Part shown: positions 1-64,000 of the stretch, piece by piece
How positions within the stretch are numbered: the first letter of the stretch is position 1
Layout: every line of letters begins with the position of its first letter
Source: Bartonella tribocorum
Lineage (GTDB): Bacteria; Pseudomonadota; Alphaproteobacteria; Rhizobiales; Rhizobiaceae
Direction: 5' to 3'
Assembly (NCBI RefSeq): GCF_002777915.1
Contig: NZ_NJGE01000001.1
Coordinates: forward strand, 46,629 to 110,628
DNA length: 64,000 nt
Translations under genes and position numbers: made by a program
The notes under the pieces: generated by a model
Told to the model about the DNA's origin: nothing
The model's database searches: none
The model's input: only the letters and a program-made list of their open reading frames with translations

Positions 1-325
1 AAAATTCACCCGCCTCTGCAATACGGCATCCAGAAAATGTCGATAATTCATCGAGAAAACGATTAACAACCGCTTTTCCGCCATGCAAATGAAATTCTGC
101 ACAATCTTCTCCCGTAAAACTATGAGGAGCAGGAAAAAAAACAGTTAAAGCAGAATCTAAAAAACTGCCATCACGAGCAATGAGATTTCCATAATGCATA
201 AAGCGTGCTTTAGGTAAACAACCACAAAGTGTTTTAACGATATGCACAACATGAGGACCAGAAAGCCGAATGACTGCAACCCCTGAAGGTAACAATCCAC
301 TCGAAACAGCAAAGATTGTATCCAC
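1..325 (-). CDS. mnmE: tRNA modification GTPase MnmE, N-terminal part (cut by window edge)
   Basis: Reading leftward from a GTG at 325-323, the translation opens VDTIFAVSSGLLPSGVAVIR and continues through SFTGEDCAEFHLHGGKAV. These are the conserved start and formyl-tetrahydrofolate-binding part of MnmE (TrmE). With MnmG, this GTPase makes the 5-carboxymethylaminomethyl modification of wobble uridine in tRNA. Only about 108 residues are inside the window; the G domain lies beyond the left edge. It starts 31 bases after the stop of rho on the same strand, so the two are probably co-transcribed. In alphaproteobacteria mnmE commonly lies in the origin-proximal group with mnmG, rsmG and parAB, which fits an origin just to the right. 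The GTG start is the only in-frame start near the family's usual N-terminus. Confidence 0.93.
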   Translation of the reverse strand, partial: MDTIFAVSSGLLPSGVAVIRLSGPHVVHIVKTLCGCLPKARFMHYGNLIARDGSFLDSALTVFFPAPHSFTGEDCAEFHLHGGKAVVNRFLDELSTFSGCRIAEAGEF

Positions 326-356
326 AGGTTTTATCCTAATAAAAAATTGAATGACT

Positions 357-1622
357 CTAAGTATTCATTGAATCAAAAAATTCACTATTGTTTTTTGTTT
401 GCTTCAATTTATCAATCAAAAATTCAATTGCATCTGTTACATTCATAGGCGCTAAAATACGACGAAGAACAAAAATTTTGTGCAAATCTTGTCGCGCAAC
501 CAAAAGTTCTTCTTTACGCGTTCCTGACTTCAAAATGTCCATAGCAGGGAAAATACGCTTATCAGCAACTTTTCTATCAAGAACGATTTCCGAATTACCA
601 GTTCCTTTAAATTCTTCAAAAATAACCTCATCCATACGGCTTCCTGTATCAATCAAAGCCGTTGCAATAATGGTTAAAGATCCACCTTCTTCAATATTAC
701 GTGCGGCACCAAAAAAACGTTTTGGACGTTGCAAAGCGTTTGCATCCACACCACCTGTCAAAACTTTACCTGAAGAAGGAACAACCGTATTATATGCACG
801 TCCAAGACGTGTAATCGAATCCAGAAGAATAACAACATCACGTCCATACTCAACGAGACGTTTAGCTTTTTCAATAACCATTTCTGCCACTTGTACGTGA
901 CGTATTGCGGGTTCATCAAAAGTAGAAGAAACAACCTCTCCCTTCACTGAACGCTGCATATCCGTAACTTCTTCTGGTCGCTCATCAATCAAAAGAACAA
1001 TAAGATAACATTCAGGATGGTTAGTAGTAATAGAGTGAGCAATATTTTGTAGGAGAACTGTCTTTCCTGTCCGTGGTGGTGCGACAATTAATCCTCTTTG
1101 TCCTTTTCCTAATGGAGATATTAAATCGATCACGCGTGATGACATATCCTTCTCTGTAGGATCTTGTATTTCCATTTGGAAACGTTCATTTGAATAAAGA
1201 GGTGTAAGATTATCAAAATGAATTTTGTAGCGAATCTTTTCAGGCTTTTCAAAATTAATCGTATTAATTTTAAGAAGAGCAAAATAACGTTCCCCATCTT
1301 TTGGGCTCCGTATAGGACCTTCAATGGTATCGCCTGTTTTTAAAGAAAATGATTGAATTTGCGAAGGTGAAAGATAGATATCATCAGGTCCAGGAAGATA
1401 GTTAGCATCAGCAGATCGCAAAAACCCGAATCCGTCTTGTAAAACTTCAACAACGCCTTCTCCTATAATCTCTACATCTTGTAGAGCAAGTTTCTTCAAA
1501 ATCGCAAACATTAATTCTTGTTTGCGCATAAGGGAAGCATTTTCAACTTCTAATGTTTCAGCAAAAGAAACAAGTTCAACGGGATTTTTGCTTTTAAGTT
1601 CTTGTAGTTTCATTTTTTGCAT
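357..1622 (-). CDS. rho: Transcription termination factor Rho
   Basis: 421 residues, the usual length for Rho. This hexameric RNA-dependent ATPase loads on C-rich nascent RNA and ends transcription. The N-terminal helical domain is followed by the cold-shock-like RNA-binding domain ([11 protein letters not shown] at about 59-70). The Walker A motif APPRTGKT is at about 181-188 and Walker B VVILLDS at about 263-269. Downstream, [11 protein letters not shown] carries the conserved Q/R-loop-proximal segment, and the C-terminus is intact. The start could be M1 or M4 (MKLQELKSK); M4 matches the common Rho N-terminus. The gene points away from the origin spacer on its right. In many Rhizobiales a hemJ-type gene and hemE lie between rho and the origin, but here rho abuts the spacer directly. 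Confidence 0.97.
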
Positions 1623-1991
1623 GAAATATGCTCTTTTAATTTAAGGAGAGAATTACTCTGAACAATTTTTGGAGATTTTATAGAACGAAATATTCTCAAG
1701 AAAAAAATATTTTACACTCAATTTTTTCAATCTGCAAGTACCATATTATATGAAATTTATTCGGTAATATTAAGAATATTATACAAAAAAATTAAAAGAA
1801 TATAAAATCTTAACAGTATTTTATTATTTCATAATAAAAATATGAAATAAACCTATAGCATTAATGGAATATTATTCAAAAGCTTTTTTCCAGAACTTTT
1901 TATTAATAAATTTATATTAAAGATAGGGATTCTTCTTATTTAAAGCTGTGTTTAGTGTGAATTATTATTTATACTTCATTTATCCTCAATT

Positions 1992-2000
1992 TTATCCACA
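1992..2000 (+). promoter_or_regulatory. Consensus DnaA box
   Basis: TTATCCACA is an exact match to the consensus DnaA-binding 9-mer. A one-mismatch copy lies just 3 bases to its left (1980-1988), and three weaker copies lie within about 110 bases. Clustering in a non-coding AT-rich spacer favours real initiator binding over chance. Confidence 0.75.
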
Positions 2001-2168
2001 AAAGAGAAGAAAAAAAGAATAAAAATAACACTGTCTTAAAGCTATTATCCCCTCTTTTTTCTCATAAGAGGTCTTTGATTATCACAGGGGATTCATTTGT
2101 GCATAATAATGGAAAATTTCTTCCAAGTTTTGGTTTCATAAAAATTACCGAGGATATATACACATCTC

Positions 2169-2183
2169 TTAACAAGGAGTTAA
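2169..2183 (+). promoter_or_regulatory. CtrA-type site TTAA-N7-TTAA overlapping the ppsR ribosome binding site
   Basis: TTAACAAGGAGTTAA has the exact full-length CtrA consensus (two TTAA half-sites 7 bases apart). The 7-base spacer contains the AAGGAG ribosome binding site of ppsR, whose GTG start is at 2191. CtrA is the alphaproteobacterial cell-cycle regulator that silences the Caulobacter origin. A site in the origin spacer and under the first gene suggests control of initiation, of ppsR, or of both. The spacing match is seen directly; binding is inferred. In AT-rich DNA such a match can arise by chance. Confidence 0.55.
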
Positions 2184-2190
2184 AATTTTT

Positions 2191-3015
2191 GTGACAAAAG
2201 AAAAAAAATCCTTTCATTTACACATGCTTTCTGATGCAACAGGGGAAACATTAATCTCTGTTGGAAGAGCTGTAGCATCGCAGTATACAATGAGTCAGGC
2301 AACAGAACATATCTATCCTATGATTCGTAATAAAATACAGTTACAAAAAGCTCTTGATGAAGTACAACAAGAGCCAGGGATTGTTCTTTACACGATGATT
2401 GATGAAGAACTTAAGCTTTTTCTTCAAAAAAGATGCGAAAAAATAAAAGTTCCCTGTATTGATATATTATATCCTGTTTTAAATGCTTTTCAGTCTTACC
2501 TTGGAATGCCAACTCACTTACGTGTGAGTGCACAACATGATCTTAATGCAGATTATTTTCGTCGTATTGAGGCATTGGATTTTACAATAGAGCATGATGA
2601 CGGACAGTCTTCCAGTAGTTTATACAAAGCCGATGTGATTCTTGTAGGAATTTCAAGGACTTCTAAAACGCCAACAAGTATCTATTTAGCAAATCGGGGA
2701 ATCAAAACAGCCAATGTCCCCCTTATTCCTAATATTGATTTGCCAGAATTCCTTTTAGAGGCAAAAAATTCTTTGATTATTGGTTTAATTGCTTCAGCTG
2801 AAAGAATCTCACATATTCGTCAAAATCGAGATTTGGGAGAAGGTTTTGCTCTTGAGAGTTATACGAATCGTATTAACATAGCTGAAGAATTAATCTATGC
2901 AAAACGCATTTGTGAACGTTTTGGTTGGCCTATTATTGATGTCACAAGGCGCTCTATTGAAGAAACTGCTGCTGCAATATTTGAACTTTTATCGCGATTT
3001 CGTGAAGGAAAATGA
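2191..3015 (+). CDS. ppsR: Pyruvate phosphate dikinase / PEP synthase regulatory protein (DUF299)
   Basis: 274 residues, typical of the DUF299 family. These are bifunctional serine/threonine kinases and phosphorylases. They switch pyruvate phosphate dikinase or PEP synthase off by ADP-dependent phosphorylation of an active-site threonine and on again by Pi-dependent dephosphorylation. The N-terminus HLHMLSDATGETL and the P-loop-like GISRTSKTPTSIYLA (about 150-165) are hallmarks. The GTG start at 2191 is supported by AAGGAG at 2174-2179. It is the first gene rightward of the probable origin and leads the run maf-aroE-coaE-dnaQ. Which dikinase it controls cannot be told from this window. Confidence 0.9.
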   Translation: MTKEKKSFHLHMLSDATGETLISVGRAVASQYTMSQATEHIYPMIRNKIQLQKALDEVQQEPGIVLYTMIDEELKLFLQKRCEKIKVPCIDILYPVLNAFQSYLGMPTHLRVSAQHDLNADYFRRIEALDFTIEHDDGQSSSSLYKADVILVGISRTSKTPTSIYLANRGIKTANVPLIPNIDLPEFLLEAKNSLIIGLIASAERISHIRQNRDLGEGFALESYTNRINIAEELIYAKRICERFGWPIIDVTRRSIEETAAAIFELLSRFREGK

Positions 3016-3027
3016 GAGAAAATTCTT

Positions 3028-3624
3028 ATGAACACAGAGACATTAATATTAGCATCTCTTAGTTCTTATCGTGCACAATTATTGAAAAAAGCAGGTTTAA
3101 ATTTTTTTATTGAAGGCGCTTCTTTTGATGAAAGAGAAATAGAAAAAAAAACAAAAGAAAAAACACCCAAAGAACTCAGCTGTTTTCTTGCGAGTGCAAA
3201 AGCAAAAAATGTTTCAGATCGTTTTCCTGATGCTTTCGTTATTGGTTGTGATCAAGTGCTTGATTTGGAAGGTAAAGTTTTTCATAAAGCAACAAATATT
3301 AAGCAAGCATATCAACGTTTATGTGAGTTATCAGGAAAAACGCATTCTCTTCATAGCGCGGTAGCTTTATTTAAAAATGGTCAAAAAATTTGGATTGAAG
3401 CTTTTAGTGCACATATGTCCGTACGTTTACTCTCGCCAGAATTTATTCAACATTATTTAGAACGCGTAGGAGAAGATGTTCTAAACAGTATAGGAGTCTA
3501 TCAAATTGAAGGGGAAGGAATCCATCTCTTTGAAAAAATTGATGGAGATTTTTTTACCATTATTGGTTTACCTTTGCTACCTCTACTTACAAAATTACGT
3601 CATTTAGGGGTTATTGATGGTTGA
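3028..3624 (+). CDS. maf: Maf-family nucleoside triphosphate pyrophosphatase
   Basis: 198 residues with the Maf/HAM1-fold features: N-terminal [19 protein letters not shown], the catalytic-region [12 protein letters not shown] at about 71-82, then HSAVALF. Maf proteins hydrolyse non-canonical or modified nucleotides to monophosphates and PPi. The GCDQV block and the C-terminal IGLPLLPLL resemble the YceF (7-methyl-GTP) subgroup more than the dTTP/UTP subgroup, but substrate assignment from sequence is uncertain. It starts 12 bases after ppsR and its 3' end overlaps aroE by 8 bases, so it is part of a tightly packed operon. Confidence 0.9.
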
Positions 3625-4489
3625 TTTAACAATAGAAAAGACAAAATACCCTCGCGCTTTTGTTGTTGGTTTTCCTATTCATCATTCAAAATCGCCAAGA
3701 ATTCATAATTTTTGGCTTAAACAATATGGTTTACAAGGGGAATATCTTGCACAGGAAGTAACTTCTGAAGAATTCAGTCATTTTATTACTTCTTTACAAA
3801 AAAGGGGTTTTTGTGGAGGAAATGTTACTTTACCTTATAAACAAGAAGCCTTTCGTTTAGCAGATTATAAAGATGAGACAGCAACAATGATTGGTGCTGC
3901 TAATACACTTTGGTATGAAGGAGATAAACTTTGTGCCACAAATAGTGATGCCTATGGTTTTAGCGCTAATCTTGATGATTTTGCATCTGATTGGGGAAGG
4001 GAAACAGCTCTTGTTTTTGGGGCAGGTGGTGCTGCACGCGCTATCCTATATGCTTTAAAAAAACGCGGATTTGAGCAGATTTATTTAGTTAACCGTACAA
4101 AACAACGTGCTGATAATTTAGCTCAGCATTTTGGAAAAACCATTAAAGTCTACGATTGGCATAAAATCCATGAAATACTTTATCAAGCTGATTTGATTGT
4201 TAATACAACTTCCATTGGTATAAAAAATTCAAAAGAAAAGAGTGATTCTTTTTTTTGTGATTTTCATAAAGCAAAAAAAACGGCATTAGTAACAGATATT
4301 GTTTATACACCCTTGATAACCCCTTTTTTACAACAGGCAAAAGCTTGTGGTCTAAGGATTGTTGATGGATTTGGAATGCTTCTACATCAGGCTGTTATAG
4401 GTTTTGAACAGTGGTTTGGAATAAGACCACAGGTAACAAAAGCGTTACGGACAGCTATTTTAGAGGATATGAGTGAAGAAAGAGAATGA
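3617..4489 (+). CDS. aroE: Shikimate dehydrogenase (NADP+)
   Basis: 290 residues. It catalyses NADPH-dependent reduction of 3-dehydroshikimate to shikimate in aromatic amino acid and folate-precursor synthesis. Substrate-binding HSKSPRIHN, catalytic lysine in [17 protein letters not shown] and TNSDAYGF are present. So are the Rossmann loop [10 protein letters not shown], the NADP-phosphate-binding NRTKQRA, and [10 protein letters not shown] near the C-terminus. The ATG at 3617 is preferred over a TTG three bases upstream because AGGGG at 3606-3610 is then correctly spaced. It overlaps the end of maf by 8 bases and the start of coaE by 4 bases (ATGA), indicating translational coupling. Confidence 0.95.
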
Positions 4490-5073
4490 AGATCATAGGA
4501 TTGACGGGATCAATTGCTATGGGAAAATCAACGGTTGCTGATTTTTTCAAGAAAGCGGGTATTTCTGTTTTTAGTGCTGATGAGGCAGTACAACAGCTTT
4601 ATAAAAGTGAGCCAGCTTTATCACGCATAGAGCGTATTTTTCCTGGTGTTGTCGAAAACGGTGAAGTTAATCGTTTAAAACTTTTTGAAATTTTGATTGA
4701 TGATAAGGAAAAATTACAAACATTAGAAAAAATAATTCACCCTCTAGTGCAAGAAAAAGAAAAAGAATTTATTAATACAGCGCGCCATCAGGGGAAAAAG
4801 TTAGTTATTCTTGATATTCCACTTCTATTTGAAAAAAATGGTGAAAGTCGTGTAGATAGCGTTATTGTTGTTTCTGCTCCACCAGAAATACAAAAGGAAC
4901 GTGTAATGATTCGTCAAGGTATGAATGAGAAAAAATTTGCCTTTATCAATGCTCAACAAATGTCGGATGAAAAAAAACGAGAACGTGCTGATTTTATTAT
5001 TGATACAGGGAAAGATTTAGAAAATACACGTCAACAGGTTTTTGATGTAATAAGAAAATTGCTAAAGAATTGA
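4486..5073 (+). CDS. coaE: Dephospho-CoA kinase
   Basis: 195 residues. It performs the last step of coenzyme A synthesis, phosphorylating the 3'-hydroxyl of dephospho-CoA. The P-loop GSIAMGKS is at residues 8-15, [10 protein letters not shown] follows at the substrate-binding region, and LDIPLLFE is the conserved lid-proximal motif. The start overlaps the aroE stop in an ATGA arrangement. The pantothenate-branch enzyme CoaBC is encoded elsewhere in this window (46090-47511), so two late CoA-pathway steps are covered here. Confidence 0.95.
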
Positions 5074-5077
5074 AGTT

Positions 5078-5785
5078 ATGCGGGAAATTATTTTTGATAC
5101 AGAAACAACAGGTTTAGATAAAGAGAAAGACCGCATAATCGAAATTGGTTGTGTCGAAATGGTTGATCGTTATCTTACGGGACGCCAGTTTCACGTTTAT
5201 TTAAATCCTGAAGATGTTATTATTCCTGATGAAGTTGTAGCAATTCACGGATTAACCAATGAGCGCCTAAAAAACGAGAAAAGTTTTAGTGATATTGTTG
5301 ATGAATTTTTAGAATTTATCAATGGTGCGACCATGATTGCGCATAATGCGAGTTTTGATATAGGTTTTATTAATGCAGAATTAAAACGCGTCAATAAGCC
5401 ACTTATCAGTGTTGATAATATTCTTGATACATTGGCTATGGCACGGCGTAAATTTCCTATGGGCCCAAATTCTCTTGATATTTTATGTAAACGTTTTGGA
5501 ATTGATAACAGTCATCGTGTTCTTCATGGTGCTCTCCTTGATGCAGAGATTTTAGCCGATGTTTATATTGAACTGATTGGTGGAAAGCAGGGCGTCTTGG
5601 GGTTTGATAGCAAAAGGAATGTTGATGAACATACAAAAAATGATCAAGATACATCTTATACAGCTAAATCTCGTCCACAGGCTTTACCTTCAAGATTGAG
5701 CATACAGGAAAAAAAGTTACACGCTGATTTTATTAATGAAATGGGTGAAAAAGCTCTGTGGAATAACTTCAAAATTCATGAATAA
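5078..5785 (+). CDS. dnaQ: DNA polymerase III epsilon subunit (3'-5' proofreading exonuclease)
   Basis: 235 residues. It is the DEDDh exonuclease that proofreads for the replicative polymerase. Exo I DTETTG is at residues 7-12, Exo II HNASFDIGF at about 89-97, and Exo III HGALLDAEILADVY at about 150-163 with the catalytic His and Asp. The C-terminal tail (about 185-235) is the less conserved part that contacts the alpha subunit. It starts 4 bases after coaE and closes the five-gene run from the probable origin. secB, the next gene in many relatives, is absent; a hairpin/short-ORF locus and polA follow instead. Confidence 0.95.
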   Translation: MREIIFDTETTGLDKEKDRIIEIGCVEMVDRYLTGRQFHVYLNPEDVIIPDEVVAIHGLTNERLKNEKSFSDIVDEFLEFINGATMIAHNASFDIGFINAELKRVNKPLISVDNILDTLAMARRKFPMGPNSLDILCKRFGIDNSHRVLHGALLDAEILADVYIELIGGKQGVLGFDSKRNVDEHTKNDQDTSYTAKSRPQALPSRLSIQEKKLHADFINEMGEKALWNNFKIHE

Positions 5786-5848
5786 CATTCTTATCGTTTC
5801 TCTAAAAAATGACTTAAGATTAAAAATAGAGAATATAAGAGAATACAG

Positions 5849-5989
5849 ATGCCAAAAAAACGGTCGTTGTGGGGAGGGGAACACCACAACGACCTTGTCG
5901 CTACATCGTACCTCAGCTATCATAGGAGGAGCAAAATGAAAGCTATTAATCCTGTAACAGCAAAGAAAAGCTCTAGGTACGCAATATAA
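5849..5989 (+). CDS. Putative short ORF or leader peptide between dnaQ and polA
   Basis: An ATG at 5849 opens a 46-codon frame beginning MPKKRSLWGGEHHNDLVATS and ending KKSSRYAI before TAA at 5987. Within it, AGGAGG (5926-5931) is well placed for a second in-frame ATG at 5936, which would give a 17-residue peptide starting MKAINPVTAKK. The first half of the frame is also an 11-base perfect hairpin (5862-5894). I do not recognise the product. It could be a real small protein, a leader controlling polA (ATG at 6124), or a chance frame over a structured RNA. The strong internal ribosome binding site is the best evidence that something is translated. Confidence 0.35.
   Translation: MPKKRSLWGGEHHNDLVATSYLSYHRRSKMKAINPVTAKKSSRYAI
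5862..5894. promoter_or_regulatory. Strong hairpin in the dnaQ-polA spacer
   Basis: GGTCGTTGTGG (5862-5872) pairs perfectly with CCACAACGACC (5884-5894) around an 11-base G-rich loop. On the + strand no T-run follows, so it is not a simple terminator for dnaQ. On the - strand the stem is followed by a run of seven Ts, so it could terminate leftward transcription. It may also be a structured leader element for the short frame at 5936 or for polA. The rest of the spacer (5990-6123) is AT-rich with no further clear signal. Confidence 0.6.
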
Positions 5990-6123
5990 AGTGTAACGAC
6001 TTCATGTCTTATGGAAAGAAAAAATGGCTTTTTAGAGGCAAAGTTAAAAAAATTAAAATAAAAGTGAAAAAAATATATAAGGGTAATATATTTTTTTAGC
6101 TGAAATGGAGAAATAAAATTGTC

Positions 6124-9033
6124 ATGAAGGCAACAGATCATCTTTTGTTGGTTGACGGATCAGGCTATGTTTTTCGTGCTTACTATGCTTTACCGCCTTT
6201 AAAACGTAAAAAGGATGGACTTCCTGTAGGAGCAGTAGCTGGTTTTTGTAATATGTTATGGAAATTACTCTGTGATGCTCGTAACGCGGCGACAGGTATT
6301 GTTCCAACACACTTTGCTGTTATTTTTGATTATTCATCGGATACTTTTCGGAAACAAATTTACCCTCAATATAAAGCGAATCGCATTGAACCTCCCGAAG
6401 ATTTAATTCCTCAATTCGCGTTAATACGCCAAGCAACAAAGGCTTTTAATTTGCCTTGTATTGAAAAGAAAGGCTTTGAAGCGGATGATTTGATAGCGAC
6501 CTATGCACAGTTGGCAACAAAGGTTGGTGCAAAAACAACCATTATCTCTTCTGATAAGGATCTTATGCAACTCGTCAATAAGCATGTATCCTTGTATGAT
6601 GGAATGAAAGACAAGCATATAGGGATCTCAGAAGTTATAGAAAAATGGGGTGTTGCTCCTGAAAAGATGATCGATTTACAAGCGTTAGTTGGAGATTCGA
6701 CAGATAACATACCCGGTATTCCAGGAATTGGACCAAAAACTGCTGCTCAGTTGTTAAATCAGTTTGGTTCCCTTGATCTTTTATTGCAACGTGTGACTGA
6801 AATTAAACAAACAAAACGACGTGAAAACATACAAGCGTATAGTGAACAGGTTAAAATTTCTCGTGAACTTGTTAAGCTTAAAACAGATGTTCCTATAGAC
6901 AATGATTTAGATGATTTTATTTTAGAGCCACAAGATGGACCACGCTTAATTGCTTTTTTGAAAGCGATGGAATTTTCAACATTAACGCGTCGCGTGGCAG
7001 AGGCGACGGCATGCGATGCAGCTGTTATTGATGCACTTGATATAGATGTTGAATGGGAAAAATTGAGCAATGAATATGATACTGATACCAAAAATATTGA
7101 GAAAGCATCTCTTCATAATTTTTCTGAAAATTCTCCACAATTTTTTGCACAAAAACGTAAAGATCAAGTACTTAATCAAAAAATTACAAGAGATATTTAT
7201 ACAACAATTCTTGATGAGGAAATTTTAAAAGAGTGGTTATCACAAGCACAAGAACAGGGTTTTTTTTCTTTTGATACTGAAACAACTTCTCTTGATCCAA
7301 TGCAAGCAAAGCTTGTTGGTTTTTCACTTGCATTACAGCCAGGAAAAGCGGCCTATGTACCTCTTGAACATTTTGATGAAGGAGAAGAGGACCTTTTGAG
7401 AGGGGGGCGCATTGCTTCACAGATTGAAACCCGAAAAGCTTTAGCACTTTTAAAACCGCTATTAGAAGATTCTGCGGTGTTAAAAATTGGTCAGAATATA
7501 AAATATGATTGGTTAGTGATGAAGCAATATGACATTGTGATACGTTCTTTTGATGACACCATGCTTTTGTCATATGTTTTGGATGCTGGAACTTTAACCC
7601 ATAATATGGATGATTTATCTGAACGTTGGCTTGAACACAAACCAATTGCCTATAAGGATTTAACCCATAACGGAAAAAAAATTACTTCTTTTGCACAAGT
7701 AGATTTAAAACAAGCAACCCTTTATGCAGCCGAAGATGCCGATATAACGCTGCGTCTTTGGCAAGTATTGAAACCACAACTTGTTGCTCGCGGTATGACA
7801 AGAATTTATGAGCGCCTTGATCGACCCCTTGTAGAAGTTCTTGCAAGAATGGAAGAACGTGGAATTCTTATTGATAGGCAGATTTTATTGCGTCTTTCAG
7901 GAGAATTGGCGCAAGCTGCTTTGATTTTAGAAGAGGAAATTTATAAACAAGCAGATGAAAAATTTAATCTTGCTTCGCCAAAGCAATTAGGAGATATCCT
8001 TTTTGGCAAAATGGGATTGCCTGGAGGCGCTAAAACCAAGGGCGGACAATGGTCAACTTCTGCACAGACCTTAGAAGAATTGTCGGCTGAAGGTCATATT
8101 TTACCGCGTAAAATTATTGAGTGGCGCCAACTTGCAAAGCTAAAATCTACCTATGCCGATGCTTTGCCTTCTTATATTTTATCAAAAACAGGGCGTGTTC
8201 ATACGAATTATTCTTTGGCAATAACATCAACAGGGCGATTATCATCATCAGAGCCAAATTTGCAAAATATTCCAGTACGAACTGCTGAAGGACGTAAAAT
8301 TCGAACAGCTTTTATTGCTCCAAAAGGTCATGTTTTGCTTTCTGCTGATTATAGTCAGATAGAATTACGCATTCTTGCACATATTGCGGATATAAAAGCA
8401 TTAAAAGAAGCTTTTGCTAAAGGACATGATATTCACGCTATAACGGCGTCACAAATGTTTGGCGTTGCGATAGAGGGAATGCATTCAGATATACGACGGC
8501 GTGCAAAAGCGATTAATTTTGGTATTATTTATGGTATTTCAGCTTTTGGATTAGCCAATCAATTAGGGATTTCACGCCAAGAAGCAGGTCGTTATATTCA
8601 ACTTTATTTTGAAAGATTTCCAGGAATTAAAGATTATATGGAAAAGACCAAAAGCTTTGCGCGTGAGAATGGTTATGTAGAAACAATTTTTGGACGTCGT
8701 ATCCATTATTCAGAAATAAAAGCAAAGAATGTAAAAATTCGTTCTCTTAATGAGCGAGCAGCAATCAATGCACCAATTCAAGGTTCTGCGGCCGATATTA
8801 TTCGCCGTGCTATGATACAGATGGAAAATGCTTTAGAAGAAGAAAATCTATCAGCAAAAATGTTGCTACAAGTACATGATGAATTGATTTTTGAAGTACC
8901 AGAAGAAGAGAGTAAAAAAACCATGGCTGTTGTTAAAAATGTCATGGAAAATGCTACAATGCCGGTTTTATCTTTATCTGTACCCCTTGAAGTGAAAGTC
9001 ATGACGGCTCAAAATTGGGATGAGGCACATTAG
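6124..9033 (+). CDS. polA: DNA polymerase I
   Basis: 969 residues with all three domains. The N-terminal 5' nuclease (LLVDGSGYVFRAYYALPPL at 8-26, SSDKDLMQLV, GDSTDNIPGIPGIGPKTA) removes primers. The 3'-5' exonuclease keeps its acidic residues (FSFDTETTSLD around 383, NIKYDW, YAAEDADITL). The polymerase domain has motif A DYSQIELR at about 742-749, motif B in RRAKAINFGIIYGIS, and motif C QVHDELIF near the C-terminus. Unlike the Thermus enzyme, proofreading looks active. It is separate from dnaQ by 338 bases and probably has its own promoter. It converges with the next gene, leaving six bases between the stops. Confidence 0.97.
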   Translation: MKATDHLLLVDGSGYVFRAYYALPPLKRKKDGLPVGAVAGFCNMLWKLLCDARNAATGIVPTHFAVIFDYSSDTFRKQIYPQYKANRIEPPEDLIPQFALIRQATKAFNLPCIEKKGFEADDLIATYAQLATKVGAKTTIISSDKDLMQLVNKHVSLYDGMKDKHIGISEVIEKWGVAPEKMIDLQALVGDSTDNIPGIPGIGPKTAAQLLNQFGSLDLLLQRVTEIKQTKRRENIQAYSEQVKISRELVKLKTDVPIDNDLDDFILEPQDGPRLIAFLKAMEFSTLTRRVAEATACDAAVIDALDIDVEWEKLSNEYDTDTKNIEKASLHNFSENSPQFFAQKRKDQVLNQKITRDIYTTILDEEILKEWLSQAQEQGFFSFDTETTSLDPMQAKLVGFSLALQPGKAAYVPLEHFDEGEEDLLRGGRIASQIETRKALALLKPLLEDSAVLKIGQNIKYDWLVMKQYDIVIRSFDDTMLLSYVLDAGTLTHNMDDLSERWLEHKPIAYKDLTHNGKKITSFAQVDLKQATLYAAEDADITLRLWQVLKPQLVARGMTRIYERLDRPLVEVLARMEERGILIDRQILLRLSGELAQAALILEEEIYKQADEKFNLASPKQLGDILFGKMGLPGGAKTKGGQWSTSAQTLEELSAEGHILPRKIIEWRQLAKLKSTYADALPSYILSKTGRVHTNYSLAITSTGRLSSSEPNLQNIPVRTAEGRKIRTAFIAPKGHVLLSADYSQIELRILAHIADIKALKEAFAKGHDIHAITASQMFGVAIEGMHSDIRRRAKAINFGIIYGISAFGLANQLGISRQEAGRYIQLYFERFPGIKDYMEKTKSFARENGYVETIFGRRIHYSEIKAKNVKIRSLNERAAINAPIQGSAADIIRRAMIQMENALEEENLSAKMLLQVHDELIFEVPEEESKKTMAVVKNVMENATMPVLSLSVPLEVKVMTAQNWDEAH

Positions 9034-9039
9034 CCTTTT

Positions 9040-27376: not shown

Positions 27377-30300
27377 ATGATTTATAAACCACGTGTCTTT
27401 TCTATTTCTCCTGGAACGGCTTTTTTGCCTCATTTTGTTGATGCACTGCTCTCTGGTACCCTTATTGATGATTTTGCTCCCAATGGAGATATTCAAACGG
27501 CTCTTGCAGATAGCCTTATTTATGTTCCGACACGTCGTGCGGCTCGCGCTTTGCGTTTAGCCTTTGTTGAAAGAAGCGATACACAATCAACCTTATTGCC
27601 AACCATTCGTGCCCTAGGCGATGTTGATGAAGACAGTTTCCTTTTTGTTGAAAATCATACCAGCGCTCTTAATCCGCCTATTGGAGAGAGCGAACGCTTA
27701 CTGCTTTTAGCGCGTCTTATTCGTCCATGGCGTGAAAGTTTGCCTGCACATTTGCGTGCTATGTTTGGTACAGAAGATGTACTTATTCCAGCGCATAGTG
27801 CCGATGCAATTTGGCTTGCTCAAGATTTAGCACATTTGATGGATGAAATTGAAACAGAAGCAGCAGACTGGTCAAAACTGAAAGATATTGCCCCTGATAT
27901 GGTCGCTGAATGGTGGCAAATAACGCTCGATTTTCTAACGATTATTACGCAAAATTGGCCACAAATCTTGACAGAAAGGCAGCGAAGTAATCCCGCTGAA
28001 TGGCGTAATCAAGCATTGACAATGCATGCAGAGGCTTTACAACGCGCGCAGTCTGATAAACCAATCATTGCGGCTGGTGTTTCAGGTTCTATTCCCGCAG
28101 TTTCTCATCTTTTAAAGGTTATAGCCTCTCTACCAAAAGGGGCTGTTGTTCTTCCTGGTCTTGATCTTCATATGGATGAAGAACAATGGAATGCACTTAG
28201 CACAAGCAATAAAGATAAAACAGCTTGTGATTTTTTTGATTATGCAGAAAACATTTTTAGCCATCCTCAATATCATTTAAAAAAACTTCTAACGCTCATG
28301 GAGTGTCAACGCGACCATGTTTGCGAAATTGGCCAACAAAGTACAATAAAGAAAAGGCGAATGGCGCTTTTATCAGAAGCACTCCGATCAGCTTCTACGA
28401 CGGATAAATGGATACAAATTGTCCGTGATGATTATGAAAATCTTTGTGCAGATTGGTCATTTATTGAAGCTATAAATGAACGTGAAGAAGCTCTCGCTAT
28501 CGCTGTTGCTTTACGCAAGGCTATTGAAGAACCCAAAAAAACCGCAGCCCTTATTACCAATGACCGTAATTTAGCCCGCCGTGTTGCTGCGGAATTACAG
28601 CGATTTGGCATTGAAGCAAATGATTCAGGGGGAATACCACTTGCACAAACATTGCCTGTAACGCTCTTGCGATTGATCTTAGAAAATGTTTTGCAACCCG
28701 ATGATCCCATTGCTTTTCTTTCTCTTCTTAAACATCCACTGACAACACTCCAACAAAACCGTCATCGCTTACGCGAAATGGCAGAAAATTTTGAACTTTT
28801 TATTCTTCGAGGGAACACAGGGCGCATCAATCTTTGCGAATGTGATCAATTTCTTGAAAAATGGATTGAGACCTATACCCATGATCATGATCGTTCTGAA
28901 ATTAATGCCCTTGATCAACAGAAATTTGAAGAAGCACGTCTCCTTTGTCATCTTTTGAAGAAAGCTGTTGAACCTTTAGCTTCTCTCATGAAACAAGAGG
29001 AAGAATGCACCATCAACGAAGCTGCGATAGCAACTGTTGAGGTTTTTGAAAATTTTGGGCGCAATGAGGATAATTCTCTTGCTCATCTTTATCAACACGA
29101 AGCAGGACAAGCCCTATCAAAATTTTTACGGGAATTGGTCAGTGATCAATCAGGATTAACATTTCATCTTTGCGAATGGCCCGCTATGTTTTCTGCATTG
29201 ATCGCAACGCGTTCCGTTACACCTTCGCCTGGAGGACATTCACGTTTATTCATCTGGGGTACTTTAGAATCACGTTTACAAACGGTTGATACAGTGGTTA
29301 TTGGCGGTCTTAATGAAGGATCATGGCCGATATCAACCCGAAATGATGCTTTTTTATCGCGACCGATGAAAATGATGTTAACTCTAGAACCACCAGAGCA
29401 GCGTATTGGTATTTCCGCCCATGATTTTCAATGGGCTATGGGAATGGATAAGGTGGTGATGAGTCGCGCATTGCGTGTTAATCATACCCCTTCTATTCCT
29501 TCACGTTGGCTACAACGCATAGAAACAGTGGTAGGAAAACAGGCTTGGAAACAAATCTGTGCACGAGGTGAAATATTACGCCATTGGACAAAGATGCTTG
29601 ATCATACCAACATGATTTCTGATGTAGAACGACCTTGCCCTGCACCACCCCTTGATGTACGTCCGCGTCATTTTTCAGTCACTGAAATAGAAACATTGCG
29701 CTATGATCCTTATGCTATCTATGCCAAAAAAATCTTACGACTAAGACCACTTAAAAAACTTATTCACGATCCTAGTGCTATTGAAAGGGGAATACTTTAT
29801 CACGCTATTCTTGCAGCTTTTTGCACACAAATAAAAAATCCAAATGCCGCAAATGCTTTAGATGTCCTACTTTCCATTGGACGTAAAGAATTTGATAAAT
29901 TCAATTTTCCACCCGATATTGAAGCAATTTGGTGGAACATTTTTGAAAATCTTGCTCCACACCTTATTCAATGGGAACAAAGTTTAGGGCCGCGCGAGCG
30001 ATATGCTGAAGTGGTCTCAGAAAAAATCCCTATAGGGACAACAGGGGTAACCCTTTCAGGGCGTGTTGATCGTCTTGATGTCTTGCCAGACAAAACGGTT
30101 GAAATTCTAGATTTCAAAACTGGAACGCCTCCTTCATCAAAACAGGTTCGTGAATTATTATTTCCACAATTGGCTTTAGAAACAGCTTTGCTGATGGAAG
30201 GGGCGTTTCCAGATTTTCAAGATCTTACCCCCTCAAATTTATTTTACATTCCCTTAAACGGAAAAGGCGAAATTAAATCCCAATCCATTCTTTTAAAGAA

Positions 30301-30502
30301 AAAAGAAGAAAAAACTTACCTCAGTGCCGTTAATCTTGGTGAAATTGCATGGAAAAATCTTATTGCACTTATAACGTATTATCAAAATCCACAACAAGGC
30401 TATCTTTCACATGCTGTTCCCATGGAAAAACGACATGAAGGTGACTACGACCATTTGGCACGGTTGTGGGAATGGTCAAGTGGTTTTTATAAAGAAGAGT
30501 AA
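27377..30502 (+). CDS. addB: Double-strand break repair protein AddB (alphaproteobacterial type)
   Basis: 1041 residues. AddB partners AddA in the helicase-nuclease that resects broken ends and loads RecA, replacing RecBCD in alphaproteobacteria. The inactivated-helicase N-terminal part opens with FSISPGTAFLPHFVDALLSG and has VPTRRAARALRLAF. The central GGLNEGSWP is a conserved landmark, and the C-terminal PD-(D/E)XK nuclease shows GRVDRLDVL and EILDFKTG with the catalytic Asp and Lys. addA begins two bases after its stop, a tight pair. Confidence 0.93.
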   Translation: MIYKPRVFSISPGTAFLPHFVDALLSGTLIDDFAPNGDIQTALADSLIYVPTRRAARALRLAFVERSDTQSTLLPTIRALGDVDEDSFLFVENHTSALNPPIGESERLLLLARLIRPWRESLPAHLRAMFGTEDVLIPAHSADAIWLAQDLAHLMDEIETEAADWSKLKDIAPDMVAEWWQITLDFLTIITQNWPQILTERQRSNPAEWRNQALTMHAEALQRAQSDKPIIAAGVSGSIPAVSHLLKVIASLPKGAVVLPGLDLHMDEEQWNALSTSNKDKTACDFFDYAENIFSHPQYHLKKLLTLMECQRDHVCEIGQQSTIKKRRMALLSEALRSASTTDKWIQIVRDDYENLCADWSFIEAINEREEALAIAVALRKAIEEPKKTAALITNDRNLARRVAAELQRFGIEANDSGGIPLAQTLPVTLLRLILENVLQPDDPIAFLSLLKHPLTTLQQNRHRLREMAENFELFILRGNTGRINLCECDQFLEKWIETYTHDHDRSEINALDQQKFEEARLLCHLLKKAVEPLASLMKQEEECTINEAAIATVEVFENFGRNEDNSLAHLYQHEAGQALSKFLRELVSDQSGLTFHLCEWPAMFSALIATRSVTPSPGGHSRLFIWGTLESRLQTVDTVVIGGLNEGSWPISTRNDAFLSRPMKMMLTLEPPEQRIGISAHDFQWAMGMDKVVMSRALRVNHTPSIPSRWLQRIETVVGKQAWKQICARGEILRHWTKMLDHTNMISDVERPCPAPPLDVRPRHFSVTEIETLRYDPYAIYAKKILRLRPLKKLIHDPSAIERGILYHAILAAFCTQIKNPNAANALDVLLSIGRKEFDKFNFPPDIEAIWWNIFENLAPHLIQWEQSLGPRERYAEVVSEKIPIGTTGVTLSGRVDRLDVLPDKTVEILDFKTGTPPSSKQVRELLFPQLALETALLMEGAFPDFQDLTPSNLFYIPLNGKGEIKSQSILLKKKEEKTYLSAVNLGEIAWKNLIALITYYQNPQQGYLSHAVPMEKRHEGDYDHLARLWEWSSGFYKEE

Positions 30503-30504
30503 TC

Positions 30505-33500
30505 ATGACTTTTTTTTCTATTCCTGAAGCTGCTCTTGATGCACAAGCAATGGCGACACATCCCCAAAAAAACGTGTGGGTTTCTGCAAATGCTGGATCT
30601 GGAAAAACCCACGTTTTAAGTGAACGTGTTATTCGTTTGCTTTTAAACGGTACGCCTCCAGCACGTATTTTATGCCTGACTTATACAAGAGCTGCTGCTG
30701 CTGTTATGCAATCACGAATTTTTCGCACGCTTTCCAGTTGGAATGAACTCGATGATACACAGCTGCAAGAAACCTTAACACGGTTTGAAAATAAACCCGT
30801 CAATGCGCAAAAATTAACTTATGCACGACAGCTCTTCGCTCGTGCTCTTGAAACACCTGGTGGCTTGAAAATTCAAACAATACATGCTTTTTGTGAATCT
30901 CTCTTGCATCAATTTATGTTAGAAGCCAATATCGCAGGGCATTTCGAACTTCCCGATGATATCAGTCGCGAAAAATTACAACAAGAATCTCGTCGCCAGC
31001 TTTTAGCACGTCGTGATGTACAACCTGCTTTGCAACAGTTACTTCAAGTTATTAGTGAACATACTTTTAATCAACTGCTCGATGAAGCCGTTGAAAAGCA
31101 ACATAAACTCTCTGATTTTTTATCTTCTCTTCTGTCTGAAAATGGAGAAGAAAAATTGCGTGCGCTTTTTAACTTAGCACCCGATGAAACAAATCAAGGT
31201 CTGCTGGAACAAATTCAACAGGCTGCGCGCCTTCCTCTTTATGCTCTTAAACATGGTGAAACCAATGGTAGCCAAAGCTTTAAGGATATGGTGGAAAAAT
31301 TTTCCCAATTAGAAAAGGTGCGTGATGAGACAAATATTCTCAATATTATTTCTGATATTTATTTTAAAACAAAAGGTGAGCCGCGTAATTTTTCACGTTT
31401 ATCTCGTAAAAAATCCGATGAAATTTGGCCTTTTATTCAACAAATGCTTGAAGATAAACAAAACAAGCTTTCTGTCCTTTTAGAAAAATATCAATGCGCA
31501 AAAATTGCCACCCTCAATATGGCTGCTTTTAAGCTCTGTGCCGTTTATCTCAAAATCTATACGAATCTAAAAAAGGCCAATGGCATCTTGGATTTTGATG
31601 ACCTTATTGAGCGTACGCTCCATTTGTTACAGCGCAAAGGTGCCAGCCAATGGGTGCATTATAAACTTGATCAGGGCCTTGATCATATTCTCCTTGATGA
31701 AGCGCAAGACACCAACCCTGAACAATGGCAAATTATTCAACTGTTGGCACAAGAATTTTTTTCAGGGTATAGCCAACGAACAAATATACGGACTCTTTTT
31801 GCTGTTGGCGATGAAAAACAATCGATTTATTCTTTTCAAGGTGCTGCTCCAGAAAACTTTGCTGCAAATGGACGAATCATTCAAAAAAAAGCGCAGCAAA
31901 CAAATCAGCAATTTGAAAAAATACAACTGCATTACTCTTTTCGCTCTACAGCAGATGTTCTTAAAAGCGTTGATCTTGTTTTTGAAACACCAGAAAACTA
32001 TAAAGGGCTTTCGGCAGAAAATACAAAGACGGTGCATGAAGCTATTCGTGTTCATAGCCCAGGTGAAGTTGTTATATGGGATGCCATTTCCAAAGAAACA
32101 AGCGAATTTCCCCATGATTGGCATTTGAGTGTTGATCATTTAGATACACCTGAAGTCCGTTTAGCAGAAAAAATTGCTGAAACGATTGCTGACTGGTTAC
32201 AAAAAGGCGAAATGCTTCCAGCAAAGGGACGTTTAATACGGGCAAGTGATATTATGATCTTGGTTCGTAAACGTGATAAATTTGTTTCAGCTCTTTCCCG
32301 TGCTCTTAAACACCTTAATATTCCTGTAGCAGGGGCTGATCGTTTACAACTCACCAAACATATTAGTATCCGTGACTTAATGGCGCTTGGACGTTTTGTT
32401 TTGCAGCCACAAGATGATCTTTCTCTTGCTTGCGTTTTAAAAAGTCCCCTTTTTGCTTTTAGTGAAGAGGAACTTTATCAGCTTGCTACACACCGAACCG
32501 GCTCTCTTTGGCAAAGTTTATCTACGCATGCATCATCGCAGGTATCTTTTAAAGATGCTTTTGAAAGACTAAATCATTATCGCACTTTAGTGGATAAAAT
32601 ACCAGTTTTCGAGTTTTATAGCCATATTCTGAATAATGATAAGGGAAGACAAAAAATTCTATCTCGCTTAGGATCTGAAGCAAATGATGTGCTCGATGCT
32701 TTTATGGATTATACGCTCACGATTCAAAAAACAGGATTACCAGGATTACAAGCTTTTTTAGAAACATTAAGTGCAAGCGAGCCAGAAATTAAACGTGAAT
32801 TTGAACAAAACAATGAAGAAATTCGTATCATGACGGTTCATGCTGCAAAAGGACTAGAAGCTGCTATTGTGTTTTTGGTTGATCCTGGTAGTGCGATTTG
32901 GCATCCTCAGCACGCACCTCATTTGCTTAAAGCTCCTTTAGACAATGCACAATGGAATGGACAACAAGCTTTTATTTGGCGCCCCAATGAAAATTTTGAT
33001 ACAAAACTCTCTAAGCAAGCAATTTCACATTTAAAAGAGCGTGCCGAAGAAGAGTATAGGCGCCTTCTTTATGTAGGAATGACACGTGCTGAAGATCGTT
33101 TATTTGTTTGTGGATATAAAGGTAAAAAAACACCCCCTCATACATGGCTACAACTGGTAAAGAAAGCCCTTGAACCTCATGCGGTTTCTATAAAAGGCCC
33201 CGCAGAAGATATTGCAGCTTGGCGTTATTGCATTACATCTTCTTCTGCCTCTATAAACCAAGAAATTTCCTGTTCTGAGAGTCAAGCCTTACCAGCTTTG
33301 CCTGCTTTTTTCTCTCATAAAGTACCAGCAGAACCAGTTCTCCCAAAACCGCTAAAACCCTCTGTTGCGAGCCTTGCCATTGAAGCTGATACAGAGCTTT
33401 CCTCAAACCCAAAGCAGCTTTTCACTTCACCTGTTTTAGGAGAAATAAACACCAACAGAGCTTTTTTCATAGAATATGGTCATCTCATTCACCGATTATT

Positions 33501-33978
33501 ACAATATCTTCCCGACTGCCCTCCACAAAAACGTCAAGATTATGCTCGCAACTATCTCAATATCAAAGCTTCTCATTGGGATAAAAGCCAAAGAGAACGT
33601 GCTCTTCGCCATGTTTGGAAAATTTTAGATCATGATTACCTCAAACCCCTTTTCTCTGAGCAGTCACGTGCTGAGGTTCCCTTAATGGGGATTGTAAAAA
33701 TTCGTGGAAAAGAACAAGCAATTTCTGGTCAAATTGACCGTCTTTACATCACGAAAAACAGCATTATCTTTGCTGATTTTAAAACAGGGATTCCACCTGA
33801 AAATGAAGCCGCTATTGCTCCTCATCATTGGTTGCAAATGGCACTTTATCGAAAATTGTTGCAAGCTATTCATCCTGATAAAGATATCCAAGCTCTGCTT
33901 ATTTACAGTAAAGAAGCCAAAATTTTTAAACTTCTTCCAGAAAAACTCGAGGCATTTCTTGATGAAATTGCCCTATAA
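30505..33978 (+). CDS. addA: Double-strand break repair helicase-nuclease AddA
   Basis: 1157 residues, a UvrD-type superfamily 1 helicase fused to a RecB-like nuclease. The Walker A region is ANAGSGKTHVLSERV (about 29-43). Helicase motifs LLDEAQDTNPEQW, GDEKQSIYSFQGA, TVHAAKGLEAAIVFL and LLYVGMTRAEDRL follow in order. The C-terminal nuclease has GQIDRLY and FADFKTG. All catalytic residues look intact, so AddAB should be active. trxA follows after 176 bases, a gene order also recalled from other Rhizobiales. Confidence 0.95.
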   Translation: MTFFSIPEAALDAQAMATHPQKNVWVSANAGSGKTHVLSERVIRLLLNGTPPARILCLTYTRAAAAVMQSRIFRTLSSWNELDDTQLQETLTRFENKPVNAQKLTYARQLFARALETPGGLKIQTIHAFCESLLHQFMLEANIAGHFELPDDISREKLQQESRRQLLARRDVQPALQQLLQVISEHTFNQLLDEAVEKQHKLSDFLSSLLSENGEEKLRALFNLAPDETNQGLLEQIQQAARLPLYALKHGETNGSQSFKDMVEKFSQLEKVRDETNILNIISDIYFKTKGEPRNFSRLSRKKSDEIWPFIQQMLEDKQNKLSVLLEKYQCAKIATLNMAAFKLCAVYLKIYTNLKKANGILDFDDLIERTLHLLQRKGASQWVHYKLDQGLDHILLDEAQDTNPEQWQIIQLLAQEFFSGYSQRTNIRTLFAVGDEKQSIYSFQGAAPENFAANGRIIQKKAQQTNQQFEKIQLHYSFRSTADVLKSVDLVFETPENYKGLSAENTKTVHEAIRVHSPGEVVIWDAISKETSEFPHDWHLSVDHLDTPEVRLAEKIAETIADWLQKGEMLPAKGRLIRASDIMILVRKRDKFVSALSRALKHLNIPVAGADRLQLTKHISIRDLMALGRFVLQPQDDLSLACVLKSPLFAFSEEELYQLATHRTGSLWQSLSTHASSQVSFKDAFERLNHYRTLVDKIPVFEFYSHILNNDKGRQKILSRLGSEANDVLDAFMDYTLTIQKTGLPGLQAFLETLSASEPEIKREFEQNNEEIRIMTVHAAKGLEAAIVFLVDPGSAIWHPQHAPHLLKAPLDNAQWNGQQAFIWRPNENFDTKLSKQAISHLKERAEEEYRRLLYVGMTRAEDRLFVCGYKGKKTPPHTWLQLVKKALEPHAVSIKGPAEDIAAWRYCITSSSASINQEISCSESQALPALPAFFSHKVPAEPVLPKPLKPSVASLAIEADTELSSNPKQLFTSPVLGEINTNRAFFIEYGHLIHRLLQYLPDCPPQKRQDYARNYLNIKASHWDKSQRERALRHVWKILDHDYLKPLFSEQSRAEVPLMGIVKIRGKEQAISGQIDRLYITKNSIIFADFKTGIPPENEAAIAPHHWLQMALYRKLLQAIHPDKDIQALLIYSKEAKIFKLLPEKLEAFLDEIAL

Positions 33979-34154
33979 GTTATTGTTTCCCTTCAAAGTA
34001 TCTTTACGCTTTTTTATTTTCCTAAAATTGCTCAAATAAACACGTTCCACAATTTTGGGTGCAAAAAAGTTCCTTAATAATTTATCTTTGCAATAACTTG
34101 ATATGAATTGTTATCATACCAATCTATAAAAAAATAAGTATAAAGGATAAATCA

Positions 34155-34478
34155 ATGACGTGTGTAAAAGTTGATAAGGACAATTTCGAAAGTGAAGTTT
34201 TAACCTCTTCCACCCCTGTTGTGGTTGATTTTTGGGCAGAATGGTGTGGTCCTTGCAAAATGATAGCGCCAATTTTGGATGAAATTTCAACAGAAATGCA
34301 AAATCAAGTTAAAATTGTCAAAGTAAATATTGACGAAAATCCGGAATTAGCTACCCAATATGGAGTACGCTCTATCCCTACATTACTAATGTTTAAAAAT
34401 GGAAATGTCTCATCAAATATGGTTGGCGCTACCTCTAAAGGACGTCTTTCTGAGTGGATAAAAGATGGGCTTAGTTAA
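34155..34478 (+). CDS. trxA: Thioredoxin
   Basis: 107 residues with the active site WCGPCK (Cys31, Cys34), the preceding VVDFWAEW strand, and the cis-proline loop [10 protein letters not shown]. It is a general cytosolic disulfide reductase. Start ATG at 34155 follows AAAGGATAAATCA. It ends just before a strong terminator, closing the addB-addA-trxA group. Confidence 0.97.
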
Positions 34479-35058
34479 TGCTATACATAGGTAATGATAA
34501 AGGAGAGAAATTTTAGTCTCTCCTTTTGATTTTTTTTAAATATTTTCTTCTTGGGTAGGGTTATAAAGATAGGGAATCCAGCACATAAAAAAGCAAATAT
34601 CACTTTAGCAATAAGGGGGATTCTGCTTGGAGTGCTTGGCAATTATAAAAGAAGATTTTAAGCAAAAGTTTTGCAAGTTGCTTTTTTGAAGTTTACACTT
34701 TTTAAGGAGAAAGAAGAAAGCAATTCACTGTAGTTAAGTTAATACTTTTCTAAGAAGGTGACTACTTTGATATAAAATTCCCTTACACGTTTATCCAAAA
34801 TCAAAAGAATTTTTTTAAAGTCTTCAAAAAAATATGAGAGACAAAAAACATTCTCTAAAAGAAACGAATTAATTCTTGAAAATTAATGAATGTCCTTTGC
34901 AAGTTATGCCATTTTTATAAAAGAGTCTGTTTTTTGTTTCATTTTCATGGTTGGTACATCCAGCAGGTTTTCTTTATGTTATTCATCATCTCAAATTTTA
35001 TAAATACGTATTGAGGGCATTACAAACTAAAAAATGACGATGACCATATCGATATGTT
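34479..35058. other. Convergent spacer between trxA and tsaE
   Basis: Apart from the trxA terminator at its left end, this 580-base AT-rich stretch shows no gene or RNA that I recognise. In relatives, amgK- and murU-type genes lie between tsaE and addB; no remnant of either is apparent here. Confidence 0.5.
34499..34538 (+). terminator. Rho-independent terminator after trxA
   Basis: AAAGGAGAGA (34499-34508) pairs perfectly with TCTCTCCTTT (34517-34526) around an 8-base loop, followed by TGATTTTTTTT. It lies 21 bases after the trxA stop and is the clearest terminator in the window. Confidence 0.88.
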
Positions 35059-35526
35059 TTATGTGTGAATTGCAAAAGACTGTTGCAAACGTTCAATGGA
35101 ATGTTGTGCAGATCGCAGTGTCACATGACGCCCATGTGCTTTATATTGTAAGGTGAGTGCAAAAGTGGCAACCTCTAAAAGATCTGCACTTCTTTCTGGC
35201 CATTCAACGAGTAAAATGTTTTTCTCACGTGCTTCATGAAGCCCTAACTCATCAATTTCTTCTGCCATAGAAAGGCGATAAAGATCAGCATGAATAATTT
35301 CAAACTGTGGAAGTTGATAGCTTTGCACAAGTGTAAAAGTAGGGCTTGGAACCTCCATAGTGTCATCGTTTGCAAGCGTTTGGATGATTGTACGTGCGAT
35401 GGTTGATTTTCCAGTTCCAAGATCTCCTTGCAGTGTCACAAGATCTCTAGGCTTTAAAGAAAGGGCTAAGTTTTTTGCAAAAAGCTTTGTTGCCTCTTCA
35501 TTTTCAAGAAAAAAATCAAAATTCAT
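35059..35526 (-). CDS. tsaE: tRNA threonylcarbamoyladenosine biosynthesis ATPase TsaE
   Basis: 155 residues from the ATG at 35526; a longer frame would overlap divL. TsaE is the P-loop ATPase that resets the TsaBD complex during t6A modification of ANN-decoding tRNAs. Walker A GDLGTGKST is at about 35-43, then SPTFTLVQSY, HADLYRL and LVEWPERS. An alternative ATG lies 12 bases upstream. It is downstream of divL on the same strand; in Rhizobiales the divL-tsaE adjacency is recalled as common. Confidence 0.93.
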   Translation of the reverse strand: MNFDFFLENEEATKLFAKNLALSLKPRDLVTLQGDLGTGKSTIARTIIQTLANDDTMEVPSPTFTLVQSYQLPQFEIIHADLYRLSMAEEIDELGLHEAREKNILLVEWPERSADLLEVATFALTLQYKAHGRHVTLRSAQHSIERLQQSFAIHT

Positions 35527-35569
35527 CAAGATTTCCATGAATTGGATAAAAATATAACAAAGGTTAAAA

Positions 35570-37990
35570 TTAAAAAATTTTATCTCCTTTGGAGAGGGGG
35601 AAAAAACACTTAACAGTTGTTCCTTTTCCAGAACCGGTAAGAATTTCAACATATCCACCGTGTAGTTCAACAAAACTTTTCACAAGTGAAAGCCCAAGCC
35701 CCGCTCCCGCACGCCCACCATGGTGTGAATGGGAAGAAAAACGTTTAAAAATACGATCAAGGATGTCTTCGGGAATATCAGAACCCTCATTGTGAACACT
35801 AAAGACAATGTTATCATCTTGTTCATCGACACAAAATTCAATCGTGCTCGCTTCCGTTGCAAAATTAAGTGCATTACTCAGGACATTCACAAAAATTTGA
35901 TGTAAGCGTTTTTCGTCAGCAGAAATAGAATTTAAGGAAGGAGAAATTTGTTGTAAAAGCGTAATATGGCGTCCATTAAGGCGATCTTCTACACGAGCTA
36001 CGGCTTGTATCATAGCATCAGCAATGTTAACTGATTTTATGTCTAATTCCATAATGCCCGCATCAAGGGTGGCAAGATCAAGAATATCGTTAACAATATT
36101 TAAAAGAGTTCCTGATTCTGAATGAATGTGCCCAAGATATTCTTGTTGACGTTCATTGATAGAACCAAAAATTTGATCCCGTAAAATATCCGAAAATCCA
36201 ATAATATTGGTGAGAGGTGTACGCAATTCATAGGAAACATGTTGGACAAATTCATTACGCAAACGATCAGCACTTTCTAATGCTTCATTTCTTTCTTGAA
36301 GAGCACGTGCAACATGGACAGAGTCTGTAACATTCACAAAAGTAAGCATCGTTTGTCCATCGGGAAGAGGGACCAAAGTGTAATCAATAATCATATCATT
36401 TTTAAGATCTATACGCCCTGAATATGTTTCACGTTTTTCAGCAAAACCGGTAATGAATTTAGTAAACTGATCCCATTCTTGCCCCAAAGTTAAGGCTGAA
36501 CAATGGTTTTGTAACTGTGTAATATGGGTTCCTTCTACCAGTAAATTATAAGGAAGCGACCACAATTTCGACAAGGCAGGATTAGATAAACGAAGGCGCC
36601 CATCAGTACCAAAAACGACCACGCCTTCGGAAAGTTTATCAAGTGTTTCCCCTTGTATTTTAATCAGTGTATTATAACGGCGTTCAAGATCAATTTTTTC
36701 TGTAAGGTTTTCATAAAGCCATGTGACCCCTCCTTGTGGATGAGGATTCGAGACAACACGCACCGTACGCCCATCTGGAAGATTCCAAATTTGTTGGTTT
36801 GATTCTGTTTGCCGATAGGCTTTAAAAAGTTCTTCTTTCCACGCGCGCCAATCAGGATGTTCAGCAATGAGCCCTTTTTCACGTAAACGTTCAAGAAATA
36901 ATGTATGGCTTGGTTCACTTTCTAAAAAGGAACTCTCCAACGGCCATAGAATTTTAAAAGCATGATTGCAGAATTTTAATTTTTGGTTTGTATCAAAAAT
37001 GGCTACAGCTGTTGAGATTTGGTCAAGAGTTTCACAATGGCTTTGAAGAACATATCTTAATTCATGAGCAAGATTTTCATAGGCACTGTCATCACGTGCA
37101 AAAGCAGCCATCCCTTCGGCTGTTGTGATCCGTGTGAGATGAAAACGGCGCCGTTCTCCATCAATGACGGTGTGAACATGTTCTTGAAAAATTGTTTCTG
37201 TTTCATCTGTTTTGCATTGTGTGTTTTCATTGAAAAGATCCCCCACATCATCACTGCCTTCACGATAGTCTGTCATTTCCCTAAAGGCGCGATTGATAAA
37301 ACAAACTTTTCCTTCACAATCTTTTATCCATACAGGCTCTTGAATAAGATCAAGAAGATTACGTTGCATTCTCAGTTCAGTAAGAAGGCGGGCGATATCT
37401 TTCTGTAAACGAGCATTTTCGCTCTGCTGTTTTGAGATATCTTGAAAACGAGCAATGGCGACTGTTCCTGCGATGGCCCCTGTAACTTGTAGCAGGACAT
37501 TATTTGTGGTGGTGATAGAAAGTTCAAAAGGGTGACATTTACAACGCAGTTGAGTCAATGCATAATCAACTTCTCGTAGAGAATTTTCTTCAATCCAGAG
37601 TTCAAAGCGCTGAAAATTTTGCTGATTAATGCCTATTTTTTGCAATGTGGAAAGGTTACCAACGACACGAGGTAAGGTTGTTGGATTTTCCCAAATAAGA
37701 AGGAGTTGCTCGGTTGCTTCCAGAAGCCATTCATAATATTTAAGTTTTTCAGAAAAATCTGCCTGAATTATCTTTAAAGGCTTCTGTACTGTTTTTTTTG
37801 TATGCATAATAACAGCTATGCACGTGAGAATTGAAGCACAAGAAATCCCTCCACACAGAGCTAAAAGCAGCCATGGACCATTTGGCAAAGTGAAGGGAAA
37901 AGGTAAATAATCTTCCAACGACTGAGCAATAGTGCATGTTGGAGAAAAAAAGAAAAAAAGGCAAAAGATATACGTGCAGATTCGAATCAT
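35570..37990 (-). CDS. divL: DivL-like cell-cycle sensor (His-to-Tyr histidine kinase)
   Basis: 806 residues from the ATG at 37990; the open frame extends 43 codons upstream into ahcY. An N-terminal hydrophobic segment and a second membrane segment are followed by several PAS-like repeats, such as LDLIQEPVWIKDCEGKVCFI, ISTAVAIFDTNQKLKFCNHA and LSEGVVVFGTDGRLRLSN. Next come a dimerisation helix and an ATPase-like domain. The H-box reads HVSYELRTPLTNIIGF, with Tyr (about residue 587, codon 36232-36230) in place of the phosphorylatable His. That substitution marks DivL, which controls the CckA-CtrA phosphorelay. G2 GAGLGL remains, but the G1 box is NEGSDI rather than DxGxG. It starts 79 bases after ahcY. 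Confidence 0.82.
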   Translation of the reverse strand: MIRICTYIFCLFFFFSPTCTIAQSLEDYLPFPFTLPNGPWLLLALCGGISCASILTCIAVIMHTKKTVQKPLKIIQADFSEKLKYYEWLLEATEQLLLIWENPTTLPRVVGNLSTLQKIGINQQNFQRFELWIEENSLREVDYALTQLRCKCHPFELSITTTNNVLLQVTGAIAGTVAIARFQDISKQQSENARLQKDIARLLTELRMQRNLLDLIQEPVWIKDCEGKVCFINRAFREMTDYREGSDDVGDLFNENTQCKTDETETIFQEHVHTVIDGERRRFHLTRITTAEGMAAFARDDSAYENLAHELRYVLQSHCETLDQISTAVAIFDTNQKLKFCNHAFKILWPLESSFLESEPSHTLFLERLREKGLIAEHPDWRAWKEELFKAYRQTESNQQIWNLPDGRTVRVVSNPHPQGGVTWLYENLTEKIDLERRYNTLIKIQGETLDKLSEGVVVFGTDGRLRLSNPALSKLWSLPYNLLVEGTHITQLQNHCSALTLGQEWDQFTKFITGFAEKRETYSGRIDLKNDMIIDYTLVPLPDGQTMLTFVNVTDSVHVARALQERNEALESADRLRNEFVQHVSYELRTPLTNIIGFSDILRDQIFGSINERQQEYLGHIHSESGTLLNIVNDILDLATLDAGIMELDIKSVNIADAMIQAVARVEDRLNGRHITLLQQISPSLNSISADEKRLHQIFVNVLSNALNFATEASTIEFCVDEQDDNIVFSVHNEGSDIPEDILDRIFKRFSSHSHHGGRAGAGLGLSLVKSFVELHGGYVEILTGSGKGTTVKCFFPLSKGDKIF

Positions 37991-38069
37991 TTTTTGAGCT
38001 TTTTCTTTGGGGGTATGGTCACCAAAGCTGAGCACGACATTTTTCCCTTTTTTAACCCAAGGAAGTATT

Positions 38070-39467
38070 TTAGTAACGGTAATGGTTTGGTTTATAAGGT
38101 CCTTGCGGTGTGACTCCAATATAAGCGGCTTGTTCTTCTGATAAAACAGTTAATTTTATTCCTAACCGATCAAGATGAAGACGTGCAACTTTCTCATCAA
38201 GATTTTTAGGTAAAACAGTAACTTCATTTTTATAGTGTTCTGCACGGGTAAAAAGTTCAATTTGCGCTAAAACTTGATTGGTAAACGAGGCTGACATAAC
38301 AAAAGAGGGATGTCCTGTCGCATTACCGAGGTTTAACAAACGTCCTTCAGAGAGCAAAATAATGCGTTTTCCATCGGGAAAGGTGATCATATCGACTTGA
38401 GGCTTAATATTTGTCCATGGCAAATTTCTAAGGGCTGCGACTTGGATTTCGTTATCAAAATGACCAATATTTCCAAGAATACACATATCTTTTACTTGTC
38501 GCATATGCTCTAAACGGACAACATCTTTATTGCCTGTTGTTGTGATGATAATATCAGCACTGGAGGCAGCATCATCCAAATTAACAACTTCATAGCCATC
38601 CATAGCTGCTTGAAGAGCGCAAATAGGATCAATTTCTGTTATTTTAACACGAGCTCCAGCACCTGAAAGAGATGCCGCTGAGCCTTTTCCTACATCACCA
38701 TAACCACAGACAATAGCTGTTTTACCAGCAATCATCACGTCTGTTCCACGTCGAATACCATCGACCAATGATTCTTTACACCCATATTTATTATCAAACT
38801 TTGATTTAGTGACGCTATCATTGACATTAATAGCAGGAAAAGGCAGAAGCCCTTCTTTTTGTAATTGATAAAGACGGTTTACACCTGTTGTGGTTTCTTC
38901 GCTTACCCCTTTAATTGCTGCGCGTTGTCGTGTAAAAAAACTTGGCGTTGCATCCATACGCTTTTGGATTTGTTTGAAAAAAATTTCTTCTTCTTCTGTT
39001 TTGGGATGCGAGAGGATATCTTTATTTTGTTCTGCACGACTTCCCATTAAAATATAGTTTGTAGCATCAGCTCCATCATCTAAAATCATGTTGGAAGGAT
39101 GACCATCAGGCCATTGGAAAATGGCATCTATATAAGTCCAATATTCTTCCAATGTTTCTCCTTTAACGGCGAATACAGGAATCCCCGTTGCGGCAATAGC
39201 TGCTGCTGCATGATCTTGCGTGGAAAAAATATTACTAGAGCTCCACCGTATATCGGCGCCAATCGCTTTTAATGTTTCAATTAAAACAGCAGTTTGAATT
39301 GTCATGTGCAAGGAGCCAGAAATACGCGCACCACGCAAAGGTTGACTGGAGGAAAACTCCTTGCGACAAGCCATCAAACCAGGCATTTCAGTTTCAGCAA
39401 TATCAAGTTCTTTACGACCATAAGCGGCAAGAGTAATATCTTTGACAACAAAATTTTGAGCTGTCAT
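38070..39467 (-). CDS. ahcY: S-adenosylhomocysteine hydrolase
   Basis: 465 residues. It hydrolyses S-adenosylhomocysteine to adenosine and homocysteine, relieving product inhibition of methyltransferases. The NAD-binding core [19 protein letters not shown], the substrate-binding [13 protein letters not shown] and the C-terminal [10 protein letters not shown] (contributing Lys and Tyr across the dimer) are all present. Start ATG at 39467 has AAGGA nearby. No SAH or SAM riboswitch was seen in the AT-rich leader. Confidence 0.97.
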
Positions 39468-40047
39468 TCTTTATTCCTTTAAAATCAATTTTTGCAAAGA
39501 CGGTAGGAGAAATTAAAAAAAAATGCAAGATAAGAAGAAGACTTCTTTATGTGAAAAAGCTCTTTTAAAAATTTCCAGAGGAATACCTTTTAAAGAATAA
39601 AAATGATGCATTGCTTCATAGTTTTTATATCGATTTTTTTACGGGGTAATCAGAAAGAGTATACTCTTGTTCTATTCACTCATACGGTTGTTTAAAAAAG
39701 GCATTATGATCTTTTTTCATTTCATTATTAAGCTTTAGCAAAATAATATAATGCAAAGCCATATGTTGTTGTATTTATATTTATGAATAGACAATACAGA
39801 TCCAATTCTTCTGAATTTCAATGCTATATCTGCTCTTGCATAAAGACAATTTATAAGAAGTGTTTTTTCTTGTTTTCAATGATTTTTATCAAAAGACTAT
39901 CAATATATGAGAAAACATTTTTCGTCATACTGAATGGAGCATTTAAAATATAAAAACATCAATCTATTGAAAAGTCTGATTTTAAAAGAGCGAACAACAA
40001 GCTATGAATTATAAATCAAATAATTAACACAGTTTTGGGAGATTTTT
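39468..40047. other. AT-rich spacer upstream of ahcY
   Basis: 580 bases without a recognisable gene, tRNA or riboswitch. It lies 5' of ahcY and 3' of the NDUFA9-like gene, both leftward, and presumably carries the ahcY promoter. Confidence 0.5.
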
Positions 40048-41046
40048 TTAGACAAGCAAGTTTTGGGAAAATTGACCATGTGGACGAAATCTCCAGAGAT
40101 AACTTGGCAAGAATGCAGCCATTGCTCTAGGAGTAATTCCCACACCTTCTAAAGTATACCCATTTTCAATAGCTTCTTTAGAAACAATGTTATCCATTTG
40201 CAAAAAGCGTATTTGATTGACTGTTACAAGTGTTGGTATAAAAGGTAATTTACCGATTGTTCCCAAAATTTTTCCAATCAATAGACCGGCAGAAAGAGGC
40301 ATAGATAGGATTGTTTTTTTACGGTGAATAACTTTGAGTATATTTTCAAGAGCATTTTGGAAGGTGATAATCTGAGGACCACCAAGATCATAATTTTTTC
40401 CCCAAGCAACCTGTCCATCTAAAGCGCGTGCGATAAACTCGGCAATGTCACCAACATATACGGGTTGCAATTTACTTTGTCCCCCTCCAAAAAGAGGCAT
40501 AATGGGTAAGAAACGTGATAAATCTGCTAAAGTATTAAAGAAACAATCCTCTGGTCCGAAAATAACAGATGGACGCATAATAATTGCTTGAGCATGCTTG
40601 TTATGAATGATTTGCTCGCCCATAAATTTAACACGTGCATAAAGACATGAAGCACTTTCGTTAGCAACAAGCGTTGACATATAGATGAGTGGAATACCAG
40701 CTTCTGCTGTTAATTCAGCAACATTGTAAGTACCATCAATTTGTGTGCTTTTAAAATTCGATTGATTTGCTTGTTTTAAGCTACCAGGCAAAAACACTGC
40801 CGCATCAGCTCCAAGCAATGCGCGTGCAACAGATGCACGATGCTTTATATCTGTTTTAAGCATTTGGGTTTGCCCTACTTCTCCTATTTGGAGCATGTAA
40901 TAAGCTTTTTGCGGACAACGAACAGCAATACGAACGCGATACCCCCGCTTAGTCAAAGTTTCAACGACATGGCGACCGACAAAACCAGATCCGCCAAAAA
41001 CGGTAATAAGTTTAGGGTGTTGATAAAGTGCACAATCAAATTGCAT
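40048..41046 (-). CDS. Complex I NDUFA9-like NAD(P)-binding oxidoreductase (atypical SDR)
   Basis: 332 residues. The Rossmann motif ITVFGGSGFVGRHVVETL is at about 14-31, and YARVKFMGE provides the Tyr and Lys of the extended SDR fold. MRPSVIFGPED and PVYVGDIAEFIARAL are typical of the complex I NDUFA9 (39-kDa) subfamily. In alphaproteobacteria such proteins are probably accessory to respiratory complex I or quinone metabolism; the precise role is unknown. It follows folC on the same strand by 43 bases. Confidence 0.82.
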   Translation of the reverse strand: MQFDCALYQHPKLITVFGGSGFVGRHVVETLTKRGYRVRIAVRCPQKAYYMLQIGEVGQTQMLKTDIKHRASVARALLGADAAVFLPGSLKQANQSNFKSTQIDGTYNVAELTAEAGIPLIYMSTLVANESASCLYARVKFMGEQIIHNKHAQAIIMRPSVIFGPEDCFFNTLADLSRFLPIMPLFGGGQSKLQPVYVGDIAEFIARALDGQVAWGKNYDLGGPQIITFQNALENILKVIHRKKTILSMPLSAGLLIGKILGTIGKLPFIPTLVTVNQIRFLQMDNIVSKEAIENGYTLEGVGITPRAMAAFLPSYLWRFRPHGQFSQNLLV

Positions 41047-41089
41047 GATTAAAAAGTCTGTCTTTCAAAGCTTTAAAAAGATTCAATTT

Positions 41090-42409
41090 CTAACACGGTG
41101 GTGTTTTATTGTCACGCAAAATATCGCCTGCAAGATAAAGGGACCCCCCAATAAGAACGATTGCCTCTTTATATTCGACCTTAATTTTATGCAAAGCATC
41201 TTGTAGGTGCGCTTGTGGGATAGAAAAGATTCCTGCTTTTTGGGCTGATTCAGCTAAATTTATTGGACAGATACTGGCATTATTGTCAATAAGCGGTATC
41301 GTATATACTTTATCGACAAGGTTCGCTAAAGGACGAAAATAACCCACAGCATCTTTGGTATTGATCATGCCAGCAATCATAATAATGGGACGATCTGTTT
41401 TTTTTCTCCATTGGGTAAGTTCTGCCGCAATAACCTTTCCAGCAGCAGGATTGTGACCACCATCAAGCCATACATCAATATTAGGAGACAGTTGATCAAC
41501 CAAATGTCCTTGGGTAAGATGTTGCATTCGTGCGGGCCAATAAATATTTTTTAAAGCATCATTAATGACTTGTTCTGAAAGTTGAAAACCTGCTTGATAG
41601 ACGGCTTCAAGAGAAGCACCAGCATTGGCAATTTGGTGATCTCCAATAAGGTTAGGAAGGGGAAGATCCATGAGACCTTGATTGTTTTGAAAAACCATAC
41701 GGCCATGTTCTTTATAGCTTTGATAATCTTGATCAAATAGAGAATAAGGTGCTTTATTTTTATCAGCAAGGGATATTAAAGTAGCAAGAGTTTCTTCATG
41801 GGCTTGCTTACCGATAACTACCGGAACGTTTGGTTTGATAATTCCTCCTTTTTGAAAAGCGATTTGAGCAATTGTGTTTCCCAGAAAGTTCTCATGATCA
41901 TAATCAATGGGCATAATAAGCGATACTGCTGGTTTGTGAATGACATTTGTAGCATCAAAACGTCCTCCCAACCCAACTTCTAAAATGACAGCATCAGCTG
42001 GATGTATACTAAACAGCATAAAGGCAGCGGCTGTAAAAATTTCAAAAATAGTAATCGGCTCTTGACGATTGATTTTTATAATTTCACGGATTGTTTCAGC
42101 CAGTAAGCTCTCTGTAACAAGTTGACCACCTCCTTTTTGGCCTAACCGGCAGCGTTCATTCCAGTTGACGAGATGAGGTGAACTATAGACATGAACACAG
42201 TATCCAGCACGTTCCAAAAGAGCACGACAAATTGCTGAGGCAGATCCTTTGCCATTTGTTCCAGCAATGTGAATAACAGTGCCAAGTTTTAAATGTGGAT
42301 TACCAAGACGCTCTAAAAGGCGAACAATACGTTCTAAAGAAAGATCAAATTTTTTCGGATAGTTTTTCAGTAGATCATCTACGACCTTTTGTACTTGGCT
42401 TGGTTGCAT
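41090..42409 (-). CDS. folC: Bifunctional dihydrofolate/folylpolyglutamate synthase
   Basis: 439 residues from the ATG at 42409, four bases beyond the accD stop. An in-frame extension upstream lies inside accD. It adds glutamate to dihydropteroate and to folates. The ATP loop is HIAGTNGKGSASAICRALL, followed by SSPHLVNWNER, ILEVGLGGRFDATN and the C-terminal DGGHNPAAGKVIA, all Mur-ligase-like features of FolC. The accD-folC tandem is common to Rhizobiales. Confidence 0.95.
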   Translation of the reverse strand: MQPSQVQKVVDDLLKNYPKKFDLSLERIVRLLERLGNPHLKLGTVIHIAGTNGKGSASAICRALLERAGYCVHVYSSPHLVNWNERCRLGQKGGGQLVTESLLAETIREIIKINRQEPITIFEIFTAAAFMLFSIHPADAVILEVGLGGRFDATNVIHKPAVSLIMPIDYDHENFLGNTIAQIAFQKGGIIKPNVPVVIGKQAHEETLATLISLADKNKAPYSLFDQDYQSYKEHGRMVFQNNQGLMDLPLPNLIGDHQIANAGASLEAVYQAGFQLSEQVINDALKNIYWPARMQHLTQGHLVDQLSPNIDVWLDGGHNPAAGKVIAAELTQWRKKTDRPIIMIAGMINTKDAVGYFRPLANLVDKVYTIPLIDNNASICPINLAESAQKAGIFSIPQAHLQDALHKIKVEYKEAIVLIGGSLYLAGDILRDNKTPPC

Positions 42410-42413
42410 GAAT

Positions 42414-43334
42414 TTAGGCTGCTTTTGTTTTAGAAAGCGATGTTTGAGAATCTGTTGGGGAAGGAGTGGAAGGGGTAACAACAGCAGGGCGTTTCATCAT
42501 TAAGCGTAAAAGACGTGCAATGGTCGTTTTCATTTCTAAACGCGATACCACCATATCAACCATACCATGTTCAAGCAGATATTCACTACTTTGAAAACCT
42601 TCTGGTAGAGTTTCGCGTATCGTTTGTTGAATCACACGTGGACCAGCAAAACCAATCATAGCACCGGGTTCGGCAATGTGAATATCGCCAAGCATGGCGT
42701 AAGAAGCCGTAACACCACCAGTGGTTGGATTGGTCAAAACAACGATATAGGGAAGTTTTGCTTCTTTCAGCATTTCAATCGCTACTGTTGTACGGGGCAT
42801 TTGCATCAATGAGAGTGTTCCTTCTTGCATGCGTGCACCACCAGAAGCAGCAAAAAGAACCAAAGGACACTTTTCAGTAATGGCAGTATCAAAAGCTTTG
42901 ATAATAGCTTCCCCTGAAGCCATACCGAGAGAGCCACCCATAAAGGCGAAATCTTGAACGGTTGCAATAATTGGTAAGCCTTCAATAGTACCGCGTGCAC
43001 TTAAAATATTGTCATCAACCCCAAGTTTAGAACGATAATCTTTTAACCGGTCAATATAGCGTTTTTCATCGCGAAACTTTAAAGGATCTGTCACAACTTT
43101 TGGATTTTCAAGAGCTGTATAGACACCATCATCAAAAAAATGCATGAGACGATTTTTGGCACTGATACGCATATGATAGCCAGAATTAGGAGCCACAAAT
43201 TGATTGTCTTCTAGATCTTTATGGAAGATCATTTCACCACTGGTAGGATCTTTAATCCATAGATTTTCTGGAATTTCACGGCGTCCCAATATAGAGTTAA
43301 TTTTAGGACGAACATAATTTGTAATCCAGTTCAT
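42414..43334 (-). CDS. accD: Acetyl-CoA carboxylase carboxyltransferase beta subunit
   Basis: 306 residues. With AccA it transfers the carboxyl group from biotin to acetyl-CoA in fatty acid synthesis. The carboxyltransferase core is intact: [48 protein letters not shown] and GFAGPRVI. The N-terminal zinc ribbon, which has four Cys in E. coli, is degenerate: the segment from [15 protein letters not shown] to SGYHMRI contains none. It leads the accD-folC-NDUFA9-like unit. Confidence 0.96.
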
Positions 43335-43727
43335 CTTTATAGCCTTCCTTTAAATATTACACATCTTTTACATGAATTGAAAGAATATAGAACTTAAGCG
43401 GTTATATTTGCTTTTCCGGCTGAACAAACGGGTCTATTTAATACTTTTATCCATGCTCGTATAGCTCTAATCCCATTGTTTTTTATTTTTAACAGTTCTA
43501 ATGTCATAAAAATCATATGCACGAAGAGTATTCCCTATAACAAATTTCTCAGAATTTGTAAGAACTTACATGTTTTTATTCTTTGACCTTGGTATTACAA
43601 CTTACCTCTTGCGCTGGTTTACACACGGCTTATTTTCTTTTAATAAAAACGACTCTCCAATTAATCAATAATATCAACAGTCTTAAAGCCAAGAAACCTT
43701 ATAATATAAAACCTTAACAAGGTAATA

Positions 43728-43780
43728 CGTATCCATTAAAGATAATGGATACGATAACGTCATGTTAGCGAAACGCTAAC
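43728..43780. repeat. Two adjacent perfect inverted repeats
   Basis: CGTATCCATT (43728-43737) pairs with AATGGATACG (43744-43753) around AAAGAT. Eleven bases on, GTTAGCG (43764-43770) pairs with CGCTAAC (43774-43780) around AAA. Neither has a following T-run on the + strand. They could be protein-binding palindromes, a structured RNA, or repeat ends. Confidence 0.6.
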
Positions 43781-44064
43781 AGCAGAGCAAGATTTTTTTC
43801 AAAAGACCTTCTTAAAGCGTGTGCGCTTTGTATAAAATTAAAGCGCCCCCAAAATATCATTTTTATTTGTGTATCCACGTATTGCTAAATTAACAGTTTT
43901 ACGTATTCTCAAAATTCTCTTATGATAGTGCCGATGAAGAGTATATTCCCCTCCATGAAAGACATAAAATTTATATACTCTACCATTTTTACTGAAATAA
44001 AAAGGATAAACCGATATTCTCATACTGTTTGAGTTTCCAATGTGATAATAAGTCTCACACTGAG

Positions 44065-44260
44065 AGGGGGCATGAGAGTATTTTATACCTTTTTAAAAGT
44101 GCTTTTATCCACACGACTGCCCTCTATTTATGACATCTCAACAAACGATTTTAATTGATTCAATATGAATGGGTGAAAATAAGAAAGCTTTATAATATTG
44201 AGTTCTTTACGCGTGCCATAAAACGGTAAATTATCATTATAAATCAATATATTGATTTAA
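44065..44260 (+). repeat. Dispersed repeat family B, copy 1
   Basis: From ATTGATTCAATATGA (44154 on) to TAAATTATCATTATAAATCA (44227 on), the order of motifs matches the copy at 45820-46005 and, reversed, the copy at 63312-63510. Similarity is patchy, so the ends are approximate. Confidence 0.5.
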
Positions 44261-44336
44261 AAAAGGTAAAACATAAAATTTTATATTATGCTTTCTTTGG
44301 TTGGCAGGCTTTGTTAAGTTTAAAATTCAAGGAACA

Positions 44337-45056
44337 TTATTTTTGTGTGATGCGTGCCATGGTTTTTTGGGAAAGCATTTTGTGTAAATGTGTCATAAAG
44401 GCAGCTGCAAAAAGTGGTGTAGCTAGATTCAGAATGGGAATCGAAACAAAAACCGCGATCAACAATCCAGCGCCAAAAACCGTTGTATAATGAGTATACA
44501 AAAAAGCACGTGCATCTTGCTCTGTCCGAAAACGGTAAGCAGCAAACAAGAAATATTCATGACCAAGCAAATAACCATTAATAAAATAAAAGGCAATCAA
44601 ATTAACACCTGGTATGAAGAATAAAATAAAAGCAATTCCATTCCCAAGAAGGCTTAAAATAACAAATTTAAAGGAGAGGATAAGAGAACGTCCAAATGGC
44701 ATAGCTTGTCCAATAGGCTCATTTGGATAATCTTCTTTTTCAATGATTTCAGCAGCAGAGTCAATGAAAAAACCACCTATCATAGCTGTGATGGGGGCAA
44801 TAAAAAAAGCCAACAAAAGAGCCAAACCAAGATTGAAGATGATAAGCATGCTAAAGCCTAACCAGCCTGCCCAACTTGGGAGCCCAGGAAGAAACTGAGA
44901 AGCCCAAGGCCAAAAATAAGACACAAAAAGTTGGTGCACACATAACCATAAAACGGCGAGCACAAAAAAAGTAACTCCCAATGCTTTCAATATCATAATG
45001 CTGTATTGTGAGGTCAGAAGACGTTGTAAAGCACGATAGGCAGCAGTAAAAATCAT
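44337..45056 (-). CDS. EI24/CysZ-family inner-membrane protein
   Basis: 239 residues with about five or six membrane segments. The sequence PITAMIGGFFIDSAAEIIE and the central FFIPGVNLIAFYFINGYLLG block are typical of the EI24/CysZ domain. In E. coli CysZ imports sulfate for cysteine synthesis, but more distant members have no proven substrate. It is a single gene between two long repeat-bearing spacers, with no sulfur-assimilation neighbour here, so the sulfate role is only a guess. Confidence 0.78.
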   Translation of the reverse strand: MIFTAAYRALQRLLTSQYSIMILKALGVTFFVLAVLWLCVHQLFVSYFWPWASQFLPGLPSWAGWLGFSMLIIFNLGLALLLAFFIAPITAMIGGFFIDSAAEIIEKEDYPNEPIGQAMPFGRSLILSFKFVILSLLGNGIAFILFFIPGVNLIAFYFINGYLLGHEYFLFAAYRFRTEQDARAFLYTHYTTVFGAGLLIAVFVSIPILNLATPLFAAAFMTHLHKMLSQKTMARITQK

Positions 45057-46089
45057 AGCTAATAAATTAAGGAAAGAAGCAAAAAAAACAAGAAATATAT
45101 TTAAACGAATGTGTTGTATAATTTTTTCTTTTTTGAATTACAAAATCTATTTTCAATAACATTAAGGAAATACATCGATATTGTTTTGTAAAAAAGAGGA
45201 TTTTTCAGCTTTATATATTATTAAAGTAAGGCTAAGTTTTTCTAGAATGGATAAAATAAAAAATAACGAAGGCTTCTTCGTTTAAAATAAAATTTAAATC
45301 AATAGAAATTTTGGGTTTAAAAAACGAGAAGAATGTAAGAAGCAGCTGTTGTAGAAAAACTTTTAAATATTTTTGTACAAATTTTAGCTGATTGCGTTTA
45401 CATGATATATCTAAAAAAATTAAGCTGGTAAGAGATATTGAGGAGCAGTTTTTTTACTTCCATTTATCCTGTATAGCTGCCTAATTTCATTTATAGCTTT
45501 ATTTGTTTTGTACGATCCCTAATATTCTGTACTTTTCGATCACTTGGCGTGGCACTTCTTGGCTTAGGTTTCTATTCAAAAAAATATTGAGGTTAATGGA
45601 ATAAGGATAAAATTTACATATTCATTATGGAGATATTCTCTCAAAACTCGTCATACCCATGTCGCAACAGCAACATTCGTGAAATGGTATAAGGATAAAG
45701 ATTCCATAAATACTATAAAACTTATAGAGAACCTCTCTTTACACTTAACAAAAGAGCATGCCAGCACCATTTCTTTACCTTCAATGTTGTGACAAGTCTT
45801 TAGTTCTCAAAACGGTTCATTATAGGGGTTTTTAGTCCTTTCTTAGACACTTAATATTCACGCAGTTATCTTTGCTAACGTGCAAGCAAAAGGCTGTGAT
45901 TGATTCAATATACAGGGATTTGAAACAAGAAAACCTTACGATATTAGGGGGGCTCATTCAAGTTGAATAACGATAAATTATTATTATAAATTAATATGTT
46001 ATTCAATCTAGACTGATAGACATCTTTATGTATTTCAAAAGTTGAGTTCTGATTTTATGAGATGCTTTAATAGGGTATTTGAAGAGTGA
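45057..46089. other. 1-kb non-coding spacer with a family B repeat
   Basis: No gene recognised on either strand. Its right end carries family B copy 2. Around 45540-45590 a short frame reads LLGLGFYSKKILRL, which is reminiscent of but not enough to call an integrase fragment. The rest is AT-rich and eroded. Confidence 0.5.
45820..46005 (+). repeat. Dispersed repeat family B, copy 2
   Basis: Landmarks in order are GGTTCATTATAGGGG, TTTTTAGTCCTTTCTTA, TGATTGATTCAATATAC, ACAAGAAAACCTTACGAT and GAATAACGATAAATTATTA. The same landmarks occur in reverse complement at 63312-63510 and, less well kept, at 44065-44260. Confidence 0.55.
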
Positions 46090-47511
46090 TTATTTGAAAT
46101 GGTGTATTTTTTCTTTATGGGGTTTAGGTGTTTGGGGGGTAAAGAATGATACGATCATGTTTGCTAATTTTTGCGCTACGTGTTGTTTACTCATAGGGGG
46201 CCATGGTTCAACTTTTTCTTTATTTACGAGATAAACTTGATTTGTATCAGCACCCATGACATTTGTGCCATCAGAGTGAAGAGAAACGTCATTAGCAAGA
46301 ATGAAATCAGCACCTTTTTCGACACATTTTTTTTGCGCATTAGCAATGATATCACATGTTTCAGCAGCAAAACCAATGACCAATGAGGGGCGGTTTGGAG
46401 CGTGTCCAATCGTTGCTAAAATGTCAGGATTTTCGACCATATGCAAGGATGGCGGTGTTTTATGAGTATTTTTTTTAATTTTGTGTAAAGATTGCGTTTG
46501 ACTACGCCAATCACAAACCGCTGCAACAAAAATGGCACCATCAGCAGGCAATGATTCTTGAACAATTTGTAACATCTGTTGTGCTGTTTCAACATGAATA
46601 GTTTTCACTTCTTGTGGATCTGCAAGATTAACAGGTCCACAAATCAGTGTTACTTTTGCTCCCAAATGCGCAAGAGTGGTTGCAATGGCGTGACCTTGTT
46701 TACCTGAAGACCGATTAGCAAGATAACGCACTGGATCAATTGGTTCATGGGTAGGGCCAGAGGTAACGATGAAATGGCGGCCAGAGAGAGGTTTTTTACG
46801 CACATCCAAAAGAGCCTCTATGGCAGCAACAATGGTTAAGGGTTCACTCATGCGCCCATAGCCTGTTTCGTCACGTTCAGCCATATTTCCGATTTCTGGT
46901 CCGATAATATGAACGCCATCTGCGCGCAATTGTGCAACATTGCGAACAGTGGCTGGATGCGCCCACATGGCTGGATTCATAGCAGGGGCAATTAAGAGTG
47001 GACAGCGTGCTGCTAAAAGGACGCAATCGGCTAGATCATCTCCTATGCCATGGGCTATTTTTGCTATGCGATTGGCTGTAGCAGGGGCTAAAATAATGAG
47101 GTCAGCATCCCGTGCTAGTCGGATATGTCCGATATCGTGTTCTTCTTCGCGTGAAAATAAATCGGTATATACAGTACGACCGTTGAGAGCTTCAGCAGTT
47201 AAAGGCGTAATAAATTTTTGTGCTGCTTTTGTCATAATAATGTTTAAGTGTGCTCCACGCTCTTTTAAACGACGAATGAGATCAAGCGCTTTATAGGCCG
47301 CAATACTTCCACCAATAATAAGAAGGAGTGATTTTGATTGCAATGATTGCACTTCAATGGCACTTGCATGAGAGGGGAATGTAGTGAAAGTGGTGGGATT
47401 ACTTAAAAGACGGCGCGCTTCTTCCTCCATAGAAATCCCATTTTGCGCAGCGCGTACACGCAAAGCTTCTTTAATTTCAGGAGACAAGTTACGAATAGTA
47501 ATACTGGCCAT
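46090..47511 (-). CDS. coaBC: CoaBC (phosphopantothenoylcysteine synthetase/decarboxylase) with N-terminal RHH domain
   Basis: 473 residues against about 406 in E. coli. Residues 1-38 (MASITIRNLSPEIKEALRVR onward to MEEEARRLLS) look like a FitA-type ribbon-helix-helix antitoxin domain, joined by a linker to CoaC. CoaC has LLLIIGGSIAAYKALDLIR, catalytic His129 in GHIRLA, PATAN, and PAMNPAMW. CoaB follows with SGPTHEPIDPVRYLANRSSG and FILANDVS. It condenses 4'-phosphopantothenate with cysteine and decarboxylates the product in CoA synthesis. The upstream TTGGAGG sits correctly before the M1 codon, so the extension is translated. Confidence 0.92.
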   Translation of the reverse strand: MASITIRNLSPEIKEALRVRAAQNGISMEEEARRLLSNPTTFTTFPSHASAIEVQSLQSKSLLLIIGGSIAAYKALDLIRRLKERGAHLNIIMTKAAQKFITPLTAEALNGRTVYTDLFSREEEHDIGHIRLARDADLIILAPATANRIAKIAHGIGDDLADCVLLAARCPLLIAPAMNPAMWAHPATVRNVAQLRADGVHIIGPEIGNMAERDETGYGRMSEPLTIVAAIEALLDVRKKPLSGRHFIVTSGPTHEPIDPVRYLANRSSGKQGHAIATTLAHLGAKVTLICGPVNLADPQEVKTIHVETAQQMLQIVQESLPADGAIFVAAVCDWRSQTQSLHKIKKNTHKTPPSLHMVENPDILATIGHAPNRPSLVIGFAAETCDIIANAQKKCVEKGADFILANDVSLHSDGTNVMGADTNQVYLVNKEKVEPWPPMSKQHVAQKLANMIVSFFTPQTPKPHKEKIHHFK

Positions 47512-47579
47512 AAAATACCTCCAAGAAACAAAATGATTGCAATGATTTCATTGTTGATATTTTTAGCATATTAAGAAGA

Positions 47580-49166
47580 TTAGAAAAGATGAAAAAAGTA
47601 AAAAGTGAAAAAAACGCAACAAAGCGCAATGATAAACAAGCTATAACGACCATAGCGATTTCTACGACTTTGTTCAGTAGCAAGTTGTTTGAGGGTAGCT
47701 GGAGAAAGATTAACCCCTGTTGTTTTCATTTGATTAAAATCTTCTTCTATACGTTGGAAATTTTGTACCAATTGTGGTGTTTTGCGTGCCAGCGAAAGGA
47801 GAGCCTGCGCTCCTTCACTAAAGTCTTTTGCAACGCCTACGGGTCCTAAATTTTTACTAATCCATTCTCTGACAACGGGTTCAGAAGCTTTCCACATGTT
47901 AAAACTGGGGTCTAATGTGCGGGCAACACCCTCTACGACAACCATTGTTTTTTGCAGTAATAGAAGTTCAGGTCGCGTTTGCATGTCAAACAGTTCAGTG
48001 ACTTCAAACAACAATGTGAGCAATTTAGCCATGGAAATGCTTTGTGCTGATTGTCCATGAATTGGTTCACCAATCGCACGATTGGCTTGCGCAAAGCTTT
48101 CAATATTATGATGTGAAGGAACATAGCCTGCTTCAAAGTGAGCGCGGGCTACCCGATGGTAATCGCGCGTAATAAAGCCATAAAGGATTTCTGCAAGAAA
48201 ATGCTTTTCCTTTTTTCCAAGCCTTCCTGTAATGCCTAGATCAACAGCAACAATACATCCATCTGAGTCTACAAATAAATTACCAGGATGCATATCGGCA
48301 TGAAAAAAACCGTCACGCAATGTGTGGCGTAGAAAAGACTGAATAAGCGTAATGGCAAGAGCCTGTAAATCAAAACCTGCTTCTTTGAGTTTGGAAATTT
48401 CGGATATTCTTATACCATCAATCCATTCCATGGTAAGAACATTCCGCCCTGTCCGTTCCCAATCAATACGTGGAACCCGAAAACCTGTATCCTGTTGAAT
48501 ATTTTCAGCCATTTCAGATATAGCGGCTGCTTCTAAGCGTAAATCCATTTCAAGGCGTGTCGTTTGTGCTAAAGTATCCACCACACGAACAGGACGGAGT
48601 CTTCGGGAGGCAGGGATATAACGTTCTTGTAAACGCGCAATGAGATAGAAACCTCTAAGATCTTTAGAAAAACGTGCTCTGATATTGGGACGAATGACTT
48701 TTACAGCACATTTTTTCTTATGACCGGTTTCATCAATATATTCAGCAGGATGAACCTGAGCAATAGAAGCAGCGGCAATAGGGGGATAAAAATTGACGAA
48801 TAAATCATCAATAGAGCGACCAAGAGAACTTTCAATTTGAGCAATAGCGGCGGTGCAAGAAAATGTTTGGACACGATCTTGTAGCTGTGACAAATCGTCT
48901 GCAACATTCCGTCCGACAATATCAGGTCTTGTGGCAAGAAATTGACCAAGTTTTATGTAAGAGGGTCCAAGCTTATTGATAGCATACGAAATATTTTCAG
49001 ATCGCTGCTTCTTTTTTGTTTTGCGTCGTGCTAATGCACGCGCGATACGATGACATAATGCTGGAAATCCTCGAAGGTCGTCATGAGGCAGAGCACTTAA
49101 AACACCTTCACGTGTTAAAATCCATCCTGCACGCATCAATTGAAAGTAAGGAGAAATTTGCACCAT
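47580..49166 (-). CDS. ubiB: Ubiquinone biosynthesis kinase-like protein UbiB
   Basis: 528 residues from the ATG at 49166; an in-frame TTG 15 bases upstream overlaps ubiE. UbiB belongs to the ABC1/ADCK/UbiB atypical kinases needed for ubiquinone synthesis. It has the KxGQ motif in SYIKLGQFLATRPDI, the invariant Lys in CAVKVIRPNI, the HADMHPGNLF catalytic loop and AVDLGITG metal-binding motif, and hydrophobic C-terminal helices for the membrane. It follows ubiE by two bases, a classic pairing. Confidence 0.95.
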   Translation of the reverse strand: MVQISPYFQLMRAGWILTREGVLSALPHDDLRGFPALCHRIARALARRKTKKKQRSENISYAINKLGPSYIKLGQFLATRPDIVGRNVADDLSQLQDRVQTFSCTAAIAQIESSLGRSIDDLFVNFYPPIAAASIAQVHPAEYIDETGHKKKCAVKVIRPNIRARFSKDLRGFYLIARLQERYIPASRRLRPVRVVDTLAQTTRLEMDLRLEAAAISEMAENIQQDTGFRVPRIDWERTGRNVLTMEWIDGIRISEISKLKEAGFDLQALAITLIQSFLRHTLRDGFFHADMHPGNLFVDSDGCIVAVDLGITGRLGKKEKHFLAEILYGFITRDYHRVARAHFEAGYVPSHHNIESFAQANRAIGEPIHGQSAQSISMAKLLTLLFEVTELFDMQTRPELLLLQKTMVVVEGVARTLDPSFNMWKASEPVVREWISKNLGPVGVAKDFSEGAQALLSLARKTPQLVQNFQRIEEDFNQMKTTGVNLSPATLKQLATEQSRRNRYGRYSLFIIALCCVFFTFYFFHLF

Positions 49167-49168
49167 TT

Positions 49169-49951
49169 TTAAATTTTCCAACCTGAATGCAGTGCTGCAA
49201 TCGCACCGGTGAGATTGCGATACGATACGCGCGAAAATCCTGCTTGCTTGATCATATGGGCAAAATCATCTTGTTTAGGAAATTTGCGAATAGATTCAAC
49301 CAAATAACGATAAGCATCGCCATCATTTGCAATAAATTGACCTATCTTAGGGATAGCATGGAAAGACCAAAGATCATAAATTTTATCGAGCCAAGGCATC
49401 TCGACATTTGAAAATTCCAAACACAAGAAACGCCCACCATGCTTTAAAATGCGAAAAGCTTCTCTAAGGGCTTGATCAATATGAGGAACATTGCGAATTC
49501 CAAAAGCGATCGTGTAAGCGTCAAAGCTTTGATCTTCAAAAGGCAAATGTTCTGCATTGGCTTCAACAAAATCAATCAGGGGGGCAAGACCATTTTTTTG
49601 TGCGCGTTGTTTGCCAACACTGAGCATGGAGCCATTAATATCAAGCACCGTAGCATGGACTTTTTGACGTGAAGCATTAAGGATGCGAAAGGCAATATCA
49701 CCGGTACCACCAGCGACATCAAGAACTTTCCAATGAGAAAGCGCCGGTGGAGAAAGCCATGCAACCATAGAATTTTTCCACACACGGTGTAGCCCTAAGG
49801 ATAAGATATCATTCATCTTGTCATAATTTTCAGCAACAGAATGAAACACACCATCGACCATGGATTGTTTTTGTGTTTCATCAACTCTTGTAAAACCAAA
49901 GGAGTGCTCCATACCACCTTTGGTTCCTACACGTTCTGTTTCAGTTGCCAT
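49169..49951 (-). CDS. ubiE: Ubiquinone/menaquinone C-methyltransferase UbiE
   Basis: 260 residues. It performs SAM-dependent C-methylation of the quinone ring. Motif I is [15 protein letters not shown], the acidic loop THIDI-like stretch appears as VLDINGSML, followed by [12 protein letters not shown] and [12 protein letters not shown], both characteristic of UbiE. A roughly 30-residue polar N-terminus precedes the core. The ATG at 49951 follows AAGGAAGG. It heads the ubiE-ubiB-coaBC run, all leftward. Confidence 0.96.
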
Positions 49952-50011
49952 ATATATGACCTTCCTTATTTTTTTATCGTAAATGAAATAGAGAGGTAAT
50001 GTTCAAATACG

Positions 50012-50044
50012 AAAAAACAACGTATAAAACTGCGACGTTTATAC
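50012..50044 (-). terminator. Probable terminator after gyrB
   Basis: GTATAAA (50022-50028) pairs with TTTATAC (50038-50044). Read leftward the stem is followed by GTTG and six Ts (complement of 50012-50017), a reasonable intrinsic terminator 23 bases past the gyrB stop. Confidence 0.6.
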
Positions 50045-50066
50045 AGCCAAAAACAGAAGAGTATCT

Positions 50067-53539
<3,473 letters not shown>

Positions 53540-54469
53540 ATGGGGGGAGAGAGTTTGAAAATAAGAAAACCTACACATGTAAAACATCTTCAATGGTGTT
53601 TACGGTACTTTTTACTCTACAATCTATATACTATTTTTATGCGCATTTTATTTGTAGCAGGGGGATTTCTATTTTCCTTTTACGCAGAAGCTGAAATAGC
53701 TGAAAGGCTGCCTTCTTTTTTTGATTCGCATGAACATTTGGTCCAGCCTGATACTAGGGATATTATTCGTTTGCGTTTTGTAACAACTTTTGATTTTCCT
53801 CCCTTTAATTTTCTGGATCAAACGGGGCATCTTGCAGGTTATAATATCGATTTATTGCGTGCTATTTGCTCAAAATTAAAATTAGAGGAATTTTGTGAAG
53901 TAGAAGTGGTTCCTTGGGAAGAGCTTGTAGAACATGTCAAAAATGGTGGTGCAGAAGTTATTATTGCGGGTTTAAAAGAAACAAGTCAAACTCAGCAAGA
54001 TCTTGTTTTTACAAAGTCATATTTGCGCTTTCCAGCGCGATTTGTTGCTTCTCAAAAATTGAATCTCGATGAGCCAATAAGCGATCAATTGATCCATTTA
54101 ACCAGCGGTGTTTTGTCTAAAAGTATTCACGAAAAGCTCTTTCATTACTATTTTCCTAAAGCACAATGGCAAGGATTTAAAGAAAGGGAAGAGCTCTATA
54201 AAGCCTTACAGGAGCATAAAATTGATCTTATTTTTGATGATGGATTTGCTTTATCGTTGTGGTTCAAAAATCAAAAATCTGTTGATTGCTGCCATTTTGT
54301 TGGGGGGGCATATATGGCTCCGCAGTTATTGGGGCAGGGAATGCAGCTTGCTGTTGCAAAAAAGAACGAAAAATTGATTGATATCCTCAATTATGCACTA
54401 AAATCTTTAGAAGAGGATGGTAAACTTACAGAGCTTTATTTGCGTTACTTTCCAATAAGTTTTTACTGA
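53540..54469 (+). CDS. ABC-type amino acid solute-binding protein (orphan)
   Basis: Up to 309 residues. The type II periplasmic-binding fold shows in RFVTTFDFPPFNFLDQTGHL, AGYNIDLLRAICSKL, VPWEELVEHVKNGGAEVIIA, and GQGMQLAVAKKNEKLIDILN, as in polar amino acid binders. The start is unclear: ATG 53540, TTG 53555 (best ribosome binding site, GGAG at 53546-53549), or ATG 53639 (leaving a short hydrophobic signal MRILFVAGGFLFSFYAEAE). The second gives basic residues before the hydrophobic core. No permease or ATPase gene is adjacent, so it may serve a transporter encoded elsewhere. Confidence 0.78.
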   Translation: MGGESLKIRKPTHVKHLQWCLRYFLLYNLYTIFMRILFVAGGFLFSFYAEAEIAERLPSFFDSHEHLVQPDTRDIIRLRFVTTFDFPPFNFLDQTGHLAGYNIDLLRAICSKLKLEEFCEVEVVPWEELVEHVKNGGAEVIIAGLKETSQTQQDLVFTKSYLRFPARFVASQKLNLDEPISDQLIHLTSGVLSKSIHEKLFHYYFPKAQWQGFKEREELYKALQEHKIDLIFDDGFALSLWFKNQKSVDCCHFVGGAYMAPQLLGQGMQLAVAKKNEKLIDILNYALKSLEEDGKLTELYLRYFPISFY

Positions 54470-54481
54470 TAAACAGTTTTT

Positions 54482-56014
54482 TTAGTTAAGAGCTGTTAAT
54501 CTTTCCGTACCGAGCCGATAGGAGATGGCTTCTGCAAGATGATGGCGTGAAAGATTGTTCGATCCATCAAGATCAGCAATTGTACGTGCAACTTTGAGAA
54601 TGCGATGATAAGCACGTGCAGAAAGGTGCATTTTTTCACTTACATCTCGTAAAAGTATGGCGGCATTTTTATCCGGAATGGCAATTTGTTCTATAATTTT
54701 GGCAGGGCAATCGCCATTGGTCCGAATATGGTCAAATCCTAGTGTTGCAAAACGTTTGGCTTGAATGGTACGGCACCGTGCGACGCGTTTGGCAACATTA
54801 CAGCTTTTTTCTGATTGCTCTGGTTGCATAAGGTCTATCGCTGTTAAAGCAGGAACATCAATCCGTAAATCAATTCGATCGAGAAGCGGACCAGAAAGAC
54901 GGGATTGATAATCGATTTGACAGCGTATTCCTTTAGCACAAACATGGCCTTTTTCACCTGCCATACCACATCGGCAAGGATTCATTGCGGCGATAAGTTG
55001 GAAGCGAGCAGGATAGCTGATATGGTGATTAGCGCGGGCTATAACCGCTTCTCCACTTTCTAAAGGTTGACGAAGAGAATCAAGAACTTGCGGAGAAAAT
55101 TCAGGCAATTCATCAAGAAATAAGACACCATTATGAGCAAGTGATACTTCCCCTGGTCGTCCTTTAAGCCCCCCACCAATCATTGCAGCCATAGAAGCAG
55201 AATGATGTGGAGCACGAAAGGGGCAATGAAGTGAAATGGTATTGTGAACTGTTTCTCCTGTAATAGAAGCAATCAGAGAGACATCTAAAAGCTCACGACT
55301 ATCAAGAGGGGGTAAAATAGAAGGTAAGCGTTGCGCCAACATAGATTTTCCAGCACCAGGAGGACCGACAAACAAAAGGTTATGGCGTCCAGCAGCACAA
55401 ACTTCTAAGGCACGTTTAGCTATTTTCTGTCCTTTGATTTCGCAAAGATCTGGAAGTTCAGTTTCAATAGTATATTGGCGTGGTTGTGGACGTTTTTGAA
55501 TTTGGGTTCCTTTAAAGTGATTGACGATAGTAAGAAGAGTTTCTGGGGCAAGAATATTTATTTCCGCATTTACCCATGCTGCTTCAGGTCCACATTCAAA
55601 GGGACAAATCAGTCCTTTATCGAGCGATACAGCTGTCATGGCAGCTGGTAAAACGCCATTGACAGCGGTAAGTGAACCATCCAGTGACAATTCACCTAAA
55701 ATAACGTACTCTTGTGCTACCTCGGGAGGGAGAATTCCCATAGCAAGCATTAAGCCTACAGCAATTGGCAAATCATAATGTGATCCCTCTTTAGGCAAAT
55801 CAGCTGGTGCAAGATTAATCGTAATTCGTTTGGTTGGCATAGAAAGCCCACAAGCATGGAGGGCTGCTTGTACACGTTCACGGCTTTCTGCAACGGCCTT
55901 ATCGGCTAATCCAACAATAGCCATTCCCATTTTACCGGACGAAATCATAACCTGTACATCGACAGGGACTGCTTCTAGACCGCGAAAAGCAACAGTTGTA
56001 ATACGTGCGATCAT
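54482..56014 (-). CDS. comM: YifB/ComM-family Mg-chelatase-like AAA+ ATPase
   Basis: 510 residues. The N-terminal Lon-like part (VDVQVMISSGKMGMAIVGL, NLAPADLPKEGSHYDLPIA) precedes the AAA+ core with Walker A GPPGAGKS, Walker B VLFLDELPEF, and a four-Cys loop (NPCRCG, VCAKGIRC). In Haemophilus and Vibrio, ComM drives branch migration during natural transformation; the gene is widespread in bacteria not known to be competent. GGGGG precedes the ATG at 56014. It converges with the solute-binding protein gene. Confidence 0.93.
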   Translation of the reverse strand: MIARITTVAFRGLEAVPVDVQVMISSGKMGMAIVGLADKAVAESRERVQAALHACGLSMPTKRITINLAPADLPKEGSHYDLPIAVGLMLAMGILPPEVAQEYVILGELSLDGSLTAVNGVLPAAMTAVSLDKGLICPFECGPEAAWVNAEINILAPETLLTIVNHFKGTQIQKRPQPRQYTIETELPDLCEIKGQKIAKRALEVCAAGRHNLLFVGPPGAGKSMLAQRLPSILPPLDSRELLDVSLIASITGETVHNTISLHCPFRAPHHSASMAAMIGGGLKGRPGEVSLAHNGVLFLDELPEFSPQVLDSLRQPLESGEAVIARANHHISYPARFQLIAAMNPCRCGMAGEKGHVCAKGIRCQIDYQSRLSGPLLDRIDLRIDVPALTAIDLMQPEQSEKSCNVAKRVARCRTIQAKRFATLGFDHIRTNGDCPAKIIEQIAIPDKNAAILLRDVSEKMHLSARAYHRILKVARTIADLDGSNNLSRHHLAEAISYRLGTERLTALN

Positions 56015-56416
56015 TTATATCCCCCCTTTAGACTCGGGAAAGACAATCATATCTACGCATAAAAATCAAGAAGCACATCTATGGTTTTTTAAATGGAGAG
56101 ATCTATATACGTACGCAGGTTTTTGGAGCGTTCTCATGGCAAGTTATTTGTACAAATTTAACCATGATAATATGGAGCGCAATAAAACATTTATAATAAG
56201 CTAAATGAATATGTTAAGGAAAAAAAATAAGGCTGTTTGTATGACACAACAGAGCAGAATTTTGTGAAGATATGAGGGGAGGGTGACGTTATGTATCGCA
56301 GAGTGTTATTTGATGTGATAAAACGTGTAAAGTATGCAAAGTAGTTATATTTACCTTTCTTATTTTATATTATTTAAAGTGTAGTAGATGCAAAGTGTAT
56401 TAAAGGTATCTGATTT
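56015..56416. other. Spacer between comM and tamA
   Basis: 402 bases, AT-rich, with no gene or RNA recognised. It separates two divergent genes and presumably holds both promoters. Confidence 0.5.
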
Positions 56417-58381
56417 ATGGTATACCAAACAAAAATTTTGTTAAAATCAGGAACTGTGCGCTGTGTATTTATAGGGTTGTGTTTCGCTTTTGCTTTTCCA
56501 CAGCCTCTTGCTGCATTTGATTTTTTCGGTATTCCTCTTTTTGGTCAAAAGAAAACAAATTCTTCTTCACAATATGTCAAAAGTACAGAGAAATTTTATA
56601 AAGTTAATATTATTACACCACCAGGGGCGCCATCAGAAGGAATAAAAATAGTTAAATCTGTCTCTTCTCTTTTTGCAGATAAAGACAAAGCATCTGCGAG
56701 TTCTTCTGGTTTGCTAGCTAAAGCGCGTTCAGATTATCGGGCTATTCTTTCTGCTCTTTATGCTGACGGGCGCTATGGTGGTGTTATTAGTATTAAAATT
56801 AATGGTTTAGAAGCCGCTGATTTAAGTCCAGTAACGCAACTTCCAGCACAATCCAATATTGTTATTACCATTAATGCTGGTCCACAATATATTTTTAGTA
56901 TTGCAGATATTGATAAAGTAGCGCCTTATGAAAAACGTAAAGCGCATAAAATGCCCACACTTGAAAAATTGGGCTATAAAGCTGGAGCTATTGCCAAATC
57001 TGAAACCATTTTGAAAGCAGAAAAATGGGCGGTAGAAGGATGGCGTCAACAAGGTTATGCTAAAGCTAAAATTATGAAAAGTGATATCGTAGCTGACCAT
57101 GCTGCATTGCGTGTTGAAGGACGGATTGTTGTTGATCCTGGACAAAAGGCTTATTATGGTCCTTTAAGTGTACGGAATATAAGTAAGAACCCCCATGTAG
57201 ATTCAGATTATATCGCATGGATGACCGGATTGAAGCTAGGTCAGAAATACGATTCCGATGCGTTAGCTAGGGCAAATGAACGTCTTGCACGCTTAGGTGT
57301 TTTTCGTGCTATCAATATACGTGAGGCTGATACCATTAACCCAGATGGCAGTTTACCGCTTATGCTTGTTGTACAAGAACGTAAACCGCGTCGTTTCGGT
57401 ATAGGTGGCGGTTATTCAACATTAGATGGTGCTGGTTTTGAAGCTTATTGGATGCATAACAATCTTTTTGGTCACGCAGAGACCCTTAAACTTGAAACAA
57501 AAATAAGTGGTGTTGGCGGTAACAAAAAACAATCCTATAATTTTAAGAATTTTGATTATCTTTTCGGTGGTACGTTTATAAAACCTGGTGTACTCACGCC
57601 TGATACAGATTTCAGATCAGAATTAAAAATACAACAAGATGTTCTAGAAAATTATACAACAAAAGCCATCAAAGGGAAATTAGGTATTACGCATATTTTT
57701 AATAGTCATCTATCGGGACATACTGCTATAGAAGTTTCAAATGGTTACTCACGTGATATTTATTTTGGGAGCCGTAATTTTACAACCATTGGTTTTCCTA
57801 CCGGTTTGATTTACGATAGTCGTAATAATAAGTTCAATGCAACAAAAGGGTTATATGGTGAAGTCCTGATTGAGCCTTTTTATGAAATGCGTTTTAGCAA
57901 CTTTGTTGCAAAAGTAACGGCAGAAGGCCGTTCTTATTGGGCGTTGGATGAAGGGGATCGTTTTGTTTTTGCTACACGGGCAAAGCTTGGTACAATTCTT
58001 GGGAATGATACAGCGCAAGTTCCTGCGGATACGCTCTTTTTTGCTGGTGGTGGGGGCTCTGTTCGTGGTTATGCTTATCGTAATATTGGTATCAAAACAG
58101 AAAATGATGCGGTTGTTGGTGGACGAGCGCTTATTGAGGGATCGGCAGAATTGCGTGTTTCTTTAAATGATAAAATAGGATTGGTCAGTTTTCTTGATGG
58201 AGGTCTCGTAGGAGAAAAGGCGAAGTTTAACTTTTCTCAAAAAATTAAATGGGGAGCCGGTATAGGAGGTCGCTATATGACGGGTCTTGGTCCTTTACGC
58301 GTTGATTTAGCCTTTCCTTTAAAGAGAGAGCAGGGTGATCCTCGCATTGGTTTTTATGTAGGTATAGGACAAGCATTTTAA
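56417..58381 (+). CDS. tamA: Translocation and assembly module outer membrane protein TamA
   Basis: 654 residues. A signal peptide covers roughly residues 1-31 (hydrophobic VFIGLCFAFAFPQPLAA). POTRA-like domains follow (VIKINAGPQY-type stretch at about 140-170, then YYGPLSVRNISKNPHVD). The C-terminal Omp85 barrel shows FGIGGGYSTLDGAGFEAYW, the GGGGSVRGYAYR lid motif, and ends in a terminal Phe (GIGQAF), the outer-membrane sorting signature. TamA with TamB moves autotransporters and possibly lipids to the outer membrane. The stop overlaps the tamB start by one base. Confidence 0.92.
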   Translation: MVYQTKILLKSGTVRCVFIGLCFAFAFPQPLAAFDFFGIPLFGQKKTNSSSQYVKSTEKFYKVNIITPPGAPSEGIKIVKSVSSLFADKDKASASSSGLLAKARSDYRAILSALYADGRYGGVISIKINGLEAADLSPVTQLPAQSNIVITINAGPQYIFSIADIDKVAPYEKRKAHKMPTLEKLGYKAGAIAKSETILKAEKWAVEGWRQQGYAKAKIMKSDIVADHAALRVEGRIVVDPGQKAYYGPLSVRNISKNPHVDSDYIAWMTGLKLGQKYDSDALARANERLARLGVFRAINIREADTINPDGSLPLMLVVQERKPRRFGIGGGYSTLDGAGFEAYWMHNNLFGHAETLKLETKISGVGGNKKQSYNFKNFDYLFGGTFIKPGVLTPDTDFRSELKIQQDVLENYTTKAIKGKLGITHIFNSHLSGHTAIEVSNGYSRDIYFGSRNFTTIGFPTGLIYDSRNNKFNATKGLYGEVLIEPFYEMRFSNFVAKVTAEGRSYWALDEGDRFVFATRAKLGTILGNDTAQVPADTLFFAGGGGSVRGYAYRNIGIKTENDAVVGGRALIEGSAELRVSLNDKIGLVSFLDGGLVGEKAKFNFSQKIKWGAGIGGRYMTGLGPLRVDLAFPLKREQGDPRIGFYVGIGQAF

Positions 58382-61300
58382 TGAAAAAAAGTGTACGTTT
58401 ATTAGCTTTCTTCTTTGGGCTTGTGTTTTTTTTAGTCGGTGGTTTTGTTTTTGCGCAGAGAGAAGACCGTTTTCCTTCTAACGAAGAGATAGCAGATGAT
58501 CGTTCATGGTTCGTTTCTTTAATTGAACGCAAGCTTTCAGCACCTAATCGTCAAGTTCGTTTACATAATATGCAAGGAAAGCTATCTTCTCAAACATCCA
58601 TTGATGCTATTACTATCAGTGATAAAAAGGGGGTTTGGCTTAAAATTACTAATGCTAAAATGGATTGGAATCGTCTAGCGTTGCTAAGAGGGCGGGTGGA
58701 TATTAATCAGCTTTCGGCAGAACAGGTTACGTTTTTACGCAAACCACAAGGCAATTCTTCTTTTATTTCTTCCCTTGAGACGGGTAGGTTTTCTGTACCA
58801 AAATTGCCACTTGCTCTTTTTATCAATACGCTTACAGCGCAGCATGTGACGTTTGACCAGAATCTTTTGGGTTTTCCTGCTGATATGTCCTTAGAAGGCA
58901 GTTTCACTTTGGCGAGTGGTAATTTTGATGTTGATATAGCAGCGCATCGTTTAGATGCACCGGGTTCTTTTTCCGTTCTTACTAAGATATCTGAGAGCAA
59001 TCGTACAGCTCAGATTGATATCTCTGCTGATGAACCATCAAATGGTATTTTGGCAAATGTTTTTAACATTGAAAAACGTCCAGCATTAAATCTGGCAATT
59101 AAAGGTGATGGTACTTTTGATGATTTGGTTATCAAACTTTCTTTAGACGCCGATCATCATTCTATTTTAGATGGTAATGTTATTCTTGCAAGTGTTTCAG
59201 AAGGACACAGTTTTTCCACGAAACTAGAGGGAAGATTGGGCCTTTTAGTGCCTGCTCAATATCGTCGTTTCTTCGCATCTGATATAACATTAAAAGCAGA
59301 GGCAAGAAGAACAAGAGAGGGGGCGACTCACCTTGATCAGATGGTACTTCAGAGTAAAGAAATGAATGTTATTGCCAATGCTGAAATAACCACCGATGGT
59401 TTTTTGCGGCGGCTTTTTGTTGATGGAAAAATGGCTCTTGATAACGAAAAGGGGTCTATTCATTTACCAATATCAGAGGCGCCAAAACCTGCAAATAATA
59501 TTGCTTTAAACATTGACTATGGTCGCGAAGGACAGCAGTCATGGAATGGGCGGTTGGTTGTACATCATTTGAGCAATAAAAATATTTATATTCGTGATGC
59601 AGTTTTTGATATGGGAGGTGTAAGCGAAAATCTTGATAATGCGGCTTCTCGTCATGTTGGTGTTCAGGTTAACGGAACGCTTCAAGGGGTAAAAAAGATT
59701 AAGGGAGCGTTGGTAGAAGATTTAAGTCAAGCAGCTCATGTGCATTTAGATACGGATATTGTTTCGAATAAACCCATTTTGATTCATGATTTTAGTATTA
59801 CGGCTCAGGGTTTTTCTTCTTGGTTAAAAGGGACAATGGAGCATTTTGTTTTTAAAGGCGATCTTGGTTTAAAAGCCCAAACATTAGCTCTTTTGGAGAT
59901 GTTTAGTAAACAACCACTCTCTGGTAATGCAGATATTAAAGCCAAAGGAACGATTGGTTTATTGAGTGGAATTTTTGATCTGAAATTATCAGGAATGGCT
60001 GACAATATGAAAATAGGCGTGCAGCCTTTTGATCGTTTATTCAAAGGAAATATCACTCTTTCAGGTGGTGTTGCTCGAAATACAACGGGTTTTATTTTAC
60101 GTCATTTAAATTTAAAAAATCAATATACCAACATACAGGCTAATGGTTATTTTTCGGATGAAAGCGCTAAAATGGACTTGTTTGCTCAAATATCTGATCT
60201 TACCAAATTAAATCCGAAGATAAGCGGTGCACTTACCATTCAAGGGACAGCAAGAGGGCGCAATAGCCACATAAAACTCAATACAAGTGCTCATGTTGCT
60301 GAAGCGTTCATTGTGGGGAAAAAACTTCAAAACACAACACTTAACATAAAGGCACTTGTCGATAATACAGCACCAATTACTTCTTTAACAGGGTCTGTAA
60401 AAGGTGATGGAATTTTTGCTCATAAACCGCTACATTTGTCTGCTTCTTTTAAAGATTCTCATAAAATTCGAAAACTTGAAAATATCGATATTAAAGGGGG
60501 GGACGCAAAAATAATGGGTGATCTTTCTCAACAACTTGGAGGTTTTTTGAAAGGAACGCTACATATTGATGCCGATGATATTTCAGCACTTTCAGCACTA
60601 TTTTTGCAGGATGGGAGCGGAAAAGTAAAAGGAGATTTTATTTTTGATGAACAAAATGGCCAACAAAAAGCCCATGTAAAGGCGCATGTTAACCATTTGA
60701 ATTTTGCCAAGAATAAAATAAAAAAACTTGCAATAGATGCCGACATATTCGATCCTTTTGGTACGACACAGTTTGAAGGCGTTATCAATGCAGAGCATAT
60801 CCAAACTCCTTTGATAATGGTCAATCGTCTAAATGCTTACGCCAATAGAAATAATGAACAAACGGTTTTTACTGTCCAAGCGATGGTGCATGATGCTCTT
60901 AATGCACAGCTTTCTGGTCGTGTAATGGGCGTAGAACTTCCACAAGGCATAAAACGAGAAGTGAAAATTGAAACCATAGATTTAAAACAACACCATTTTC
61001 ATGCAACATTGCCGAAACCTTCGATAATTGTTTTTGATAACGATGGAATGACAATCAATGAATTAGGAATTGCAATAAATGGCGGTAAAATGACTCTTGC
61101 AGGGAATATTCAAGATACCCTGAATTTACAACTTACCGTAGATTCTCTTCCTGCTACTTTAGCCAATCTGTGGAAATCCGATCTTGGAGCAGCAGGGAGT
61201 GTAACAGGACAGGTTATGATTCGGGGTCATTTTAAAAAACCTGATATAACCTATGATATAAAAGGGGAAGGACTGACGACTATTGCTCTTCAAGACAAAA

Positions 61301-63033
61301 AGATTACGCCTTTTTCGCTTTCTGCTATGGGGAAAATCTTAGATCAAAACCTTACTTTGAATGCAAGTTTAACAGGAGAAGGAGTACAAGCACAAGCTCA
61401 GGGGCTTGTATCTTTAGAGAAAGACAAGCTTGATCTCCATATTAATTTGCAAAATTTATCTGCACGTTTGGCCAATAGCTTTATTGCAGGACAAGCGCTT
61501 GATGGAACGGTGATAGGCAAAGTTGATATTGGCGGGACAATGAAGGATCCATCTGCTCATTTTGAGCTTTCTAGTCAAAGTTTAACCGCTATGACGCCTA
61601 AAGGACCGATGTTAATCAATATAAATGCTCGTGGTTCTTATAAAAAACCAACATTTCATATTGAAAATATGATAGCAACAGGAGATAAAGGATTAGATCT
61701 TTCCATCCATGGGCCTATTTCTCTTAATGGTTCAGAGGCAAAATTAAACGTTAAAGGAATAATGCCTCTTGATTTTGTTAATCTCTTATTAGCTAAGCGT
61801 GGTGCGTATATAGCGGGTACAGCAAGAGTTGATACAGTTCTTAATGGTGCGTTATCAAAGCCACAATTTATAGGAAATATTTCTATCGGTGATGGTAGCT
61901 TTTTTGATTCAAAAACCAATGTAGGATTGAATAATATAGCGCTTGAAGGCAAATTAAATGGCGATCATATTTTTATAGAGAAAGCTTCAGCTTCTTCGTC
62001 TGAGGGAGGAGGAGTTTCTGCTTCAGGTCGTATTTCTAATGATCTAGAGAGTGATTTAATCTTTCATCTTGATAATGCCAATTATAATGACGGTTCTATG
62101 ATTCTTGCAACATTGTCAGGTGACATGACAATGAAAGGTCATTTTCTAAGTGATCTTGTTATTGGTGGTGATATCATCGTTGAAAAAGCTGAAATTTTGG
62201 TTCCTGATCATTTTAAAAATGCTAAGTTTCTTGATGTTAGAAATAAAAATTTGACAAAACAAATTCAAACAACGCTTGAACGTGCTGATGTTAAGAGCAC
62301 GAACAAAAGTCCTAATGTCGCAGAAGAATCGTCATCTGTTGTACTATCAAATATACGTGTTACAGCACGTAATCAATTTTTTGTGCGGGGAAAAGGGGTA
62401 GATGCCGAACTGGGAGGGCGTATTAATTTAGCAGGTCCATTAAATGATGTGCATCCAGTAGGTGAGTTTAGAATGATTCGTGGACGTTTTGATATTCTTT
62501 CACAACGTCTTAATTTTGATCAAGGACAAGCGAGTTTTAGCGGTAATCTTAATCCTACGGTTTATTTTGTAAGCAACAATAACAGTGGTGACATTAGCGT
62601 TACTGTAACCGTAAGTGGAACGATTGATAATCTTGATATTAATTTTTCTTCACAACCGAATTTGCCACAGGATGAGATTTTGGCGCGTTTGATTTTTAAT
62701 CGCTCTCTTAATGAACTCTCACCATTTCAGATTGCTCAACTTGCGGCAGCAGCAGCTGATCTTGCCGGTGCTTCTAATACATCTTTGTTAAATACTTTAC
62801 GAACTAAAATTGGGCTTGATGATCTTGATGTTATCGTTAATGAAAAGGGTAATACAGGCTTACGTATTGGTCGCTACATACACAATAACATTTATTTAGG
62901 CTTTGAAGCAGGGTCTGATGGAACCACGAAAGGGACAATTAATTTGGATATTTCGCGTCATCTCAAAGCGAAAGGCTCTATAGGAAATGAACAAAATTCT
63001 AGTATTGGTCTTTTTTATGAAAGAGACTACTAA
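58381..63033 (+). CDS. tamB: Translocation and assembly module inner membrane protein TamB (DUF490)
   Basis: 1550 residues. One N-terminal membrane helix (about 6-25) is followed by a very long beta-helical periplasmic region with AsmA-like repeats (LKGTMEHFVFKGDLGLKAQT, GNADIKAKGTIGLLSGIFDL and others). The C-terminal TamB domain (about 1200-1550) includes FVRGKGVDAELGGRI, ILARLIFNRSLNELSPFQIA and ends IGLFYERDY. TamB spans the periplasm, binds TamA, and is now also implicated in phospholipid transport. Overlap TAATG with tamA indicates coupling. Confidence 0.93.
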   Translation: MKKSVRLLAFFFGLVFFLVGGFVFAQREDRFPSNEEIADDRSWFVSLIERKLSAPNRQVRLHNMQGKLSSQTSIDAITISDKKGVWLKITNAKMDWNRLALLRGRVDINQLSAEQVTFLRKPQGNSSFISSLETGRFSVPKLPLALFINTLTAQHVTFDQNLLGFPADMSLEGSFTLASGNFDVDIAAHRLDAPGSFSVLTKISESNRTAQIDISADEPSNGILANVFNIEKRPALNLAIKGDGTFDDLVIKLSLDADHHSILDGNVILASVSEGHSFSTKLEGRLGLLVPAQYRRFFASDITLKAEARRTREGATHLDQMVLQSKEMNVIANAEITTDGFLRRLFVDGKMALDNEKGSIHLPISEAPKPANNIALNIDYGREGQQSWNGRLVVHHLSNKNIYIRDAVFDMGGVSENLDNAASRHVGVQVNGTLQGVKKIKGALVEDLSQAAHVHLDTDIVSNKPILIHDFSITAQGFSSWLKGTMEHFVFKGDLGLKAQTLALLEMFSKQPLSGNADIKAKGTIGLLSGIFDLKLSGMADNMKIGVQPFDRLFKGNITLSGGVARNTTGFILRHLNLKNQYTNIQANGYFSDESAKMDLFAQISDLTKLNPKISGALTIQGTARGRNSHIKLNTSAHVAEAFIVGKKLQNTTLNIKALVDNTAPITSLTGSVKGDGIFAHKPLHLSASFKDSHKIRKLENIDIKGGDAKIMGDLSQQLGGFLKGTLHIDADDISALSALFLQDGSGKVKGDFIFDEQNGQQKAHVKAHVNHLNFAKNKIKKLAIDADIFDPFGTTQFEGVINAEHIQTPLIMVNRLNAYANRNNEQTVFTVQAMVHDALNAQLSGRVMGVELPQGIKREVKIETIDLKQHHFHATLPKPSIIVFDNDGMTINELGIAINGGKMTLAGNIQDTLNLQLTVDSLPATLANLWKSDLGAAGSVTGQVMIRGHFKKPDITYDIKGEGLTTIALQDKKITPFSLSAMGKILDQNLTLNASLTGEGVQAQAQGLVSLEKDKLDLHINLQNLSARLANSFIAGQALDGTVIGKVDIGGTMKDPSAHFELSSQSLTAMTPKGPMLININARGSYKKPTFHIENMIATGDKGLDLSIHGPISLNGSEAKLNVKGIMPLDFVNLLLAKRGAYIAGTARVDTVLNGALSKPQFIGNISIGDGSFFDSKTNVGLNNIALEGKLNGDHIFIEKASASSSEGGGVSASGRISNDLESDLIFHLDNANYNDGSMILATLSGDMTMKGHFLSDLVIGGDIIVEKAEILVPDHFKNAKFLDVRNKNLTKQIQTTLERADVKSTNKSPNVAEESSSVVLSNIRVTARNQFFVRGKGVDAELGGRINLAGPLNDVHPVGEFRMIRGRFDILSQRLNFDQGQASFSGNLNPTVYFVSNNNSGDISVTVTVSGTIDNLDINFSSQPNLPQDEILARLIFNRSLNELSPFQIAQLAAAAADLAGASNTSLLNTLRTKIGLDDLDVIVNEKGNTGLRIGRYIHNNIYLGFEAGSDGTTKGTINLDISRHLKAKGSIGNEQNSSIGLFYERDY

Positions 63034-63311
63034 AGATTAAAGTTTAAAAAACAAATTCTTTATTTTTTGTCTCTCATTTCTAAGGCTGAGGAAAGAGGCC
63101 TAGACTAGGAATACACTCAAAGGAGAAGTGTTTTGTTGTGGTGTGAAGAAAAGGATCTAAAATAGTTGGTTTTTTTGTTTATGACATACTCTAAAGAGCT
63201 AAAATCTTGACGAAAGAGAGTATATTATTTTCGCTTATCTATATTTAGAGAAATACTTAAATCTTATTCTCAATCTCATTTCATGCTGTTTGCTAAAGAG
63301 TATAATGTATA

Positions 63312-63510
63312 CAACATATTGATTTATAAAATATAATTTATCGTTATTCAGTTTGAATTAAAACTTTGAATGCTGTAAGCTTTTCTTATTGCAAGTCTCT
63401 CTCATATTGAAGCAATCAAAACCATTCGTTTGCATGTTACAAGTGGAGATGCCCCACGTGGAGATAAAAACGATTAAGAAATGACTAAAAATGCCCCTTA
63501 TGAATCATCT
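63312..63510 (-). repeat. Dispersed repeat family B, copy 3
   Basis: In reverse complement it shows GATTCATAAGGGGC, TTTTTAGTCATTTCTTA, TTGCTTCAATATGA, AATAAGAAAAGCTTACAG and GAATAACGATAAATTATA, the same order as in copy 2 (45820-46005). Its right end overlaps the integrase fragment. Confidence 0.55.
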
Positions 63511-63660
63511 CGAGAGCTAAGGCCTATTGCAACATTGGGATTTGGAAAAAATAATGTAAATGGCGTCAGCTTGTCACTCCATAAGTGTAAAGATAGGAGT
63601 GCTCAATGGATTTATCATTGTAAAGTTCACGAACGTTGTCGCAAAATAGGCTTGTTTTAA
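63481..63660 (+). pseudogene. Phage-type integrase N-terminal fragment (decayed)
   Basis: A 59-codon frame MTKNAPYESS... to CRKIGLF ends in TAA at 63658. Its middle, NVNGVSLSLHKCKDRSAQWI then YHCKVHERCRKIGLF, resembles the start of tyrosine-recombinase integrases, where a GLYL-like strand, W-x-Y-R and a G-R-R-R-x-x-x-LG turn form the DUF4102 arm-binding domain. The catalytic domain is missing. It is read as the stump of a decayed integrase. Assignment rests on a short remote match, so it is tentative. Confidence 0.4.
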
Positions 63661-63763
63661 AGAAACATTTCTCCGTGTGCACTTGATCCTATTTCACAAT
63701 ACTGCTTGTGAAATGATATAAAATATCTCTCATAAATGGTATAAAATTCATACTACCGTTATT

Positions 63764-63800
63764 AATGAAGATATAAGTTGGCATTATCACTTTATTTTCA
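63764..63800 (+). repeat. Dispersed repeat family A, copy 3
   Basis: TAATGAAGATATAAGTTGG then CATTATCACTTTATTTT matches copies at 11131 and 21173. It lies 104 bases after the integrase relic. Confidence 0.55.
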
Positions 63801-64000
63801 ATTTTTCATGTTGTCGACAACCTTTGTACTTTAAAGATTAGAGGTATTTTATTGTTTATCTTAAGCGTTTTTATGGATACACTAATGTTTTTTTATGATG
63901 TACAACAGGTGCTTTGTATTTTTAAGGTGTGAAGAAGAAAAAATCATCAGTGTAGAGATAAATATGGATAAAGATAGCATCAATCTAGATTCCTCCTTCT

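Follow-up and report, generated by a model that had tools for sequence, protein, structure and literature searches.

A probable Rhizobiales-type chromosomal origin in Bartonella tribocorum, shortened and without its hemJ-hemE flank

The spacer between rho and ppsR in Bartonella tribocorum is very probably the chromosomal oriC, and of the Rhizobiales type. We hold with high confidence that this spacer is homologous to the origins of that type, and that hemJ-hemE, about 90 bp of origin DNA and a surplus of GANTC sites were lost on the stem of those Bartonella that have no hemE (hemE-less, as opposed to hemE-bearing). Judged by position and homology, both of which rest on sequence, it is an ordinary alphaproteobacterial oriC; DnaA binding, melting and loading are extrapolated from known DnaA-oriC biology. 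The stretch of DNA analysed (the window, 64,000 nt) is nt 46629–110628 of the forward strand of contig NZ_NJGE01000001.1 (C1) in assembly GCF_002777915.1, a genome of 2.19 Mb in 98 contigs. Its PpsR shares 95–96% identity with PpsR from several named Bartonella, including B. elizabethae and B. grahamii. The features discussed are as follows, in window positions, with offsets counted from ppsR.

1–340, minus strand: 5' end of mnmE, left flank (tblastn, mnmE frame of the hemE-bearing genome G064 against C1)
357–1622, minus strand: rho (Pfam Rho domains), adjoining the probable oriC after the loss of hemJ-hemE
1623–2190, no strand: probable oriC spacer between rho and ppsR, GC 0.23
1743–1925, no strand: AT-rich tract of low conservation, candidate unwinding region (base composition; alignment of 54 spacers)
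1927–1979, plus strand: conserved left element, a fixed step before the left DnaA box (alignment of 18 chosen origins), with a version in other genera
1956–1964, minus strand: weak DnaA box TAATTCACA, at -235; TAATCCACA at the same offset in several relatives
1980–1988, plus strand: left DnaA box TTATCCTCA, one mismatch, at -211
1992–2000, plus strand: exact DnaA box TTATCCACA, at -199
2045–2053, plus strand: weak DnaA box TTATCCCCT, at -146; TTATCCCCA in several relatives
2098–2106, minus strand: right DnaA box TTATGCACA, one mismatch, at -93, conserved across genera
2169–2183, no strand: TTAA-N7-TTAA (CtrA-like) site, the one match in the spacer, overlapping the likely ppsR Shine-Dalgarno
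2191–3015, plus strand: ppsR (Kinase-PPPase, PF03618), right flank
3028–5785, plus strand: maf, aroE, coaE and a dnaQ-type exonuclease (RNase_T), right flank (Pfam)

An earlier note on this DNA had read ppsR-maf-aroE-coaE-dnaQ to the right of the spacer, and Pfam searches confirmed this order, which stands on one side of oriC in Alphaproteobacteria (Rhizobiales/Caulobacter type); polA is also among the flanking genes. Matches to rho were found in all 71 Bartonella genomes and to ppsR in 70, the exception being G064. The AT-rich tract that had been claimed is also present: the most AT-rich 100 bases of the spacer (89% AT) start at nt 1744, and the tract around them (nt 1743–1925) is a putative unwinding region. 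A plasmid database searched with nt 1400–5800 gave no match. A second well-conserved block of the spacer (nt 1683–1745) adjoins rho, has CTGCAAG near its end, and is perhaps the rho promoter and leader.

The exact DnaA box and the two one-mismatch copies claimed earlier (nt 1980–1988 and 2098–2106, on opposite strands) were confirmed, but the number of two-mismatch copies had been put too low, at two, where six were counted. Among 500 dinucleotide shuffles of the spacer, a single exact box was reached in two, and neither the three boxes with at most one mismatch nor the nine with at most two were reached in any. The window as a whole is rich in near-boxes (35 with at most one mismatch, relative to a shuffle mean of 18.6) and has a second exact box at nt 44105, so that the number of boxes by itself does not distinguish the spacer. 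Such counts being weak evidence across the window, conservation of box position was relied on instead.

At the place of the right box, between -85 and -97 relative to ppsR, a box on the minus strand occurs in 53 of 55 hemE-less spacers, in all 13 hemE-bearing Bartonella origins and in 24 of 33 origins from other genera (G020 and G034, whose contigs end at the locus, were left out of the spacer reading). Around -200, a box with at most one mismatch is found in 46 of the 55 hemE-less spacers, and none is listed there in the 13 hemE-bearing genomes. It is the box at nt 1980, not the exact box at nt 1992, that aligns with the left box of hemE-bearing Bartonella (-297 to -306); a left box at the equivalent offset occurs in just one of the 33 other-genus origins (G096). 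The cluster is conserved in position, as expected of an alphaproteobacterial oriC. The assembly of one relative, G029, has two box clusters, due to a tandem duplication of about 897 bp (C1, nt 265050–266757; copies 99.8% identical) that includes the cluster and the ppsR start, and which could be a misassembly.

The spacer might instead be a mere divergent promoter region for rho and ppsR, whose boxes arose by chance in AT-rich DNA, the real origin lying elsewhere nearby. The abundance of near-boxes in the window would fit this, as would ten promoter-like matches in nt 1560–2260 (shuffle mean 5.2) and a skew minimum that falls inside rho (see below). Chance matches should not keep their order and distance over relatives as these boxes do, nor should the right box be common to other genera; three boxes with at most one mismatch within 568 bases were matched by none of the shuffles, and the sign of the GC skew changes at this locus in three genomes. 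We consider the promoter-region explanation very improbable.

The position of the GC-skew minimum had been named in the earlier note as a test that could tell against an origin here, and the result speaks for one. In C1 (nt 1–170000) the cumulative minimum falls at window nt 1013, within rho and about 610 bp from the spacer. Two relatives assembled as single contigs, G023 and the hemE-bearing G014, were each sampled at twenty 15-kb segments. In G023 the skew is positive in 9 of 10 samples to the right of the locus (the other is -0.037) and negative in 10 of 10 to the left. In G014 all 10 samples between 0 and 1.365 Mb have positive skew; of the 10 taken beyond that point, 8 are negative and two have values of +0.007 and +0.078. 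The skew thus switches sign at the locus in all three genomes, more weakly in G014. In six contigs the ppsR match starts within the first 7 bases. Left of the spacer lie parB-parA-gidB-gidA-mnmE, and two perfect GTTTCACGTGAAAC palindromes, which we take to be parS-like, are found 1.1 and 3.0 kb past the left edge of the window; no further copy occurs in 170 kb of C1. The samples of G023 and G014 have such palindromes (one and two, respectively) only within 7 kb of the origin-side contig end. The nearness of parAB and parS-like sites is as in alphaproteobacterial oriC regions.

Skew of this kind supports the spacer as a main origin, and is compatible with a further start elsewhere. Passages of the B. 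grahamii genome paper (PMC2697382) describe a phage-particle DNA signal that is highest at a phage cluster and declines on either side as far as ori, and propose an extra, phage-derived origin. A second start at the phage-derived run-off site of Bartonella, by which the spacer would not be the sole origin, would add a start and remove none; the same passages name an ori, and name it apart from the run-off site. We judge such a second start to be unlikely in B. tribocorum.

The spacer being taken as oriC, its left flank is the unusual part. In Caulobacter, the DnaA boxes of Cori lie in the spacer between hemE and a ppsR-type gene block. The B. tribocorum locus resembles it in having DnaA boxes in a spacer beside such a block, but differs in the absence of hemE and in having a single TTAA-N7-TTAA match, at the ppsR end. 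No match to hemE (PF01208) was found in the genome of the window. The gene is present in 14 of 71 Bartonella genomes, and hemJ in an identical set; the remaining 57 gave no match to either. The 14 would be the bee-gut group together with B. tamiae, which are called one clade in a passage of PMC10949449. In the family, hemE is found in 157 of 161 genomes, and the four without it are that of the window, one other Bartonella, one genome that is 88% complete, and G142. The last belongs to another genus (1.9 Mb, one contig) and has a hemB match, no hemE match, and rho-like matches that are distant and partial. Part of PMC5156944 reports an ant symbiont whose origin has T1SS genes next to it, and G142 may be the same or a similar organism.

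Gene order shows where the loss took place. Wherever a hemE-bearing Bartonella has ppsR (13 genomes), the interval from rho to the spacer is occupied by hemJ and hemE, and rho and ppsR are 2120–2133 bp apart; the distance is 466–740 bp in 54 hemE-less genomes, that of the window included (G031, with an N gap, was left out of the length statistics). In the family, 44 of the 157 genomes with hemE were read (the 30 highest-scoring hemE loci and 20 chosen by hand, 6 being common to both sets). The order was rho-hemJ-hemE-ppsR in 31, rho-hemJ-hemE-maf in 8, and hemJ-hemE-ppsR in 2; one had rho-hemJ-hemE with no right-hand gene found, and two had hemE alone. With rho to the left of hemJ-hemE in 40 of the 44, the usual family order is rho-hemJ-hemE-oriC-ppsR. 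The usual companion of the origin on its other side, hemE, which is outside the initiation mechanism, is therefore absent here through loss, and on this point the earlier note is upheld, both by gene order (13 of 13 Bartonella, 40 of 44 in the family) and by the 57 genomes lacking a match. Its statement that rho replaces hemE is rejected by the same gene order: rho already stood to the left of hemJ-hemE in relatives, and it was hemJ-hemE that vanished from between rho and oriC.

That rho directly abuts the spacer in hemE-less genomes could also be explained by a rearrangement that carried rho to the origin, with hemE lost elsewhere. This is scarcely credible, as only hemJ and hemE separate rho from the spacer in hemE-bearing Bartonella, rho has the same place in most of the family genomes read, and rho has mnmE on its left in B. 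tribocorum as in G064. Loss in place of hemJ-hemE is preferred. Decayed copies of hemE, hemJ, rho, ppsR, maf and mnmE were sought in the 55 hemE-less spacers (tblastn, E 0.1) and none was found; a repeated search for hemE and hemJ remnants again found none, while the hemE-bearing control was detected.

A tree was built from Rho and PpsR, both encoded beside the origin, by a quick search over 69 of the 71 Bartonella and 14 other-genus rows, in several of which one protein is absent or truncated. The 55 hemE-less rows form one clade (SH-aLRT 100), so a single change suffices; next to this clade the tree also places G146, an other-genus row whose branch is very long. Most simply, hemJ and hemE were lost once, between rho and oriC, on the hemE-less stem.

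Two hemE-bearing genomes deserve separate mention. In G064, the fourteenth, hemJ-hemE lie to the left of the equivalent place, about 1 kb before maf, with no ppsR match, although a short ppsR-like start seems, by eye, to persist. This is a mirror case (C1, nt 321486–322525), with hemE kept, ppsR not found, and seven DnaA boxes of at most one mismatch in the interval from hemE to maf. In G046 the matches to hemE (L014 and L015), rho and ferrochelatase are each split, more likely by sequencing errors than by decay.

Bartonella are described as heme auxotrophs in a passage of PMC3483173, and the earlier note saw the loss of hemE as in line with this. The loss itself stands, but its place in the sequence of events is probably late. 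Matches to hemB (PF00490) were absent from all 71 Bartonella, including the 14 with hemC, hemE, hemJ and hemH, but present in each of the 8 relatives tested from other genera. The gene hemC is confined to the same 14 genomes as hemE, as is ferrochelatase (hemH) above the cut-off, with two faint matches below it. Conversion of ALA to porphobilinogen thus seems to be missing in the hemE-bearing Bartonella. Since hemB is missing even in them, loss of hemE was probably not the first step, and the disappearance of hemJ-hemE from the origin flank probably came late on the way to heme dependence. Only one of the 71 genomes, the hemE-less G028, has an ALAS (TIGR01821) match above the cut-off of 338.55 (C2, nt 18623–19816). 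As a heme gene it was rejected, its neighbours being an oxidoreductase-like and an acetyltransferase-like ORF (named by eye), and its surroundings are perhaps a small biosynthetic island. Nine further genomes, including the hemE-bearing G061 (278 bits), have weaker matches, and ALAS-like enzymes are possible in these.

The interior of the origin also differs between the two Bartonella groups. The alignment of 18 chosen origins revealed, besides the left element, a right one that surrounds the -93 box. Sought with spellings adapted to each group, the left element was recovered in 47 of 55 hemE-less, 13 of 13 hemE-bearing and 18 of 33 other-genus origins. Its start lies between -338 and -347 in all 13 hemE-bearing Bartonella. 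Among the 18 other-genus origins with the element, 17 have it starting between -335 and -369 and one at -452; in the 47 hemE-less spacers it starts between -233 and -255. Likewise, the left and right boxes are 202–211 bp apart in 13 of 13 hemE-bearing Bartonella and 114–118 bp in 42 of 49 hemE-less ones; six of the 55 hemE-less rows had no assigned left box, and of the seven outside this range six took the box near -199 and one is a chance match. Because the left-element offsets of other genera match those of hemE-bearing Bartonella, the change is read as a loss of about 90 bp in the hemE-less clade, from the stretch separating the left element from the right one. The earlier statement that the origin stayed put accordingly holds for its position, and fails in that the origin became shorter.

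The counts of GANTC, the CcrM site, follow the same division. There are 155 in the 33 other-genus origins with ppsR (shuffle mean 69), 34 in 8 other-genus origins with maf (17 in shuffles) and 66 in the 13 hemE-bearing Bartonella origins (15 in shuffles), relative to only 35 in the 55 hemE-less spacers (shuffle mean 67), two of them in the B. tribocorum spacer; related rows within these sums are not independent. The window as a whole is also below expectation (132, relative to 205 in shuffles), as are the samples of G014 and G023. The surplus, typical of sister origins though not essential, is absent here. The enzyme need not have disappeared with the surplus, as CcrM orthologues are listed for B. 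bacilliformis and B. tamiae in part of PMC13092597.

The TTAA-N7-TTAA site is differently placed in the two groups. It lies at -17 to -26 in 52 of 55 hemE-less spacers and in none of the 13 hemE-bearing ones, while all 13 of the latter have it 22 bases ahead of the left box; a copy in the left-element range occurs in 1 of 55 hemE-less spacers. The pattern occurs 9 times in 170 kb of C1. In other genera a site of this kind occurs in just 7 of 41 origins, so the left one may be new in the hemE-bearing group. Overlap with the likely ppsR Shine-Dalgarno alone could conserve part of the right site. Both GANTC and the CtrA-like sites may act in control of the origin. A tentative and somewhat doubtful extension is that the origin was rewired on the stem of the hemE-less Bartonella, which are largely blood-borne, through the loss of about 90 bp and of the GANTC surplus and a move of the CtrA-like site from the left box to the ppsR edge, and that initiation is coupled differently to the CtrA/CcrM cell cycle in gut-symbiont and blood-borne Bartonella.

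In overall layout, the locus agrees with the Rhizobiales-type oriC (hemE-oriC-ppsR) in ppsR-maf on the right and mnmE-rho on the left, and also in its right DnaA box and in having a version of the left element, but hemJ-hemE are missing, the left element is about 90 bp nearer to ppsR, and the GANTC surplus is gone. It shares with the origins of the 14 hemE-bearing Bartonella the locus, its flanks and the aligned left and right boxes; they differ in retaining hemJ-hemE, the wide box spacing and the GANTC surplus, and in having TTAA-N7-TTAA beside the left box. In the proposed mechanism, DnaA would bind the ordered boxes at nt 1980, 1992, 2045 and 2098 and melt the adjoining AT-rich DNA, and two forks would depart, one toward rho and the other toward ppsR. 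On the hemE-less stem hemJ and hemE would have been lost, leaving rho to adjoin the origin, and the same stem would have seen the origin lose both its GANTC surplus and about 90 bp from between the left element and the right, in one event or several. Neither hemE loss beside the Bartonella origin nor shortening of the origin was found described in open-licence literature, which proves little; 'hemE' and 'heme' are indistinguishable in such a search.

These results place the probable origin in a draft Bartonella genome, and indicate that, within one genus, both the flank and the inner layout of the origin changed on the branch on which heme genes were lost. The absence of hemB from hemE-bearing species suggests that heme dependence preceded the loss of hemE. 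With sister groups that do and do not carry the change, CtrA/CcrM control of initiation would be directly comparable between them.
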